From Streptomyces sp. Act143 (GTDB taxonomy: Bacteria > Actinomycetota > Actinomycetes > Streptomycetales > Streptomycetaceae), in assembly GCF_003143935.1 (NCBI RefSeq), contig NZ_QFRX01000001.1, positions 2,081,587 to 2,145,586 of the forward strand: a stretch of 64,000 bases of DNA, written 5' to 3'. The notes under the pieces were generated by a model that worked only from the letters and a program-made list of their open reading frames with translations, searched no databases and was not told where the DNA came from. Positions within the stretch are counted from its first letter, which is position 1. Each line of letters begins with the position of its first letter. Positions 1 through 64,000 of this stretch are shown piece after piece. Made by a program: the position numbers and the translations under genes.

Positions 1-66
1 CGTCGGATCGTCGTCACGATCACCATGGAAGCCGCTCGCCGGGGAGCTGAACAGGGGCGCTACCGG

Positions 67-966
67 TCAGGATTGGGCAAAGGCGGACACGACGATGTCC
101 GCGAGGAGAGCGCCCGCCGTGCCGTCCGGGTCGAGGTCGGGGTCGTAGATGGTGACGTTGAGGCCGACACAGTGCGGGGACGCGAGCAACGGCCGGAGCA
201 GGGCGACGAGTTCGTCCGGGAGCAGGCCGTCCGCGTCGGGGCTGTCCACGGCCGGCATCACGGACGGGTCGAGGACGTCGGCGTCCAAGTGGACCCAGAA
301 ACCGTCCAGTTCGGGGATCGCGAAGGCCTCGGCAGTGGCCCGCGCCAGCGGCTCCGCGCCCCACTCCCGGATGTCGCCGACGGTGACGACCGGGATCTTC
401 AGGGCCGCGAGTTCAGCACGGTCGTCCTCGAACGCGTCCCGGTTGCCGAAGAGCCGTACGTCCTCGTCCCGCAGATAGGGCTTGAGTCCTTCCAGGTTCG
501 TCAGGTCGTCCTGGCCGCGCCCGGTGCCGAGAGCCACCTCCTCGCCTCCGGCCGCCCCGATCCGGTTCGAGTTGCCGGGGTGCCGGAAGTCGGCTGAGGC
601 GTCCACGGCGACCAGTCCGTAGCGGCCCAGGCGGCGCAGCGCGAGGGAGGCGCCGAGCTGGATCGAGCAGTCACCGCCGAGCACGACCGGGAACTCCCCG
701 GCGCGCACATGCCGCTCGACGCGGTCGGCGAGTTTCACGGTGTAGGAGGCGAGGGCGGCCGCGTTGAAGACGCCGTCGCCCTCCTGCCAGTCACCCCGGT
801 CGTAGCGCGGCGGCACGACCACACCGCCCTCCAGGGCACCCAGGCGCTGCACGATCCGCTGCTCACGCAGCGCCCCGGCCAGCTTGTAGCAGCCGGGGAC
901 GGTGCCGGGCGCGGGCGGGCGCAGTCCGAGGTTGGAGGGGGCGTCCAGCACCACACGGGTCCGCAT
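67..966 (-). CDS. arginase/agmatinase-fold family protein with altered metal site
   Basis: A 299-residue member of the ureohydrolase superfamily, whose enzymes hydrolyse guanidino compounds at a two-manganese centre. The landmarks are VLGGDCS (Cys100 where arginases have His), DASADF (Asp122, Ser124, Asp126; the family motif is D-x-H-x-D) and HLDADVLDPS near the C-terminus, which keeps both aspartates. Two of the usual histidine ligands are therefore absent. GGDC is, from memory, common in an actinobacterial subgroup, but Ser124 is not. The ATG at 966 fits the family N-terminus (DAPSNLGLRPP). The gene lies 8 bp after the GNAT stop and is probably cotranscribed with it. The substrate is unknown, and catalysis may be weakened or changed. 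Confidence 0.85.
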   Translation of the reverse strand: MRTRVVLDAPSNLGLRPPAPGTVPGCYKLAGALREQRIVQRLGALEGGVVVPPRYDRGDWQEGDGVFNAAALASYTVKLADRVERHVRAGEFPVVLGGDCSIQLGASLALRRLGRYGLVAVDASADFRHPGNSNRIGAAGGEEVALGTGRGQDDLTNLEGLKPYLRDEDVRLFGNRDAFEDDRAELAALKIPVVTVGDIREWGAEPLARATAEAFAIPELDGFWVHLDADVLDPSVMPAVDSPDADGLLPDELVALLRPLLASPHCVGLNVTIYDPDLDPDGTAGALLADIVVSAFAQS

Positions 967-974
967 CGGCGCCG

Positions 975-1529
975 TCACTTCGCCTTCCGGATCATCTCGG
1001 CGGTGATCGCCCACCGCTCGTGGTCCCGCCAGGCTCCGTCGATGTAGAGCATGTCCGGCGAGAAGCCCTCCAGGCGGAACCCGCAGGAGCGGGCGAGGCC
1101 GATCGAGGCGGCGTTGCCGGGCTGCACGTTGATCTCCAGCCGGTGCAGCCGCATCCCGCCGAAGGCGTAGCGCACGACGAGCCCGAGCCCCTCCCGCATC
1201 AGCCCCCGCCCGGCGGCATGGGTGAAGGCGCCGTAGCCGAGCGCTCCGCTGAGGAAGGCACCCTCGACGATGTTGTTGATGTTGATGTACCCGGCGACGG
1301 CCCCGCTGTCCTTCTCGCACACCAGGAACCCGACCTTGGTCGGGTCCTCGATCAGCCGCTCCGCGAACGCGGCGAAGCCGTTGGCGCTGTCCGGCGGAAA
1401 GAGCCATGGCTGATGCAGCTCTTTGCTCTCCCGGGCCCGGGCGGTGAACTCCGGACCGTCCTCGTAGGTGATGTGGCGTATGCCCACGCGGGGGCCCTCG
1501 GCGAGATAGCGGGATGCGGTGTGCGGCAT
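975..1529 (-). CDS. GNAT N-acetyltransferase, RimJ/RimL-like
   Basis: A 184-residue single-domain GNAT. The order expected of RimJ/RimL-type acetyltransferases is visible: an N-terminal RHITYEDGPEF strand-helix, FLVCEKDSGAVAGYININ (beta strands 2-4), an acetyl-CoA loop region GYGAFTHAAGRGLMREGL, and EINVQPGNAASIGLARSCGF, with the Asn that this subfamily uses near the CoA site. It probably acetylates a protein N-terminus or a small amine; the substrate cannot be read from sequence. It starts at ATG 1529 and ends 8 bp before the arginase-fold gene, suggesting a two-gene operon. Confidence 0.85.
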   Translation of the reverse strand: MPHTASRYLAEGPRVGIRHITYEDGPEFTARARESKELHQPWLFPPDSANGFAAFAERLIEDPTKVGFLVCEKDSGAVAGYININNIVEGAFLSGALGYGAFTHAAGRGLMREGLGLVVRYAFGGMRLHRLEINVQPGNAASIGLARSCGFRLEGFSPDMLYIDGAWRDHERWAITAEMIRKAK

Positions 1530-1548
1530 CCCGCCACCCTACGTCGGG

Positions 1549-1791
1549 CTAGCTTCTGCGCTTCATGAAATACGCCCCGCACAGGGCACCGATGACGCCC
1601 GTGGCCAGCAGCGCCGTCCACAGCGGCATGGTCACCTCGGGGATCAGCAGTCTGATCTTGGTCTCGCCGGTGTTCTCGAAGATGAAGACGAGGGCGAGGG
1701 CGGCGAGCAGCAGGACGACGATCCTCGCGGGCGTCACCGCGTTGTTCTTGCCGCCTGCGGTGCCGCCGCTCGCGGAGGGCTTCGGGCTCAT
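1549..1791 (-). CDS. small LapA-like (DUF1049) membrane protein
   Basis: An 80-residue protein starting at MSPKPSASGG. A low-complexity cytoplasmic N-terminus leads into two hydrophobic segments (about residues 22-38 and 54-72) separated by ENTGETKIRLLIPEVTMPLW, and it ends in a basic FMKRRS. The pattern 'helix - NT.-v.l.i.-helix' is that of LapA-domain (DUF1049) proteins. I chose ATG 1791 over a longer upstream reading because the extra residues are not family-like. Function in Streptomyces is unknown. Confidence 0.7.
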   Translation of the reverse strand: MSPKPSASGGTAGGKNNAVTPARIVVLLLAALALVFIFENTGETKIRLLIPEVTMPLWTALLATGVIGALCGAYFMKRRS

Positions 1792-1850
1792 GCGACCAGG
1801 GTGGGTCCGAAGCGCCTGGCCCGCGATCCGGGCGCGGCCCACCGGGTGAC

Positions 1851-3596
1851 TCAGCCGCCGGCGACCGGCAGCTCCAGCACCCCGGTGTCCCCGGGCGCGC
1901 TCACCACGGTCACCGGCTTGATCCCCCGGTTGCCGAAGTACGCGTCGTCGCTCGCCGCGACCACGAAGCGCAGCCGGTGCCCCTGCTCGTACCGGTGCAC
2001 GATCCCCGGCAGCGTGACGGTGAAGCTCCGGGTCACGTCGGGCACCCGGACCGGCGCGACCAGCCGGTGCACCAGTGTCCGGGTGCCGTCGGGCGCGACG
2101 TCGTACAGCTTGGCGAACAGCACGAGCCGGTCGGCGGCGTTCCCGGAGTGCTGGGTGCGCTCGGCCTTGGGCGAGACGACCTTGAGCGTGGCCTTCGGCG
2201 CGCCCACGACGTCGGTGGTGCGGGCGAGCGGCTCGCTGGTCCAGCCGAGGTAGGTGCCCTTGGTGTCGTAGGGCGCGGGGTCGGGCAGTCCGACGATCCC
2301 GGCCAGCGAGCTCTCGGAGTGGCTCGTGGGCACGAGCCAGTTGCTGTAGGTCCGGCTGCCGCGGGTGACCTTGGCGCGATTGTCGACGAGCTTGCCGTCA
2401 CCGGACAGGTACAGCCGCCGGCTGAGCACGGGCAGGCTGTCCGCGGTGGCGTAGGTGCCGTTCGGGTCGGCGATCCAGTCGCGGTAGTAGGCGAACGCCG
2501 GGCCGGTGTCGGTGGTCCGCTGCTTGCGCAGGTAGCGGTCGAACCAGGCGAGGACGCGCTTGCCGACGTAGCTGGACTCCAGGTTGCCCTGGCTCAGGTT
2601 CAGTTCACCGGCGGCCATGCCTCCGCTGTGGCCCCAGGACTGCCAGATCATCTTGGCGGTCGTGCCCTGCGCCTTGAGCGTCTTGTACGTCGCGGTCGCC
2701 TCGTTGAGGTTGAAGAGGCTGTCGGCCTGTCCCTGGACCAGGAGCGTGGGCGCCTTCACCCGGCTCAGGTAGCTGACCGGGGAGACGCTGCGGGCGTAGG
2801 CGAGCAGCTCGGCGGTGTCGGCGGCGGGGTAGCTGCCGGAGTTGAGGGTGCGGACGGTGTCGCAGGCGTCGGTGACGAAGTGCAGACAGCCGAGGGAGTT
2901 GATGCGGGACGGGTCGAGGTTCGGCGTCGTCAGGGGCTGGCTCTCGCCGATGAGGTAGAAGCCGTTGGTCCACTGCCATTTGAAGGCGCCGGGCACGTCG
3001 CGTGCGGCGTTGTTCGGGTCCAGGGAGTACGCCAGGTCGTTCCAGGTGATCATCGGCACGAGCGCGTCCACGCGGTGGTCCACGGCGGCCGTGGCCAGCT
3101 GGACGGCGCCGCCGTAGGAACCGCCGATCATGCCGACGCGCGGGTCGCCCTTGCCGTCGAGGGTGACGAAGTCGGCCTTGGTGCCGTCGTCGGCGGCCCG
3201 CTCCCCGGCGAGGAAGTCGATGAGCCGGGAGGCGGCCGTGCCGTCGATGTCCGGGTCGTCGAGCGAGATCAGACAGCCGGAGTTGCCGAAGCCGAGTCCG
3301 GAGTAGACGAGCGAGACATAGCCGCGTGCGGCGAAGGCCTTGCCGATGGCGTCCGTGGAGCCGTCGGACTTGCTGCCGCCGAAGCCGTTGGTGGCGAGCA
3401 CGGCGGGCGCGCGGTCGACACCGGCGGGCCGGTACAGGTCGGCGTCGATCGTGCACGCGCGACCGTCGGCCCGGACGGTGAACTTCAGCGGGGTGACGGT
3501 GTATTGGCCGGTCGCGGGGGCTGGTGTGGGTGTGGCGAGGGTGGCACCGAGCAGCAGAGCCAGTGGAACGCTGTAGCCGAGCACACGACGGGACAC
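1851..3596 (-). CDS. secreted CocE/NonD-type X-Pro dipeptidyl-peptidase-like hydrolase
   Basis: A 581-residue predicted exported alpha/beta hydrolase. GTG 3596 is preceded 5 bp upstream by a GGAGG ribosome-binding site, and VSRRVLGYSVPLALLLGATLA followed by a Pro/Ala-rich stretch is a signal peptide. The catalytic Ser lies in GMIGGSYGG, a conserved Asp follows in LLVQGQADSLF, and His in SWGHSGG. The C-terminal 180 residues form the jelly-roll domain typical of the X-Pro dipeptidyl-peptidase/CocE family, including an RLRFVVAASDDAYF-type strand. Family members cleave Xaa-Pro dipeptides or act as esterases. The promoter region carries three stacked palindromes (3624-3672), so expression is likely repressor-controlled. 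Confidence 0.85.
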   Translation of the reverse strand: MSRRVLGYSVPLALLLGATLATPTPAPATGQYTVTPLKFTVRADGRACTIDADLYRPAGVDRAPAVLATNGFGGSKSDGSTDAIGKAFAARGYVSLVYSGLGFGNSGCLISLDDPDIDGTAASRLIDFLAGERAADDGTKADFVTLDGKGDPRVGMIGGSYGGAVQLATAAVDHRVDALVPMITWNDLAYSLDPNNAARDVPGAFKWQWTNGFYLIGESQPLTTPNLDPSRINSLGCLHFVTDACDTVRTLNSGSYPAADTAELLAYARSVSPVSYLSRVKAPTLLVQGQADSLFNLNEATATYKTLKAQGTTAKMIWQSWGHSGGMAAGELNLSQGNLESSYVGKRVLAWFDRYLRKQRTTDTGPAFAYYRDWIADPNGTYATADSLPVLSRRLYLSGDGKLVDNRAKVTRGSRTYSNWLVPTSHSESSLAGIVGLPDPAPYDTKGTYLGWTSEPLARTTDVVGAPKATLKVVSPKAERTQHSGNAADRLVLFAKLYDVAPDGTRTLVHRLVAPVRVPDVTRSFTVTLPGIVHRYEQGHRLRFVVAASDDAYFGNRGIKPVTVVSAPGDTGVLELPVAGG

Positions 3597-3623
3597 GAGA
3601 CCTCCACGCTGAGGACAACCCGA

Positions 3624-3672
3624 CCTACCGACCGGTAGGTACCGGCCGGTAGTCATGGTGTGACACGTGTCA
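3624..3672. promoter_or_regulatory. three stacked palindromes upstream of the CocE-type hydrolase
   Basis: Read directly: CCTACCG-AC-CGGTAGG at 3624-3639 (7-bp arms), TACCGGCCGGTA at 3640-3651 (perfect 12-bp palindrome) and TGACACGTGTCA at 3661-3672 (perfect 12-bp palindrome). The first two abut and share the half-site TACCGG/CCGGTA, resembling TetR-family operators of the TACCGACCGGTA kind. They sit 28-76 bp upstream of GTG 3596, where repressors bind. No regulator gene is adjacent. Confidence 0.6.
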
Positions 3673-3713
3673 GGCGAGGTCAATCACCGTGACGGATGTT
3701 TCTTGACGGAAAT

Positions 3714-4634
3714 TCAGCGGAGAGCGGGCTCCACGAGCGTCAACGTGCACGGGCCGGCGTCGAGTTCGGCCGCCACGCCGAACGGGATCGTCAACGCCCC
3801 GTCGCAGTGCCCGAACCCGAACCCCTCCACGACGGGCACCCCCAGACCACCGAGCCGGTCGAGCAACAGGGCGCGCACCTTTTCGTACGGTCCGCACTGC
3901 TCCCACGACCCGAGCAGCACCCCCCGCACCCCGTCGAGCCATCCGGAGCGCAGCAGTTGGGTGAGGTAGCGGTCGAGTCGGTACGTCTCCTCCCCCACGT
4001 CCTCCAGACACAGCAGCCCGCCGCGCGCGGAGCGCCGGGCGTGCGGGGTGCCCAGGTCGGCGGCGAGCAGGCACAGGCAGCCGCCGAGAGTGACGCCCCG
4101 CGCGCGGCCGGGGACGAGCGTCGTGCCGGAGGCGATCGTGCGGACGGTCTCCGGTGCGAAGAGGGTGGCCCTCAAGTGGTCCTGCGCCCGCGCGTCCTTG
4201 ATGAAGTCGATCCCAGCGGCCATCGGTCCGTGCAGCGTGACGAGACCCAGCCGGTTCGCGAACGCCTCGTGCAGGGCGGTGATGTCGCTGAAGCCGACGA
4301 AGACCTTCGGCCCGGCCGCCCGCAGGGCGTCCCAGTCGAGCAGGTCGACCATCCGCTGCACGCCGTAGCCGCCGCGGGCGCACAGCACCGCGTCCACGGA
4401 GGGATCGCACCAGGCGGCCTGGAGGTCGGCGGCCCGGTGCGCGTCGGTGCCCGCGAGGTAGTCGAACTCGCCGTGCCGGTCCAGCACATGGGGGGCCACC
4501 ACCGGGTCGAGGTCCCAGCCCCGCAGCACGTCGAGCCCGGCCTGCAACCGCTCCTCGGGCACGGGGCCGCTGGGGGCGACGACGGCCACCCGGGCGCCGG
4601 GGGCGAGTCTGGACGGTCGGACCAGTTCTTTCAC
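3714..4634 (-). CDS. LD-carboxypeptidase (peptidase S66)
   Basis: A 306-residue S66 serine peptidase, the family that removes the terminal D-Ala from muropeptide tetrapeptides (L,D-carboxypeptidase, MccF/LdcA). Seen: the N-terminal RVAVVAPSGPV strand, CARGGYG at residues 85-91, the nucleophile Ser116 in VGFSDIT, the TLGGCLCLLAADLGT loop with LCLEDVGE carrying the catalytic Glu, and GFGFGHCDG with the catalytic His. GTG 4634 overlaps the TGA of the upstream S9 peptidase by four bases (4631-4634), so translation is coupled. There is no signal peptide; a cytoplasmic role in cell-wall peptide recycling is expected. Confidence 0.9.
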   Translation of the reverse strand: MKELVRPSRLAPGARVAVVAPSGPVPEERLQAGLDVLRGWDLDPVVAPHVLDRHGEFDYLAGTDAHRAADLQAAWCDPSVDAVLCARGGYGVQRMVDLLDWDALRAAGPKVFVGFSDITALHEAFANRLGLVTLHGPMAAGIDFIKDARAQDHLRATLFAPETVRTIASGTTLVPGRARGVTLGGCLCLLAADLGTPHARRSARGGLLCLEDVGEETYRLDRYLTQLLRSGWLDGVRGVLLGSWEQCGPYEKVRALLLDRLGGLGVPVVEGFGFGHCDGALTIPFGVAAELDAGPCTLTLVEPALR

Positions 4635-6634
4635 TTGCTGAGCTCCAGGGTCGGGACGCCGGGCGGATTGAGGACGAAGACCTGTGCGTAGAGGGAGAGT
4701 TCGGCCTCCAGGGCCCTGATCATGGTCTCCGCCCGCCGGAAGCCGTGCCCCTCCCCCTCGAAGGCGATGTACGCGTGCGGCACCCGGCGCCCTTGCATCC
4801 GGGCCAGGAACCGCTCGCACTGGACGGGCGGGCAGATCACGTCGTCCAGGCCCTGGAGCAGCAGGAAGGGCGCCGTGACCTGGTCGGCGTGCTCGGTGGG
4901 CGACCGCTCCGCGTAGCGTGCGGGCACCTCGGCGAGGGGGCCGACGAGTGTCTCCAGGTACTGCGACTCGAAGTCGTGGGTCTCCCCCTCGCCCCACCCG
5001 GCCAGGTCGAGGATGGGGTAGATGATCGTGCCGCAGGCGTAGACGTCGGTCGCGGTCAGCGAGGCGGCCGTGGTCCAGCCGCCGGCGCTGCCGCCGCGGA
5101 TCGCCAGCCGGTCCCGGTCGGCGGTGCCCTCGTCGGCGAGGGCCAGGGCCACCGCGGCGCAGTCCTCGACGTCGACCACGCCCCACTGTTCGCGCAGCCG
5201 GTTGCGGTACTCCCGGCCGTGCCCGGTCGAGCCGCCGTAGTTGACCTCGGCGACGCCGATGCCCCGGGAGGTGAAGTAGGCGATGGCCAGGTCGAGGACG
5301 AGGGGCGCCCGGCTCGTCGGGCCGCCGTGCGCCCACATGACGTAGGGCGGCAGCTCGTCGCCCGGCGCGACGCAACCGGGATGGTGGGGCGGGTAGACGT
5401 GGGCGTGGATCTCCCGTCCGGCGGGCCCGGTGAAGGTGCGGATCTGCGGCTCGGGGTAGTACGCGGGGTCCACGGCGTCGTCGTGGCAGGCGCCGATCAC
5501 TCGCGCCCGGCCGATGGGGGCGCCCCCGCGCGAGTCCGTTCGAGCGTGGGGGAGGGTGTCGAGCTCCACCACCTCGTAGGCGCTGCGCGGGCTGGCCCCG
5601 ACGGCGACCACTCGCTCGCCGTGCACGGCGAGGGTGGCCGCGAACTCCGTCCAGGGGCCCGCCGCGTCGACGACCTCCCCGGTCTCCGGGTCCAGGATGC
5701 CGAGCGCGGTGGCGCCCCGGCCGTGCACGACGGCGATCAGACCGCTCTCCAGCGGTGCGAACCAGCGCTGGCCCAGCTTCCACAGCGGCCCGCCGAACTC
5801 CTCCGCCCGCGGGCAGACCGGCTCGCCGTCGCGGTAGATGTTCCACCAGCCGGTGCGATCGCTCGCGTACAGCAGGGCGCCGTCGTGGGCCCAGTCGACC
5901 TGGGCGATCGACTCCTCGGGGCCTCCCGCGACCGTGCGCGGTTCCCGCAGGGTGCCGTCGTCGGCCACGGGGGCGAGGACCAGCTCCGTGCCGTCCCACG
6001 GCATCCGCGGGTGGTCCCAGCCGAGCCAGGCGACATGCCGGCCGTCGGGCGAGATGCGCGGCCCGGTGACGAACCGGTGCCGGGCGTCCGTCAGTTCGCG
6101 TACGGCGTCCCGGTCCTGGGCGGCCGAGCCGTCCAGCGGCACCGCGGCGAGGACACGGCGGACGTCGGTGGGCCCGTCGCCGGTGAACTCCTCCAGGACG
6201 CACCACACTTCACCCAGGTCGAGCCGGAGCACCGGGTCCGCCCAGCGCAGGCCACCGCCCACCGGAGAGACGGGGGTGAGGGGGCGCGGGTCGCCGCCGG
6301 GCTCGTACCGGTACAGGCGCTGGTCGGCGAAGTTCACGAACACGACGAGCGGCCGGCCGTCGCGAACCATGGCGCCGGCCCAGGGCTGCCCGCCGTACTC
6401 GATGACCCGGCTGCGCACGTTCCACGGCGCGGGCAGCACCGATTCCTCGCTGCCGTCCGCGCGCCGCCGCACCAGGGTCCGCCGGCCGCCCTCGGTGGGC
6501 CGGGGTTCCGTCCACCATGCCTCGTCGCCGACGAAGCCCGCCCACTCTGGGTGCCCGTCGTGCGCGGCGGCGAGGGCCGCGTCGATGGGCGAGGGCCACG
6601 AACCGTAGGGCAAGGTCTGCACTTCGTCCCCCAT
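4631..6634 (-). CDS. prolyl-oligopeptidase family (S9) serine peptidase
   Basis: A 667-residue cytoplasmic S9 peptidase. Residues about 1-400 form a beta-propeller (repeated SPDG-, DW-, W-rich blades such as RISPDGRHVAWLGWD). The C-terminal alpha/beta hydrolase begins at PPYVMWAHGGPT, with Ser516 in GGSAGGW, Asp598 in QGLDDVICP and His630 in EGHGF. Such enzymes cleave short peptides or acyl-amino acids. It overlaps the downstream S66 gene by four bases and follows the M20 gene by 4 bp, so it is the third gene of a peptidase operon. Residues about 361-373 are encoded by a Streptomyces-type palindromic repeat (5515-5554) inserted in frame in a propeller loop. Confidence 0.88.
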   Translation of the reverse strand: MGDEVQTLPYGSWPSPIDAALAAAHDGHPEWAGFVGDEAWWTEPRPTEGGRRTLVRRRADGSEESVLPAPWNVRSRVIEYGGQPWAGAMVRDGRPLVVFVNFADQRLYRYEPGGDPRPLTPVSPVGGGLRWADPVLRLDLGEVWCVLEEFTGDGPTDVRRVLAAVPLDGSAAQDRDAVRELTDARHRFVTGPRISPDGRHVAWLGWDHPRMPWDGTELVLAPVADDGTLREPRTVAGGPEESIAQVDWAHDGALLYASDRTGWWNIYRDGEPVCPRAEEFGGPLWKLGQRWFAPLESGLIAVVHGRGATALGILDPETGEVVDAAGPWTEFAATLAVHGERVVAVGASPRSAYEVVELDTLPHARTDSRGGAPIGRARVIGACHDDAVDPAYYPEPQIRTFTGPAGREIHAHVYPPHHPGCVAPGDELPPYVMWAHGGPTSRAPLVLDLAIAYFTSRGIGVAEVNYGGSTGHGREYRNRLREQWGVVDVEDCAAVALALADEGTADRDRLAIRGGSAGGWTTAASLTATDVYACGTIIYPILDLAGWGEGETHDFESQYLETLVGPLAEVPARYAERSPTEHADQVTAPFLLLQGLDDVICPPVQCERFLARMQGRRVPHAYIAFEGEGHGFRRAETMIRALEAELSLYAQVFVLNPPGVPTLELSK
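5515..5554. repeat. Streptomyces palindromic repeat inside the S9 peptidase gene
   Basis: The stretch begins GATGGGGGCGCCCCCGCG and ends CGAGCGTGGGGGAGG, with opposed C/G tracts around a CGAGTCCGTTCG centre. I recognise this layout from the miniature palindromic repeats scattered between Streptomyces genes. Here it lies within a reading frame and is translated as part of the linker HARTDSRGGAPIGR. Confidence 0.6.
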
Positions 6635-6638
6635 GTGC

Positions 6639-7943
6639 CTAGGCGCTCCGCAGGAAACGGTCGAGGACGCGGACGCCGAAGTGCAGCGCCTCGACCGGGA
6701 CCCGCTCGTCCACGCCGTGGAAGAGGGCCTGGTAGTCGAAGTCGGCCGGGAGCTTCAGCGGTGCGAATCCGTAGCCGGTGATGCCGAGCCGCGAGAACTG
6801 CTTGGCGTCCGTGCCGCCGGACATGCAGTACGGCACCACATGTCCCTCCGGCGCGAACTCCTCGACGGCAGCCCGCATCTTCGCGTACGTCGGTGAGTCC
6901 ACCGGCGCCTGGAGCGCTACCTCACGGTGGTGGAACTCCCACTCCACATCGGGTCCGGTCAGCAGGTCGAGGGTGGTGCGGAACTCTTCCTCACCGCCCG
7001 GGAGATACCGTCCGTCGACGTACGCCACCGCCTCCCCCGGGACCACATTGACCTTGTAACCGGCTTCCAGCATCGTCGGGTTGGCGCTGTTGCGCACGGT
7101 CGCCTCGACGAGCCCGGCGGCCGGGCCCAGCTTCTCCAGCAGGGCGTCGATGTCGGTCAGGTCCGGCTCGATGCCGTAGAGGGCGGCGAGTTCGGTGAGG
7201 GCGGCCCGGACGGTCGGGGTGAGCCGCAGCGGCCACTCGTGCTCGCCGATGCGGGTGATCGCGGCGGCCAGGCGGGTGACCGCGTTCTCCTTGTTCACCT
7301 TCGAGCCGTGTCCGGCCCGGCCGCGCGCGGTGAGCTTCAGCCAGCCGGTACCCCGCTCGCCGGCGGCGATGGGGTAGAGCTGCCGCCCGGCGCCGTCGTG
7401 GAACGTGAACGCCCCGGACTCGCTGACGCCCTCGGTGCATCCCTCGAACAGCCCCGGGTGCTGGTCGGCGAGGAACCCTGAGCCGTCCTCGGCGCTGGCC
7501 TCCTCGTCGGCGGTGAACGCGACGACGACGTCCCGGCGGGGCCGGACGCCCTCCCGCGCCCAGTTCCGCACCACGGCGAGGATCATCGCGTCCATGTTCT
7601 TCATGTCGACCGCGCCCCGGCCCCACACGACGCCGTCGCGGATCTCCCCGGAGAACGGGTGCACGCTCCAGTCCCGGGCCTCGGCGGGCACCACGTCCAG
7701 ATGACCGTGCACGAGCAGCGCGTCCGCGGACGGGTCGGTGCCCTCGATGCGCGCGACGACGTTCGTACGGCCCTTGGTGCGCTCCAGCAGCACCGGTTCC
7801 AGGCCCGCCCCGGCCAGCTGCTCGGCCGCGTACTCGGCGGCGGGGCGTTCCCGGCAGTCGCCGCCGCCCCGGTTGGTGGTGTCGATGCGGATGAGGTCGG
7901 AGGTGAACGTCACGACCTCGTCCAGCGCCTGCCCGTCAGCCAT
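6639..7943 (-). CDS. M20/M25/M40 family metallopeptidase
   Basis: A 434-residue di-zinc amidohydrolase. The metal-site order is complete: VHGHLDVVP (His and Asp near the N-terminus), WGRGAVDMKN (bridging Asp), AFTADEEAS (general-base Glu pair), a dimerisation lid with TARGRAGHGSKVN, and a late SGGTDAKQF and LFHGVDER (final His). The family hydrolyses N-acylated amino acids or dipeptides. The start ATG 7943 overlaps the end of the M55 D-aminopeptidase gene by 8 bp, and the S9 gene follows 4 bp later. The protein is cytoplasmic, with no signal peptide. Confidence 0.9.
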   Translation of the reverse strand: MADGQALDEVVTFTSDLIRIDTTNRGGGDCRERPAAEYAAEQLAGAGLEPVLLERTKGRTNVVARIEGTDPSADALLVHGHLDVVPAEARDWSVHPFSGEIRDGVVWGRGAVDMKNMDAMILAVVRNWAREGVRPRRDVVVAFTADEEASAEDGSGFLADQHPGLFEGCTEGVSESGAFTFHDGAGRQLYPIAAGERGTGWLKLTARGRAGHGSKVNKENAVTRLAAAITRIGEHEWPLRLTPTVRAALTELAALYGIEPDLTDIDALLEKLGPAAGLVEATVRNSANPTMLEAGYKVNVVPGEAVAYVDGRYLPGGEEEFRTTLDLLTGPDVEWEFHHREVALQAPVDSPTYAKMRAAVEEFAPEGHVVPYCMSGGTDAKQFSRLGITGYGFAPLKLPADFDYQALFHGVDERVPVEALHFGVRVLDRFLRSA

Positions 7944-8769
7944 ACTGCTCCTCCACCGCGGCCGAGACGATCGTGGTGACCGCCTTGAAGGCGCGGATTC
8001 CCTCGTACATGGTGGCGCTGGTGTAGGCCACCTTCCGTTCGCCGATCTGCTGCACGCCCGGCACGACGGTCGCGGCCAGGGCGAGATGCTCGGCGTCGAA
8101 CTCCAGCGCGATCGTGAACGGGCCCGCGTCGACCGGTTCGTGCCGCACCGCCAGCGCCGCCGCCTCCTTGGCCGCCGCGCGGATGTCCGCCGCGGTCCTC
8201 GTCGGCGTCCGGCACACCGCCGCGTACCGCGACACATGGTCCTTGACCGCTACCTTCAGCGCCTCCGGCGCGTACCCGAGCGCATCCTCGCAGGCCACGT
8301 CGTCGCCGGTGACGAGGACGACGGGTACCCCGTACTCGGCGACCACGCGCGCGTTGAGGAGGCCTTCGCTGGCCCGTTCGTCGTTCACCCACACCCCGGT
8401 GATGGAGTTGGCCAGGTAGGTGTGGGCCAGCACGCCCTCCATCCCGGCACCGGCGTGATAGCCGACGAAGGCGATGCCGTCCACGTCGCCGTGCTGCACG
8501 CCCTCCACCATGGACAGCGACTTGTGCCGCCCGGTGAGCATCTCGGCGCGGTCGTCGAGGCGCTCCAGGAGGAGGTTGCGCATGGTCCAGTGCGCCTCGT
8601 TGATCAGCACCTCGTCGGCTCCCCCGTCGAAGAAGCCCAGCACTGCGGCGTTCACGTCGGAGGTGAACATGGCCCGGCACCGCTCCCACTGCGGGGTGCC
8701 GGGCAGCACGTCGGCCGGCCAGGTCACGCCGGTGGCGCCCTCCATGTCGGCGCTGATGAGGATCTTCAT
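7936..8769 (-). CDS. dppA: DppA-like D-aminopeptidase (peptidase M55)
   Basis: A 277-residue M55 peptidase. The zinc ligands of Bacillus DppA are recognisable: Asp8 and Glu10 in SADMEG, His60 in NEAH, His105 in GYHAG and a Glu at 131 in VNDERASEG. The enzyme is known for releasing N-terminal D-Ala from D-Ala-D-Ala and similar peptides. It is the first gene of the run M55-M20-S9-S66, which overlaps or is separated by no more than 4 bp, so the products probably act together on D-amino-acid-containing or cell-wall-derived peptides. Unlike Bacillus dpp, no ABC transporter genes are adjacent. Confidence 0.9.
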   Translation of the reverse strand: MKILISADMEGATGVTWPADVLPGTPQWERCRAMFTSDVNAAVLGFFDGGADEVLINEAHWTMRNLLLERLDDRAEMLTGRHKSLSMVEGVQHGDVDGIAFVGYHAGAGMEGVLAHTYLANSITGVWVNDERASEGLLNARVVAEYGVPVVLVTGDDVACEDALGYAPEALKVAVKDHVSRYAAVCRTPTRTAADIRAAAKEAAALAVRHEPVDAGPFTIALEFDAEHLALAATVVPGVQQIGERKVAYTSATMYEGIRAFKAVTTIVSAAVEEQYG

Positions 8770-8852
8770 GCCGCCTCACGCTACGCGTTTCCGGCAGTTC
8801 CCGGCAGGCCTGTGGAAAACTCTCACCGGCCCAGACCAGTGAAGGTCACACC

Positions 8853-9578
8853 TCAGGCCGTACGCCCCACCACCTGCCACTTCGACGGAAGTTCGATGCG
8901 TGCGCCGTCGGCGGTGTACTCGGTGGTGGTGAGCGGCAGTTCGCCGCTCGCGAGGACACTGAGACCGGCGGCCCGCAGATACCCGGGGACCGCGGCGTCG
9001 GAGACCTCGCCGGGCGCGATGCCGTGCCGGAAGATCGGCGCCAGTTTGGGCGGCGGCCCCGAAGGGTTCTGGGCCAGGCCCATCAGGACCGGCTTGGCGG
9101 CCTCGGAGAGCTCGACGAGGAAGGCCCGGCCGCGCTCGCCGAGGAGGGCCGCGAGACCGTCCACGAAGGGCTGCCGGTCGTCCGGCTCGCACTGGTGCAG
9201 CACGCCCCGCACATAGACGTTGGCGTCGCCGATCTCCGCGTGCAGCGACTCCGCCTCGCCCTTCGTTGCGGCGTCGAGCACCCGGTAACCGGCCTGACCC
9301 GCGGGGTCGGCGTGCCGGGCGTGCTCGACGGCCGCCTCCGACAGGTCGACGCCGAGGACGCGCGGGAAGCGGTCGGCGAGGTAGCGGGTCTGGGTGCCGT
9401 TGCCGCAGCCCAGGTCGACCAGGGGCAGGCCGGGGTCGGTCAGCTGGGGCTCGAAGAGGGCGAGGTGGAGACCGGCCGTGAGCGCGGGCTCCGCGTCCCA
9501 GAACACCGCCCCCTGTTCCTCGGGGGCCTCCCGCCAGAAGCCCTCCCAGGCCTCCCGGTACCGACTCGTCACGCTCAT
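8853..9578 (-). CDS. class I SAM-dependent methyltransferase
   Basis: A 241-residue Rossmann methyltransferase. Motif I is LVDLGCGNGTQTRYL, motif II is LGVDLSEAAVEHA, and a motif IV-like region is GDANVYVRGVLHQ, where an acidic-proline signature is replaced. The ATG at 9578 has GGGGAG six bases upstream and was preferred to a TTG two codons earlier. Its substrate is not indicated by neighbours. It lies 83 bp upstream of the peptidase operon on the same strand and may be a separate unit. Confidence 0.82.
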   Translation of the reverse strand: MSVTSRYREAWEGFWREAPEEQGAVFWDAEPALTAGLHLALFEPQLTDPGLPLVDLGCGNGTQTRYLADRFPRVLGVDLSEAAVEHARHADPAGQAGYRVLDAATKGEAESLHAEIGDANVYVRGVLHQCEPDDRQPFVDGLAALLGERGRAFLVELSEAAKPVLMGLAQNPSGPPPKLAPIFRHGIAPGEVSDAAVPGYLRAAGLSVLASGELPLTTTEYTADGARIELPSKWQVVGRTA

Positions 9579-9733
9579 GCCCAACTCCCCAGGATGCGTA
9601 GCCGGCCCGCCGCAAGTGACGGGCCAGTAAGGTCTATCGCGCCCTGGTGACGGCTACAAGCGCGGAGCGCATTCCTTCACTCCGCGTACGAGCCGGGTAC
9701 GCCCCCGCGCGCCCCGCGCGCTCCGGGAGGGCG

Positions 9734-12196
9734 TCACCGTCGCGGCAGCGTCAGTTCGAACCAGACGGTCTTGCCGGCGCTCGTCCGGCTCGTGCCCCAC
9801 TCCCGCGCCAGGGTGCTGACGATGCGCAGACCGCGCCCGAACTCGTCCGTGGGGCCTGCGCTCAGCAGCGTGGGCAGTTCGTGGTCGTCGTCGTCCACCT
9901 CGCACAGCAGTGTCTCGCCCCGCACCAGCCGCAGCTCGATGGGGCGGCTGTGGGAGTGCCGCACGGCGTTGGTGACGAGCTCGCTCACCAGGAGTTCGGT
10001 GGGCCGGACGAGCCGCCCGAGCCCCCACTCGTGCAGCTGCTCCCGGACCGCGGCCCGGGCCCGGCCGACCTCGATCGGGTCGAGGGCGAGCCGCCACTCG
10101 GCCACGTCGTCCGGCTCGATGCCGTTGAGGCGGGCCATCAGGAGAGCGACGTCGTCCTTGCGCCCGCCACGGGTGTTGAGGGCGCGGATGATGGTGTCGC
10201 AGGCGTCGTCCATCGACGCGGCCGGATGGGCGGCTGACTCGCACAGCGTGGCCAGTCCGACGCCGATGTCCTCGCCGCGCACCTCCACCAGCCCGTCGGT
10301 GCACATCACGAGCCGGTCGCCGGGCCGCACCCGCACGCGTACCGCCTCGAAGGGCACGCCGCCGACGCCGATGGGCGCGCCCGTGGGGAGATCGAGCAGC
10401 TCGCTGCGGCCGTCCTCGGCGTGCACGATCACCGGCGGGATGTGGCCCGCGTTGGCGATGTGCACCTCGCCCGCGATCGGGTCGTAGACGACGTACAGGC
10501 AGGTCGCGAGGTAGTTGTCGCCGAGGCGCTGGGCGAGGTCGTCGAGGTTGCGCAGCAACTGGGCGGGCGGCAGGTCCATGGCGGCCATGGTCTGCACGGC
10601 CGTCCGCAACTGGCCCATCATCGCCGCCGAGTTGAGCCCGTGTCCCATCACGTCACCGACCACGAGGGCGGTGCGGGCGCCCGGCAGCTTCACCGAGTCG
10701 AACCAGTCGCCGCCGACACGTCCGAGCAGGGTGCCCGGCAGATAACGGGTGGCGATGTCGCAGCCCGCCATGCGCGGCGGGATGTGCGGCAGCATGCTGT
10801 CCTGGAGGGTCTCGGCGACGCTCTCCTGGTAGGTGTACATGCGCGCGTTGTCCAGCACGAGGCCCGCGCGGGCGGCGAGTTCGGCGCCGGTGACCCGGTC
10901 CATGTCGTTGAACTCGACGCGTTCCGGGTGGCGCAGCAGGATCATGAAGCCGAGGACCACATTGCGGGCCTTGAGCGGGACGACCAGCATCGAGCGGTGG
11001 GTGATCAGGGGCCGGATGTCGCGCTTCTCGAACTGCGCGGCGATGGCGTGGCCCATCTCCTCGCTGATGCGTGGCACGAGGACGGGTTCGCCGGTGGTCA
11101 TGCACTGGAAGAAGGGCGTGTGCGCGGGGAACGGCATGGCCTCGCCGACCGGCACGACGTCGTCCCAGCGGCCGGGTTCGTCGGTGTGTTCCAGGGCGAC
11201 CCGGTGCCACATGGTGGTGGTGTCCGGCACGCCCTCGGGGAACCCCTCGCCGGCGACGACCTGTTCGCGCAGGTAGGTCCCGGCGACGTCGGTGAAGCGG
11301 GGTACGACGGCCCGGCTGACCTCGATGATGGTGCGGGACAGGTCGAGTGAGGTGCCGATGCGGCCGCTGACCTCGTTGAGGAACTCCAGGCGCTCGCGCA
11401 CGGCGGCGTACTCGAGGTCCTCGCCGTCCTCCTCCGCGATGTCCTGCGGCAGCGGCAGTCCGGCGGCCACGGCGCGCGCGGCCCGCTCCCGGCGTGCCTT
11501 GCGCTCGGCGCGCCGCGGGACGCCCCAGTCGGGGGTGACGGGCACCCGGTCGTTGTGGCTGAACTCCAGGACGGGGTAGCCCAGTTCCAGTATCTGGCCG
11601 ACGATCCGGGCGCCTTCCTCGACGCTCATGCTGGGCAGGATCTCGGGGAGCCGGCGGGCCAGTTCCTCGGCGCCGGGGAAGTCGGTGTGCAGCGCGAAGG
11701 CGGGGGCGATGCGTTCGACGGCGATCCCGTCGTCGGGGTCGTCGCCCCGCAGGGCGTCCGCGTCGGCGGCCAGCACCAGCAGCCGCTCGGGTCCGGGGCC
11801 GACCAGGGGGTAGGCCCACCACAGCACGTCGAGCCGCTCGTCCCCGACGGCCGTGAGACGGGCGCGGCCCGCGGCCGGGTAGAAGAGTCTGCCGTCGAGG
11901 GAGGACTCCAGGTCGGGTCCGAGCCCGTCGTAGGCGTCGTACGCCCCGTAGGGCACGGTGTCTTCCTCGTCGGGCAGGGCTCCGGAGACCGGCAGCAGAT
12001 CGGCGGCGGCCTGGCCGATCGCCTCCTCCTTGGTGACGCCGAACAACCGTCGCGCGCCCCGGCTCCAGTGGGACACGAGGCCGTCGCGGTCCACCACGAC
12101 CACGGCCAGCGGGACACGTCCGGCAGCGGTGGTCTCCCCCGCCCCGGCCCCGGCTCCGCGGCCGGGAGGTGCGTCCCTCTCACTGCCACGGTCCAT
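9734..12196 (-). CDS. PAS-GAF-PP2C-HATPase SpoIIE-family phosphatase
   Basis: An 820-residue cytoplasmic regulator. In order it has a PAS domain near the N-terminus (VVVDRDGLVSHWSRGARRLFG), a linker with EFSHNDRVPVTPDW, a GAF domain (about residues 285-440, from FLNEVSGRIGTSLDLS), a PP2C/SpoIIE phosphatase (GRVGGDWFD, ALVVGDVMGHG, ANAGHIPP, CTDGLVEVRG) and a C-terminal anti-sigma-factor-like HATPase (LVSELVTNAVRHS, EFGRGLRIV). Such fusions can phosphorylate and dephosphorylate anti-anti-sigma factors in stress-sigma partner switching. No STAS protein or sigma factor is adjacent. ATG 12196 follows a GGGAGAGAGG stretch. Confidence 0.9.
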   Translation of the reverse strand: MDRGSERDAPPGRGAGAGAGETTAAGRVPLAVVVVDRDGLVSHWSRGARRLFGVTKEEAIGQAAADLLPVSGALPDEEDTVPYGAYDAYDGLGPDLESSLDGRLFYPAAGRARLTAVGDERLDVLWWAYPLVGPGPERLLVLAADADALRGDDPDDGIAVERIAPAFALHTDFPGAEELARRLPEILPSMSVEEGARIVGQILELGYPVLEFSHNDRVPVTPDWGVPRRAERKARRERAARAVAAGLPLPQDIAEEDGEDLEYAAVRERLEFLNEVSGRIGTSLDLSRTIIEVSRAVVPRFTDVAGTYLREQVVAGEGFPEGVPDTTTMWHRVALEHTDEPGRWDDVVPVGEAMPFPAHTPFFQCMTTGEPVLVPRISEEMGHAIAAQFEKRDIRPLITHRSMLVVPLKARNVVLGFMILLRHPERVEFNDMDRVTGAELAARAGLVLDNARMYTYQESVAETLQDSMLPHIPPRMAGCDIATRYLPGTLLGRVGGDWFDSVKLPGARTALVVGDVMGHGLNSAAMMGQLRTAVQTMAAMDLPPAQLLRNLDDLAQRLGDNYLATCLYVVYDPIAGEVHIANAGHIPPVIVHAEDGRSELLDLPTGAPIGVGGVPFEAVRVRVRPGDRLVMCTDGLVEVRGEDIGVGLATLCESAAHPAASMDDACDTIIRALNTRGGRKDDVALLMARLNGIEPDDVAEWRLALDPIEVGRARAAVREQLHEWGLGRLVRPTELLVSELVTNAVRHSHSRPIELRLVRGETLLCEVDDDDHELPTLLSAGPTDEFGRGLRIVSTLAREWGTSRTSAGKTVWFELTLPRR

Positions 12197-12419
12197 GGCC
12201 CAGGCCCTCTCTCCCACGGCTCCGCAAAGATCTGTGCCGACTGTTCCACCGTACGGCGGTGGCCGGTTGCGATGTGCGTCAATGCGCGAATTGACCCCGC
12301 CGGATCGAACGGCACGCGCCGCGCGCGCCCCCGCACCGGACAGAAACGGCCGGTTGGGGGCACAGTGGGGGTTACTGACGGGTTTTCAGCCCTGCGTCCG
12401 GCTTTTCCGGGCCCTCGGC

Positions 12420-14810
12420 TCAGTCCTCGTGTCCGAGCTGGAGATCCCGTTCCGTGCGGCCGCCGCCCGCGACCTGCAGGACGGTGGCGATGGGCGGGTA
12501 GCCCGCGGCGATGACCGTGTACTCGCCGGACGAGAGGTCGACGAACCGGAAGGTTCCGTCGGCGCCGGTGGTGAGCGTGTCCACGACGTTGCCCGCCGCG
12601 TCCAGCAGCGTCACGCGCGCGTCCTCGACGGGACGGCCGCCGCTCGCCCGTACCGTGCCGCGCAGCACGGCACCGCCGGCGAGTTCGATGTCCTGGCGGG
12701 TCTCCCGGGCGGCCTGGACGGTGACGGGGAGGGCGGCCGGGCGGAAGGCGGGGGCGCTGGCGGCGAGGGTGTACTCGCCGGCCACGAGTTCGCTGATGAC
12801 ATAGCCGCCCTCGCGCCCGCTGCGGGTGCTGGCGACGACCTCGCCGTGCACGTTGGTGAGGGTGACGGTGGCGTCCCGCACGATGGCGCCGTCCGCGGTC
12901 ACCACACTGCCCGCCAGGCGTCCCGCGCCCCCGAGGACGACGTCGAGCTCGACGGGCCGTTCGCCGACGGTCACGGAGACGGCCTGCGGCTGGTGGCCGC
13001 CCGCCGCCGCGATCAGGACGTACGCCCCCGACCCGGGCGTCGACAGCGCGTACCGGCCGTCCTCGCCGCTCGCGCCCCGGCCGATCTGCTGCCCGCCGAC
13101 GTCGATCAGGGTGAGCGCCGCGCGCGGGACGACGGTCCCGTCGGGGTGCTGCACCGTGCCGCACACCGGGATTCCGGCGGCGTACCCCGAACGGGCCTGC
13201 GGGATCGGCGGGTTCAGGGGGGCGGTCTCGGTTTCGGCGGCGTGGTGGGACACCAGTGGTTTCTCCTTGAGGAAGAAGGCGATGAGCAGTCCGAGGACGA
13301 GGACCGGCACCAGGTAGAGGAAGATCCGCGGCATGGCGTCGGCGTACGCCTGGATGTAGGCGTCGCGCAGCCGCGGGGGCAGCGTGTGGACGAGCTGCGG
13401 GGTGATGGATTCGGCGTCGGGCAGCCCCGCGGCCGGGGGGAGGCGCTCGGCCAGGGCGTCGGTGAGCCGGTCGGCGAAGAGCGTGCCGAAGATCGCCGCG
13501 CCGACCGATCCTCCGATCTGCCGGAAGTAGTTGTTGGCGCTCGTCGCCGTGCCGAGGTCGGCGGGGCGCACGGAGTTCTGCACGGCGAGGACGAGGACCG
13601 GCATCACCATGCCGATCCCGGCGCCGAGGACGGCCATCCAGAGGCTGTAGTGCAGCCGGGGCGTGTCGACTTCGAGCCGGGACAGCAGCCACATGCCGAG
13701 GACGGAGAGCCCGCCGCCGAGGACGGGCCAGAGCTTGTAGCGGCCGGTGTGGCTGATGAGCTGGCCGGAGACGACGGAGGCGCCGACGATGCCGCCCATC
13801 ATGGGCAGCATCAGCAGCCCCGACTCGGTGGCGCTGGCCCCGTCGACCATCTGCAGGAAGGTGGGCAGATAGCTCGCGGCCCCGAAGAGCGCGACGCCGA
13901 TCACCAGGCCGACGAGACCGGTGATGTTGAAGACGGAGTCCTTGAACAGTCGCAGCGGGATGAGGGGTTCGGACGCGAAGTGCTCGGCGACGAGGAAGAG
14001 CACGGTGGCCGCCGCCGCGCCCGCGCCCAGCCCGAGGATCACCCGGGAGTCCCAGGCGTACTCGGTGCCGCCCCAACTGGTCAGCAGCACCAGGCAGGTG
14101 GAGGCGGCGGCGAGGAGCAGCATCCCCAGGATGTCGAGCCTGGCCCTGCCCCGCGGCTTCGGCAGCTTGAGCACGGCGGTGACGACGGCCAGGGTGACCA
14201 GGCCGAAGGGGATGTTGATGTAGAAGCACCACCGCCAGGAGAGGTGGTCCGTGAAGTAGCCGCCCAGCAGGGGTCCGGCGACGGAGGCGAGGCCGAACGC
14301 GGCGCCGATGAGGCCCATGAACCGGCCGCGCTGCCGGGGCGGCACGATGTCGGCGATGATCGCCTGCACGCCGATCATGAGGCCGCCCGCGCCGACGCCC
14401 TGTACCGCGCGGAAGGCGATCAACTGGTCCATGGTCGTGGCCCGTCCGGCGAGGGCGGAGCCGATGACGAAGACGACGATCGCGAACTGGAAGACGCCCT
14501 TGCGGCCGAGGAGGTCGCCGAGCTTGCCGTAGACCGGCAGTCCGATCGTGGCGGTGAGGAGGTAGGCGGTGATCGCCCAGGACATCTTGTCCAGGCCGTG
14601 CAGCTCGCCGACGATCCTGGGGAGCGCGGTGGCGACGATCATCTGCTCCAGGGCGGCCAGGAGCAGCGCGAGCATCAGCGCGAAGAAGACCAACCGGACC
14701 CGGCGCGGGCCGAGTTCCGGGCTTTCGGCGGGTGCGGGGACGGCGAGCCGTGGGGTCTCCGGGGCCGGTTCGTCCCGGAGGTCCTCCTGCACCAGAGTGG
14801 TCCCGCCCAC
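12420..14810 (-). CDS. DHA2-type MFS drug transporter fused to three carboxypeptidase-regulatory-like repeats
   Basis: A 796-residue protein. Residues about 38-515 are a 14-helix DHA2 MFS exporter (motif [13 protein letters not shown] between helices 2 and 3, motif C-like [16 protein letters not shown]). After a short linker ([14 protein letters not shown]) come three repeats of about 80 residues starting near 548, 630 and 715. Each shows the CarboxypepD_reg/SpaA-like pattern G-x-V...DA-x-VTL-x-D-x-x-G...DG-x-Y/F...G-x-Y-x-L-x-A. With 14 helices both termini should be cytoplasmic, an unusual location for this fold. Start GTG 14810 has GAGGGGAG eight bases upstream. Confidence 0.88.
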
Positions 14811-14923
14811 GTGTCCGCTCCCCTCGCCGCGCCCTCACAATTCCCGCTTAATGCGACAACTGCGAGCAAGCGCGGCGAGTTACGGCGAACCGGTGCGGCG
14901 GGCGGAGATCCACTCGTTCCGGT

Positions 14924-14971
14924 GAGGAAGCCGGCGAGGAAGCCGGCGGGGAGGTCGGCGGGAAGGCGGCG
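14924..14971. repeat. 12-bp tandem repeat between the SRPBCC and MFS genes
   Basis: Two perfect copies of GAGGAAGCCGGC (14924-14935, 14936-14947) are followed by two degenerate copies (GGGGAGGTCGGC and GGGAAGGCGGCG). It lies just after the SRPBCC stop on the minus strand; no coding role is evident. Confidence 0.6.
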
Positions 14972-15013
14972 AGGACGCCGACCCAGGGCCAACGCCCCCC
15001 GCTCGCCCGGGAC

Positions 15014-15457
15014 TTACTTCTCGACCTCGGCGGCGAGGTTGGCGAGCACCGCGTCGTAGATCCGGCTGAGGCCCTTGGGCGCGAAGGTCTTCTCGAAGAA
15101 GCCGCCGATGCCGCCGGCACCGTTCCAGACGGTGGTCACGACGACGCGGGACTTGCCGTCCCCGGCCGGGGTGACCCGCCAGGTGGTGACCATGGAGGAG
15201 TTGCGGTCCTTCTCGACGAGCTCGCCGTCGGTGGGCTCGCCGACCTCCAGGAGGCAGTCGCGCACGCGCTTGCTGGTGGCCTGGAGCTTCCAGTGGACGA
15301 GAGTGCCCTCGCCGTCGCCGCCCTCGCGCACCTCGTACTCGCTGAAGTGCTCGGGGAGCAGCTTCTGCCGGGTGCCGCTGTAGTCGGCGAGGGCGTCGAA
15401 CACCTTCTCCGCGTCCGCCGCGACGACCCGCTCGGTGGTGGCCTCGACCTGCGCCAT
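15014..15457 (-). CDS. SRPBCC (START/polyketide-cyclase-like) family protein
   Basis: A 147-residue helix-grip protein. It begins AQVEATTERVVAADAEKVFDALADY, the usual beta1-alpha1 start of the SRPBCC family, has alternating strands (VHWKLQATSKRVRDCLLEV, SMVTTWRVTPAGDGKSRVVVTT) and ends with the long helix GLSRIYDAVLANLAAEVEK that closes the hydrophobic pocket. It probably binds a lipid-like ligand. ATG 15457 is preceded by GGAGGAG. It is divergent from the radical SAM gene, and the 171-bp gap holds the SOS box at 15585. Confidence 0.82.
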   Translation of the reverse strand: MAQVEATTERVVAADAEKVFDALADYSGTRQKLLPEHFSEYEVREGGDGEGTLVHWKLQATSKRVRDCLLEVGEPTDGELVEKDRNSSMVTTWRVTPAGDGKSRVVVTTVWNGAGGIGGFFEKTFAPKGLSRIYDAVLANLAAEVEK

Positions 15458-15584
15458 GGGACTCCTCCAGGACCTGTGTTTAGGGGGTGGGGCCAAGCCA
15501 ACCACCCCGGTCCCCGGCCGCCCAAATCGGGGTCGCGCGCGACGCGCGGACGCGCCCCCGGAAAAGCCGCTCGCACGATCAAGG

Positions 15585-15596
15585 GAACATGTGTTC
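15585..15596. promoter_or_regulatory. LexA/SOS box core GAACATGTGTTC
   Basis: GAAC-N4-GTTC with spacer ATGT is the actinobacterial LexA operator core. It lies 33 bp upstream of the ATG of the radical SAM gene, over its likely core promoter. The flanks (GG...TA) deviate from the extended TCGAAC/GTTCGA consensus, so affinity is uncertain. Confidence 0.6.
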
Positions 15597-15628
15597 TATT
15601 CTCTCCTCAGTGCTACCGAGGAGGCCTC

Positions 15629-16666
15629 ATGCGCTGGGAGAACCTCACAGAATCCGCCGAACACGGCAGGGCCGACGCCGCCCTGTTCGGCGCCGACGCG
15701 GTGACCAGCCGGACGTTCGACACGCCCGAGTTCGCCGGCATCACCTTTCACGAGATCCGGGCCCGGTCGATCATCAACCGGGTGCCCGCGGTCTCCCGCA
15801 TGTCCTTCCAGTGGACGGTCAACCCCTATCGGGGCTGCTCGCACGCGTGCGTCTACTGCTTCGCCCGCAACACGCACAGCTACCTGGACCTGGACACCGG
15901 CCTCGGCTTCGACTCGCAGATCGTGGTCAAGACCAACGCCCCGGAGCTGCTGCGCCACCAGCTCGGTTCGCGCCGCTGGCAGGGCGAGCACATAGCGATG
16001 GGCACGAACGTCGACTGCTATCAGCGCGCGGAGGGCCGCTACCGCCTGATGCCGGGCATCATCGGCGCCCTCACCGACCACGCGAACCCGTTCTCGATCC
16101 TGACCAAGGGCACGCTGATCCTGCGCGACCTCGACCTGCTGAAGCGGGCCCACGAGGTGACCGACGTCGGCATCGCCGTCTCGGTCGGCTTCACCGACCC
16201 GGAGCTGTGGCGCACCGTGGAGCCGGGCACGCCCGCCCCGGAGCGCCGCCTGGATGTCGTACGCACCCTGTCCGAGCACGGCATCGGCTGCGGGGTCCTG
16301 ATGGCGCCGGTGATCCCGTTCCTGAGCGACGAACCGTCCCAACTCCGCGCCACGGTGCGCGCGATCGCGGCGGCCGGGGCGACGTCGGTGACCCCGCTGG
16401 TGCTGCATCTGCGGCCCGGCGCACGCGAGTGGTTCATGTCCTGGCTCGGGCACCACCACCCGCACCTGGTGCGCCGCTACGGGCGGCTGTACGCCGACGG
16501 CTCCTACGCGCCGAAGTGGTACCAGCGCCGGATCACCCGTCAGGTCCACGAGCTGGCCGGGGAGTACGGCATCGGGCCCGCCGGCACGGGCGTGCCGCGC
16601 CGGATTCCGGAGCCCGAGCCGGCCGCGCCCGACGCGCCGGGAGGCACCCAACTCACACTGATCTGA
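15629..16666 (+). CDS. Rv2578c-type radical SAM protein (spore photoproduct lyase-like)
   Basis: A 345-residue radical SAM enzyme. The 4Fe-4S motif is C70-x3-C74-x2-C77 in RGCSHACVYC. Downstream are PFSILTKGTLILRDLDLL, typical of the SplB-related Rv2578c subgroup, and a His-rich MSWLGHHHPHL. The subgroup's reaction is not established; similarity to spore photoproduct lyase suggests nucleic-acid lesion chemistry. ATG 15629 has GAGGAGG five bases upstream. The LexA-type box in its promoter fits a DNA-damage role. It stands alone as a plus-strand unit, with the secreted peptidase gene 134 bp downstream. Confidence 0.87.
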   Translation: MRWENLTESAEHGRADAALFGADAVTSRTFDTPEFAGITFHEIRARSIINRVPAVSRMSFQWTVNPYRGCSHACVYCFARNTHSYLDLDTGLGFDSQIVVKTNAPELLRHQLGSRRWQGEHIAMGTNVDCYQRAEGRYRLMPGIIGALTDHANPFSILTKGTLILRDLDLLKRAHEVTDVGIAVSVGFTDPELWRTVEPGTPAPERRLDVVRTLSEHGIGCGVLMAPVIPFLSDEPSQLRATVRAIAAAGATSVTPLVLHLRPGAREWFMSWLGHHHPHLVRRYGRLYADGSYAPKWYQRRITRQVHELAGEYGIGPAGTGVPRRIPEPEPAAPDAPGGTQLTLI

Positions 16667-16687
16667 GAGCGTTCGAGCGCATCAGGC

Positions 16688-16701
16688 GACCCAATTGGGT
16701 C
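16688..16701. promoter_or_regulatory. 14-bp palindrome upstream of secreted S33 peptidase
   Basis: GACCCAATTGGGTC is a perfect 14-bp palindrome, unusually A/T-centred for this genome, in the 134-bp gap before the peptidase gene. It may be an operator for that gene or belong to the 3' end of the radical SAM transcript; it has no T-tract, so it is not a good terminator. Confidence 0.4.
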
Positions 16702-16800
16702 AAGTCTTGCCAGAACGCGTTCTTCCGGGCGCGCTTTCCGGGACGATGCGGCGAGGACCGTGAGACTCGCGGTCCGAAACCTCCGTCCTGGGAGGACTCC

Positions 16801-18372
16801 ATGAGAAAACGCGCAGCCGTGCTGTGCGGCGCCGCCGTCGTCATGGCCGGGACCTTCACCGCCCTGCCCGCCGACGCGAGCACTCCGCGCACCGCGGACA
16901 CCGCTCCGGCCGCGAAGCTCACCTGGAAGAGCTGCGGCACCACGAACTACCCGACGCTCCAGTGCGCGTCCCTCAAGGTCCCACTCGACCACGACCGTCC
17001 GCACGGACGGCAGATCACGCTCGCGCTGTCCCGCGTCCCGCACACCGCCAAGAAGTCCCAGGGCCCGCTCCTGGTCAACCCCGGCGGTCCCGGCGGCAGC
17101 GGTCTGACGCTGGCCGGCTTCGTCGCCTCCTCGCTGCCCAAGGCGGTCGCGGCGCAGTACGACGTCATCGGCTTCGACCCGCGCGGGGTCGGCAAGAGCA
17201 AGCCGGCGCTCGACTGCAAGCCCGGCCACTTCAACCCCGTCCGCCCCGACTCCGTGCCGAGCACCCCCGCGATCGAGAAGGCCAACCTCCGGCGGGCCAC
17301 GTCCTTCACCGCCGCCTGCGGCAAGAAGTACGCCGACCTGCTGCCGTACATCAACACCGTCCAGGCCGTGCGCGACATGGACTCGATCCGCGCCGCCCTG
17401 CACGCGAAGAAGATCAATTACTTCGGTTACTCGTACGGCACCTATCTCGGCGCGGTCTACGCCAAGCTCTTCCCCGAGCGCGTGCGGCGCCTGGTCCTGG
17501 ACTCGATCGTCGACCCGACCGGCGTCTGGTACGACGACAACCTCGGCCAGGACTACGCCTTCAACGACCGCCACCTCGCCTTCATGGCCTGGGTCGCCAA
17601 GTACGACGCCACCTACAAGCTCGGCACCGATCCGGCGAAGATCGAGGCCAAGTGGTACAAGATGCGTGCGCAGCTGGCGAAGAAGCCCGCCGACGGGAAG
17701 GTGGGTGCCTCGGAGCTGGAGGACACCTTCATCCCGGGCGGCTACTACAACGGCTACTGGCCCTATCTGGCGGAGGCGTTCGCGGCGTACGTGAACGACA
17801 AGAACGCCGATCCGCTGGTCGAGGCGTACGAGAACTTCGCCGCCGTCGACGCCTCCGGCGACAACGGCTACAGCGTCTACACCTCGGTGCAGTGCCGTGA
17901 CGCCGACTGGCCGCGCGACTGGAGCCAGTGGCGCGACGACAACTGGGCGGTGTACAAGAAGGCGCCGTTCATGACCTGGAACAACGCCTGGTACAACGCG
18001 CCGTGCGCGTTCTGGCCGACGGACTCGCTGGACCCGGTGGACGTCGCCAACGGCGACCTGCCGCCGGTGCTGCTGTTCCAGGCGACGAACGACGCGGCCA
18101 CCCCGTACGAGGGCGGCGTGATGGTCCACCGTCTGCTGCACGGCTCCAGCCTGGTGGTCGAGCAGGGCGGCGGGAACCACGGCATCACGCTGAGCGGGAA
18201 CGCCTGCCTGGACAAGCACCTGGCGGCGTATCTGACCGACGGCACGGTGCCGCGCAGCGGCGGCGAGGTGGACGCGGTGTGCAACGCGCTGCCCGACCCG
18301 AAGCCGCTGAGCTCGGCGTCGACGACGTCGCGGGGCTCGACGCTGCACGGCATGCTGGGCTTCCGCGGCTGA
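16801..18372 (+). CDS. secreted tripeptidyl-aminopeptidase-like alpha/beta hydrolase (S33)
   Basis: A 523-residue exported protein. The signal peptide is MRKRAAVLCGAAVVMAGTF...ADAS, cleaved near residue 27. The mature enzyme has the oxyanion-loop VNPGGPGGSG, FDPRGVGKS, nucleophile in YFGYSYGTYLG, a catalytic Asp in FQATNDAATP and His in GGGNHGIT. A C-terminal TAP-like domain with paired cysteines (ACLDKHLAAYL...AVCNALP) matches Streptomyces mycelium-associated tripeptidyl aminopeptidases (SlpD/SlpE type). It removes N-terminal tripeptides outside the cell. ATG 16801 has a GGGAGGA site. Confidence 0.9.
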   Translation: MRKRAAVLCGAAVVMAGTFTALPADASTPRTADTAPAAKLTWKSCGTTNYPTLQCASLKVPLDHDRPHGRQITLALSRVPHTAKKSQGPLLVNPGGPGGSGLTLAGFVASSLPKAVAAQYDVIGFDPRGVGKSKPALDCKPGHFNPVRPDSVPSTPAIEKANLRRATSFTAACGKKYADLLPYINTVQAVRDMDSIRAALHAKKINYFGYSYGTYLGAVYAKLFPERVRRLVLDSIVDPTGVWYDDNLGQDYAFNDRHLAFMAWVAKYDATYKLGTDPAKIEAKWYKMRAQLAKKPADGKVGASELEDTFIPGGYYNGYWPYLAEAFAAYVNDKNADPLVEAYENFAAVDASGDNGYSVYTSVQCRDADWPRDWSQWRDDNWAVYKKAPFMTWNNAWYNAPCAFWPTDSLDPVDVANGDLPPVLLFQATNDAATPYEGGVMVHRLLHGSSLVVEQGGGNHGITLSGNACLDKHLAAYLTDGTVPRSGGEVDAVCNALPDPKPLSSASTTSRGSTLHGMLGFRG

Positions 18373-18429
18373 GCGTCACCCGATCCGGCGGGGGCGGGCG
18401 TTGTCAGTCCCATGGTCCACCATGGACGC

Positions 18430-18828
18430 ATGAGTGAGCTGACCAGGATTCCCGCCCCCGCCGGGCTCGCCCCCGCGACCCAGTACTCCCATGTCGTCAT
18501 GGGCACGGGCACCTTCGTCGCCGTCTCCGGCCAGCTCGCACTCGACGAGGACGGAAAGATCGTCGGCGAGGGCGACCCGGCCGCGCAGGCCCGCCAGGTC
18601 TTCGAGAACCTCCGCCGCTGCCTCGCGGCCACGGGCGCGACCTTCGACGACGTCGTCAAACTCACCTATTTCGTCACGGACGTGGCCCATCTGCCCGCGA
18701 TCCGTGCGGCCCGCGCCGCGCACATACCCGACGACCGCCTGCCGGCCGCCTCGGCGGTGCAGGTCGCGGCGCTGGTGCGGCCCGAGTTCCTGATGGAGAT
18801 CGAGGCCCTCGCGGTACTCGCCCCGTGA
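18430..18828 (+). CDS. RidA family (YjgF/YER057c) protein
   Basis: A 132-residue RidA-fold protein. Such proteins hydrolyse reactive enamine/imine intermediates or act as related deaminases. Characteristic stretches are AVSGQLALDEDGKIVGEGDPAAQARQVFENL, VVKLTYFVTDV and RPEFLMEIEALAVL. The usual C-terminal signature with the catalytic Arg (R-x-x-LP) is present as DDRLPAASAVQVAAL. The start is set at MSELTRIP; an in-frame ATG six codons earlier is possible and neither has a strong ribosome-binding site. Its TGA overlaps the GTG of the next gene (GTGA), so the two are coupled. Confidence 0.85.
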   Translation: MSELTRIPAPAGLAPATQYSHVVMGTGTFVAVSGQLALDEDGKIVGEGDPAAQARQVFENLRRCLAATGATFDDVVKLTYFVTDVAHLPAIRAARAAHIPDDRLPAASAVQVAALVRPEFLMEIEALAVLAP

Positions 18829-19349
18829 TCCGGGTCCGGGACATGGCCCTCGCCGACTGCGAGCGCGTCGCCGAGATCCGCATCCGCGGCTGGCAGACCG
18901 CGTACCGGGGACTGATGCCGCAGCCCTACCTGGACGGCCTCAGCGTGGCCGAGGACGCCGAGCGGCGTCGCGAGCGCTTTCGGCGGTCCGGCGGCAGCGT
19001 GGCGAACCTCGTCGCCGAGCAGGACGGCGACCTCCTGGGCTGGGCCGCGCACGGCCCCTACCGGGACGGCGAAGTGCGCACGGCGGACGCCGAGTTGTAC
19101 GCGCTCTACGTCGACGCCGCCCGGTTCGGCGCCGGCATCGGCCACGCCCTGCTCCAGGAGTCGGTGCGCCAGTGCACCACCTCCGGGCACGCGCGCATGC
19201 GTCTCTGGGTCCTCAAGGGCAACAGCCGCGCCCGCACCTTCTACGAACGGGCCGGGTTCCACCCCGACGGCGCCGAGGAGCCGTTCGAGGTGGCCGGGGT
19301 CCCGGTGCCCGAGGTCCGCTACGTCAGGAGCCTCCGCGCGGACCAGTGA
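18825..19349 (+). CDS. GNAT N-acetyltransferase
   Basis: A 174-residue acetyltransferase starting at GTG 18825, overlapping RidA by four bases. It begins IRVRDMALADCERVAEIRIRGWQTAYRGLMP, typical of the actinobacterial 'WQTAYRG' GNAT group. The acetyl-CoA loop is DAARFGAGIGHALLQESV, with WVLKGNSRARTFYERAGF following. The substrate is unknown. Its last 26 bases overlap tail to tail the HEAT-repeat gene on the opposite strand. Confidence 0.87.
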   Translation: MIRVRDMALADCERVAEIRIRGWQTAYRGLMPQPYLDGLSVAEDAERRRERFRRSGGSVANLVAEQDGDLLGWAAHGPYRDGEVRTADAELYALYVDAARFGAGIGHALLQESVRQCTTSGHARMRLWVLKGNSRARTFYERAGFHPDGAEEPFEVAGVPVPEVRYVRSLRADQ

Positions 19350-19908
19350 TCCGCGCCAGCGCGTGCACCGCCGCCTCCGCCAGCGCCGGATGCGCCAGGG
19401 CCTCGTTCAGCACGGGTCTGGCCCGGGCGTCGCCGAGGGCGCCCAGGCCCTCCACGCAGGCGAGGGCCACGCGCCGGTAGGGGTCGTGCGGGCGCAGGCG
19501 CCGCTCCAGGGTGGTGATGAGGGCCGGCACCGACTCGGGGGCGCGCAGCTCGGTCAGCAGCCGGACCGGGTGCAGGGCGTAGGCCACCCGCAGTTCGTTG
19601 GTCGCGAGGGCGGCGGCCGCGCGGGCGGTGCGCGGGTCGCCGAGGCGGGCCAGGGCGTGGGCGGCGGAGGCGCAGCGCTGCGGGTCACGGTGGTTGAGCA
19701 GCAGGACGAGCGACTCGAAGGCCCGGGGGTCACCCGCGACCCCCAGCCGGAACGCGGCGAGCTCCCGCGCCCACAGCGGCTGCCCGGGCTCGGTCAGTAC
19801 CCCCGCCAGTTCGTCGAGCTCCTTGGTCTCCGCCAACCGCTCGTAGGCCGCCGATGCCCCCGACTCCTGCCGTAAGCGCTCCGTGAGTGATCGCAACTCT
19901 TCGTCCAT
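19324..19908 (-). CDS. HEAT-repeat protein
   Basis: A 194-residue all-helical protein. After MDEELRSLTERLRQESGASAAYERLAE there are four to five HEAT/PBS-lyase-like units of about 30-35 residues with the pattern 'ALARLGDPRTARAAAAL', 'LLTELRAPESVPALITTLE' and 'VEGLGALGDARARPVLNEAL'. Such repeats make protein-binding solenoids; no enzymatic motif is visible. ATG 19908 is 388 bp from the divergent hydroxyacyl-CoA dehydrogenase gene. Convergent overlap with the GNAT gene is 26 bp. Confidence 0.75.
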   Translation of the reverse strand: MDEELRSLTERLRQESGASAAYERLAETKELDELAGVLTEPGQPLWARELAAFRLGVAGDPRAFESLVLLLNHRDPQRCASAAHALARLGDPRTARAAAALATNELRVAYALHPVRLLTELRAPESVPALITTLERRLRPHDPYRRVALACVEGLGALGDARARPVLNEALAHPALAEAAVHALARITGPRGGS

Positions 19909-20296
19909 GAAGGGCAGCCTAGGCGGGGTGCCGGGGGCGAGGGACGTACATCACAAAGACGAGGGGCTGGCGCGCTCGTTACCCGCGGGTTAAGCTCAAT
20001 CGAGCGAGTTACCCACTCGCGGAACTCCTTGCGGTGGCCTGGTGACGCAGCCGTCGCAAGAGCAGTCGGTTCGGTATCCGTTCTTCGGTACCTCAGTACG
20101 ACGCGGCTTGGGACAGGGCCGGTCGGCTTCACCGTTCTCCGGGCGTGTGCGCGTCCGCGACGACGGCATCGCACCACCGGGCGTGTGCGCTCGCAGCCCG
20201 GCAACACCCGCATCTCGCATTTTCCACGCACCCGGTGCGCCCTTCGGCGCACCGGGTCGCGCTCCCAGTCGTCACCCTCATTCCTGGAGTCCCGCG
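19909..20296. other. 388-bp divergent intergenic region and leader of the hydroxyacyl-CoA dehydrogenase gene
   Basis: No convincing gene is seen. Near its left side is a perfect palindrome ACCCGCGGGT (19981-19990) inside GTTACCCGCGGGTTAAG, a plausible operator. Further on, the reading frame of the dehydrogenase stays open but lacks family-like residues. A 12-bp-stem hairpin (20230-20257) precedes the gene. The dehydrogenase ribosome-binding site is TGGAG at 20285-20289. Confidence 0.55.
20230..20257 (+). promoter_or_regulatory. 12-bp-stem hairpin in the dehydrogenase leader
   Basis: ACCCGGTGCGCC and its exact reverse complement GGCGCACCGGGT are separated by CTTC, giving a very stable hairpin that ends 39 bases before the ATG. 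No U-tract follows, so it is more likely a leader structure affecting stability or translation than a simple terminator. Confidence 0.55.
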
Positions 20297-22102
20297 ATGG
20301 CCGCTCCCCTGTCCGACACCCCTCTGTCCGCGATCGAGACCGTCGCCGTCGTCGGCCTCGGCACCATGGGCACCGGCATCGCCGAGGTCCTCGCCAAGGC
20401 CGGCCGCACGGTCATCGGCATCGACATCAGCGAGGCCGCGGCCGCCCAGGCCGTCGCCGCCCTGGAGACCTCCACCGGCCGCGCCGTGACACGCGGCCGG
20501 CTGACCGAGCAGCAGCGCGCGGACATCCTCGCCCGGGTCCGCACCTCCACCGACCTCCGCACCGCGGCCGACGCGGACCTGGTCATCGAGGTGGCGCCGG
20601 AGTCGTACGAGATCAAGCACCAGATCTTCCGCGAACTCGACGGCATCGTGCGGCCGGAGACGATCCTGGCGACCGGCACCAACGCCCTGTCCGTCACCCG
20701 GCTCGCCGCCGACTCGGCCCGCCCGGAGCGGGTGCTCGGCCTGCATTTCTTCAACCCGGCACCGGCCATGAAGCTGGTCGAGGTCGTCTCCTCGGTGCTG
20801 ACCGCGCCGCACGCCGTCACCGCCGTCACCGACCTCGCGCTGGACCTGGGCAAGGAGCCCGTCGCGGTGGGCGACCGGCCCGGATTCGTCGCCGACGGGC
20901 TGCTGTTCGGCTACCTCAACCAGGCCGCCGCGATGTACGAGGCGAAGTACGCCTCCCGGGAGGACATCGACGCCGCGATGCGGCTCGGCTGCGGACTGCC
21001 GATGGGCCCGCTCGCCCTGCTCGACCTGATCGGCATCGACACCGCGCGGACCGTCCTGGACGCCATGTACGCCGAGTCCCACGACCGGCTGCACGCCCCG
21101 GCCCCGATCCTCAAGCAGCTCAGCGAGGCGGGCCTGACGGGCCGTAAGTCGGGGCGCGGTTTCTACTCGTACGAGGGTCCCGGCAGCGCCACGGTCGTGC
21201 CGGACGCCCTCACCCCGGCCGAGGGCGGTTCCCGGGCCGCGGGCCGTCCGGTCCGCTCGGTCGGTGTCGCGGGCTCGGGCACCATGGCCTCCGGCATCGC
21301 CGAGGTCTTCGCCAAGGCCGGGTACGCGGTCGTCCTGGCCGCCCGCAGCGAGGAGAAGGCGCAGGCCGCCAAGGCCCGCATCGGCAAGTCGCTCTCCCGC
21401 TCCGTCGACAAGGGCCGGATGACCGCGGAGGCCGCCGCGCAGACCCTGGACCTGATCACCCCGGCGGGCTCCTACGAGGCGTTCGCCGACGTGGACCTGG
21501 CCGTCGAGGCCGTCGCCGAGGACCTGGAGATCAAGCAGCAGCTGTTCCAGACCCTGGACAAGGTCTGCAAGCCGGGCGCGGTCCTGGCCACCACCACCTC
21601 CTCGCTCCCGGTCGTCGCCTGCGCCCGCGCCACCTCGCGCCCGCAGGACGTGATCGGCATGCACTTCTTCAACCCGGCGCCCGCGATGAAGCTGGTCGAG
21701 GTCGTGCGGACGGTGCTGACCGCCGAGGACGTGCACGCGACGGTCCGCGAGGTCTGCACCAAGATCCGCAAGCACGCGGTGGACTGCGGCGACCGGGCCG
21801 GCTTCATCGTGAACGCGCTGCTGTTCCCGTACCTCAACAACGCCATCAAGATGGTCGAGGAGCACTACGCCTCCCTCGACGACATCGACGCCGCGATGAA
21901 GCTCGGCGGCGGCTACCCCATGGGCCCCTTCGAGCTGCTGGACGTCGTCGGACTCGATGTCTCGCTCGCCATCGAGAAGGTCCTGCACCGCGAGTTCCGG
22001 GACCCCGGTCTGGCGCCGGCCCCGCTCCTGGAGCACCTGGTGGCCGCGGGCTGCCTCGGCCGCAAGACCGGCCGCGGCTTCCGCGAATATGCCCGCCGCT
22101 GA
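20297..22102 (+). CDS. tandem-duplicated 3-hydroxyacyl-CoA dehydrogenase
   Basis: A 601-residue protein with two complete copies of the dehydrogenase module. Copy 1 covers about residues 14-305: NAD-binding VAVVGLGTMGTGIAEVLAKAGR, active-site LHFFNPAPAMKLVEVV, C-terminal GFVADGLLF and GRKSGRGFYSYE. Copy 2 covers about 320-601: VGVAGSGTMASGIAEVFAKAGY, MHFFNPAPAMKLVEVV, GFIVNALLF and GRKTGRGFREY. The family oxidises 3-hydroxyacyl-CoA with NAD(P); here acetoacetyl-CoA/3-hydroxybutyryl-CoA interconversion feeding Ccr is likely. It is followed by a hairpin and the TetR gene. ATG 20297 was chosen because homology starts there. Confidence 0.88.
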   Translation: MAAPLSDTPLSAIETVAVVGLGTMGTGIAEVLAKAGRTVIGIDISEAAAAQAVAALETSTGRAVTRGRLTEQQRADILARVRTSTDLRTAADADLVIEVAPESYEIKHQIFRELDGIVRPETILATGTNALSVTRLAADSARPERVLGLHFFNPAPAMKLVEVVSSVLTAPHAVTAVTDLALDLGKEPVAVGDRPGFVADGLLFGYLNQAAAMYEAKYASREDIDAAMRLGCGLPMGPLALLDLIGIDTARTVLDAMYAESHDRLHAPAPILKQLSEAGLTGRKSGRGFYSYEGPGSATVVPDALTPAEGGSRAAGRPVRSVGVAGSGTMASGIAEVFAKAGYAVVLAARSEEKAQAAKARIGKSLSRSVDKGRMTAEAAAQTLDLITPAGSYEAFADVDLAVEAVAEDLEIKQQLFQTLDKVCKPGAVLATTTSSLPVVACARATSRPQDVIGMHFFNPAPAMKLVEVVRTVLTAEDVHATVREVCTKIRKHAVDCGDRAGFIVNALLFPYLNNAIKMVEEHYASLDDIDAAMKLGGGYPMGPFELLDVVGLDVSLAIEKVLHREFRDPGLAPAPLLEHLVAAGCLGRKTGRGFREYARR

Positions 22103-22166
22103 GCCGTCCGGCGACTGGTTCAGAGCGAACGAGGACTGGGGCGGACTGCTCGACCCCCACGGAAGC

Positions 22167-22189
22167 CCCCCGCCCGCAGCGGGCGGGGG
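22167..22189 (+). terminator. GC-rich hairpin after the dehydrogenase gene
   Basis: CCCCCGCCCGC and its reverse complement GCGGGCGGGGG flank a single A (11-bp arms). Together with the following CTCCCCCGGAT it looks like the Streptomyces intergenic palindromic repeat family, and it can act as a factor-independent stop between the dehydrogenase and tetR. Confidence 0.55.
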
Positions 22190-22238
22190 CTCCCCCGGAT
22201 CTGAGCGCCAACCTGCGCACATGCAGTACGTTCGGGTC

Positions 22239-23048
22239 ATGTCCCAGCCCGCCAAGTCCTCACGTACACCAGCTACGCCCGACGCGCCGGAAAGTGCCGC
22301 AGGCAGTCGCGCGGCCGCCCAGCGGCTCAAGATGCGCCGAGAACTGGCGGCAGCGGCGATGGAGCTGTTCTCGACCAAGGGGTACGAGGCGACCACCGTC
22401 GACGAGATCGCGGCCGCGGCCGGAGTCGCGCGCCGTACGTTCTTCCGCCACTTCCGTTCCAAGGAAGAGGCGATCTTCCCCGATCACGACGACACCCTGG
22501 TCCGTGCCGAGGCCGTGCTCAACGCGGCTCCCCCGCACGAGCATCCGCTCGACACGGTGTGCAACGGCATCAAGGAAGTCATGCGGATGTACGCGGCCCG
22601 GCCGGAGATCTCGGTCGCCCGCTACAAGCTCACGCGTGAGGTGCCCACCCTGCGCGAGGCGGAGATCGCGTCGGTGGCCCGCTACGAGCGCCTGTTCACC
22701 CGCTATCTGCTCGGCCACTTCGACGAGCACGCCCATGACGACGACGCCAACGACGACCCGCTGCTCGCCGAGGTCGCCGCGTCCGCCGTGGTCACCGCCC
22801 ACAACCACGTGCTGCGGCGCTGGCTGCGGGCCGGCGGCCAGGGCGACGTGGAGGCGCAGCTGGACCACGCCTTCGCGATCGTACGGAAGACGTTCGGGAC
22901 CGGCATCGGAGCCGGGCGCACCGGCACCCCGCAGCCGTCCGCCGCGACGGTCTCCACCCACGGCGAGGTGCTGGTGACGGTCGCCCGCACCGACGCCCCA
23001 CTGGACCAGGTGATGCGGACCATCGAAGAGGCGCTCAAGGACCGCTGA
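22239..23048 (+). CDS. TetR-family transcriptional regulator
   Basis: A 269-residue regulator. The N-terminal helix-turn-helix spans about residues 36-80 (RELAAAAMELFSTKGYEATTVDEIAAAAGVARRTFFRHFRSKEEAI). The ligand domain carries an acidic HAHDDDANDDPLLAE loop. A C-terminal tail of about 50 residues (STHGEVLVTVARTDAPLDQVMRTIEEAL) is longer than in most TetR proteins. Lying between the hydroxyacyl-CoA dehydrogenase and ccr, it is the likely local regulator of the ethylmalonyl-CoA genes, possibly responding to an acyl-CoA. ATG 22239 was preferred to ATG 22221 from recalled homologues; neither has a clear ribosome-binding site. Confidence 0.87.
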   Translation: MSQPAKSSRTPATPDAPESAAGSRAAAQRLKMRRELAAAAMELFSTKGYEATTVDEIAAAAGVARRTFFRHFRSKEEAIFPDHDDTLVRAEAVLNAAPPHEHPLDTVCNGIKEVMRMYAARPEISVARYKLTREVPTLREAEIASVARYERLFTRYLLGHFDEHAHDDDANDDPLLAEVAASAVVTAHNHVLRRWLRAGGQGDVEAQLDHAFAIVRKTFGTGIGAGRTGTPQPSAATVSTHGEVLVTVARTDAPLDQVMRTIEEALKDR

Positions 23049-23070
23049 GCCCTACACCGCCGCTGTGATG

Positions 23071-23097
23071 ACGGCCACCCTTCGGGGTGGCCGTTTT
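23071..23097 (+). terminator. UUCG-capped terminator of the TetR gene
   Basis: ACGGCCACCC - TTCG - GGGTGGCCGT is a perfect 10-bp stem with a UUCG tetraloop, followed by TTTTGG. It starts 22 bases after the tetR stop. Confidence 0.85.
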
Positions 23098-23192
23098 GGC
23101 ATGTCAGGGGCCCTTTTCGAGGGAAATTCAAGCCGCGTTCGATCGATCATCGCTCATTTGTTACGTAAAGATTTCATCTGAGAGCGATTGCT

Positions 23193-23234
23193 GGCACTCA
23201 GTGCCTTGCCAGGTGACACGCGGTGTCATACGTT
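23193..23234 (+). promoter_or_regulatory. probable ccr promoter with operator between -35 and -10
   Basis: TTGCCA (23206-23211), a 17-bp spacer and TACGTT (23229-23234) fit a housekeeping (HrdB-type) promoter. The spacer contains the inverted repeat TGACAC-GCG-GTGTCA (23214-23228), and GGCACT-C-AGTGCC (23193-23205) abuts the -35 box upstream. A repressor bound in the spacer would block RNA polymerase. Confidence 0.55.
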
Positions 23235-23473
23235 GAAGGTGTCCGGGCGGCCGGCGTGCAGAGACCTTGCGCACGTCGGCTGTCCCAGCAAGTCATCGAT
23301 TTGCCCGCCCGGACGCCTGCGTCACAGGCAACCTCCCGCGCCACAAAGCGCTGCCGAAGAGCACCAAGAGCTTCACCCCGCCGAACCGACGGCACCCTCA
23401 CCCACACCCTCAGCAGAACCGACGTAACCCTCAGCACCCCTCCCTCAGGGTGCGTATCGCCGGAGGCAACACC

Positions 23474-24817
23474 GTGACCACGAAGGACATCCTGGACGCG
23501 ATCCAGTCGCCGGACTCGACGCCGGCCGACTTCGCCGCCCTGCCGCTCCCCGAGTCCTACCGCGCGATCACCGTGCACAAGGACGAGACGGAGATGTTCG
23601 CGAGCCTGGAGACCCGCGACAAGGACCCGCGCAAGTCCATCCACCTCGACGAGGTGCCCCTGCCGGAGCTCGGCCCGGGCGAGGCCCTGGTCGCCGTCAT
23701 GGCGTCCAGCGTCAACTACAACTCGGTGTGGACCTCGATCTTCGAGCCGCTGTCCACCTTCGGCTTCCTGGAGCGCTACGGCCGCACCAGCGAGCTGGCC
23801 AAGCGCCACGACCTGCCGTACCACATCATCGGTTCCGACCTCGCGGGCGTCGTGCTGCGCACCGGCCCGGGCGTGAACTCCTGGAAGCCCGGCGACGAGG
23901 TCGTCGCGCACTGCCTCTCCGTCGAGCTGGAGTCCTCCGACGGCCACAACGACACGATGCTCGACCCCGAGCAGCGCATCTGGGGCTTCGAGACCAACTT
24001 CGGCGGCCTCGCCGAGATCGCCCTGGTCAAGTCCAACCAGCTGATGCCCAAGCCGGGTCACCTGTCCTGGGAGGAGGCGGCGGCCCCGGGCCTCGTCAAC
24101 TCCACCGCCTACCGCCAGCTGGTCTCCCGCAACGGCGCCGGCATGAAGCAGGGCGACAACGTCCTGATCTGGGGCGCGAGCGGCGGACTCGGCTCCTACG
24201 CCACGCAGTTCGCGCTGGCCGGCGGCGCCAACCCGATCTGTGTCGTGAGCAGCCCGCAGAAGGCGGAGATCTGCCGCGCGATGGGCGCCGACGCGATCAT
24301 CGACCGCAACGCCGAGGGCTACAAGTTCTGGAAGGACGAGAACACCCAGGACCCCAAGGAGTGGAAGCGCTTCGGCAAGCGCATCCGCGAGCTCACCGGC
24401 GGCGAGGACATCGACATCGTCTTCGAGCACCCCGGCCGCGAGACCTTCGGCGCCTCGGTGTTCGTCACCCGCAAGGGCGGCACCATCACCACCTGCGCCT
24501 CCACCTCGGGCTACATGCACGAGTACGACAACCGCTACCTGTGGATGTCGCTGAAGCGGATCATCGGCTCGCACTTCGCCAACTACCGCGAGGCCTGGGA
24601 GGCCAACCGGCTCATCGCGAAGGGCAAGATCCACCCGACGCTGTCGAAGACCTACTCCCTGGAGGAGACCGGTCAGGCCGCGTACGACGTGCACCGCAAC
24701 CTCCACCAGGGCAAGGTCGGCGTGCTGTGCCTGGCCCCCGAGGAGGGTCTCGGCGTGCGCGACGAGGAGATGCGCGACCGGCACATCGACGCCATCAACC
24801 GCTTCCGCAACATCTGA
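23474..24817 (+). CDS. ccr: crotonyl-CoA carboxylase/reductase
   Basis: A 447-residue MDR-superfamily enzyme that carboxylates and reduces crotonyl-CoA with NADPH and CO2 to ethylmalonyl-CoA. This is the entry step of the ethylmalonyl-CoA pathway and a source of polyketide extender units. Residues known to hold CO2 are present: Asn81 in SSVNYNS, Phe172-Glu173 in WGFETNFGG and His367 in IIGSHFANY. The NADPH motif is WGASGGLGSYA. The sequence is very close to what I recall for S. coelicolor Ccr. GTG 23474 has GGAGG seven bases upstream. The meaA gene follows after 17 bp. Confidence 0.97.
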   Translation: MTTKDILDAIQSPDSTPADFAALPLPESYRAITVHKDETEMFASLETRDKDPRKSIHLDEVPLPELGPGEALVAVMASSVNYNSVWTSIFEPLSTFGFLERYGRTSELAKRHDLPYHIIGSDLAGVVLRTGPGVNSWKPGDEVVAHCLSVELESSDGHNDTMLDPEQRIWGFETNFGGLAEIALVKSNQLMPKPGHLSWEEAAAPGLVNSTAYRQLVSRNGAGMKQGDNVLIWGASGGLGSYATQFALAGGANPICVVSSPQKAEICRAMGADAIIDRNAEGYKFWKDENTQDPKEWKRFGKRIRELTGGEDIDIVFEHPGRETFGASVFVTRKGGTITTCASTSGYMHEYDNRYLWMSLKRIIGSHFANYREAWEANRLIAKGKIHPTLSKTYSLEETGQAAYDVHRNLHQGKVGVLCLAPEEGLGVRDEEMRDRHIDAINRFRNI

Positions 24818-24834
24818 GACACCCGGGGTCATAG

Positions 24835-26883
24835 ATGACTGAGCGTCAGCCCGCCGACGGCGCGCGGGAGAAGGACCGGCCGTGGCTCATGCGCACGTAC
24901 GCCGGCCACTCCACGGCCGAGGCGTCCAACGAGCTGTACCGGCGCAACCTCGCCAAGGGCCAGACCGGTCTGTCGGTCGCGTTCGACCTTCCGACGCAGA
25001 CCGGCTACGACTCCGACCACATCCTCGCCCGCGGCGAGGTCGGCCGGGTCGGAGTGCCGATCGCGCACCTCGGTGACATGCGCCGGCTGTTCCAGGACAT
25101 CCCCCTGGAGCAGATGAACACCTCGATGACGATCAACGCCACCGCCATGTGGCTGCTGGCGCTCTACCAGGTCGTCGCCGAGGAGCAGGGCGCCGACATC
25201 ACCAAGCTCCAGGGCACGACCCAGAACGACATCGTCAAGGAGTACCTGTCCCGGGGGACGCACGTCTTCCCGCCGGGACCGTCGCTCCGGCTGACGACCG
25301 ACATGATCGCGTACACGGTCTCCCACATCCCGAAGTGGAACCCGATCAACATCTGCAGCTACCACCTGCAGGAGGCCGGGGCCACACCGGTCCAGGAGAT
25401 CGCGTACGCGATGTCGACGGCGATCGCGGTCCTGGACGCCGTCCGGGACTCCGGTCAGGTGCCGCAGGAGAAGTTCGGTGACGTCGTCGCCCGGATCTCC
25501 TTCTTCGTGAACGCGGGCGTCCGCTTCATCGAGGAGATGTGCAAGATGCGCGCCTTCGGCCGCATCTGGGACCAGGTCACCCGCGAGCGGTACGGCATCG
25601 AGAACCCCAAGCAGCGCCGCTTCCGGTACGGCGTCCAGGTCAACTCCCTGGGCCTGACCGAGGCGCAGCCGGAGAACAACGTCCAGCGGATCGTCCTGGA
25701 GATGCTGGCCGTGACCCTCTCCAAGGACGCACGCGCGCGTGCCGTCCAGCTCCCCGCCTGGAACGAGGCCCTCGGCCTCCCCCGGCCCTGGGACCAGCAG
25801 TGGTCGCTGCGCATCCAGCAGGTGCTGGCGCACGAGAGCGACCTGCTGGAGTACGAGGACATCTTCGAGGGCTCGCACGTCATCGAGGCGAAGGTGAGCA
25901 GGCTCGTCGAGGAGTCCCTCGCCGAGATCGAACGCATCCAGGAGATGGGCGGCGCCATGGCCGCCGTCGAGTCCGGCTACCTCAAGTCGCAGCTGGTCTC
26001 CTCGCACGCCGAGCGCCGGGCCCGGATCGAGTCCGGCCAGGAGAAGATCATCGGCGTCAACATCTTCGAGACGACCGAGCCGAACCCGCTGACGGCCGAC
26101 CTGGACACCGCGATCCAGACGGTCGACCCGGCGGTCGAGGCCCGCGTCATCGCCGGCCTCCGGAACTGGCGCGACACCCGCTACCAGCCGCCCTTCAACC
26201 ACCCGCGCCCCTGCAAGGCGCTGGAGAAGCTGAAGGAGGCCGCGAAGGGCACCGGCAACCTCATGGAGGCCACCCTGGAGTGCGCCCGCGCCGGTGTCAC
26301 GACCGGCGAGTGGGCCGGGGCGCTGCGCGAGGTCTTCGGCGAGTTCCGCGCCCCCACGGGCGTCTCCTCGGCGCCGGTCGCGATCCCCGCCGAGGAGGGC
26401 TCCCCGCTCGCCGAGGTGCGCCGCAAGGTCGACCGCACGGCCAGGGACCTCGGGGTCGGCAAGCTCCGCTTCCTGGTCGGCAAGCCTGGCCTGGACGGAC
26501 ACTCCAACGGGGCCGAGCAGATCGCCGTGCGGGCCCGCGACGCCGGGTTCGAGGTGGTCTACCAGGGCATCCGGCTCACCCCGGAGCAGATCGTGGACGC
26601 GGCCCTCGCCGAGGACGTGCACGCGGTCGGCCTGTCGATCCTCTCCGGATCGCACGCCCAGCTGGTGCCGGACGTGCTGGAGCGGCTCCATGTGGCCGGT
26701 GCCACAGATATCCCGGTGATCGCCGGTGGCATCATCCCGAATGGCGACGCCGAGCAGCTCAGGGCCGCCGGAGTGGCCGCCGTCTTCACCCCGAAGGACT
26801 TCGACATCACCGGAATCATCGGCCGCATCGTCGACGAGATCCGGAAAGCGAACAAGCTCGACCCCCTGGAGGTCCCCGCATGA
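24835..26883 (+). CDS. meaA: ethylmalonyl-CoA mutase (MeaA), B12-dependent
   Basis: A 682-residue single-chain acyl-CoA mutase converting (2R)-ethylmalonyl-CoA to methylsuccinyl-CoA. The TIM-barrel part (about 12-500) holds PWLMRTYAGHSTAEASNELYRRNLAKGQ and the substrate-binding QVNSLGLTEAQPENN. The C-terminal cobalamin domain has GKPGLDGHSNG (the D-x-H-x2-G base-off motif), SILSGSH and IAGGIIP. Context after ccr distinguishes it from methylmalonyl-CoA mutase. Its stop overlaps the start of the next gene (ATGA, 26880-26883), so the two are translationally coupled. Confidence 0.96.
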   Translation: MTERQPADGAREKDRPWLMRTYAGHSTAEASNELYRRNLAKGQTGLSVAFDLPTQTGYDSDHILARGEVGRVGVPIAHLGDMRRLFQDIPLEQMNTSMTINATAMWLLALYQVVAEEQGADITKLQGTTQNDIVKEYLSRGTHVFPPGPSLRLTTDMIAYTVSHIPKWNPINICSYHLQEAGATPVQEIAYAMSTAIAVLDAVRDSGQVPQEKFGDVVARISFFVNAGVRFIEEMCKMRAFGRIWDQVTRERYGIENPKQRRFRYGVQVNSLGLTEAQPENNVQRIVLEMLAVTLSKDARARAVQLPAWNEALGLPRPWDQQWSLRIQQVLAHESDLLEYEDIFEGSHVIEAKVSRLVEESLAEIERIQEMGGAMAAVESGYLKSQLVSSHAERRARIESGQEKIIGVNIFETTEPNPLTADLDTAIQTVDPAVEARVIAGLRNWRDTRYQPPFNHPRPCKALEKLKEAAKGTGNLMEATLECARAGVTTGEWAGALREVFGEFRAPTGVSSAPVAIPAEEGSPLAEVRRKVDRTARDLGVGKLRFLVGKPGLDGHSNGAEQIAVRARDAGFEVVYQGIRLTPEQIVDAALAEDVHAVGLSILSGSHAQLVPDVLERLHVAGATDIPVIAGGIIPNGDAEQLRAAGVAAVFTPKDFDITGIIGRIVDEIRKANKLDPLEVPA

Positions 26884-27839
26884 CCGTCAACCGTCTCCGC
26901 CCGCGGCGCTCCTGCCTGGCCGTGCCGGGCTCGAACCCCCGCTTCCTGGAGAAGGCCCAGGGTCTGCCCGCCGACCAGGTCTTCCTCGACCTGGAGGACG
27001 CGTGCGCCCCGCTCGCCAAGCCCGAGGCGCGGCACACCATCGTGAAGTTCCTCAACGAGGGTGACTGGACCGGCAAGACGAGGGTCGTGCGCGTCAACGA
27101 CTGGACGACCGAGTGGACGTACCGCGACGTCGTCACGGTCGTCGAGGGGGCCGGGCAGAACCTCGACTGCATCATGCTGCCGAAGGTGCAGACGGCCGAG
27201 CAGATCGTCGCGCTCGACCTTCTGCTCACCCAGATCGAGAAGACCATGGGCTTCGAGGTCGGCAAGATCGGCATCGAGGCGCAGATCGAGAACGCGCAGG
27301 GCCTGAACAACGTCAACGAGATCGCGACGGCCTCCCAGCGCGTCGAGACGATCATCTTCGGCCCGGCCGACTTCATGGCGTCGATCAACATGAAGTCGCT
27401 GGTCGTGGGCGAGCAGCCGCCCGGCTACCCGGCGGACGCCTACCACTACATCCTGATGAAGATCCTGATGGCCGCCCGCGCCAACAACCTCCAGGCGATC
27501 GACGGCCCCTACCTCCAGATCCGCAACATCGACGGCTACCGCGAGGTCGCCCAGCGCGCCGCCGCGCTCGGTTTCGACGGCAAGTGGGTGCTGCACCCGG
27601 GCCAGGTCGAGGCGTCCAACGAGATCTTCTCGCCCTCGCAGGAGGACTACGACCACGCCGAGCTGATCCTGGACGCGTACGACTACTACACGTCCGAGGC
27701 GGGCGGCAAGAAGGGCTCGGCGATGCTCGGCGACGAGATGATCGACGAGGCCAGCCGCAAGATGGCGCTCGTCATCTCCGGCAAGGGCCGCGCGGCCGGC
27801 ATGCAGCGCACCAGCAAGTTCGAGATTCCGGAGGCGTGA
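26880..27839 (+). CDS. mcl: L-malyl-CoA/beta-methylmalyl-CoA lyase (CitE family)
   Basis: A 319-residue HpcH/HpaI-CitE family lyase. It begins RRSCLAVPGSNPRFLEKAQGLPADQVFLDLEDACAP, with the Mg-binding Glu in IGIEAQIENAQGL and Asp in FGPADFMAS. In the ethylmalonyl-CoA pathway it splits beta-methylmalyl-CoA into glyoxylate and propionyl-CoA and can handle malyl-CoA. GKWVLHPGQVEASNEIFSPS is the family's C-terminal signature. It is coupled to meaA by a four-base overlap and followed 2 bp later by the hydratase gene. Confidence 0.93.
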   Translation: MTVNRLRPRRSCLAVPGSNPRFLEKAQGLPADQVFLDLEDACAPLAKPEARHTIVKFLNEGDWTGKTRVVRVNDWTTEWTYRDVVTVVEGAGQNLDCIMLPKVQTAEQIVALDLLLTQIEKTMGFEVGKIGIEAQIENAQGLNNVNEIATASQRVETIIFGPADFMASINMKSLVVGEQPPGYPADAYHYILMKILMAARANNLQAIDGPYLQIRNIDGYREVAQRAAALGFDGKWVLHPGQVEASNEIFSPSQEDYDHAELILDAYDYYTSEAGGKKGSAMLGDEMIDEASRKMALVISGKGRAAGMQRTSKFEIPEA

Positions 27840-27841
27840 GC

Positions 27842-28348
27842 ATGCAGTTCGGGCGCACCTACGAGGAGTTCGAGGTCGGGGCGACGTACAAGCACTGGCC
27901 GGGGAAGACGGTCACGGAGTACGACGACCACCTGTTCTGTCTCCTCACCATGAACCACCACCCGCTCCACATGGACACCAACTATGCGGAGAAGACGACG
28001 GACTTCGGCAAGAACGTCGTCGTCGGGAACTACATCTACTCGCTGCTGCTCGGCATGAGCGTGCCGGACATCTCCGGCAAGGCGATCGCCAACCTGGAGA
28101 TCGAGTCGCTCAAGCACGTGGCGCCGACCTTCCACGGCGACACGATCTACGGCCAGACGACCGTCCTCGACAAGTGGCCGTCGAAGTCGAAGAACGACCG
28201 CGGCATCGTCTACGTCGAGACCAAGGGCTACAAGCAGGACGGCACGCTGGTCTGCGTGTTCCGCCGCAAGGTCATGGTCCCGACCGAGACGTACATCAAG
28301 GAGCGCGGCGGCGAACAGCCCGGCCGCCCGGAACTTCAGGAGGGCTGA
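27842..28348 (+). CDS. mch: mesaconyl-CoA hydratase-type MaoC dehydratase
   Basis: A 168-residue MaoC hot-dog protein. The hydratase-2-like segment is LLTMNHHPLHMDTNYAEKT, with the catalytic Asp/His pair region in NHHPLHMD, and SLKHVAPTFHGDTIYG and VFRRKVMVP follow. Within this operon it should hydrate mesaconyl-C1-CoA to beta-methylmalyl-CoA. It is short compared with two-domain Mch enzymes of proteobacteria (about 340 residues), as in other actinomycetes. ATG 27842 is 2 bp after the lyase stop. Confidence 0.88.
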   Translation: MQFGRTYEEFEVGATYKHWPGKTVTEYDDHLFCLLTMNHHPLHMDTNYAEKTTDFGKNVVVGNYIYSLLLGMSVPDISGKAIANLEIESLKHVAPTFHGDTIYGQTTVLDKWPSKSKNDRGIVYVETKGYKQDGTLVCVFRRKVMVPTETYIKERGGEQPGRPELQEG

Positions 28349-28353
28349 GCCCG

Positions 28354-29559
28354 ATGGCACGCCTCGCCCGGACCGCCGGTCTGACCGACGTCCAGCAGGA
28401 AATCCTCTCCACCGTCCGCGACTTCGTGGACAAGGAGATCATCCCGGTCGCGACCGAGCTGGAGCACCGCGACGAGTACCCGCAGGCGATCGTCGACGGG
28501 CTCAAGGAGTTGGGCCTGTTCGGGCTCATGATCCCGGAGGAGTACGGCGGTCTGGGCGAGTCGCTCCTGACGTACGCGCTGTGCGTCGAGGAGATCGCCC
28601 GCGGGTGGATGTCGGTGTCCGGCATCATCAACACCCACTTCATCGTGGCGTACATGCTCAAGCAGCACGGCACGCAGGAGCAGAAGGACCACTTCCTGCC
28701 GCGCATGGCGGCCGGCGACATCCGGGGCGCCTTCTCGATGTCGGAGCCGGGCCTGGGTTCGGATGTGTCGGCCATCACGTCCAAGGCGGTCAAGGACGGC
28801 GACGAATACGTCCTGAACGGCCAGAAGATGTGGCTGACGAACGGCGGGACGTCAAGTCTGGTCGCCGTTCTCGTCCGAAGTGATGAAGGACACCCTGAGG
28901 GCACCGCGCCCCACAAGTCGATGACGACCTTCCTCGTCGAGAAGGAGCCCGGCTTCGGAGAGGTCCGCCCCGGCCTCACCATCCCCGGGAAGATCGACAA
29001 GATGGGGTACAAGGGCGTCGACACCACCGAGTTGATCATGGATGGCCTGCGGATTCCGGCCGATCGCGTGCTCGGCGGCGTCACCGGCCGAGGTTTTTAC
29101 CAAATGATGGACGGCGTGGAAGTCGGCCGCGTCAATGTCGCGGCACGTGGCTGCGGCGTCGCTCAGCGTGCCTTCGAACTCGGCGTCCAGTACGCCCAGC
29201 AGCGTCACACTTTCGGCAAACCGATCGCCCAGCACCAGGCGATCCAGTTCAAGCTGGCCGAGATGGCTACCAAGGTCGAGGCCGCTCATGCGATGATGGT
29301 CAACGCGGCACGCAAAAAGGACTCCGGGGAGCGAAACGACCTTGAGGCTGGGATGGCGAAGTACCTCGCCTCCGAGTACTGCAAGGAGGTCGTGGAGGAC
29401 TCCTTCCGGATCCACGGCGGCTACGGCTTCTCCAAGGAGTACGAGATCGAGCGCCTCTACCGAGAGGCACCGATGCTGCTCATCGGTGAAGGTACCGCCG
29501 AGATCCAGAAAATGATCATCGGTCGCAGGCTGCTCGAAGAGTATCGATTCCAGGGCTAG
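28354..29559 (+). CDS. mcd: methylsuccinyl-CoA dehydrogenase-type acyl-CoA dehydrogenase
   Basis: A 401-residue FAD-dependent acyl-CoA dehydrogenase. Signatures are AFSMSEPGLGSDVSAITSKA, YVLNGQKMWLTNG, the RHTFGKPIAQHQAIQFKLAEM flavin motif and LYREAPMLLIGEGTAEIQKMIIGRRLL, the last carrying the catalytic Glu region. In this operon it should oxidise (2S)-methylsuccinyl-CoA to mesaconyl-CoA. GGAGG lies at 28338-28342. From about codon 167 to the end, rarer A/T-ending codons (TCA, AGT, GTT, CGA, GAA, CAA, TTT) become common, unlike the first half of the gene. Confidence 0.9.
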   Translation: MARLARTAGLTDVQQEILSTVRDFVDKEIIPVATELEHRDEYPQAIVDGLKELGLFGLMIPEEYGGLGESLLTYALCVEEIARGWMSVSGIINTHFIVAYMLKQHGTQEQKDHFLPRMAAGDIRGAFSMSEPGLGSDVSAITSKAVKDGDEYVLNGQKMWLTNGGTSSLVAVLVRSDEGHPEGTAPHKSMTTFLVEKEPGFGEVRPGLTIPGKIDKMGYKGVDTTELIMDGLRIPADRVLGGVTGRGFYQMMDGVEVGRVNVAARGCGVAQRAFELGVQYAQQRHTFGKPIAQHQAIQFKLAEMATKVEAAHAMMVNAARKKDSGERNDLEAGMAKYLASEYCKEVVEDSFRIHGGYGFSKEYEIERLYREAPMLLIGEGTAEIQKMIIGRRLLEEYRFQG

Positions 29560-29569
29560 ATGTCCGGAT

Positions 29570-29606
29570 ACGGGGTGTTTTCTTGGAGAAGAAGATCACA
29601 CCCCGT
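29570..29606 (+). terminator. possible terminator of the ethylmalonyl-CoA operon
   Basis: ACGGGGTGT and ACACCCCGT form a 9-bp stem with a 19-base loop starting 10 bases after the mcd stop. There is no U-tract, so it is a weak or partial terminator at best. Confidence 0.35.
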
Positions 29607-29640
29607 CAACACTCTTCAGCCGCCGACTCGGCTTCCTGGC

Positions 29641-29671
29641 TTGCCCAGTTGTGGTCACCGACCGGTACGAT
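29641..29671 (+). promoter_or_regulatory. possible psd-pssA promoter
   Basis: TTGCCC at 29641-29646 and TACGAT at 29666-29671 resemble -35/-10 boxes but have a 19-bp spacer. They lie 59 bp before the psd ATG. Confidence 0.4.
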
Positions 29672-29729
29672 CCCCGGAAAGCCGCCGTCCCCCGTCACAG
29701 CGCGGCATCATCCGCTACGAAGGTCATCC

Positions 29730-30386
29730 ATGCCCCACAGCCAAACCTCTGCACCTCGCGACAGCCAGGTCGGCGTACGCCTCGCGCGCGGAGCATCGCC
29801 GTGGCTTCTCCCGACCGTCGCCACCGCAGCCCTCAGCCTGGTGCGCGCGCGCAAGTCCGGCGCCGCCAAGGCCGTCGCCGTGCCCGCCACCGCGCTCGCG
29901 GCGGGCATGCTGTGGTTCTTCCGCGACCCCGAGCGCGAGATCGCCACGGGCAGGGTCATCTCGCCCGCCGACGGTGTGGTGCAGAGCATCATGCCGTGGA
30001 AGGACGGCCGCACCCGCGTCGCGATCTTCATGAGCCCGCTCAACGTCCACGTCAACCGCGCGCCCCTCTCCGGCACGGTGACGTCGGTCGAGCACATCCC
30101 GGGTGGGTTCGTTCCGGCGTTCAACAAGGAGAGCGAGAACAACGAGCGCGTAGTCTGGCATTTCGACACCGAACTCGGTGACATCGAGATGATCCAGATC
30201 GCCGGCGCGGTGGCCCGCCGCATCGTCCCCTACATCCCGCAGGGCACGAAGGTCGAGCAGGGTGACCGCATCGGTCTGATCCGCTTCGGGTCGCGCGTCG
30301 ACATCTACCTGCCCGAGGGCGTGGATGTCGCGGTCGAGGTCGGTCAGAAGACCGTGGCTGGGGTGACTCGCATTGACCGTGATTGA
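29730..30386 (+). CDS. psd: phosphatidylserine decarboxylase
   Basis: A 218-residue short-type (Psd-A) proenzyme that decarboxylates phosphatidylserine to phosphatidylethanolamine. After an N-terminal hydrophobic helix (WLLPTVATAALSLVRARK...AVPATALAAGMLWFFRDPERE) come VISPADGVVQSI, MSPLNVHVNRAPLSGTV and the C-terminal IRFGSRVDIYLPEG. The Gly-Ser there is the self-cleavage site whose Ser becomes the pyruvoyl group. ATG 29730 was chosen on family length. It overlaps the start of pssA, forming a two-gene phospholipid unit. Confidence 0.92.
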   Translation: MPHSQTSAPRDSQVGVRLARGASPWLLPTVATAALSLVRARKSGAAKAVAVPATALAAGMLWFFRDPEREIATGRVISPADGVVQSIMPWKDGRTRVAIFMSPLNVHVNRAPLSGTVTSVEHIPGGFVPAFNKESENNERVVWHFDTELGDIEMIQIAGAVARRIVPYIPQGTKVEQGDRIGLIRFGSRVDIYLPEGVDVAVEVGQKTVAGVTRIDRD

Positions 30387-31227
30387 TCCGGAGACACAGG
30401 CGGGCTGGGTGCCCGAGGCCGACGAGGTCGACGACGAGGAGGAGATGCCTCTTTCTCTCCGCCTCTCAATAGCGGACACCCTCACCCTCGGCAATGCCAC
30501 GTGCGGCTTCATGGCGGTGTACTTCACCACCACCGGCATCCTGATCCCGCACCTCACCGGCAGCCAGGAGTCCGGCATGGCCCGCCACAGCGCGGCCACG
30601 GCGGTCATCCTGATGCTGTGCGCGGCGGTCTTCGACCTGTTCGACGGCCTGGTGGCACGCAAGCTGCGCTCCTCCCCCATGGGCGCGGAGCTGGACAACC
30701 TCTCGGACCTGATCAGCTTCGGTCTGGCACCGGCGTACTTCGTCCTCGTCTACGGGATGGTCGCCGACGACGCCCACCAGAGAGTGGCCGCGGTCGGGGC
30801 GATCGTGGTGCTCCTGGCCGTGGTGCTGCGGCTGGCGCGGTTCTCCTGTGTGACGGTGCCGAACGGCATGTTCCAGGGCATGCCCTCGCCGTTCGGGGCG
30901 CTGACGGTGGTCTCGATCGTTCTGCTGGAGCTGCCCTTCGTGGCGACGCTCCTGGCGATCCTGGGCACCGCCTGGCTGATGGTGAGCCGGGTCGAGTACC
31001 CGAAGCCGAGGGGCCGCCTCGCGGTCGCGATGCTCTCCTGGATCGTGGCGGCGATGGGCCTGCTGGCCGGCTGGGCGTTCGACGCCCCGAGCGGTCAGCT
31101 GCTCCTCCAGACCGGCTGTGCGCTGCAGCTGGTCATGGGCGCGGTCATCCCGCTGTTCGCCACGGCCCGCCGGGTGAACAACTTCCGCGACAACCGTCGC
31201 GAGGCGCGGGCGGCGCAGCTGCCGTAG
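30373..31227 (+). CDS. pssA: CDP-diacylglycerol-serine O-phosphatidyltransferase
   Basis: A 284-residue polytopic enzyme making phosphatidylserine, the substrate of Psd. The CDP-alcohol phosphatidyltransferase motif is DLFDGLVARK...GAELDNLSD, with all four acidic residues present. About six to eight hydrophobic helices follow an acidic cytoplasmic N-terminus (PEADEVDDEEEMP). The start is either TTG 30373 (MTVIDPETQ, overlapping psd by 14 bp) or GTG 30379; I kept the longer one from recalled homologues. Transcription ends at the strong hairpin at 31239-31274. Confidence 0.92.
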   Translation: MTVIDPETQAGWVPEADEVDDEEEMPLSLRLSIADTLTLGNATCGFMAVYFTTTGILIPHLTGSQESGMARHSAATAVILMLCAAVFDLFDGLVARKLRSSPMGAELDNLSDLISFGLAPAYFVLVYGMVADDAHQRVAAVGAIVVLLAVVLRLARFSCVTVPNGMFQGMPSPFGALTVVSIVLLELPFVATLLAILGTAWLMVSRVEYPKPRGRLAVAMLSWIVAAMGLLAGWAFDAPSGQLLLQTGCALQLVMGAVIPLFATARRVNNFRDNRREARAAQLP

Positions 31228-31238
31228 GCGAGATGTGC

Positions 31239-31274
31239 GAGAGGGCCCGAACCGATTCCGGTTCGGGCCCTCTC
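31239..31274. terminator. 16-bp-stem bidirectional terminator
   Basis: GAGAGGGCCCGAACCG and its exact reverse complement flank ATTC, giving a 16-bp perfect stem. It sits between the convergent pssA and substrate-binding-protein genes, 11 bp from one stop and 7 bp from the other, and can serve both strands. Confidence 0.85.
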
Positions 31275-31281
31275 CGCGTTC

Positions 31282-32541
31282 TCAGGGGGTGTACGACTGT
31301 GCCGCCTCCGAGGCCTCCGCCTCCCGGACGACCTTCATGCCGCCCGTCACGCTCTTGTCGGGCTGAAGGATCACGCTCTCCCGGGAGGAGGGCGCCTTGG
31401 GATCGGTGAAGTTCTGGACGGGGCCGAAGCCGAGGTCGAAGGAGTCGATCGTGAGCAGGGCCTTGTCGACGCCGGCCCGGGTGAGGTCCTTGTTCGCGCA
31501 GGCCTTCTTCAGGGCCTCGCCGAAGGCGGACGCGGCGGTCCAGCCGGCCACGATGCCGTTGTCGAGGGCGTCCTTCGGGTAGGCGGCCCGGTAGTCGGCG
31601 ACGAGCTTCTTCGCCTGCGGGGTGTCGGCACCGATGGGGAGCGAGGGCGAGGCCACGTAGTAGTTCTTCATCAGGGCCGGGCCCGCCTGGGTGGCGAGGA
31701 GCTGGGGGGCGAAGGCGGAGTTGTTGCCGATGACCGGCACGTCGAAGCCGCTCGCCGCGGAGACGCCGACGAGCGAGGCGGCCTGACGCGGGCCCGCGCT
31801 GAGGACGATCGCCTTGACGCCGGCCTGCTTGAGGGCGGCGACCTGGGCGGTCATGTCGTTGTCGGTCGGTTTGATCTTCTGCTCGACGACGGTCAGGCCG
31901 GCCTCCTTCGCCATGTGCTTCGAGCCGGCCAGGGCGCTCTCGCCGTAGTCGCCCTCGAAGTACACATGGCCGATCTTGTCGCCCTTCCTGATGCCCTTGT
32001 CCTTCATCAGGAAGTCGACGGCGTTGATCGTCTCGATGTCGTACGTGGAGCCGATGACCCGGATGTACGGGCTGCCCAGCAGCGCCGCCGACCAGGCCTG
32101 CGGCAGCACCAGGCCCTTGTCCTGGCCGTCGACGCGCTGCTTGACCGCGGCGACGAACGGGGAGCCGATGAACTGCGCGAAGCCCAGCACCTTCGGCTCC
32201 AGCTCGGTGTAGCCGGAGACGGCCTTCTGCGGGTCGTAGCCGTGGTCGCGGACGGTGAGGGCCACCTTGTAGCCGCAGACGCCTCCGGCGGCGTTCAGCT
32301 GCTTCACGTACAGCTGCTGGGCCTGGGTGACGCTCTTGCCGAGAGTGGCGTAGACGCCGGTCATGTCGGTGAGGGCGCCGAGGCTGATCGTCTTGCCGGA
32401 GATGCCCTCCGCGGTCTTCACCCCGCCAGCGGACTGCTCGCCGCTGTCGTCGTCCTTGGCCTTGGAGCTGCAACCGGCCAGCAGGAGCAGGGCGGCGAGG
32501 GCGCCGGCGGCGGCCCTGGTCGGGTACGTCGTGGTGGTCAT
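31282..32541 (-). CDS. livK: branched-chain amino-acid-type ABC transporter substrate-binding lipoprotein
   Basis: A 419-residue periplasmic-binding-fold lipoprotein of the LivK family. The signal peptide ends in the lipobox LLLLAGCSS, with lipidation at the Cys. GKTISLGALTDMTGVYATLGKSVTQAQQLYVKQLNAAGGVCGY is the classic Leu/Ile/Val-binding N-lobe. Ligand could be a branched-chain amino acid, an amide or urea; this cannot be resolved here. It is the last gene of the operon, overlapping the permease gene by four bases (ATGA). Its stop is next to the bidirectional terminator. Confidence 0.9.
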   Translation of the reverse strand: MTTTTYPTRAAAGALAALLLLAGCSSKAKDDDSGEQSAGGVKTAEGISGKTISLGALTDMTGVYATLGKSVTQAQQLYVKQLNAAGGVCGYKVALTVRDHGYDPQKAVSGYTELEPKVLGFAQFIGSPFVAAVKQRVDGQDKGLVLPQAWSAALLGSPYIRVIGSTYDIETINAVDFLMKDKGIRKGDKIGHVYFEGDYGESALAGSKHMAKEAGLTVVEQKIKPTDNDMTAQVAALKQAGVKAIVLSAGPRQAASLVGVSAASGFDVPVIGNNSAFAPQLLATQAGPALMKNYYVASPSLPIGADTPQAKKLVADYRAAYPKDALDNGIVAGWTAASAFGEALKKACANKDLTRAGVDKALLTIDSFDLGFGPVQNFTDPKAPSSRESVILQPDKSVTGGMKVVREAEASEAAQSYTP

Positions 32542-33617
32542 CGTTCCTCCGTGAGGGTTCTGGTGCGACGCCGGGCGGCCGGTCCGACCAGGCCGCCGGG
32601 CAGGAACAGCACCACCAGCACGACGGCGGCGCCGTAGAGGTACCGGGACGCCTCGCCCGGTGCGATCCCGCCCGTGCCGGGGGCGGAGACCAGGGGCAGC
32701 GCGTCGCTGTAGCGGGTCAGCAGCTGCGGCAGCAGGGAGACGAACACAGCCCCGGCGACCGCGCCGGAGACCGATCCGAGCCCGCCGATGACGATCATGG
32801 CGAGGTATTCGAGGGACAGCGTGATGCCGAAGTAGTCCGGCACGGTCCGCTGGAAGACCAGGGCGAGGACCACGCCCGCCAGGCCCGCGTACATCGAGGA
32901 CAGCACGAAGACGGCGGCGCGGTACCGGGCCACCGGCACCCCGATCACGCCGGCCGCGATGCGATGGTCGCGGATGGCGTTCATGGCCCGGCCCGGACGG
33001 CCGCGCAGGACGCCCCGGGCGAACAGCGCGCCGGCCAGGAGGGCGAGCAGACCGGCGTACCAGAGTTTCTCCACCGAGCCGAACGGGACGTCGGCGACGA
33101 GGAGTTCGCGATCGTCGAAGGTGAGGCCGAAGAGGTTCAGGGGCGGTACGTCGCGGCCGTTGGCGCCGCCGGTCAGGTCGTGGGCGTTGAACATCACGTG
33201 CTGGCCGATGAAGACCAGGGCGAGGGTGGCGATGCCCAGGTAGGCGCCGCTGAGGCGGCCGGAGATGGGGCTGAACAGGCCGCCCGCGGCGCCGGCCACC
33301 AGCACCGCCAGCACGGCCGCGAGCCAGGTCGGCAGGCCCAGGCCGGTCAGGCCGTCGCCGCCGTCGGCCGCGAAGACGCAGTAGCCGTAGGCGCCGACGG
33401 CGAGGAAGAAGGCGTGGCCCATGGAGAGCTGGCCGGTGGCGCCGGTGAGGAGGTTGATGCCGATCGCGCCGAGGGCGGCGGCCATGGCGAACAGGCCCGC
33501 CTGGAGCCAGAAACGGTCGAGGTAGAAGGGGAGGGCCAGGAGGAGGACGGCCGCGGCGGTCCACAGGTACGTCCGCGCGCCGAGGAGCCGGAGCGGCCTC
33601 ACGAGGGCTTCAGACAC
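32538..33617 (-). CDS. livM: branched-chain amino-acid-type ABC permease (LivM)
   Basis: A 359-residue inner-membrane permease with about ten helices. It has the LivM landmarks INLLTGATGQLSMGHAFFLAVGAYG, SGAYLGIATLAL and RGRPGRAMNAIRDHRIAAGVIGV (the cytoplasmic coupling loop facing the ATPases). It ends in a basic tail (RRRTRTLTEER) just at the overlap with livK. The start GTG 33617 overlaps the livH stop by 8 bp. Confidence 0.92.
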   Translation of the reverse strand: MSEALVRPLRLLGARTYLWTAAAVLLLALPFYLDRFWLQAGLFAMAAALGAIGINLLTGATGQLSMGHAFFLAVGAYGYCVFAADGGDGLTGLGLPTWLAAVLAVLVAGAAGGLFSPISGRLSGAYLGIATLALVFIGQHVMFNAHDLTGGANGRDVPPLNLFGLTFDDRELLVADVPFGSVEKLWYAGLLALLAGALFARGVLRGRPGRAMNAIRDHRIAAGVIGVPVARYRAAVFVLSSMYAGLAGVVLALVFQRTVPDYFGITLSLEYLAMIVIGGLGSVSGAVAGAVFVSLLPQLLTRYSDALPLVSAPGTGGIAPGEASRYLYGAAVVLVVLFLPGGLVGPAARRRTRTLTEER

Positions 33618-34500
33618 GGGCCAGCTCCTTCGTGCCGAACAGCCCGGCGGGCCGGACGAGCAGGATCGCGACCATGACCAGGTACGGCGCGAGATCGCCC
33701 AACCCCCGGCCCAGGAAGGTCAGATCGCTCTGGTAGCCGGTGGCCAGCGACTCGGTGACACCGACGAGCAGGCCGCCCACCAGCGCGCCCGTCGTGGAGT
33801 CCAGGCCGCCGAGGATCGCCGCCGGGAAGGCTTTGAGCGCGGCCAGTGACGTGGCCCGCTCCAGGCCCGGTGTCGGGAAGACGGTGAGGAACAGCGCGGC
33901 GACGGCGGCCAGGCCCCCGGCCACCGCCCAGGCGCCGAGCGACACCCTGCCCAGCCGTACGCCCATCAGCGCGGCCGTCTCGGCGCTCTCCGCCGCCGCC
34001 CGCATCGCCACGCCCCACGAGGTGTACCGGAAGACCAGCAGGAACCCGGTGATGAGCAGCGCCGCCGCGACGAACGCGGCGATCCGGGTGTGGGCGAGGG
34101 ACACCGGTCCGAGGTGGAGGACCGCGTCGCCCCACGGGTCGCCGAGCGCCAGGACGTCCGTGCCGATACGGCGGGTCAGTTCGGTGGTGAGCAGGATGTC
34201 GACGCCGATCGTGACGATGGCGAGGACGCTGTGGTCGGAGCCCCGGTAGCGCCGCATCACCAGGAACTCCACGGCCGCCCCGACCAGCGCGGCACCCGCG
34301 ATCCCGAACAGCAGCGCGGGCCAGAAGCCGAGGTCGTCGTGGAGGGTGGCGGTGACGTAGCCGCCCGCCAGCAGCAGTGACGCGTGGGCGAAGTTCACCA
34401 CCTCGGTGGCGCGGAAGATCACCACGAATCCGAGGGCGATCAGCGCGTACACCGACCCCAACGACACGCCGTTGAGGAGGATTTCGGCGAAGGTGCTCAT
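33610..34500 (-). CDS. livH: branched-chain amino-acid-type ABC permease (LivH)
   Basis: A 296-residue permease with the LivH opening LLNGVSLGSVYALIALGFVVIFRATEVVNFAHASLLLAGGYV and the coupling loop GVAMRAAAESAETAALMGVRLGRV. AFPAAILGGLDSTTGALVGGLLVGV is the family's late signature. It overlaps livG by four bases and livM by eight, so the whole operon is read as one translationally coupled unit. Confidence 0.93.
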   Translation of the reverse strand: MSTFAEILLNGVSLGSVYALIALGFVVIFRATEVVNFAHASLLLAGGYVTATLHDDLGFWPALLFGIAGAALVGAAVEFLVMRRYRGSDHSVLAIVTIGVDILLTTELTRRIGTDVLALGDPWGDAVLHLGPVSLAHTRIAAFVAAALLITGFLLVFRYTSWGVAMRAAAESAETAALMGVRLGRVSLGAWAVAGGLAAVAALFLTVFPTPGLERATSLAALKAFPAAILGGLDSTTGALVGGLLVGVTESLATGYQSDLTFLGRGLGDLAPYLVMVAILLVRPAGLFGTKELARV

Positions 34501-35279
34501 GTTCCGGCTCCCAGGTAGGCCGCTACGACGGCCGGGTCGTTCTGTACGTCGGCGGGGGCGCCGTCGGCGATGCGGCGCCCGAAGTCCAGTACGGTCACCG
34601 CGTCCGCGAGCCGCATCACCACCCCCATGTCGTGTTCCACCAGCACGATCGAGATGCCGAGACCGTCACGGACTCCCGCGATCACGGCGGCCGTCCGGCG
34701 GCGTTCGGCGGCGTTCATCCCGGCGACGGGTTCGTCGAGGAGCAGCAGCCGCGGCTCCATGCAGAGCGCGCGGGCGAGTTCGGCGAGCTTCTGCTGCCCG
34801 TAGGGCAGGGAGCCCGCCGGGCGGTCCAGGCAGTCCGTGATGCCGACGAACTCGGCTATCTCGCGGACGCGTTCGCGGTGGACGCGTTCCTCGCGGGCGG
34901 CCGCGGGGAGGCGAAGTCCGGCCGCGAGGAAGCCGGTTCGGGTCAGGCGGTGCCGCCCCAGCAGGAGGCTGTCCTCGACCGTGGCGCGCGGCGGCAGGGC
35001 GAGGTTCTGGAAGATGCGGGCGATCCCGAGGCCGGCGATGCGGTGCGGAGGCATGCCGATGAGCTCGTGGTCGCCGAAGCGGACGCTGCCTTCGGTTGCC
35101 CGGTAGACGCCGGACAGGACGTTGAAACAGGTGGACTTGCCCGCACCGTTGGGGCCGATCAGGGCGTGGACGGTGCCGGGGCGGACGGTGAAGGAGACGT
35201 CGTCGAGGGCGGTGAGACCGGCGAAGCGGACGGTCAGACCGCGTACGTCGAGAGTGTCCACCGGGGTCACCCCTTCCAT
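34497..35279 (-). CDS. livG: ABC transporter ATPase (LivG)
   Basis: A 260-residue ATPase. Walker A is GPNGAGKST, the signature region is LPYGQQKLAELARAL (LSGGQ degenerate to LPYGQ, as usual for LivG), Walker B is LLLLDEPVAGM, and the switch His is in VEHDMGVV. The start is either ATG 35279 or GTG 35270; the latter would overlap the livF stop in the common GTGA way. Confidence 0.93.
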   Translation of the reverse strand: MEGVTPVDTLDVRGLTVRFAGLTALDDVSFTVRPGTVHALIGPNGAGKSTCFNVLSGVYRATEGSVRFGDHELIGMPPHRIAGLGIARIFQNLALPPRATVEDSLLLGRHRLTRTGFLAAGLRLPAAAREERVHRERVREIAEFVGITDCLDRPAGSLPYGQQKLAELARALCMEPRLLLLDEPVAGMNAAERRRTAAVIAGVRDGLGISIVLVEHDMGVVMRLADAVTVLDFGRRIADGAPADVQNDPAVVAAYLGAGT

Positions 35280-36061
35280 CGTGTGAGGGTCCGGGCGCCC
35301 GCCGTCTCCGCGTCGGCCGCCGCGTCCTCGTCGACCACGCCCAGGTAGCGGCGGCGGACCTCGTCGGAGGCGGATAGTTCGGCGGCCGGGCCCTCCAAGG
35401 TCACCTCGCCGACTTCGAGGACGTACGCGTGCGTGGCCAGGCGCAGGGCGAGGGCGGCGTTCTGCTCGACGAGGAGGACCGCGGTGCCCTGTGCGTTGAT
35501 CTCGCGGACGGTGTCGGCGATCCGCTCGGCCATCAGCGGGGCGAGGCCGAGGGCGGGCTCGTCAAGGAGGAGGAAGCCGGGGGCGGCCATCAGGGCGCGG
35601 GCGACGGCGAGCATCTGCTGTTCGCCGCCGGAGAGCAACCCGGCGCGCTGGCGGGCGCGCTCGGCCAGTACGGGGAAGAGTTCGTGGACGCGGGCCAGGG
35701 ACTCGGCGCGGCCCGCGCGGTCGCCGCCGAGGGCGCCCGCGCGCAGGTTGTCGGCGACCGTCATCCGGGCGAACACCCGCCTCCCCTCCGGGACCTGGGA
35801 GACACCGGCGGCCACCACCCGGTCCGGCGGCAGCCGGTCGAGGCGCCGGCCGCCCAGCCGCACCTCGCCGCCGGTGACCGTGCCGCCCTGGAAGGACAGC
35901 GTGCGGCTGATCGCGCGCAGCAGCGTCGACTTGCCCGCGCCGTTGCTGCCGAGGACCGTCACCACGGCCCCCTCCGGCACCTCCAGGGACACCCGGCGCA
36001 GGGCGCGCACGGGCCCGTACCCGACCGACAGGTCCCGCACCACGAGTCCGGATCCGACCAT
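35267..36061 (-). CDS. livF: ABC transporter ATPase (LivF)
   Basis: A 264-residue ATPase with Walker A GSNGAGKST, the LivF-type Q-loop SQVPEGRRVFARMTVADNL, signature LLSGGEQQMLAVARAL, Walker B FLLLDEPALGLAP and switch region VEQNAALAL. It is the first gene of the operon (F-G-H-M-K), a different order from E. coli livKHMGF. ATG 36061 has GAAGGGAAG upstream. It faces the PucR-type regulator across 181 bp that hold the 18-bp palindrome. Confidence 0.93.
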   Translation of the reverse strand: MVGSGLVVRDLSVGYGPVRALRRVSLEVPEGAVVTVLGSNGAGKSTLLRAISRTLSFQGGTVTGGEVRLGGRRLDRLPPDRVVAAGVSQVPEGRRVFARMTVADNLRAGALGGDRAGRAESLARVHELFPVLAERARQRAGLLSGGEQQMLAVARALMAAPGFLLLDEPALGLAPLMAERIADTVREINAQGTAVLLVEQNAALALRLATHAYVLEVGEVTLEGPAAELSASDEVRRRYLGVVDEDAAADAETAGARTLTRWKG

Positions 36062-36172
36062 GGACTTCCCTTCTGTCCTCACTCGGTGTGGCGCTCACCC
36101 CAGCACCGGCGGGAGCCCCCGTCCACGGCCCGCGGCGGAATCGCTGCGGGTGCCCAGCGGGCCGGTGCCGCG

Positions 36173-36190
36173 GTTGTGCGCGCGCACAAC
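36173..36190. promoter_or_regulatory. 18-bp perfect palindrome between liv operon and PucR-type regulator
   Basis: GTTGTGCGCGCGCACAAC is self-complementary over all 18 bases. It lies 112 bp before livF and 53 bp before the regulator gene, in the only divergent promoter region of this unit. It is the obvious candidate operator. Confidence 0.65.
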
Positions 36191-36242
36191 GCTGCGTGTC
36201 AGGGGCCTGTGCGGGGCCGGGCCCAGGTGGCATCCTCCGGGC

Positions 36243-37439
36243 ATGGGAGGGCGACGGCCGCGTACCGGTCATGACTGGAAGCTGCTCGCGGAGTCCTGCA
36301 CGGCTCTGCTGGAACGGGTGCCGGAGCTCGTCGACGAGCACCTCAGGCAACTCTTCGACCACTCCCCCGTCTACGCGCAGGTGCTGCCGTACGACCAGCA
36401 GTGGCGGGAGGCGGAGGAAGCGATACGGATCGGGATCGAGACGATCTCCGCGCCGCGGGACTCGCCCCGCCGCGACCTGGACTACGCCGAGGACGCGGGG
36501 CGGCGCCGCGCCCAGCAGGGGCTGCCCCTGGACCTGCTGGTCCACGCCTACCGCAACGCGGGCTATCTGGTGTGGGACGCGCTGGTGGAGGGCGCGGCGG
36601 GGCGGGAGCCGGAGCGGCTGGCGGCGCTGATGCGGTCGACGACGATGGTGTGGTCGGCGGTGGACGCGCAGGCGGAGGCCGCGTCGGAGGCGTACCGGGC
36701 GACGGAGGCGGAGCTGCGGCGGCGCACGGACGAGCAGTTGCAGGCGCTGCTCGACGCGCTGCTGGAGGGCAAGGCGACGCCGGGGCTCGCGGCGCGGGCG
36801 GCGGCGGGGCTGGATCTGCCGGAGCACGGTCCGTACGCGGTGGTGGTGCTGCGGGCCGAGCGGCGGGACGCGGGCGAGCGGCCGGTGCAGGGGGCCGGGT
36901 TCCGGTTCATCTGGCGGATGCGGGCCGACGGCGAGGTGGGGGTGGTGGCCCTCTCCCCCGGTCAGGGGCTGGACGGGGTGGCGCGGGTGCTGGACGGGCG
37001 GTGCTCGGGACCGGGCGGGATCAGTCCGGTGGTGCCGGGGCTGGCCGAGCTGGGGCGGGCCCGGCGGTTGGCCGAGCTGGCGCTGCGGACCTGCCCGCCG
37101 GACGGTACCGCCGTCGTACGTCTCGATCAGCGCATGCCGACGGCGCTCGTGGTGAGTCAGCCGGAGCTGGCCGACCGGCTGGTGTCGGACGTGTTCGGCG
37201 GCCTCCTCGAACTGGAGCCGGCCGACCGGGCCGTGCTGCTGGAGACCCTCGATGTGTGGCTGGTCTGCGAGGGTTCGGCGGGCCGGGCCGCCGGGCGGCT
37301 GTACTGCCACCGCAACACGGTCTTCAACCGGCTGCGGCGCCTGGAACAGCTGACGTCGCGGTCGCTGGCCCGGCCCCGGGACCTGATCGAGATGACGCTG
37401 GCGCTGGACGCGTACCGGTTGTCCGGCGCCAGGAGGTGA
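36243..37439 (+). CDS. PucR-family transcriptional regulator
   Basis: A 398-residue regulator. The N-terminal half is a RsbRD/GGDEF-like sensor (LAESCTALLERVPELVDEHLRQLFDHSP...YAEDAGRRRAQQGLPLDLLVHAYRNAGYLVWDAL). The C-terminus is the PucR-type helix-turn-helix: LLETLDVWLVCEGSAGRAAGRLYCHRNTVFNRLRRLEQLTSRSL. Family members commonly control amino-acid, purine or amide catabolism. It is divergent from the liv operon and probably its regulator. ATG 36243 was chosen where similarity begins; only a weak ribosome-binding site precedes it. Confidence 0.88.
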   Translation: MGGRRPRTGHDWKLLAESCTALLERVPELVDEHLRQLFDHSPVYAQVLPYDQQWREAEEAIRIGIETISAPRDSPRRDLDYAEDAGRRRAQQGLPLDLLVHAYRNAGYLVWDALVEGAAGREPERLAALMRSTTMVWSAVDAQAEAASEAYRATEAELRRRTDEQLQALLDALLEGKATPGLAARAAAGLDLPEHGPYAVVVLRAERRDAGERPVQGAGFRFIWRMRADGEVGVVALSPGQGLDGVARVLDGRCSGPGGISPVVPGLAELGRARRLAELALRTCPPDGTAVVRLDQRMPTALVVSQPELADRLVSDVFGGLLELEPADRAVLLETLDVWLVCEGSAGRAAGRLYCHRNTVFNRLRRLEQLTSRSLARPRDLIEMTLALDAYRLSGARR

Positions 37440-37456
37440 GCCTCACGCCGCGGCGG

Positions 37457-37735
37457 CCCGTCCCGGGAGGTGGGCCTTTCAGGTGGTCGTTCACAGGAGA
37501 TGGGCCGTGGCTGTCCCAGGGGGTGGGCAGGCCGCGGAGCCTTCCCAGGAGGAGGACTGGGTGGCCCGTCCCAGGAGGTAAAATCCGGCAACCCGTCCCG
37601 GAAGGTAGGACCCGGAGGTAAGCCCGGGAGACCCACCGCAGAAGGTGAGCCCCAGCAACCCGTCCCTGGAGGTGAGCCCCAGAGGCCCACCCCAGATGGT
37701 GAGCCCCGGCGGCTCGTCCCAGGCGGTTGGGTGGG
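37457..37735. repeat. degenerate 27-bp tandem repeat with ribosome-binding-like cores
   Basis: About ten imperfect units sit between two convergent genes. Units at the right are exactly 27 bp and begin CCCGTCCCAGGAGGT, CCCACCGCAGAAGGTGAG, CCCGTCCCTGGAGGTGAG and CCCACCCCAGATGGTGAG. Those at the left are looser (25-40 bp). The core AGGAGGTGAG matches the complement of the 16S rRNA 3' end. Because 27 is a multiple of 3, frames through it show nine-residue repeats, but no credible gene uses them. Confidence 0.7.
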
Positions 37736-37736
37736 G

Positions 37737-38888
37737 TCAGCTCAGGAAGTCCCGGGCGATCTGTTCCGCCACCCGTTCCAGGATCGGGCCGGCGTCCGCG
37801 ATGCACTTCGCCACGTCCGGCTCGACCTCGGTGAGCGGGTAGGCCCGTCGGATGCCGGCCTTGCCGAGGGCCTCCGGGGGCAGGGTGAGGCGGCCGCACA
37901 CCGCGACGACCTCCTTGTCGGCGGCGCGGGCCGCGGCGGCGACGCCCGCGGGGGCCTTGCCGTGCAGGGTCTGCTCGTCGAGGGAGCCCTCGCCGGTGAT
38001 GACCAGGTCGGCCTGTTCCAGCGCGGGCGTGAAGCCGAGGACGTCGAGCATGACGTCGATGCCGGCCCGGAACCGGGCGCCGAGGAGGAGCGCGCCGTAG
38101 CCGATGCCGCCCGCGGCGCCCGCGCCCGGTGACGCGGCGTACTCGGCGGCCCGGGAGCCGACCGCGTCCTCCAGCACGCGCGCGTAGTGGGCGAGCGCGG
38201 CGTCCAGGGTCGCCACGTCGTCCGGGGAGGCGCCCTTCTGCGGGCCGTAGACCGCGGGCGCGCCCTTCGGGCCGGTCAGCGGGTTGTCGACGTCGCTGGC
38301 GAGGACCAGCTCCACGTCGGCGAAGCGCGGGTCGAGGCCGGACAGGTCGGCCGCGGCCAGCTCGGCGAGGCCGCCGCCGCCCGGGGCGACCGGCTCGCCG
38401 TTCCTGTCCAGGAACCGGGCGCCGAGGGCGGTGAGCATGCCGGCGCCGCCGTCGGTGGTGGCGCTGCCGCCGACGCCGAAGACGATGGTGCGGGCGCCCG
38501 CGTCGAGCGCGGCCCGCAGCAGCTCGCCGGAGCCGTAGGTGGACGAGGTGAGGGGGGCGAAGACGCCCTTCGGGAGCCGCTGGAGGCCGCTGGCCTCGGC
38601 CATCTCCACCACGGCGGTGTCGCCGCGCAGCGCGAAAGCGGCCGTGACCTCCTGGCCGAGGGGCCCGGCGACCTTGATCTCGTGCCGTTCGAAACCGGCC
38701 GCGACCGCCGCGTCCACGGTGCCGTCGCCGCCGTCGGCCACGGGCAGCGCCTCGACGACGAGATCCGGCACGACCCGGCGCAGCCCGGCCGTCACCCGCT
38801 CGGCGACCTGCACGGCCGTCAGCGATCCCTTGAACTTGTCCGCGGCGATGAGCACCCTCTCCGTGCCCCTGCCTGCAGCGTCAGCCAC
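37737..38888 (-). CDS. glycerate kinase (GlxK/GarK family)
   Basis: A 383-residue glycerate kinase that phosphorylates D-glycerate with ATP. It begins RVLIAADKFKGSLTAVQVAERVTAGL (family signature), with PVADGGDGTVDAAV, FGVGGSATTDGGAGMLTALGARFLD and ITGEGSLDEQTLHGKAPAGVA. Length is normal for the family. GTG 38888 has AAGGGG upstream. It may connect glyoxylate or allantoin breakdown to glycolysis, but no such genes are adjacent. Confidence 0.92.
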   Translation of the reverse strand: MADAAGRGTERVLIAADKFKGSLTAVQVAERVTAGLRRVVPDLVVEALPVADGGDGTVDAAVAAGFERHEIKVAGPLGQEVTAAFALRGDTAVVEMAEASGLQRLPKGVFAPLTSSTYGSGELLRAALDAGARTIVFGVGGSATTDGGAGMLTALGARFLDRNGEPVAPGGGGLAELAAADLSGLDPRFADVELVLASDVDNPLTGPKGAPAVYGPQKGASPDDVATLDAALAHYARVLEDAVGSRAAEYAASPGAGAAGGIGYGALLLGARFRAGIDVMLDVLGFTPALEQADLVITGEGSLDEQTLHGKAPAGVAAAARAADKEVVAVCGRLTLPPEALGKAGIRRAYPLTEVEPDVAKCIADAGPILERVAEQIARDFLS

Positions 38889-39046
38889 TTGCCATCCCCT
38901 TGCTCTCCGGGCCCGACGCACGTCGGGGCCAGTCGCGCCGCTGTGACCATAACCGGAGCCCGCCCTCGCCGTCATGCCCTGCCCGGACCTTGAGAAGCTG
39001 CTGCGCCCCCGCTGTGCAGGGGCCCGGAATCGGGTAAACCGGTCCT

Positions 39047-40117
39047 ATGACCCCTGTGGGCACCGCACCAGAGCTCGCCGACCGCGTCCTCGGGGGCTGG
39101 CTGGGCCGGATCGCGGGCAACATGCTCGGCAAGCCGGTCGAGCAGGGCGACCTGTGGACGCGGGACCGGATCGACGCCTATCTCCGGCAGGCCGCCGCCC
39201 TGCCGCTGACCGACTATCTGCCGGAGCCGCCGAGCGAGAGCGAGGGCTTCGAGCTGCGCCCGGAGTGGCGCCAGTGCGTACGCGGCCGCATCCACGGCAG
39301 CTGCCGTGACGACGACGTGGACTACGCCATCCTCGGCCTGGACCTGCTGGAGACCCACGGCTTCGACTTCAGCACCGAACAGGTCGGCGACCTGTGGCTG
39401 CTCAGGCTGCCGTACCTCCAGACGTTCACCGCCGAGCGGGCCGCCTACCGCAATCTCGCCAACGGGCTGAAGCCGCCGCTGACGGCGACCTACGACAACC
39501 CCTACCAGGAGTGGATCGGGGCGCTGATCCGCGCCGACATCTACGGCTGGACCTGCCCCGGCGTGCCGCGCCGGGCGGCCTCGCTGGCCCGGCGGGACGC
39601 GGTGCTCTCGCACACCGGCAACGGCGTGTACGGGGCGATGTGGGCGGCGGCGCTGGTGTCGGCGGCGTTCACGGCGGCGACCGTGCGGCAGGCCCTGGAC
39701 CAGGCGCTGACCGTCGTACCGGCGAGCAGCCGGCTGGCCCGGACCGTGCGCCGGGTGATCTCCCTGCACGACACCCGGATGGCCTGGGAGGACACCCTGA
39801 CGACGGTCGCCGCGGAGACCGCCGGGCTGGGCTGGATCCACACGATCCCGAACGCCGCGGTGCTCACCGCCGGGCTGCTCTACGGCGACGGCGACTTCAC
39901 CCGGACCGTCGCGCTGACGGTCCGCGGCGGACTGGACACCGACTCCAACGGGGCCACGGCCGGGTCCGTGGCCGGGGTGCTGACCGGCGCGGCGGCCATT
40001 CCGGCGCAGTGGAAGGACCCGCTGGAGGACACGGTGCGCAGCGCGGTGTTCGGGTTCGACGGGGTGCGGATCAGCGAGCTGGCGGAGCGGACCGTGCGGT
40101 TGATCGACGGTGAGTGA
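39047..40117 (+). CDS. ADP-ribosylglycohydrolase family protein
   Basis: A 356-residue all-helical DraG/ARH-like hydrolase that releases ADP-ribose from modified targets using two Mg ions. It starts RVLGGWLGRIAGNMLGKPVEQG. Metal-site motifs are SCRDDDVDY near residue 85-93 and RGGLDTDSNGATAGSVAGVLTG near the C-terminus (the D-T-D-x-N/D-G-A signature). It is followed 28 bp later by the Nudix gene on the same strand. The target is unknown. Confidence 0.9.
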   Translation: MTPVGTAPELADRVLGGWLGRIAGNMLGKPVEQGDLWTRDRIDAYLRQAAALPLTDYLPEPPSESEGFELRPEWRQCVRGRIHGSCRDDDVDYAILGLDLLETHGFDFSTEQVGDLWLLRLPYLQTFTAERAAYRNLANGLKPPLTATYDNPYQEWIGALIRADIYGWTCPGVPRRAASLARRDAVLSHTGNGVYGAMWAAALVSAAFTAATVRQALDQALTVVPASSRLARTVRRVISLHDTRMAWEDTLTTVAAETAGLGWIHTIPNAAVLTAGLLYGDGDFTRTVALTVRGGLDTDSNGATAGSVAGVLTGAAAIPAQWKDPLEDTVRSAVFGFDGVRISELAERTVRLIDGE

Positions 40118-40145
40118 TGCGCCGTGACGGAACTACCCTTCAGAG

Positions 40146-40640
40146 ATGACCAGCGCTCAGGACTTCGCCACGTACATCGCCGGCCTGCCCCGCATCCTGG
40201 CCGGTGCCGCCGCCCTCTTCCGCGACAGCGCGGGGCGGGTGCTGCTCGTCGAGCCCAACTACCGTGACGGCTGGGCGCTTCCGGGCGGCACCATCGAGTC
40301 GGACGACGGCGAGACCCCGCGTCAGGGGGCGCGTCGCGAGACGCTCGAGGAGATCGGCCTGGACCGCGAACTCGGGCGGCTGCTGGCCGTGGACTGGGTG
40401 TACCGGGCGGGCATGCCGCCGCTGGTGGCGTACTTGTACGACGGCGGGGTCCTCGGCGAGGACGACTTCAAGGCGATCCGGCTCCAGGAGGAGGAGCTGC
40501 TGTCGTGGCGGCTCGTGCCGCGGGAGGAGCTGGACGACTATCTGCTGGGTTTCCTGGGCGGCCGGGTGCGGGCCGCGCTGGACGTTCTCGCGGACGGTGC
40601 GGGAACGGCCGAGCTGGAAAACGGCCGACGGGTTTTCTGA
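40146..40640 (+). CDS. Nudix hydrolase
   Basis: A 164-residue Nudix enzyme. The Nudix box is GGTIESDDGETPRQGARRETLEEIGL, with the REx2EE core REtlEE intact but the G-x5-E spacing extended by two or three residues (ESDDGE). Substrates are nucleoside diphosphates linked to another moiety. Being next to an ADP-ribosylglycohydrolase makes ADP-ribose one plausible substrate, but that is inference. Confidence 0.87.
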   Translation: MTSAQDFATYIAGLPRILAGAAALFRDSAGRVLLVEPNYRDGWALPGGTIESDDGETPRQGARRETLEEIGLDRELGRLLAVDWVYRAGMPPLVAYLYDGGVLGEDDFKAIRLQEEELLSWRLVPREELDDYLLGFLGGRVRAALDVLADGAGTAELENGRRVF

Positions 40641-40647
40641 CGCCTGC

Positions 40648-40675
40648 TGATTCACGTGTTCCGCACCGTGAATCA
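40648..40675 (+). promoter_or_regulatory. inverted repeat after the Nudix gene
   Basis: TGATTCACG and CGTGAATCA (9-bp arms, 10-base loop) begin 8 bases after the Nudix stop and 146 bases before the S8 protease gene. It could be a weak terminator or an operator of the protease operon. Confidence 0.4.
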
Positions 40676-40820
40676 CCCTGCCCGAGCGCGTTCCAGAAGC
40701 TACGCCCTTGCGCGTATGGACCCCCTGTATCCACGCCAATAGCGTGCGACTCCTCGCCTTATCCGCAGGTACCGGTGGCACGCGTTTGCCGTGCCGCCGG
40801 ATTCGATCACAGGGGGAAAC

Positions 40821-42188
40821 ATGCGGGTAATCGTTCAGATGCGCCCGGAACCCGATGTCGTCCAGGCCGTCGTGGATCCGTCCGTCAGCACTCCGCCGGC
40901 CTCCGACGTCGCCGGTTCACTGCCCGGTGTCGTCCTGGATGCGGAGTTCGTGCCGGTGCCGGTGCCGCAGCCCAAGCCGGCGTTCCCCGACGGCGATCCG
41001 CTGTCGCTGGACCAGCCGCTCACCTTCTCGCTGGCTCCCGAGGAGGCGAGCGTCCTGGTGCGCGGCGAGATCGAGGACCGTGACGGCGCCGCCCGGCTGG
41101 CGATGCTGGGCAGCAGGCGGGCGGACGTCGTCGGGGTCTCCGCCGACCCGGTCGTCGAGACGATGCCCACCTGCGGCAACACGCCTCCGGTCGGCGACTG
41201 GCACGACGTGCAGCGGCTCGTCACGGACGCGCTGAAGAGCGAGGGGCTGGACGGGACGGGCGTTCCGCTGGCCATCGTCGACACCGGCATCAACGTCGCC
41301 CACCTCGGTCAGGTCCTCGGCTCGCCCGTCACGGTCGACGCGGCGCGCAGCTGGAAGCCGCCGGGTGTGACCGGCGACTTCGGGCAGTTCCCGGTGAACC
41401 ACGGCACGATGTGCGCGTTCGACGCGCTGATCGTGGCCCGCAAGGCGTCGCTCCTCGACATTCCCGTGCTGCTCTCGCAGCGCCAGGGCGCCACCGTGAT
41501 GGAGGGCCTGCTCTCCGACGCGATCTCCGCGTACGCGCATCTGTGGGGGCTGCTGGAGCAGATGCCGCGCGAGCAGCGCCGGATGGTCATCAGCAACAGC
41601 TGGGGGTCGTTCAAGCCGACGTGGGACTTCCCGCCGGGGCACCCGGGCAACTACTCCGACAACCGCGCCCACCCCTTCAACCTGATCGTCGCCGCCCTGG
41701 AGGGGTCCGGCGCGGACATCCTGTTCGCCGCGGGCAACTGCGGTACGGAGTGCCCCGACGGGCGCTGCGGGTTCCCGAGCCGGCCCGTCAACGGGGCGAA
41801 CTCGCACCCGGGCGTGCTGTCCGTGGCCGGTGTGGACACCCGCGACGCCCGGGTCGGCTACTCGTCCCAGGGGCCGGGGCGGCTCGCCGTCCGCAAGCCG
41901 GACATCGCCACGTACACGCACTTCAGCGGCTCGAAGGCGTTCGGCCAGAACAGCCCCGACTCGGGGACCTCGGCGGCCTGTCCGGTCGCGGCGGGTGTGG
42001 TCGCCGCGGTACGCGGCAAGGTGTCGGTGAAGGAGCTGTCGCCGTCCCGGATGCGTACGCTGATCCGCCGGTCCGCGCACGACGCGGGCGGGCACGGCTA
42101 CGACTTCGACTACGGGTACGGCATCATCAACACCCCGTCGCTGGTCGACGCGGTGCGCCGGCTCGGCAAGACCAACGCCCGCCTGTAG
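40821..42188 (+). CDS. leaderless subtilisin-family (S8) serine protease
   Basis: A 455-residue subtilase without a signal peptide. The catalytic triad is Asp154 (LAIVDTGIN), His194 (NHGTMCA) and Ser384 (GTSAACPVAAG), with oxyanion Asn306 (AAGNCG). The region before the catalytic domain (about 145 residues) contains MRVIVQMRPEPD and SVLVRGEIEDRDGAARLAMLGSRRADVVGV, which could be a propeptide-like fold. ATG 40821 follows AGGGGG. The next gene starts 7 bp after the stop and encodes a small protein with a propeptide-like sequence, suggesting a protease/inhibitor or protease/chaperone pair. The expected location is cytoplasmic unless exported by another route. Confidence 0.88.
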   Translation: MRVIVQMRPEPDVVQAVVDPSVSTPPASDVAGSLPGVVLDAEFVPVPVPQPKPAFPDGDPLSLDQPLTFSLAPEEASVLVRGEIEDRDGAARLAMLGSRRADVVGVSADPVVETMPTCGNTPPVGDWHDVQRLVTDALKSEGLDGTGVPLAIVDTGINVAHLGQVLGSPVTVDAARSWKPPGVTGDFGQFPVNHGTMCAFDALIVARKASLLDIPVLLSQRQGATVMEGLLSDAISAYAHLWGLLEQMPREQRRMVISNSWGSFKPTWDFPPGHPGNYSDNRAHPFNLIVAALEGSGADILFAAGNCGTECPDGRCGFPSRPVNGANSHPGVLSVAGVDTRDARVGYSSQGPGRLAVRKPDIATYTHFSGSKAFGQNSPDSGTSAACPVAAGVVAAVRGKVSVKELSPSRMRTLIRRSAHDAGGHGYDFDYGYGIINTPSLVDAVRRLGKTNARL

Positions 42189-42195
42189 GAGACCC

Positions 42196-42501
42196 ATGGC
42201 TCCCGAGCGCCCGACCGTCCTCATCACCGTGACCCTGCCGCCGGGGGCGGCGCTCGCGGACGCCCGGCGCCGTCTCGGCCTCGCCGACGACGAGGTCGAC
42301 ACGGCGTACGGCCTGGTCCCCGTGGACCCGGCCCACGGCACCTATGCGCTGCTGGTGACCGAGGAGGCCGCGGCGAGGCTCCCGGGAGCGCCGGAGGCGA
42401 AGGGGGCGTACCAGGGGCCCTTCGCCAACCCGAAGATCGAGCCGTTCGGGCCGGTGCAGCCGAAGGAGGAGGAGACGGGCGGGGGCGAAGGCGAGGGCTG
42501 A
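42196..42501 (+). CDS. small protein coupled to the S8 protease; possible trans propeptide/inhibitor
   Basis: A 101-residue protein of no family I recognise with certainty. PTVLITVTLPPGAALADARRRLGLADDEVDTAYGLVPVDPAHGTYALLVTEEAAARL has a beta-alpha-beta-beta-alpha-beta feel like the peptidase-inhibitor I9 propeptides of subtilisins. The C-terminus is an unstructured Pro/Glu/Gly tail (PKEEETGGGEGEG). It starts 7 bp after the protease, with a GGAG overlapping the protease stop codon, so expression is coupled. An inhibitor or folding-helper role is my inference. Confidence 0.65.
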   Translation: MAPERPTVLITVTLPPGAALADARRRLGLADDEVDTAYGLVPVDPAHGTYALLVTEEAAARLPGAPEAKGAYQGPFANPKIEPFGPVQPKEEETGGGEGEG

Positions 42502-42547
42502 CATAACCGCTCGCCCTGCCCCACCCCGCCGATCTACTCTCGGCCGC

Positions 42548-43288
42548 ATGAACAAGCCCCTCGTGGCGCTTCTCAGTGGCGCAGGTATTTCGACCGACTC
42601 GGGGATTCCGGACTATCGCGGCCCGAACGGGTTGTGGCGCCGTGACCCCGAGGCGGAAAAGCTCGTGACGTACGACTACTACATGAGCGATCCGGATATT
42701 CGGCGCCGGTCGTGGCTGATGCGCAAGGAGAGTCAGGCGCTCGCGGCGGAGCCGAACGCCGCGCATTTCGCGGTGGCCGAACTGGAGAAGTCCGGGGTGC
42801 CGGTGCGGGTCATCACGCAGAATGTCGACGGATTGCATCAGCTCGCCGGAATGCCGGCCCGCAAGGTGCTCGAACTGCACGGCACCGCACGGCAGGTGGT
42901 GTGCACCCGGTGCCAGGTGCGCGGCCCCATGGACGACGTGCTCGCGCGGCTCGACGCCGGGGAGGACGACCCGGCCTGTCCGGCGTGCGGCGGAATCCTG
43001 AAGTCCGCGACGGTGATGTTCGGCGAGCGCCTCGACCCCGTCGTGCTCGGCGAGGCCGTCGCGATCACCAAGGCCTGCCAGGTCTTCATCGCCGTCGGCA
43101 GCAGCCTCCAGGTGCAGCCCGCCGCGGGGCTGGCCGGTGTCGCCGCGGAGCACGGAGCCCGCCTGATCATCGTCAACGCCGAGCCGACCCCGTACGACGA
43201 AGTCGCCGACGAGGTCGTACGGGAACCGATCGGTACGGCGCTGCCCGAACTGCTGCGACGACTCCGGGAGCAGCCGGCCGACGTGTAG
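42548..43288 (+). CDS. cobB: Sir2-family NAD-dependent protein deacylase
   Basis: A 246-residue sirtuin. NAD-binding GAGISTDSGIPDYRG and TQNVDGLH are complete, the catalytic His is in ELHGT, and the zinc site is CTRC...CPAC. The enzyme removes acyl groups from lysines using NAD, giving O-acyl-ADP-ribose. It starts 46 bp after the small protein gene and converges with ogt, the two stops being 4 bp apart. Confidence 0.93.
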   Translation: MNKPLVALLSGAGISTDSGIPDYRGPNGLWRRDPEAEKLVTYDYYMSDPDIRRRSWLMRKESQALAAEPNAAHFAVAELEKSGVPVRVITQNVDGLHQLAGMPARKVLELHGTARQVVCTRCQVRGPMDDVLARLDAGEDDPACPACGGILKSATVMFGERLDPVVLGEAVAITKACQVFIAVGSSLQVQPAAGLAGVAAEHGARLIIVNAEPTPYDEVADEVVREPIGTALPELLRRLREQPADV

Positions 43289-43292
43289 GGCC

Positions 43293-43784
43293 CTAGAAGA
43301 GCGCCGCCCCGCGCTCGAAGTCCAGCAGTCGCTGCTTGCGTTCCAGACCGCCGCCGTAGCCGGTCAGGCTGCCGTCGGAGCCCACGACGCGGTGGCAGGG
43401 GACGATGATGCTGATCGGGTTCTTGCCGTTGGCGAGGCCCACCGCGCGGGAGGCGCCGGGGTTGCCGAGGGCCTCGGCGAGGTCGCCGTAGGAGCGGGTC
43501 TCGCCGTAGGGGATGCGCAGGAGTTGTTCCCAGACGCTGCGCTGGAACGGGGTTCCGTGCAGGTGGAGTTCGAGGGTGAAGTCCTTCAACTCGGAGGCGA
43601 AGTAGGCCTCCAGCTGGTCCACCGCCGCGCCGAAGGGGCGGTCGTCGCGTTCGCCGAAGGTCTCCTGGCCGGGGCGGTGGCGCTGGTCGGTCATGTAGAG
43701 GTTGCTCAGGATGCCGTCGGTCGCGACCAGGGTCAGGGCGCCGTACGGGCTGTCGATGACGGTGTGCTGCTTGTGCTGGGTCAC
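43293..43784 (-). CDS. ogt: methylated-DNA-[protein]-cysteine S-methyltransferase
   Basis: A 163-residue suicide repair enzyme that takes methyl groups from O6-methylguanine. The active site is IIVPCHRVVGSDGSLTGYGGGLERK (acceptor Cys in PCHRV), preceded by the DNA-binding helix-turn-helix TRSYGDLAEALGNPGASRAVG with its arginine finger. It starts 9 bp after the Ada-AlkA fusion gene, forming an alkylation-repair operon. Confidence 0.95.
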   Translation of the reverse strand: MTQHKQHTVIDSPYGALTLVATDGILSNLYMTDQRHRPGQETFGERDDRPFGAAVDQLEAYFASELKDFTLELHLHGTPFQRSVWEQLLRIPYGETRSYGDLAEALGNPGASRAVGLANGKNPISIIVPCHRVVGSDGSLTGYGGGLERKQRLLDFERGAALF

Positions 43785-43793
43785 GGAAGATCC

Positions 43794-45284
43794 TTATACC
43801 GGAAGGAAGTTGATCGGGTGGCTGTCGGTCGCCCACAGGTACTGGACGGCGTACGCCCGCCACGGCCGCCAGGCCGCCGCCCGGGCCGTCAGCGCCGCCG
43901 GGGTGGAGGGCAGGCCCAGCTCCTGGGCGGCCTTGCGGATGCCGAGGTCGGTGGGGAGGAAGGCGTCGGGGTCGCCGAGGGCGCGCATCGCGATGACGTC
44001 GGCCGTCCAGGGGCCGAAGCCGGGCAGGGCGAGGAGGCGGGCGCGGGTCTCCGTCCAGTCGCTCTCCACGCCCAGGTTCAGGGCGCCGTCGGCCAGTTGG
44101 CCGACGAGGGTGGTGAAGGTGGTGCGACGGGTGCGGGGCATGGCCAGTGACTCGGGGTCCAGGCGGGCCAGTTGCTCCGGAGACGGGAAGAGATGGGTGA
44201 GTCCGCCCTCGGGGTCGTCGACGGGATCGCCGTGGGCCGCGACCAGGCGGGCCGCGTGGGTGCGGGCGGCGGCCGTCGACACCTGCTGGCCGAGGACCGC
44301 CCGTACCGCGAACTCCGCCTCGTCCACCGTGCGCGGCACCCGTCGTCCGGGGGCTTTCGCGACCAGCGGCGCCAGTACCGGGTCCGTGCGCAACTGGTCG
44401 TCGATCGCCACCGGATCGGCGTCCAGGTCGAGCAGGCGGCGGCAGCGGCTGATGGCGACCGTCAGATCGCGCAGGTCGCTCAGGGTGAGGCGGCAGGCGA
44501 CGTGGTCGGGGTTGGGGCTCAGCGCCACGACGCCGTGGCCGTACGGCAGCCGGAGCGTGCGGCGGTAGGCGCCGTCCCGCCACTCCTCCACCCCCGGCAC
44601 GGCGGTCGCCGCGAGGTGGCCGAAGAGGTTGTCGGGGTTGAGGGGAGCACGGAACGGCAGCCGGAGGGTCAGGGATCCGGCGGTGCCCGAGACCTGTCCC
44701 GCCGCCCTGCGCGGCACCCGTGCCCGCAGCTCGCTGGGTGAGAGGGCGAACACCTCGCGCACGGTGTCGTTGAAGGCGCGGATCGAGGAGAAGCCGGCGG
44801 CGAACGCGATCTCCGCCATCGGCAGGGCCGTCGTCTCGATCAACAGCCGTGCCGTCTGGGCACGTTGGGCGCGGGCCAAGGCGAGGGGGCCCGCGCCCAG
44901 CTCGGCGAGGAGCTGGCGTTCGACCTGCCGGGTGCTGTAGCCGAGGCGCGCGGCGAGTCCGGGTACGCCTTCGCGGTCCACGACGCCGTCGGCGATCAGG
45001 CGCATGGCCCGGGCGACCAGGTCCGCGCGCTCGTTCCACTCGGGGGAGCCGGGGCTGGTGTCCGGGCGGCAGCGCTTGCAGGCCCGGAACCCGGCCTGCT
45101 GGCAGGCCGCCGCACTGGGGTAGAACGTCATGTTCCCGGGCTTGGGCGGCACGACCGGGCAGCTGGGCCGGCAGTAGATGCGGGTGGTCAGGACCGCCGT
45201 GAAGAACCACCCGTCGAACCGGGCGTCCTTCGACTGGACGGCGCGCACGCAGCGCTCGGTGTCGGTGTGCATCCCCTTCTGCAT
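43794..45284 (-). CDS. Ada-type regulator fused to AlkA 3-methyladenine DNA glycosylase
   Basis: A 496-residue fusion. Residues about 8-85 are the Ada zinc domain (RIYCRPSC ... RACKRC, all four cysteines present, the first being the methylphosphotriester acceptor). Residues about 88-190 are an AraC-type helix-turn-helix (GLAARLGYSTRQVERQLLAELG, EIAFAAGFSSIRAFNDTVREVF). From about 205 on there is the AlkA N-terminal domain and the helix-hairpin-helix glycosylase with LPGFGPWTADVIAMRALGDPD, including the catalytic Asp. It combines sensing of methylated DNA with base excision, as in mycobacteria. It is operonic with ogt. Confidence 0.93.
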   Translation of the reverse strand: MQKGMHTDTERCVRAVQSKDARFDGWFFTAVLTTRIYCRPSCPVVPPKPGNMTFYPSAAACQQAGFRACKRCRPDTSPGSPEWNERADLVARAMRLIADGVVDREGVPGLAARLGYSTRQVERQLLAELGAGPLALARAQRAQTARLLIETTALPMAEIAFAAGFSSIRAFNDTVREVFALSPSELRARVPRRAAGQVSGTAGSLTLRLPFRAPLNPDNLFGHLAATAVPGVEEWRDGAYRRTLRLPYGHGVVALSPNPDHVACRLTLSDLRDLTVAISRCRRLLDLDADPVAIDDQLRTDPVLAPLVAKAPGRRVPRTVDEAEFAVRAVLGQQVSTAAARTHAARLVAAHGDPVDDPEGGLTHLFPSPEQLARLDPESLAMPRTRRTTFTTLVGQLADGALNLGVESDWTETRARLLALPGFGPWTADVIAMRALGDPDAFLPTDLGIRKAAQELGLPSTPAALTARAAAWRPWRAYAVQYLWATDSHPINFLPV

Positions 45285-45339
45285 GGGTCCAGCATGGTGC
45301 AGCGGGGGCCGGGCGGCTGGCGGGAATCCGACATCAGCC

Positions 45340-47268
45340 TTACGCTTGCTGCACCTGTCCGGATCGCCAGGCCGACTCCCGCAGCAGCCGCAGCCCGTTC
45401 AGGCCGACGAGGACGGTGGAGCCCTCGTGGCCCGCGACGCCGAGCGGCAGGGGCAGGTGTCCCACCAGGTCCCACACCACCAGGACGGTGATGAAGGTGC
45501 CCGCGATCACGAGATTCTGCACGACCAGCCGGCGGGCGGCCCGGGACAGCCGTACGACCGCCGGCACGGCCGTCAGCTCGTCCCGCACCACGACCGCGTC
45601 CGCGGTCTCCAGCGCGAGGTCGGAGCCCGCGCGGCCCATCGCGAGGCCGGAGTGGGCGGCGGCGAGCGCGGGGGCGTCGTTGACGCCGTCGCCGACGAAG
45701 AGCACCTTGCGGCCGGCGTCCTGCAGCTCCCGCACGGCCTTCACCTTGTCCTCGGGGAGCAGGCCGGCGCGGATGTCACCGAGACCGGCGGCCTCGGCGA
45801 CGCGGGCGGCCGAGCGGGCGTTGTCGCCGGTCAGCAGGACGGGCGCGGTGCCGGTCAGGGCGGTGAGGGCGGCGGTCGTGGCGGGGGCGGCGGGGCGGAG
45901 GCGGTCGGTGAGGGCGAGGGTGCCGACGGGGGTGCCGTCGCGGGTGACCTGGACGACGGTGGCGTCGCTGTCGGCGCTCTCCGCCCGGCCGACGCTCACG
46001 GACCGCCCCGCCACGGTGGCGGCGACCCCGCTCCCCGGGACCGCGGTGAAGTCCTCGGCGTGCGTGATCCGCAGGTCCCGTGTCCGCGCCGCCGTCACGA
46101 TCGCCCGGGCCAGCGGATGCTCACTGGGCAGTTCGGCCGCGGCGGCCAGGGCGAGCAGGGCGTCCGCGTCGAGGCCGGAGTCAGGCGCCGGGCGTACGGC
46201 CGTCACCTCGGGCGCGCCCTCGGTCAGCGTGCCGGTCTTGTCGAGGGCGGCCAGGTCGATCTCGCCCAGCCGCTCCATCGCGACCGCCGACTTGACCAGC
46301 ACTCCGTGCCGGCCGGCGTTGGCGATGGCGGACAGCAGGGGCGGCATGGTCGCGAGGACGACCGCGCACGGCGAGGCGACGATCATGAACGTCATGGCAC
46401 GGAGCAGCGCGTCGGCGAGGTCGGCGCCGAGGGCGAGCGGGACGGCGAAGACGGCGAGCGTGGCGGCCACGATCGCGACGGCGTAGCGCTGTTCGATCCG
46501 CTCGATGAAGAGCTGGGTCGGCGCCTTGGTACGGGACGCCTCCTCGACCAGGGTCACGATGCGGGCGATGACGGACTCGGCGGGGTCGCGCTCGACGCGG
46601 ACGCGGAGGGCACCGGTGCCGTTGAGGGTGCCGGCGAAGACCTCGTCGCCGGGGCGCTTGACCACGGGGAGCGGTTCGCCGGTGATGGTCGCCTGGTCGG
46701 CCTCGCTGGTTCCGTCCAGGACCCGTCCGTCGGCGCCGATCCGCTCCCCCGGGCGGATCAACAGGAGGTCCCCGACGGCGAGTTCGGCGGTCGGCACGAC
46801 GGTCTCCGCGCCGGAGCCGGCGACCCGGGTCGCGGTGGCGGGCGCGAGGTCGAGCAGGCCGCGCACCGAGTCGGCGGTGCGGGCGGTCGCCAGGGCCTCC
46901 AGGGCGCCGGAGGTGGCGAAGATGACGATCAGCAGGGCGCCGTCGAGGACCTGTCCGATGGCGGCGGCGCCGAGGGCGGCGACGATCATCAGCAGGTCGA
47001 CGTCGAGGGTCTTCGCGCGCAGCGCCCGCAGCCCTTCGAGCGCGGGCTCCCAGCCGCCGGTGACATAGGCGACCGCGTACAGCGGCCCGGACGCCCAGGC
47101 GGGGGCGCCGGTCAGGTCCAGAGCCAGGCCGGCCAGGAAGGCGAGCGTCGCCGCGAGGGCCCAGCGGGCCTCGGGGAGGGCGAGGACGCGGGTGCGGCGG
47201 TGGGGTGCGGCGGGCGCGGGGGCAGGGGTGCGGTGGGGGGCGAGAGTCGCTGACACCTGGCTCACCAT
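45340..47268 (-). CDS. P1B-type heavy-metal-translocating ATPase (Zn/Cd/Pb class)
   Basis: A 642-residue membrane ATPase. Seen are the actuator TITGEP, the transmembrane metal motif ASPCAVV (SPC, typical of Zn/Cd/Pb exporters rather than copper's CPC), phosphorylation site DKTGTLTEG, the HP motif SEHPLARAI, nucleotide-binding GSGVAA and hinge GDGVNDAPAL. No N-terminal CxxC domain is present, only a short Pro/His-containing leader. The start is ATG 47268 or ATG 47280. It is divergent from the ArsR gene, with the operator at 47276-47305 overlapping the longer start. Confidence 0.92.
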   Translation of the reverse strand: MVSQVSATLAPHRTPAPAPAAPHRRTRVLALPEARWALAATLAFLAGLALDLTGAPAWASGPLYAVAYVTGGWEPALEGLRALRAKTLDVDLLMIVAALGAAAIGQVLDGALLIVIFATSGALEALATARTADSVRGLLDLAPATATRVAGSGAETVVPTAELAVGDLLLIRPGERIGADGRVLDGTSEADQATITGEPLPVVKRPGDEVFAGTLNGTGALRVRVERDPAESVIARIVTLVEEASRTKAPTQLFIERIEQRYAVAIVAATLAVFAVPLALGADLADALLRAMTFMIVASPCAVVLATMPPLLSAIANAGRHGVLVKSAVAMERLGEIDLAALDKTGTLTEGAPEVTAVRPAPDSGLDADALLALAAAAELPSEHPLARAIVTAARTRDLRITHAEDFTAVPGSGVAATVAGRSVSVGRAESADSDATVVQVTRDGTPVGTLALTDRLRPAAPATTAALTALTGTAPVLLTGDNARSAARVAEAAGLGDIRAGLLPEDKVKAVRELQDAGRKVLFVGDGVNDAPALAAAHSGLAMGRAGSDLALETADAVVVRDELTAVPAVVRLSRAARRLVVQNLVIAGTFITVLVVWDLVGHLPLPLGVAGHEGSTVLVGLNGLRLLRESAWRSGQVQQA

Positions 47269-47275
47269 ACAGGAA

Positions 47276-47305
47276 CACATGAAGACTCATTCATCTGTTC
47301 ATGTG
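47276..47305. promoter_or_regulatory. ArsR/SmtB-type operator
   Basis: CACATGAA (47276-47283) and TTCATGTG (47298-47305) are an exact inverted repeat with a 14-bp spacer that is A/T-rich for this genome. It lies between the divergent ATPase and ArsR genes, where SmtB/CzrA-family repressors bind repeats built on TGAA/TTCA. Confidence 0.7.
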
Positions 47306-47325
47306 CGGTGGGTAAGATGCCCCGC

Positions 47326-47682
47326 ATGGGTCATGGAGCCGTCACCAGCACCGCCGAGGAGCGCGTACGCCTCGACGCGGGCAACGTCGCGAAGGTCGCC
47401 ACCACGCTCCAGGCCCTGTCGACGCCCTCCCGGCTGCTGATCCTGGCGCGGCTGCGCGAAGGGCCGCTGCCCGCCACGGAGTTGGCGGCCGAGGTGGGCA
47501 TGGAGCAGTCGGCCTGCTCGCACCAGCTGCGGCTGCTGCGCAACCTAGGCATGGTGGTCGGTGAGCGGCGCGGGCGCTCGGTCGTCTACGCGCTGCACGA
47601 CCACCATGTCGCCGAACTCCTCGACCAGGCCGTCTACCACGTGGAGCACCTGCGGCTGGGGCTCAGTGACACGTCCGACTGA
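47326..47682 (+). CDS. ArsR/SmtB-family metal sensor with alpha5 zinc-type site
   Basis: A 118-residue winged-helix repressor. The DNA-reading segment is ATELAAEVGMEQSACSHQLRLLRNLGMV. The C-terminal helix carries D-x-H-x10-H-x2-H in DHHVAELLDQAVYHVEHL, exactly the alpha5 ligand set of CzrA/NmtR-type Zn, Co or Ni sensors. It should repress the divergent P1B-ATPase and its own operon until metal binds. Start MGHGAVTS (ATG 47326) was chosen from recalled homologues; ATG 47317 and GTG 47308 are in frame. Confidence 0.92.
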   Translation: MGHGAVTSTAEERVRLDAGNVAKVATTLQALSTPSRLLILARLREGPLPATELAAEVGMEQSACSHQLRLLRNLGMVVGERRGRSVVYALHDHHVAELLDQAVYHVEHLRLGLSDTSD

Positions 47683-48865
47683 GACACCGTCGGCCGAGGC
47701 CGCGCGGCACCGCATGTGGCCGCTGTACGCGGCCGGGTTCACCACCGCGTTCGGCGCGCACGGCATCGCCGCGAACCTCGGCGCCGACACCGACGACGCC
47801 GTCACCTCGCTGCTCGTCCTGGGCGGACTGCTGGCGCTGTACGACGGCGCCGAGGTCGTGCTGAAGCCGGTGTTCGGCACCCTCGCCGACCGGATCGGGG
47901 CGCGGCCGGTGCTGCTGGGCGGGCTGCTGGCGTTCGCCGCGGCGTCCGCGCTGTACGCCGTCGCCGGCAGTCCGGGGTGGCTGTGGGCCGCCCGGCTCGG
48001 GCAGGGCGCGGCGGCCTCCGCCTTCTCCCCCGCCGCGTCGGCTCTGGTGGCCCGGCTGAATCCGGCGGTCAAGCACGGTCGGGCGTTCGGGAGTTACGGC
48101 TTCCACAAGTCGATCGGCTACACGCTGGGCCCGCTGCTCGGCGGGGTGCTGGTGTGGGCGGGCGGGTTGCGGCTGCTGTTCACCGTGCTGGCGCTGCTGG
48201 GCGCGGCGGTGGCGGTGTGGGCGCTGGTCGCCGTACCCGTCGTACCACCGTTGCCGCGGACTCGGCAGACGGTGCTGGACCTGGTGCGGCGGCTCGCCGA
48301 CCCGGCGTTCCTGGTGCCGACGGCAGCGCTGGCCGGGGCGACCGCCGCGCTGTCGGTGGGTGTCGGGTTCCTGCCGGTGTCCGGGGCGGTGGCCGGGCTG
48401 GGGACGGTGGCGACCGGGGCGGCGGTGTCGGTGCTGGCCGCGGGTGCGGCGGTCGCACAGCCGCGGGCGGGGCGGGCGCTGGACACGGGGCGGATCTCCG
48501 CTCGGGGCGGGTCGGCCGCCGGGCTGCTGCTCGCGGCGGCGGGGCTGGGGTGCGCGATGCTGCCCGGCCTGACGGGCGTCCTGCTCGCCGCCGCGCTCAT
48601 CGGCGCGGGCACCGGCCTCATCACTCCGCTGGGCTTCGCGGCACTCGCCGCCGCGACCCCTCGCGAGCGGCTGGGACAGACGATGGGCGCGGCCGAGCTG
48701 GGCCGTGAACTGGGCGACGCGGGCGGCCCGTTGCTGGTCGCGGGGGTGGCCACGGCGGCAACGCTCACGTACGGGTACGGGGTGCTGGCGGTGCTGCTGG
48801 CGTGCGGGCCGGTGGTGGCGCTGGGGGCGGGGGTACGGCGGCGGACGGGGACCGGGGCGTCCTGA
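47666..48865 (+). CDS. MFS transporter downstream of ArsR
   Basis: A 399-residue 12-helix transporter. Helix 2-3 loop GTLADRIGARPVLLGG is MFS motif A; GSYGFHKSIGYTLGPLLGGVL is the motif-C-like region of exporters. GTG 47666 overlaps the arsR end by 17 bp, so it is under the same metal control. A second GTG or an ATG (MWPLYAAGF) a few codons on is possible. The cargo is probably the same metal or a metal complex. Confidence 0.85.
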   Translation: MTRPTETPSAEAARHRMWPLYAAGFTTAFGAHGIAANLGADTDDAVTSLLVLGGLLALYDGAEVVLKPVFGTLADRIGARPVLLGGLLAFAAASALYAVAGSPGWLWAARLGQGAAASAFSPAASALVARLNPAVKHGRAFGSYGFHKSIGYTLGPLLGGVLVWAGGLRLLFTVLALLGAAVAVWALVAVPVVPPLPRTRQTVLDLVRRLADPAFLVPTAALAGATAALSVGVGFLPVSGAVAGLGTVATGAAVSVLAAGAAVAQPRAGRALDTGRISARGGSAAGLLLAAAGLGCAMLPGLTGVLLAAALIGAGTGLITPLGFAALAAATPRERLGQTMGAAELGRELGDAGGPLLVAGVATAATLTYGYGVLAVLLACGPVVALGAGVRRRTGTGAS

Positions 48866-48922
48866 GGCTCCCCGTGCCACGGTGGTCTCGGCGCGGCGCC
48901 CGGGGCTTGCGGCACCGGGCAC

Positions 48923-48943
48923 GCACCGGCGCTCCCCCGGTGC
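48923..48943. terminator. possible terminator between convergent MFS and SpoIIE genes
   Basis: GCACCGG and CCGGTGC form a 7-bp GC stem with a 7-base loop in the 121-bp gap between the two stop codons. There is no U-tract. Confidence 0.35.
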
Positions 48944-48986
48944 CCTGCCGGCGGCCCGGTCCCACCTGGGCCCCCGAAGTACCGCC

Positions 48987-50726
48987 CTACACTTGCCGCA
49001 CCCGGGCCGCCAGCAGCGCGATGTCGTCGTGGACCGAGCCCGTCGCCGCGTGCGCCAGGATGCCGTCGAGGATCTCGTCCAGGGCGCCGCCGGGCGGCAG
49101 GCGCAGGTCGGTCAGGCGGGCGAGGGAGATGTCGATGTCCTCGTCACGCCGTTCCACCAGGCCGTCGGTGTAGAGGAGCAGGGTGCCGCCGGGCAGGCCG
49201 GAGCGGGTGACCGTCTCGTAGGCGCCGAGGCCGGTGCCGAGCGGGGGGCCCGCGGGCAGCGGAACCAGTTCCACGCGGCCTTCCGGGGTGATCCGCAGCG
49301 GGGGCAGGTGGCCGGCGTTGGCGTAGCTGATCGTGTCGGTGGCCGGGTCGCCGAGGGCGAGCAGGCAGGTGGCGACGCGGTCGAAGCCGGAGGCGGCGAT
49401 CATGCGGTCGGCGGCGTGCAGCATCTCGTGGAGGGGCAGCCCGGAGGAGGCGAGCGCGCGGAGCATGGACCGGTAGTGGCTCATCGCGACGGCCGCCTCC
49501 ACCCCGTGGCCCATCACGTCGCCGATGACGAGGAGGTTGCGGCCCCGCGGGAGGGCCAGCGAGTCGTACCAGTCGCCCCCGACCACCGCGCTGTCGTCGG
49601 CGGGGAGATAGCGGGAGGCGGTCTCCAGGTCGGGGTGCGGGAGGGTCGGCTCGCTGAGGAGGGCCCGCTGGAGTTCCAGGGCCATGGAGTGCTCGCGGGC
49701 GTAGTGCCGGGCGCGTTCCAGGGCGCGGGAGGCGCGGCCGGCGAGCTCCTGGGCGACCACGCCGTCCTCCACCGTGAAGGCCGGTGAGGAGCCCGCCCGG
49801 ACCAGGGCGAGGACGCCCACGCTGCGGGAGTCGGTGGTCAGCGGCACGACCAGCCCGGAGTGGATGCCGGCGGCCCGGTACTCCGCCAGCCGGTCCGCGT
49901 AGGGGCCGCGCAGCCCCGGCGGGCGTCGGCCGGGCAGGCGGGTCAGCAGCGGCCGTCCGCGCTCCAGCACCCGGCGCACGGGGGACGCCGGGCCGTGCTC
50001 GTTGACCTCGCCCAGCACGGGCGGCCGGCCGAGCCGCTCGGCCAGCTCGGGGCTCCGGCTCACGGCGGCCCGGCGCAGCCGCATCAGCCCGCCGGGCGCG
50101 GGGCCGGGCGGGCCGTCGTCGACCACCAGGTCGACGGAGGCGCCGTCCGCCAGGTCCCGGACCACGAAGTCGACGAGCTCGCGGCAAGTGGTCTCCAGGT
50201 CGAGCGTGGTGCCGATCCGCAGGGTGGCCGCGTGCAGCATGGCCATCCGGCCGTGGGCCCGCTCCAGCTCGTTGACGTAGCGGCGCGGTTCGGTGACCTC
50301 CACGCCGACGGCGATCAGGCCGAGGACCCGCCCGCGCTCGTCGTACCGCCGGTGGTAGACGCAGTGCCACTCGCGCCGCGCGCGGTGTCCGGCGTCGCCC
50401 ATGACGCCGGAGACGACGACGTCCCGGGGCCGGCCGTCGCGCAGCACCGCCCACGGCACGTCGGCCGGACGCTCGACGCCGGGCATCACCTCGGTGAGGG
50501 TGCGGCCCAGGTGCTCCCGCACCGGTACGCCGTTGATCCGGGCCATGTGCGGATTGACGTACACATAGCGCAGCCGGGTGTCGAGGACGGCCACGGCCGC
50601 CGCCCCGCCCTCCACGATGTCCCGCAGCATCCGGTACTCCCGCCCCAGCTCCGCGCCCGCGCCCGCCGGCAGCGCTTCGGCGTCCGCGGACAGCAGGGTC
50701 CGCGGGAGGGCGGGGTCCGTCCCCAC
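48987..50726 (-). CDS. PAS-GAF-PP2C SpoIIE-family phosphatase
   Basis: A 579-residue regulator. It has a PAS domain (AVAVLDTRLRYVYVNPHMARINGVPVREHLGRTL), a GAF domain (about 165-330, MLHAATLRIGTTLDLETTCREL) and a PP2C/SpoIIE phosphatase (VVGGDWYDSLALPRGRNLLVIGDVMGHGVEAAVAMS, YANAGHLPPL, LLLYTDGLVERRDEDID, HDDIALLAARV). Unlike the phosphatase at 9734 it lacks a HATPase domain. GTG 50726 (VGTDPALP) has GGGAGG five bases upstream and is preferred over a GTG two codons earlier that overlaps that site. It is upstream of nothing obviously regulated. Confidence 0.9.
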   Translation of the reverse strand: MGTDPALPRTLLSADAEALPAGAGAELGREYRMLRDIVEGGAAAVAVLDTRLRYVYVNPHMARINGVPVREHLGRTLTEVMPGVERPADVPWAVLRDGRPRDVVVSGVMGDAGHRARREWHCVYHRRYDERGRVLGLIAVGVEVTEPRRYVNELERAHGRMAMLHAATLRIGTTLDLETTCRELVDFVVRDLADGASVDLVVDDGPPGPAPGGLMRLRRAAVSRSPELAERLGRPPVLGEVNEHGPASPVRRVLERGRPLLTRLPGRRPPGLRGPYADRLAEYRAAGIHSGLVVPLTTDSRSVGVLALVRAGSSPAFTVEDGVVAQELAGRASRALERARHYAREHSMALELQRALLSEPTLPHPDLETASRYLPADDSAVVGGDWYDSLALPRGRNLLVIGDVMGHGVEAAVAMSHYRSMLRALASSGLPLHEMLHAADRMIAASGFDRVATCLLALGDPATDTISYANAGHLPPLRITPEGRVELVPLPAGPPLGTGLGAYETVTRSGLPGGTLLLYTDGLVERRDEDIDISLARLTDLRLPPGGALDEILDGILAHAATGSVHDDIALLAARVRQV

Positions 50727-50798
50727 GGGCACCTCCCGTTCTCCAGGACAGGGGGTTCCATGATCGGGCCGGTCCGCGCGGAGCGCATGTCGCGACGC

Positions 50799-51524
50799 CT
50801 ACCGGACACGCTCCCAGCCCCGGCGCCGGGGGCGCTGGGCCTGCCGGCCCGGGTCACGGCGGCGGTAGACGACGTACGGGCGGAAGAGGTAGCGGACGGG
50901 GGCGGTGAACATGTGGATCAGCCGGGAGTACGGGATCAGGGTGATCAGCGCCAGACCGAACAGGATGTGCACCTGGAAGGCGAGCGGCGCTTCCGCCATC
51001 AGCGCGTGGTCCGGGCGGAAGACGAACAGCGAGCGGAACCAGACGGAGATGCCCTCGCGGTAGTTGTAATCCCCGGTCGCGCCCACCGAGTTGAGGATCG
51101 TCGCGGTCAGGCCGAGCAGCATCGCCCCGATCAGGACCCCGTACATGAGGTGGTCGCTGCGCAGGGTGGCGCGGCGGACGCCGGGGACCGTCAGGCGCCG
51201 GTACACCAGGATGCCGATGCCCGCCACCGCGCCGACGCCCGCGGCCGCGCCGGTCGACACCGCGATCAGGTGGTACGTGTGGTCGTTCACGCCGACCGCG
51301 TCCGTCCAGCTCTGCGGGATCAGCAGGCCCACCACGTGTCCGGCGACGACGAAGGCCATGCCGAGGTGGAAGAGCGGCGAGCCGACGCGCAGCAGCCGGG
51401 ACTCGTGGAGCTGGGAGGAGTGCGTGGTGATGCCGTACCGGTCGTAGCGGCCGCGCCAGATCACACCCGCGACGAGCAGGACGAGAACGACGTAGGGCAG
51501 GACGCCCCACAGGAGCAGGTCCAT
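50799..51524 (-). CDS. narI: respiratory nitrate reductase gamma subunit
   Basis: A 241-residue cytochrome b membrane anchor that oxidises menaquinol and passes electrons to NarH. Five helices are visible. The haem-ligand histidines are in LFHLGMAFVVAGHVVG and, near the end, in FQVHILFGLALITLIPYSRLIHMF. RYGITTHSSQLHESRLLRVGSP is the conserved first cytoplasmic loop. The ATG overlaps the narJ stop by one base (TGATG). Confidence 0.94.
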   Translation of the reverse strand: MDLLLWGVLPYVVLVLLVAGVIWRGRYDRYGITTHSSQLHESRLLRVGSPLFHLGMAFVVAGHVVGLLIPQSWTDAVGVNDHTYHLIAVSTGAAAGVGAVAGIGILVYRRLTVPGVRRATLRSDHLMYGVLIGAMLLGLTATILNSVGATGDYNYREGISVWFRSLFVFRPDHALMAEAPLAFQVHILFGLALITLIPYSRLIHMFTAPVRYLFRPYVVYRRRDPGRQAQRPRRRGWERVR

Positions 51525-52141
51525 CAGACGCCTGACCTTTCCAGGAGGGTGGGCCACGGCAGGTCGATGCCGGGGCCCAGCGGTTCGAGTCCGACGCTCT
51601 CGCGCGGCGGCCCCTGCCGGGCCAGCGCCTTCGCCTCCGCGCGGGTGGCGGGCGTGGGTCCGGGGAGGGTGCGGCAGACGGCTTGCAGGAGGAGGGCGTA
51701 CGGCGTCCCGTGCTCGGTGAGGGCCAGCCGCAGCAGCTCCAGGCCCGCGCGGTGCTCCTGGAGGAGTGCGGTGCCCGCCTCCTCCTCGATCGCGGCGAAC
51801 TCCAGCATCACCGGCAGGAAGTCGGGCAGTTCGTCGCCGTCGAGGCGCCAGCCGTGCGCGGCGTAGACGCGCTTGACCCGGACCAGGGACAGGCCGCGGT
51901 TGCGGGTGTCGCCGTCGGTCCACCAAGTGAGGTAGGGGCAGCGGCGGTTGCGGGTGTCGAAGACGGACGTGTAGTGGGCGGCCAGGTCGAGGGGCCGCTC
52001 GCCCTCCGCGTACGCCAGGAAGTCCGCCACCTCCGGTCCGGCCGCCAACTCGGCGATGAGCGGCAGTTGCCGGTGGAAGGTGTCGTCCGGGTAGGCCAGC
52101 AGGCGGGCCACCGCGAGCCGGGTACGTGCCTCGGGTGTCAT
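51524..52141 (-). CDS. narJ: nitrate reductase molybdenum cofactor assembly chaperone
   Basis: A 205-residue NarJ-type chaperone that binds apo-NarG and guides cofactor insertion. RLLAYPDDTFHRQLPLIAEL, YTSVFDTRNRRCPYLTWWTDGDTRNRG and LPDFLPVMLEFAA are typical of actinobacterial NarJ. It overlaps narH by four bases (ATGA). Confidence 0.93.
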   Translation of the reverse strand: MTPEARTRLAVARLLAYPDDTFHRQLPLIAELAAGPEVADFLAYAEGERPLDLAAHYTSVFDTRNRRCPYLTWWTDGDTRNRGLSLVRVKRVYAAHGWRLDGDELPDFLPVMLEFAAIEEEAGTALLQEHRAGLELLRLALTEHGTPYALLLQAVCRTLPGPTPATRAEAKALARQGPPRESVGLEPLGPGIDLPWPTLLERSGV

Positions 52142-53676
52142 GCGGGGCCCCTTCGGGTCGGCGAGAGGTTGAGCAGGACGGGCTTGCCGGGCTTCTCGCC
52201 CACCGGGCAGGACAGGTCCTCGCCGAGCATGGCCTCGGCGTCCGCGCGGGCCGCGCTCGGAATGACGTACCGGTCCTCGTACTTGGCGACGGCGAGCAGC
52301 CGGAACATCTCCTCCAGCTCGTCGCCGGTGAGGCGGACGGCGTCGGCGATGCCGGGGTCGGGTTCCTCGCCGAGGTTGCGGGCCCGCATGTGGGAGCGCA
52401 TGGCGGCCATCCGGCGCAGGACCGCCTCGACGGCGTAGGTGTCGCCCGCGGTGAGGAGTTCGGCGAGGTACTCGACGGGGATGCGCAGGGTGTCGATGGC
52501 GCCGAAGAGGTTGCCGGCGTCCTCGCCGTCGTGGCCGGCGGCGGCGACCGCGTCGACGACCGGGGAGAGCGGGGGCACGTACCAGACCATGGGCATGGTG
52601 CGGTACTCGGGGTGCAGCGGCAGGGCCACCTGGTAGGTGCGGATCAGGTCGAAGACCGGGGAGCGGCGGGCCGCGTCCAGCCACTCCTCGGTGATGCCGG
52701 CCGCCCGGGCGGCGGCGGCCACGGCCGGGTCGTGCGGGTCGAGGAACGCCTCCAACTGGGCCGGGTACAGGTCCTGTTCGTCCTCCACGGCGGCGGCCTC
52801 GGCGACCCGGTCGGCGTCGTAGAGCATCACGCCGAGGTAGCGCATGCGGCCGACGCAGGTCTCGGCGCACACGGTGGGCATGCCGAGTTCGAGGCGCGGG
52901 AAGCAGAAGGTGCACTTCTCGGCCTTGCCGGTGGCATGGTTGAAGTAGACCTTCTTGTACGGGCAGGCGCTGACGCACATCCGCCAGCCGCGGCACCGGT
53001 CCTGGTCGACCAGGACGATGCCGTCCTCGGCCCGCTTGTACATCGCGCCGGACGGACAGGCCGAGACGCAGGCCGGGTTGAGGCAGTGCTCGCACACCCG
53101 CGGGAGGTAGAACATGAAGCTCTGCTCGAACTCGAAGCGGATGCGTTCGCCGACCTGGTCGCGGATCTTCTCGACGAGCGGGTCCTTCGGGGCGTTCTCG
53201 GGGGCGCCGCCGAGGTTGTCGTCCCAGTTCGGGCCCCACTGGACCGTGTCCATCGGTTCGCCGCTGGTCTGCGAGTAGGGGCGGGCCACCGGCAGGTCGT
53301 CGCCCGCGGGGGCGTCGGTGAGGTTCTTGTAGTCGTACGTCCAGGGCTCGTAGTAGTCGTCGAGGGTGGGCAGGTCGGGGTTGGCGAAGATCGTGCTCAG
53401 CCGCTTCGCCCGGCCCCCCGCCCGCAGCCGCAGCCGTCCCGAACGGGTGCGTTCCCAGCCGCCCTTCCAGCGTTCCTGGTCCTCCCAGCGGCGCGGGTAG
53501 CCCTGGCCGGGGAGGGTCTCGACGTTGTTGAACCAGACGTACTCGGTGCCCTGTCTGTTGGTCCACACCTGCTTGCAGGTGACGGAACAGGTGTGGCAGC
53601 CGATGCATTTGTCGAGGTTCATGACCATGGCTATCTGGGCCATGACGCGTCCAATAGTGGCTTCGCCACGGGGCAT
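52138..53676 (-). CDS. narH: nitrate reductase beta subunit, iron-sulfur protein
   Basis: A 512-residue electron-transfer subunit. Four cysteine clusters are seen: CIGCHTCSVTC, CEHCLNPACVSACP, CRGWRMCVSACP (Trp replacing one Cys, giving the 3Fe-4S cluster as in E. coli NarH) and CTFCFPRLELGMPTVCAETC. ATG 53676 is one base after the narG stop; an in-frame ATG 11 codons later (MAQIAMVMN) is also plausible. Confidence 0.94.
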   Translation of the reverse strand: MPRGEATIGRVMAQIAMVMNLDKCIGCHTCSVTCKQVWTNRQGTEYVWFNNVETLPGQGYPRRWEDQERWKGGWERTRSGRLRLRAGGRAKRLSTIFANPDLPTLDDYYEPWTYDYKNLTDAPAGDDLPVARPYSQTSGEPMDTVQWGPNWDDNLGGAPENAPKDPLVEKIRDQVGERIRFEFEQSFMFYLPRVCEHCLNPACVSACPSGAMYKRAEDGIVLVDQDRCRGWRMCVSACPYKKVYFNHATGKAEKCTFCFPRLELGMPTVCAETCVGRMRYLGVMLYDADRVAEAAAVEDEQDLYPAQLEAFLDPHDPAVAAAARAAGITEEWLDAARRSPVFDLIRTYQVALPLHPEYRTMPMVWYVPPLSPVVDAVAAAGHDGEDAGNLFGAIDTLRIPVEYLAELLTAGDTYAVEAVLRRMAAMRSHMRARNLGEEPDPGIADAVRLTGDELEEMFRLLAVAKYEDRYVIPSAARADAEAMLGEDLSCPVGEKPGKPVLLNLSPTRRGPA

Positions 53677-53677
53677 G

Positions 53678-56600
53678 TCAGTACTCCACGTCCTGCTCGC
53701 GGCGACGGATGACCGTCACCTCGTCGCGCTGGTTGCCGGTGGGCCCCAGGTAGTTGAAGGCCCACGTCAACTGGGCGTAGCCGCCGACGAGATGGGTGGG
53801 CTTGAGCATGATCCGGGTCAGGGAGTTGTGGATGCCGCCCCGCTTGCCCGTCTTCTCCGTCTTGGGCACGCCGACGGTGCGTTCCTGGGCGTGGTTCATG
53901 TAGACCGTGCCGGGCGGCATCTTGTGGGAGACGATCGCGCGGGCGGTGATGACGCCGTTGCGGTTGACGGCCTCGATCCACTCGTTGTCCTTGACGCCGA
54001 TCGCTTCGGCGTCCTGCGGGGACATCCACACGGTCTGGCCGCCGCGGCCGAGGGTCATCATGTACAGGTTGTCCTGGTACTGGGAGTGGATGGCCCACTT
54101 GTTGTGCGGGGTGAGGAAGCGGACGGCGACCTCGCGGCCTTCCTTCACCGATCCCAGCTCCGGTTCCCCGTACAGGCGGTGCATGTTCAGCGGCGGCTTG
54201 TAGACGGGGAGGGCCTCGCCGACCTCGTGCAGCCAGTCGTGGTCGAGGAAGAAGTGCTGACGTCCCGTCAGGGTGTGCCAGGGCTTGAGGTGTTCGGTGT
54301 TGACGGTGAAGGCGGTGTAGCGCCGCCCGCCGGACTCGCTGCCCGACCACTCCGGTGAGGTGATGACCGGCACCGGGGCCGCCTGGGTGTCGGCGTACGT
54401 GATCCGCTTGCCCTCGTGCTCGGCGGCCAGGTGGGCCATCTCCTGCCCGGTCCGGCGCTCCAGGGTGTGGAAGCCCTGGGTGGCGAGGCGTCCGTTGGAG
54501 GTGCCGGACAGGGCGAGGATGGTGTCGCAGGCGCGGCGGGCGGTGTCGAGGCGGGGGCGGCCGTCGGCGACGCCGCCGCGCACGGTGCCGTTCTTCTCGC
54601 GCAGGTAGGCGACTTCCTCGCCGACGTCGAAGGTGACCGCCTTGGTGGTGACGCCGAGGGTGTCGACGAGCGGGCCGAGGGCGGCGAACTTCTCGCCGAT
54701 CGCCGTGTAGTCGCGCTCCACGACCGTGAGGTTGTACATCGTGCGCCCGGGCACCGGCTCGCACTCGCCCTTGCCCCAGTCGAGGGCGACACCGCCGGGC
54801 TGGGCCATCTCGCCGCCCGCGGTGTCGTGCTGGAGGGCGGTGGCGACCAGGTCCCGCCGCACTCCCAGGTGGTCCCGGGCCAGCTCGCTGAAGCGGCGGG
54901 CGAGGGTGAGGAAGGCGTCGTAGTCGGTGCGGGCCTGCCAGGGCGGGTCGATGGCCGGGGTGAACGCGTGCAGGAAGGGGTGCATGTCGGTGGACGACAG
55001 GTCGTGCTTCTCGTACCAGGTGGCGGCCGGCAGGACGACGTCGCTCAGCAGGGTCGTCGAGGTCATCCGGAAGTCCAGCGACAGCAGCAGGTCGAGCTTG
55101 CCCGCGGTGTCCTGCTCCCGCCACATGACGTCGCGCGGGGCGCAGCGGGGGCCGTCGTCGGGGAGGTTGGAGTGGGTGCCCAGCAGGTGCTTGAGGAAGT
55201 ACTCGTTGCCCTTGGAGCTGGAGCCGAACAGGTTGGCCCGCCAGACGGTCATCACGCGCGGCCAGTTCTGCGGGGCGTCCGGGTCCTCGGTCGCCAACTC
55301 CAGTGTTCCGGCCTTGAGTTCCTCGACCGCGCTCGCCACCGGGTCCTCACGTTCGCCGAGTTCGAGCGGGTTGCGGTCGAAGGTCGGGTACGACGGCATC
55401 CAGCCCATGCGTGCCGACGCGGCGAGGCAGTCGGCGCCGGTCATGCCGGCGAAGCGGCCGTCACCGAGCGGTGAGGCGAGGGACTCGGTGGGCAGGGTGT
55501 CGTACCGCCACTGGTCGGTGTGCAGATAGAACCAGCCCGCGCCGATCATCTGGCGCGGCGGACGCGACCAGTCGGAGGCGGCGGCGAGGGTGGCCCAGCC
55601 AGTGACCGGGCGGCACTTCTCCTGGCCCACGTAGTGGCCCCAGCCGCCGCCGTTGCGGCCCTGGCAGCCGGTCAGGGTGAGCAGGGCGAGGAAGGCCCGG
55701 TAGATCGTCTCGGAGTGGAACCAGTGGTTGGTCCCGGCACCCATCAGGATCATGCAGCGGCCCTCGGAGCGCCGCGCGGTGTCGGCGAACTCCCGTGCCA
55801 CACGGATGGCTTGGGCGGCGGGCACGGACGTCAGCGTCTCCTGCCAGCCGGGGGTGCCGGGCGTGTCGGCGTCCTCGTACGAGGCGGGCCAGCGGCCGGG
55901 CAGGCCGACCCGGGCCACCGCGTACTGGGCGAGCATCAGGTCGTACACCGTGGTGACGAGCCGTCCGCCGATCCGGCGCACGGGCACCCCGCGGGTGACC
56001 GTGCCCTCGGCGCCCTCCTCGAAGCGGGGCAGCACGATCTCGGCGGTCTCGCCGTCGAGCGCGTAGAGGCTGAGGCGGGGCACGGTGTCGCCGAGGTCGA
56101 GGTTCCAGTCCGGTTCGCTTCCCCAGCGGTGGCCCAACGTGCCGTTGGGGACGGTGGGTTGACCGGTGGTGTCGTCGAGGAGGACGGGCTTCCACTGGGC
56201 GTTCTCGACGTCCTGGCCGAGATCGGCGGCGTTGAGGAACTTGTGCGGGACGAGTCCGGCGTCCGACTCCTTCAGGGTCACCAGGAAGGGCAGGTCGGTG
56301 AACTTGCGTACGTAGTCCGCGAAGAACGGTGTCTCGCGGTCGACGAAGAACTCCTTGAGGATGACGTGGCCCATCGCCAGGGCCAGCGCGCCGTCCGTGC
56401 CGGGGTGCGGGTGCATCCACTCGTCGGCGAACTTGGTGTTGTCGGCGTAGTCCGGGGAGACGGCGACGACCTTCTGGCCGCGGTAGCGGGCCTCGGTCAT
56501 CCAGTGCGCGTCAGGGGTGCGGGTGACGGGGACGTTGGAGCCCCACATCATCAGATAGGCGGCGTCCCACCAGTCGCCGGACTCCGGGACGTCGGTCTGG

Positions 56601-57325
56601 TCGCCGAAGACCTGCGGGGAGGCCACCGGGAGGTCGGCGTACCAGTCGTAGAACGACAGCATCGGGGCGCCGATGAGGGAGTGGAAGCGGGCGCCCGCCG
56701 CGTGCGAGGCCATCGACATCGCCGGGATCGGGGAGAAGCCGGCGATGCGGTCGGGGCCGTAGGTCTTGATGGTGTGGACGTGCGCGGCGGCGACGATCTC
56801 CACCGCCTCCTCCCAACTGGCGCGCACCAGGCCGCCCTTGCCGCGGGCCTGCTGGTAGCGGCGGCGGCGCTCGGGGTCGTTCTGGATATCCGCCCAGGCC
56901 GCGACCGGGTCGCCCAGGCGGGCCTTGGCCTCGCGGTACATCTCCAGCAGGGCGCCGCGGACATGCGGGTAGCGCACCCGGGTCGGCGAGTAGGTGTACC
57001 AGGAGAAGGACGCCCCGCGCGGGCAGCCGCGCGGCTCGTACTCGGGGCGGTCCGGGCCGACGCTGGGATAGTCGGTGGCCTGGGTTTCCCAGGTGATGAT
57101 GCCGTCCTTGACGTACACCTTCCACCGGCAGGAACCCGTGCAGTTCACCCCGTGCGTGGAGTGCACGACCTTGTCGTGGCTCCAGCGGTCCCGGTAGAAG
57201 GCCTCGGCCTCGCGGCCACCGGTGCGGGTCACCGTCCGCAGGTCGTCGGAGACCGTGTCGCGGCTGAAGAACCGCCCGGCCTTGATCAGGAGGTCGGCGG
57301 GGTCTCCGCCCGGCTTCTTCTGCAA
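53678..57325 (-). CDS. narG: respiratory nitrate reductase alpha subunit
   Basis: A 1215-residue molybdenum bis-MGD catalytic subunit reducing nitrate to nitrite in the cytoplasm. The FS0 cluster ligands are His58, Cys62, Cys66 and Cys101 (H-x3-C-x3-C-x34-C). YSPTRVRYPHVRG, MSFYDWYADLP-like segments with the Mo-coordinating Asp region (PESGDWWDAAYLMMWGSNVPVTRTPDAHW) and NHWFHSETIYRAFLAL are present. The TTG start at 57325 has GAGGAG five bases upstream. It is the first gene of narGHJI, reading away from the motif-rich intergenic region. Confidence 0.95.
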   Translation of the reverse strand: MQKKPGGDPADLLIKAGRFFSRDTVSDDLRTVTRTGGREAEAFYRDRWSHDKVVHSTHGVNCTGSCRWKVYVKDGIITWETQATDYPSVGPDRPEYEPRGCPRGASFSWYTYSPTRVRYPHVRGALLEMYREAKARLGDPVAAWADIQNDPERRRRYQQARGKGGLVRASWEEAVEIVAAAHVHTIKTYGPDRIAGFSPIPAMSMASHAAGARFHSLIGAPMLSFYDWYADLPVASPQVFGDQTDVPESGDWWDAAYLMMWGSNVPVTRTPDAHWMTEARYRGQKVVAVSPDYADNTKFADEWMHPHPGTDGALALAMGHVILKEFFVDRETPFFADYVRKFTDLPFLVTLKESDAGLVPHKFLNAADLGQDVENAQWKPVLLDDTTGQPTVPNGTLGHRWGSEPDWNLDLGDTVPRLSLYALDGETAEIVLPRFEEGAEGTVTRGVPVRRIGGRLVTTVYDLMLAQYAVARVGLPGRWPASYEDADTPGTPGWQETLTSVPAAQAIRVAREFADTARRSEGRCMILMGAGTNHWFHSETIYRAFLALLTLTGCQGRNGGGWGHYVGQEKCRPVTGWATLAAASDWSRPPRQMIGAGWFYLHTDQWRYDTLPTESLASPLGDGRFAGMTGADCLAASARMGWMPSYPTFDRNPLELGEREDPVASAVEELKAGTLELATEDPDAPQNWPRVMTVWRANLFGSSSKGNEYFLKHLLGTHSNLPDDGPRCAPRDVMWREQDTAGKLDLLLSLDFRMTSTTLLSDVVLPAATWYEKHDLSSTDMHPFLHAFTPAIDPPWQARTDYDAFLTLARRFSELARDHLGVRRDLVATALQHDTAGGEMAQPGGVALDWGKGECEPVPGRTMYNLTVVERDYTAIGEKFAALGPLVDTLGVTTKAVTFDVGEEVAYLREKNGTVRGGVADGRPRLDTARRACDTILALSGTSNGRLATQGFHTLERRTGQEMAHLAAEHEGKRITYADTQAAPVPVITSPEWSGSESGGRRYTAFTVNTEHLKPWHTLTGRQHFFLDHDWLHEVGEALPVYKPPLNMHRLYGEPELGSVKEGREVAVRFLTPHNKWAIHSQYQDNLYMMTLGRGGQTVWMSPQDAEAIGVKDNEWIEAVNRNGVITARAIVSHKMPPGTVYMNHAQERTVGVPKTEKTGKRGGIHNSLTRIMLKPTHLVGGYAQLTWAFNYLGPTGNQRDEVTVIRRREQDVEY

Positions 57326-57446
57326 CGGGGCTCCTCAAACACGTCGCGGCACACGACATACGGCTCTGGAACGACGCCCTACGCGTCGGACTGCGCGCCG
57401 GGACGATCACGTCATCGACCCTAGGAGCGCACGATGGGCCGGAGCA

Positions 57447-57553
57447 GGCGCCAATGGTCCCGGTCGGCAGGGACCATCGACCGGATTTGCGGCGGGGGGC
57501 CATTGGTCCCGCGGGAAGGTCCGGAGGGCCGTTGGTCCCTCGGGAGGGGACCA
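57447..57553. promoter_or_regulatory. cluster of three 15-bp imperfect palindromes upstream of narG and ywiC
   Basis: GGCGCCAATGGTCCC (57447-57461), GGGGCCATTGGTCCC (57496-57510) and AGGGCCGTTGGTCCC (57525-57539) share the half-site TGGTCCC and near-symmetric left arms. Inverted half-sites GGGACCA lie at 57470-57476 and 57547-57553. The general shape (GGG-x-CCA/TGG-x-CCC) resembles DevR/OsdR-type dormancy boxes, but exact identity is not proven. Confidence 0.6.
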
Positions 57554-57606
57554 TTACCGGCCCGGGGGTCACCGACCGGGTGGCAGGCTGGGACGGACGA
57601 CGACAG

Positions 57607-57796
57607 GACGTGCGGGCGCGGGACGGCTGTGGACCGCGGCCGTACCGCGGCCGGGACGTGCGGGCGCGGGACGGCTGCGGGACCGCGGCCGAGACGTGCG
57701 GGCGCGGGACGGCTGCGGGACCGCGGCCGAGACGTGCGGGCGCGGCACGACTGCGAGACGGCTGCGGGACCGCGGCCGGGACGTGGGAGCGGAGGG
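57607..57796. repeat. 38-bp tandem repeat (minisatellite) upstream of ywiC
   Basis: Copies begin GACGTGCGGGCGCGG at 57607, 57655, 57693 and 57731, with a partial copy at 57780. The 57655 and 57693 copies are identical over 38 bp. The 57607 copy (48 bp) and the 57731 copy (49 bp) carry internal duplications of ACCGCGGCCG or GAGACGGCTGC type. The array ends at the ywiC ribosome-binding site (GGAGGG at 57791-57796). Confidence 0.85.
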
Positions 57797-57801
57797 ACGG
57801 C

Positions 57802-58551
57802 ATGGCTTCGCGGGCGATACGGCGCTGGCTGCCCGGTCAGCACGGGGCGTGGGCGATGCTGCTCGTGCCGTTCCTGGCGGGCATGCTGCTCGCCGAGCCG
57901 ACCCCCTGGCACGCCGTCCTGCTCCTCGCGTGGCTCCTCGCCTACCTCGCCTCCTACCACGTGCAGCAGTGGCTGCGGCTGCGCCGCAACTCCCGCAATC
58001 CCAGGGCGGCGGCCCGCCACACCGTGCCCGCGGCGGTGTTCACGGCGGCCCTGCTGCCGCCCGGTCTCGCGCTGGTCCGGCACGCGCCGTGGCTGCTGCT
58101 CGCCGCGGCCGCCGCGGTCCCGTTCCTCGCCGCCAACTCCTGGTACGCCTGGCGCAATCAGGAACGGTCCGTGGTCAACGGGCTCGCCGCGGTCGTCCCG
58201 GCCTGCGGCATGCTGCCGGTCGCCGCGCTGCTCGGGGACGGCATTTGGGCGCAGACGTGGCGTCCGGCGCTGGTCTGCCTGCTGTACTTCGCGGGGACCG
58301 TGCCGTACGTGAAGACCATGATCCGGGAGCGCGGCAGCGATACGTACCGGTGGGCCTCGGGGCTGTACCACGCCGCCGCGCTCGTGGTGGCGGGGCTGCT
58401 CTCGCCCTGGCTCGTGCTGTTCTTCGGGGTGTGTCTGGCGCGGGCCGTGGTGATGCCGGCGCTCGGCCGGGTGCGGATCGCGGTGGTGGGGGCGGTGGAG
58501 GTCGTGCTGTCGCTGCTGCTTCTGGCGGTGCTGCTGCCGGTGTACGGCTGA
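57802..58551 (+). CDS. YwiC-like membrane protein
   Basis: A 249-residue integral membrane protein with about eight helices. The opening RRWLPGQHGAWAMLLVPFLAGML, SWYAWRNQERSVVNGLAAV and YVKTMIRERGSDTYRWASGLYHAAAL are typical of the YwiC family. The function is unknown, but Bacillus ywiC also lies by the nar genes, so an anaerobic or nitrate-linked role is a fair guess. ATG 57802 has GGAGGG five bases upstream, immediately after the 38-bp repeats. Confidence 0.85.
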   Translation: MASRAIRRWLPGQHGAWAMLLVPFLAGMLLAEPTPWHAVLLLAWLLAYLASYHVQQWLRLRRNSRNPRAAARHTVPAAVFTAALLPPGLALVRHAPWLLLAAAAAVPFLAANSWYAWRNQERSVVNGLAAVVPACGMLPVAALLGDGIWAQTWRPALVCLLYFAGTVPYVKTMIRERGSDTYRWASGLYHAAALVVAGLLSPWLVLFFGVCLARAVVMPALGRVRIAVVGAVEVVLSLLLLAVLLPVYG

Positions 58552-58741
58552 GCCGCACCCTGACGGACGAACGGACCGTCGTACCCGGATGGCGCTGCCC
58601 TCAAGGCGAAACGGGCTGGTCAGGGTGGCCGGGTCGAGGGCACAGCGGGAGCCCGGGCCGCCTGATCGAATTGCGGGGTATCTGACCGGTTCTCACCGTG
58701 GGCGCATGGACAGCAGCTTCGAGCCCTCCGAAAGGAACTTC

Positions 58742-59371
58742 ATGCGCCCTCTTGTCTCCCGCGGCCTTCTCGTGCCGCCCCTGGTCTGCGCCGCGCTGGT
58801 CCTCGGCCAGGCCGGCACCGCCGCCGCCGTCGGCGACGTGGGCCGGGACGTCCCCGGCCTGAGCATCGCGGCGGCCGCCGCGCGGACCGACGCCGGGACG
58901 GACGCGCTTCTGGATTCGCTGACGCAGGAGGGCACCCCGGCGCGGGGCATCCTGACAGGGAACACTCTGATCGACGACGCCTTGACGCAGGGGACCGCGG
59001 TTGACGGCGCCTTGACGCAGGGCACTCCGGCTGACGGCGCCCTGGCGGACGGCTCACGTCTCGATCCGGCCGCGGCCACCTCGTACGCGGCGGAGATCCG
59101 CGCCTGGAGCGCCGCCGTCCAGGAGCGTCTGCGCGGTCTCGACACCCCCGCGAACCGGGTCGCCGCGGCCCCGGCCGCCGACCCCGTGGACGACCTCGTC
59201 GCCCAGGTCCAGTCCGCGGTCAACGGCTTGCTGGGCGCGCTGACCTCGCTGGACCTCGGCGGAGTGCTGAGCGCGGTGACCGGGCTCCTGTCGCCCGTGC
59301 TCGGCCTCGTCACGGGCCTGCTCGGCGGATCGGTGCCGGAGCTGCCCGAGCTCCCGGTCCCCGCCCCGTGA
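58742..59371 (+). CDS. secreted repeat-containing protein of unknown function
   Basis: A 209-residue protein with a signal peptide (MRPLVSRGLLVPPLVCAALVLGQAGTAAA, cleaved near residue 29). A central part has near-repeats of ten residues, ALTQGTAVDG then ALTQGTPADG then ALADGSRLDP, encoded by a 30-base direct repeat. The C-terminus is a Leu/Gly/Val-rich stretch (LLGALTSLDLGGVLSAVTGLLSPVLGLVTGLLGG) ending in a Pro-rich tail. No family is recognised. It resembles small exported surface-active proteins. ATG 58742 follows AAAGGAA; it converges head-on with the macro gene with no gap. Confidence 0.7.
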   Translation: MRPLVSRGLLVPPLVCAALVLGQAGTAAAVGDVGRDVPGLSIAAAAARTDAGTDALLDSLTQEGTPARGILTGNTLIDDALTQGTAVDGALTQGTPADGALADGSRLDPAAATSYAAEIRAWSAAVQERLRGLDTPANRVAAAPAADPVDDLVAQVQSAVNGLLGALTSLDLGGVLSAVTGLLSPVLGLVTGLLGGSVPELPELPVPAP

Positions 59372-59887
59372 TCAGCCGGCCTGCGCGGCGAACACCTCGT
59401 ACGCCTGCTCGCCGAAGAGGACGAACCTGACCTCCGTGACCGAGGTCCGCGCGGCCCGCACCGTCCGCACGGCGATGCGGGCCGCGTCCTCCATCGGCCA
59501 GCGGTAGACGCCGGTGGAGATCGCCGGGAACGCGACCGTACGGGCGCCCAGCTCGTCGGCGACCTTCAGCGACTCCCGGTAGCAGGAGGCCAGCAGGTCG
59601 GAGCGGTCCTCCTGCTCACTGAAGACCGGGCCCACCGTGTGGATCACCCACCGGGCGTCCAGTTCCCCGGCCGTGGTGGCGACCGCCCGGCCCGTCGGCA
59701 GCCCCCTGCCGTACCGCGAGGCACGCAGCGCGCGGCACTCCGCGAGGATCGCCGGGCCGCCGCGCCGGTGGATCGCGCCGTCCACTCCTCCTCCGCCGAG
59801 GAGGGAGGAGTTCGCCGCGTTGACGATGGCGTCGGCGCTCTCGCGCGTGATGTCGCCCTGGACGAGCGTGATGGTGGTCTCGGTCAT
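59372..59887 (-). CDS. macro-domain ADP-ribose-binding hydrolase
   Basis: A 171-residue stand-alone macro domain. LVQGDITRESADAIVNAANSSLLGGGGVDGAIHRRGG and FPAISTGVYRWPMEDAARIAV are the ADP-ribose loops. This class removes mono-ADP-ribose from acidic residues or deacetylates O-acetyl-ADP-ribose, the product of sirtuins. Start ATG 59887 was chosen at MTETTITLV. The coding end touches the end of the secreted-protein gene on the other strand (59371/59372). Confidence 0.92.
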   Translation of the reverse strand: MTETTITLVQGDITRESADAIVNAANSSLLGGGGVDGAIHRRGGPAILAECRALRASRYGRGLPTGRAVATTAGELDARWVIHTVGPVFSEQEDRSDLLASCYRESLKVADELGARTVAFPAISTGVYRWPMEDAARIAVRTVRAARTSVTEVRFVLFGEQAYEVFAAQAG

Positions 59888-60196
59888 GGGACCCACTCTG
59901 ACCTGAAGAGGGTGCACCACGCCACGGGCAGCGCCCCCAGCCCGTGGATGACCGACCGTGACCGGGGCCCAGGTCCTCCGGTGCCGCCGCGAGCCTCAGC
60001 GCCGGGAGCCGGTCGAAGAGCAGGTGCCGTCCGATCCGGAGTTCGGACCGGGTAGGTCGTCGGCGTACAGGCCGAGGAGGAGGTGGCCGAGGGTCAGAGC
60101 GACGCTGTCGTGGCCGAGGCCGGCGAGGACGGTGCGGAGCCTTGCCGGGCTCGGAACGCTGTCCGCTCTTTCGCAGCCGCGCCTCACCCCTCGGTC
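59888..60196. other. 309-bp intergenic region with a possible integrase-like remnant
   Basis: On the minus strand, 59996-60187 can encode 63 residues including RTVLAGLGHDSVALTLGHLL and YADDLP, faintly like the C-terminal LGH...Y region of tyrosine recombinases. The composition is otherwise ordinary, and no promoter, tRNA or attachment site is seen. It may simply be the 5' region of the macro gene. Confidence 0.3.
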
Positions 60197-61606
60197 TCAC
60201 GTCTGCCGCAGTCGCCGCCACACCGCCTTCGCCGCGTTGTGGCCGGACATGCCGTGCACCCCGGGGCCCGGCGGGGTCGCAGAGGAGCAGATGTAGACGG
60301 CCGGGTGCGGGGTGCCGTACGGCGACAGGGAGAGCTTGGGGCGCAGCAGGATCTGGAGGCCGGTGACCGCTCCCGAACCGATGTCGCCGCCGACGTAGTT
60401 GGCGTTGTGGGCGGCCAGTTCGGGCGGGCCGGCGGTGGCGCGGGCCAGGACCCGGTCGCGGAACCCCGGGGCGAAACGCTCCAGTTGGCGTTCCAGGGCG
60501 TCGGTGAGGTCGCCGTCCCAGCCACTCGGGACATGGCCGTAGGCCCAGAAGACCTGCTTGCCCTCGGGCGCCCGGGCCGGGTCCACCACACCGGGCTGCA
60601 CGGTGATCATGAACGGCTTGTCGGGGGCCCGGCCCTCCCGGGACGCGGCCCGCAGGGCGGTGCCGATCTCCGCGCTGCTCGCGCCGATCTGCACGGTGCC
60701 GGCGACCCGGGCCTCCGGCGCGGTCCAGGGCACCGGGCCGTCGAGCGCGTAGTCGACCTTGAAGACCCCCGGGCCGTACCGGTAGCCGTCGTAGTAGCGG
60801 CCGAGCCCGGCGATCCGGGCCAGAGCGGTGGGCGAGGTGTCGAAGACGTACGCGCGCGCGGGCGGCAGGTCGTCGAGACGCTTGACCTCGTAGTCCGTGT
60901 GGATGCCGCCGCCGAGGTCCTTGAGGTACGCGGCGAGCGCGTCGGAGATCGACTGGGAGCCGCCGCGCGCGACGGGCCAGCCCCGGGCGTGCGCGGCGAG
61001 GGCGAAGACCAGGCCGATCGCGCCGGTGGCGAAGCCGGAGAGCGGGGCCATGACGTGCGCGACGAGGCCGGAGAAGAGGGCTCTGGCCCGTTCGTCGCGG
61101 AAGCGGCGCATCAGCCAGGTCGAGGGCGGCAGCCCGACGAGGCCGAAGCGGGCGAGGGTCACCGGGTCACGCGGGAGCGCGGTCAGGGGCAGCGACATGA
61201 AGTCCCGGGCCAGGGTGTCCCACTTGGGCAGGAACGGCTCGACCAGCCGACGGTACGCGCCCGCGTCGCGGGGCCCGAACGAGGCGGCCGTCTCGGCGAC
61301 CGAGCGGGACAGCACGGCGGCGGTGCCGTCGGTGAACGGGTGCGCCATGGGCAGCTCGGGCTGGAGCCACTCCAGGCCGTACCGCTCCAGGGGCAGGGCG
61401 CGGAACGCCGGGGAGTTGATCCCGAGGGGGTGCGCCGCGCTGCACGGGTCGTGCCGGAAGCCGGGGAGGGTGAGTTCCTCGGTGCGGGCTCCCCCGCCGA
61501 TGGTGTCGCGTGCCTCGAAGACGGCCACGGAGAAGCCGCGGCGGGCCAGCTCCACGGCAGCAGTCAGCCCGTTCGGCCCCGCACCCACCACGACCGCATC
61601 GAGCAT
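60197..61606 (-). CDS. phytoene-desaturase/PYROXD2-like FAD oxidoreductase
   Basis: A 469-residue flavoprotein. The N-terminal dinucleotide fold is [42 protein letters not shown], with the GG doublet of the amine-oxidase/phytoene-desaturase superfamily. The C-terminal FAD contact is [25 protein letters not shown]. Its substrate is unknown. ATG 61606 with GAAGG eight bases upstream is preferred to a GTG three codons earlier. No carotenoid genes are adjacent. Confidence 0.88.
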
Positions 61607-61790
61607 CGACGGCACCTTCGGACCCCTTCGTCAGCCGATGGCCACTGGATCAGGATAGGACGGGGCACCGACAACACCCGGCCGCGGGGCCGGTTCGGCG
61701 GCCGGGGGCGCCCGCACGGTCGCCGTCCGCGTCGTCCGTGCCGTCCATGACCCTGTATCCGACCAGCCGCCGCTGGTGCCGTACCGGACT

Positions 61791-62636
61791 TCAGATGGTG
61801 CCCGCCAGCACCTCGGCGATCCGTCGGGCCGTCGCGGTGTCCCTCGCGGCGGTGAACGGCAGGGCGTTGCCCCCGGTGATGCGGAACGGCTCGCCCGCAC
61901 GCGTGAGGTGTGCGCCGCCCGCCTCCTCGACGAGGAGCAGCCCGGCGGCGTGGTCCCACGCGGCTTCCCAGCTGAAGGCGGTGGCGTCCAACTCGCCGCG
62001 GGCGACGGCCAGATACTCCAGACCGGCCGAGCCGCAGGGCCGCGGCGCGAGTCCGTCCGTCCACAGCGGGCGCAGGACGCGCTTCTGTTCGTCCGTCGTG
62101 TAGTCCGGGTGCGAGGTGGCCACTTCGAGGTCGCGGCCGGGCTCGGGCGGTCCGGCGTAGAGCCGTTCGCCGTCGAGGAAGGCGCCCTGGCCCCGTACCG
62201 CCGTGGCGAGTTGGTCGCGGGCGGGGGCGTATGTCCACGAGGCGCGCACGACGCCGCCCTGCGCCAGCGCGACCAGCGTGGCGAAGCCGGGGTCGCCGTG
62301 CACGAACTGCCGTGTCCCGTCGACGGGGTCGACGATCCAGACCGGGGCGTCGCCGTGTATCGCCTCGTACGAGGCCGGGTTGGCGTGCACCGCCTCCTCG
62401 CCGACCACGACGGAGCCGGGCAGCAGGGCGCCGAGCACCTCCGTCAGATACTGCTCGGCGAGCCGGTCGGCGTCCGTCACCAGGTCGTGCGGTCCGCTCT
62501 TCTCGTCGACCTCGTGGGCGGCGAGCCGGCGGAAGCGGGGCATGATCTCGGCCGCGGCGGCCTTGCGGACCGCCTCTTCCACGTCGGCCGAGTGCCGGGC
62601 GAGAAACTCGTCGATGGTTTCCGTGTCTTCGATCAT
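61791..62636 (-). CDS. inositol-monophosphatase family phosphatase
   Basis: A 281-residue Mg-dependent sugar-phosphate phosphatase. Metal-site motifs are GEEAV, WIVDPVDGTRQFVHG (DPxDGT) and WEAAWDHAAGLLLVEEAGG (WDxAAG). Family members act on inositol-1-phosphate, histidinol phosphate, PAP or fructose-1,6-bisphosphate. The extended FVHG and TYAPARDQ regions resemble actinobacterial histidinol-phosphatase or IMPase-like proteins, but assignment is uncertain. ATG 62636 has GGAG only two bases upstream. Confidence 0.9.
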   Translation of the reverse strand: MIEDTETIDEFLARHSADVEEAVRKAAAAEIMPRFRRLAAHEVDEKSGPHDLVTDADRLAEQYLTEVLGALLPGSVVVGEEAVHANPASYEAIHGDAPVWIVDPVDGTRQFVHGDPGFATLVALAQGGVVRASWTYAPARDQLATAVRGQGAFLDGERLYAGPPEPGRDLEVATSHPDYTTDEQKRVLRPLWTDGLAPRPCGSAGLEYLAVARGELDATAFSWEAAWDHAAGLLLVEEAGGAHLTRAGEPFRITGGNALPFTAARDTATARRIAEVLAGTI

Positions 62637-62801
62637 GACTCCATGAGAGCACGCGCCACTGACAATCCCCACCCGACGGGTGGATGCCGGGTGGAATCGG
62701 GATGAACTCAAGGAGACACGGGCCCAGGAGTCCACCGCCCGACGACGCACAGCAGAGCCTCGGGCCCACCGCTCCACGGCGCACACCTGAGCCCCCTGAG
62801 C

Positions 62802-64000
62802 TCACCGCCCCACGGCGTACCCCTGCATCCCGCGCGGATTGGCGGCCGCCGACAGCACCCCGGTCTCCGGGTCCCGGGCGACGGCGCACAGCCGCCCCTC
62901 CGACCAGGCCTCCCCCACGGTCACGTCGTGTCCGCGCCGCCGCAGTTCGTCGACGACCGCCGCGTCCATACGTGCCTCGACCGTGACGCTCCCGGGCCGC
63001 ATCCCGCACGGGTAGAAGGAGCCGGGGAAGCTGTCGTTGTGCCAGTTGGGGGCGTCGATGGCTCCTTGCAGATCGAGCCCGCCCCGCACTCCCGCCCGCA
63101 GCGCGACCGCGAGGAAGAAGTGCAGCTGCCACTGGTCCTGCTGATCGCCACCGGGGGTGCCGAAGGCCATGACGGGCACCCCGTCCCGCAGCGCGACGGA
63201 GGGCGTGAGGGTGGTACGGGGCCGTCGCCCCGGCGTGAGTGAGTTCGGGAGGCCCTCCTCCAGCCAGGTCATCTGGAGCCGGGTCCCGAGCGGGAAGCCG
63301 AGCTCCGGCACGACGGGGTTGGACTGCAGCCAGCCCCCGCTGGGCGTGGCGGCGATCATGTTGCCCCACCGGTCGACGACGTCGAGGTGGCAGGTGTCGC
63401 CACGGGTGGCCCCGTCGGCCCCGACGCCCGGCTCGCCCGGCACCGGAGAGGTGGGCGGCTTCGCGACGGTCGGCTCGCCGGCACCCATGGGGCTGAACCC
63501 GGGCTCGTCGGCGGCCACCCGATGCGCGTGCGCGCACAGCCGGGGCGCCCGCCCGCCGGGGCTCCCGGGCCGCAGTTCGTACGAGGCCTTCTCCCCCACG
63601 AGCCCGCGCCGCCCGGCGTTGTACCCGTCGGACAGCAGCTCCCCGAGCGGCACCTCGCCGGCGTCGCCGTACCAGGCCTCCCGGTCGGCCATGGCCAGCT
63701 TGCAGCCCTCGACGAGCAGGTGCACGTACTCGGCGGACCCGTACGCCGGAAGCTCCGCCGGCAACAGGGCGAGCTGCTGCAACAGCACCGGCCCCTGGCT
63801 CCAGGGACCGGCCTTGCACAGGGTCCAGCCGTTCCAGTCGTACGTCGCCGGCGCCTCGTAGCTCGCGGACCACCCGGCGAGATCGTCGAGGGTGAGCGTG
63901 CCGGCGTTGCGCCTGCCGCTGGTGTCCATGGTGGGCCGTTGCGCCTGCCGCACGAGCGCCTCGCCGATGAACCCGCTCCGCCACACCTGCCGCGCGGCCT
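62802..64000 (-). CDS. gamma-glutamyltransferase family protein (N-terminus cut by window edge)
   Basis: The visible 398 residues are the C-terminal part of an Ntn-hydrolase; the start lies beyond the right edge. The autocleavage/nucleophile Thr is in RGDTCHLDVVDRWGNMIAATPSGGWLQS. RRPRTTLTPSVALRDGVPVMAFGTPGGDQQDQWQLHFFL is the conserved substrate-binding region, and the end is GVLSAAANPRGMQGYAVGR. Members hydrolyse or transfer gamma-glutamyl groups, or act as acylases. The large-subunit part GWTLCKAGPWSQGPVLLQQL is present. Confidence 0.9.
   Translation of the reverse strand, partial: AARQVWRSGFIGEALVRQAQRPTMDTSGRRNAGTLTLDDLAGWSASYEAPATYDWNGWTLCKAGPWSQGPVLLQQLALLPAELPAYGSAEYVHLLVEGCKLAMADREAWYGDAGEVPLGELLSDGYNAGRRGLVGEKASYELRPGSPGGRAPRLCAHAHRVAADEPGFSPMGAGEPTVAKPPTSPVPGEPGVGADGATRGDTCHLDVVDRWGNMIAATPSGGWLQSNPVVPELGFPLGTRLQMTWLEEGLPNSLTPGRRPRTTLTPSVALRDGVPVMAFGTPGGDQQDQWQLHFFLAVALRAGVRGGLDLQGAIDAPNWHNDSFPGSFYPCGMRPGSVTVEARMDAAVVDELRRRGHDVTVGEAWSEGRLCAVARDPETGVLSAAANPRGMQGYAVGR

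Follow-up and report, generated by a model that had tools for sequence, protein, structure and literature searches.

A conserved two-box element resembling DevR/OsdR sites between the divergent narG and ywiC genes of Streptomyces

A cluster of short repeated boxes between narG and ywiC probably represents a divergent promoter switch, at which a regulator of the DevR/OsdR family would bind paired boxes in the class II position and activate both narGHJI and ywiC. In the window (that is, the whole 64-kb stretch of DNA analyzed here), narG (53678-57325, minus strand, TTG start) encodes a respiratory nitrate reductase alpha subunit of 1215 aa, and the divergent ywiC (57802-58551, plus strand) encodes a YwiC-like protein (PF14256).

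A word scan of the window located exact plus-strand copies of TGGTCCC at 57455, 57504 and 57533 and of GGGACCA at 57470 and 57547, all five within 99 bp (57455-57553) of the narG/ywiC intergenic region. The three TGGTCCC copies are held by the near-palindromes GGCGCCAATGGTCCC, GGGCCATTGGTCCC and GGGCCGTTGGTCCC. A preliminary description of this DNA had reported three such near-palindromes and two GGGACCA half-sites, and all of them were recovered at exact coordinates. Each of the two 'half-sites' is a weak box in its own right, read on the opposite strand (boxes a and d below), and of the interval 57326-57801 to which the cluster had been assigned, the motifs occupy 57447-57560, the remainder being leader and tandem repeat. 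TGGTCCC was not enriched over the whole window (16 observed vs 13.5 expected in 64 kb), and a cluster of at least five copies within 107 bp did not occur in any of 2000 simulations of the 476-bp region. When any 7-mer was counted, clusters of at least five within 107 bp appeared in 2 of 2000 simulations of this region and in 1 of 40 order-1 Markov simulations of 64 kb. A chance or composition artefact might be suspected because the region is GC-rich and adjoins a tandem repeat in which a 7-mer is clustered as well (GCGGGAC, the sole other 7-mer cluster of such size in the real window). However, the simulations of TGGTCCC argue against it, and it is refuted by the conservation of the box pair in all 19 distinct narG-ywiC regions; we give this explanation practically no weight.

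Five boxes could be distinguished, with centre spacings of 22, 27, 29 and 21 bp (e-d, d-c, c-b and b-a, respectively). Box e (GGGACCATTGGCGC, 57448-57461, minus strand) is TSS-proximal for narG, its centre (57454.5) lying 31 nt before a putative narG -10 element (TAGGGT, 57418-57423, minus strand), that is, at about -43. It pairs with box d (GGGACCATCGACCG, 57470-57483, plus strand), the two centres being 22 bp apart. On the opposite side, box a (GGGACCATTACCGG, 57547-57560, plus strand) pairs at 21 bp with box b (GGGACCAACGGCCC, 57526-57539, minus strand). The centre of box a (57553.5) is 30 nt before a putative ywiC -10 element (CAGGCT, 57584-57589, plus strand), and the position of this element with respect to box a is shared by S. 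justiciae (L050). Box c (GGGACCAATGGCCC, 57497-57510, minus strand) is an extra box. When its centre precedes the -10 hexamer by 30-31 nt, a box is located at about -42 to -43, which is where class II sites lie. The five boxes are closely packed, with pairs at 21 and 22 bp, and, relying on the inferred -10 elements, the TSS-proximal box overlaps the -35 position in 18 of the 19 regions. Most relatives have a single pair. In S. justiciae, box c and the tandem repeat are both missing and the other four boxes (a, b, d and e) are present. The window looks like a doubled two-box unit in which each promoter has its own pair, with a fifth box added, the order of these events being presumed. The GC-rich tandem repeat itself (57607-57801; a 38-bp unit in approximately three copies plus degenerate ones) sits between the putative ywiC -10 element and the ywiC start codon and would add approximately 190 nt to the ywiC leader.

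To define the conservation of this arrangement, we collected 21 divergent narG-ywiC regions, including those from named loci, of which 19 were distinct (the duplicates L051/L134 and L105/L136 were each counted once). The search for YwiC covered 392 genomes of the genus (25 matches) and, earlier and with a laxer cut-off, 199 genomes (15 matches). The pattern GGTC-N9/10-GGGAC, equal to two half-sites 21-22 bp apart, was present in all 19 distinct regions, and box e is its GGGAC member. In 18 of them, with L170 as the exception, the pair was accompanied by a TANNNT, 30-31 nt away from the centre of the box on the side of narG. Shuffled regions (500 rounds) contained the pair in a mean of 0.11 of 19 regions and never the full element. 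A comparison of 63 narG upstream regions (17 ywiC-linked and 46 other; 31 from the 80 named loci and 32 from further genomes) showed the pair in 1 of the 46 others (L113) and the pair plus -10 in none of them. Thus, conservation in related nar promoters, on which the preliminary description had made its proposal depend, holds for narG genes divergent to ywiC but does not extend to other nar paralogues. Outside Streptomyces, neither the pair nor an adjacent narG was found at any of 20 ywiC loci (19 genomes). By eye, a GGGACC box was seen upstream of ywiC in four close, near-full-length loci without adjacent narG (L131, L132, L135 and L163), and none was seen upstream of the more distant or partial ywiC loci lacking an adjacent narG.

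On the narG side, what is kept is the distance, as the bases that separate the box from the -10 show poor conservation. For ywiC, a loose -10 (CANNNT, TANNNT or GATNNT) is present at 30-31 nt in many rows, not all, and this side is weaker. Seven other narG promoters, including that of the narG2-like gene of G246 (an S. coelicolor-like genome), have a single GGG(A/C)C box with such spacing and a looser -10; in G246, the published narG2 site AGGGACCTTCGGCCCC sits 31 nt from TAGCGT. These distances bear on another reading, in which a repressor or some other factor recognizing GGGACC palindromes would occupy the boxes and the class II spacing would be incidental. Sequence does not reveal whether control is positive or negative, which favors such a reading, but the constant 30-31 nt to the narG -10 across poorly conserved sequence and the published precedent of OsdR/DevR at narG2 speak against it, and we consider it improbable.

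The OsdR consensus is a 16-nt sequence, AGGGCCGATCGGCCCT, and the narG2 site mentioned above is listed among the OsdR sites (Urem et al., 2016; PMC5069765). From the 25 distinct S. coelicolor sites printed there, we built an OsdR matrix. Box b (as the 16-mer 57525-57540) ranked first among all positions of the 64 kb, with 16.9 bits vs 10.0 bits for the next, so that by sequence it is an OsdR-type box. Boxes c, d and e scored 8.0, 4.2 and 3.7 bits and box a below 2 bits; 71 positions of the window scored at least 4 bits. By the matrix alone, the promoter-proximal boxes are not classified as OsdR-type, and the case for boxes e, d and a is carried by conservation because of these low scores. Among all 80 named loci, 6 of the 25 from Streptomyces and 6 of the 55 others had a match of at least 8 bits at the narG promoter, with narG starts approximated by the start of the match. 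The strict matrix alone therefore misses most narG promoters. Genome-wide, the pair pattern was not enriched in the host (18 strand matches vs 32 for the reversed control). A scan with GGGACNNNNGGTCCC allowing three mismatches was uninformative (433 matches, below the 663 expected). Separately, narG of S. triticisoli (L110) has a perfect AGGGCCGATCGGCCCT approximately 225-237 nt upstream, within a longer inverted repeat. OsdR boxes of 16.9 and 16.7 bits lie 31 nt before CAGGGT at narG of Streptomyces sp. CNH099 (L054) and S. aculeolatus (L101), respectively; neither locus contains a ywiC match, and L101 holds little upstream DNA.

The host genome has three narG genes, and the nearest named relative of the narG studied here is that of S. 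justiciae (96% over 120 aa). When 62 narG rows were placed in a tree, from which L101 (112 aa) was left out, the 17 ywiC-linked rows formed one clade (SH-aLRT 100). Its sister clade contains a second narG of the host and a 78% copy from G246, which is of the Nar1 type by inferred position, and the narG2-like copy of G246, carrying the published site, belongs to another clade. Candidate DevR/OsdR-type sites therefore occur in no fewer than two narG lineages, since the ywiC-linked and the narG2-like genes fall into separate clades.

On the basis of the observed motifs, spacing, conservation and regulator and kinase genes, we infer binding at the candidate sites, phosphorylation, activation as the sign of control, and the signal. 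A response regulator of the DevR/OsdR family (NarL-type) would, as phosphorylated dimers, bind paired boxes 21-22 bp apart, approximately two helical turns. Box e, near -43, would stand in for the -35 element and recruit RNA polymerase to narGHJI, box a would have the equivalent role for ywiC on the opposite side, and boxes d, b and c would be their partners in cooperative binding. A haem-GAF kinase of the OsdK/DevS type would phosphorylate the regulator upon a change in O2 or NO, so that nitrate respiration and YwiC would be induced jointly. The narG-ywiC promoter would in this way be linked to hypoxia or dormancy.

A response regulator and a haem-GAF kinase of the cognate type are present in the host genome (9.6 Mb). 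The response regulator in L154 (12736-13431) has M. tuberculosis DevR as its best match among solved structures (3c3w, E 6e-79), the kinase gene adjoining it matches DevS haem-GAF structures, and boxes of 20.5 and 21.7 bits lie upstream. The genome has 38 Usp matches, many of them at C1:679-764 kb, and the OsdR matrix at a threshold of at least 11 bits gave 32 matches in 120 kb of this Usp-rich area (L149-L154) vs 1 in the 64-kb window. The host's own dormancy island also holds a second DevR/OsdR-like regulator (76%; G000 C1:732913-733554) and a second GAF-domain HisKA_3 kinase of similar build (L153:9458-11239). Taken together, the site matrix, the -10 spacing, the conservation at narG-ywiC and these regulators and kinases bear out the DevR/OsdR-type form suggested at the outset.

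Which member of the family binds is a separate question. We searched for OsdR in 22 genomes, 16 of which have narG-ywiC, taking at least 70% identity as island-type. Island-type OsdR was found in 12 of the 16 (E 1e-55) and was missing at this threshold from G093, G289, G304 and G257, which have a 64-66% paralogue alone; OsdR thus does not accompany the element everywhere. This paralogue is present in all 16 genomes, is split off in the tree as a separate clade (6 rows, support 100/100) and retains the recognition-helix residues AEKT-KN. The assignment to the DevR/OsdR family is firmer than the choice of member, because OsdR is absent in 4 of 16 genomes whereas the paralogue occurs in all of them with the recognition helix kept. 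It may be, although this is somewhat less likely than not, that this orphan paralogue is the main regulator, with sites and mechanism unchanged and OsdR secondary or absent. The host's own copy (C1:5125813-5126448) is probably of the SCO3818 type. SCO3818 is an in vitro substrate for phosphorylation by OsdK, and its involvement in the nitrogen-oxide cycle was suggested earlier (PMC5069765, PMC9739842, PMC5133688). The boxes of narG-ywiC promoters also drift from GGGCCGATCGGCCC, which is a further point for the paralogue. On the other hand, it is near-universal, being found in 5 of the 6 listed genomes without narG-ywiC as well, so its presence alone says little, and box b of the window is a strong OsdR box. 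Genomes that keep the element with only the orphan-type regulator offer a clean way to ask which DevR paralogue works. A local NarL-type two-component system lies close to the nar operon, at a distance of approximately 8 kb (regulator C1:2146411-2147178, kinase C1:2147266-2148432). However, the gene calls around narG-ywiC in G093, G304, G083 and G238 contain no obvious counterpart beside ywiC, its place being taken by an LPG-synthase-like gene, and the box pair is kept there, which makes involvement of this system very unlikely. In four genomes (L264-L267), a gene for an LPG-synthase-like membrane protein lies near ywiC.

Our preferred reading, DevR/OsdR-family control from paired boxes, would connect the DevR/OsdR system, by way of a promoter layout that is conserved, with the uncharacterized YwiC and with a nar operon located away from the dormancy island. 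It would also help to account for the way in which aerobic spore-formers make ready for the loss of oxygen. More tentatively, Streptomyces might hold a further type of respiratory nitrate reductase, with narG divergent to ywiC and sister to Nar1. Its two-box switch of the DevR family would work in both directions and be read chiefly by the widespread orphan paralogue of DevR rather than by OsdR. If so, YwiC would belong to the response to hypoxia and NO, among whose members it has not been listed so far. No description of the narG-ywiC promoter was found in the literature searched, which is not proof of absence, and YwiC was not mentioned with narGHJI or nitrate reductase among the matches listed there.

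OsdR/DevR control of narG2 is already known (PMC5069765, PMC4766573): DevR binds upstream of narG2 in vitro, the narG2 transcript is decreased in devS/devR mutants (PMC4766573), and hypoxic induction of Nar2 through OsdK was described in a 2019 paper, as cited in PMC9739842. The narG-ywiC promoter is therefore a well-supported new example of a known control and not a new principle. Like the window, S. coelicolor narG2 (SCO0216) belongs to a respiratory nar operon and has a box of the form GGGACC-NN-CGGCCC, whose centre is followed at 31 nt by TAGCGT in G246, the S. coelicolor-like genome; it differs in its narG clade, its one recognized box, its placement next to osdRK within the dormancy island and the absence of a divergent ywiC. 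With regard to the Streptomyces OsdR regulon in general, box b fits the matrix and the host has an osdRK-like operon and a box-rich Usp island, whereas the window boxes are of the GGGACCA type, with e, d and a scoring low. In M. tuberculosis, close-packed DevR boxes, the proximal one over -35, are bound cooperatively at the divergent tgs1-Rv3131 promoters, which share adjacent strong and weak boxes (PMC3029386). The likeness to the window lies in the two adjacent boxes (a strong and a weak one), the divergent promoters and the proximal box over -35, and the difference in the genes controlled and in the doubled two-box unit plus fifth box of the window.
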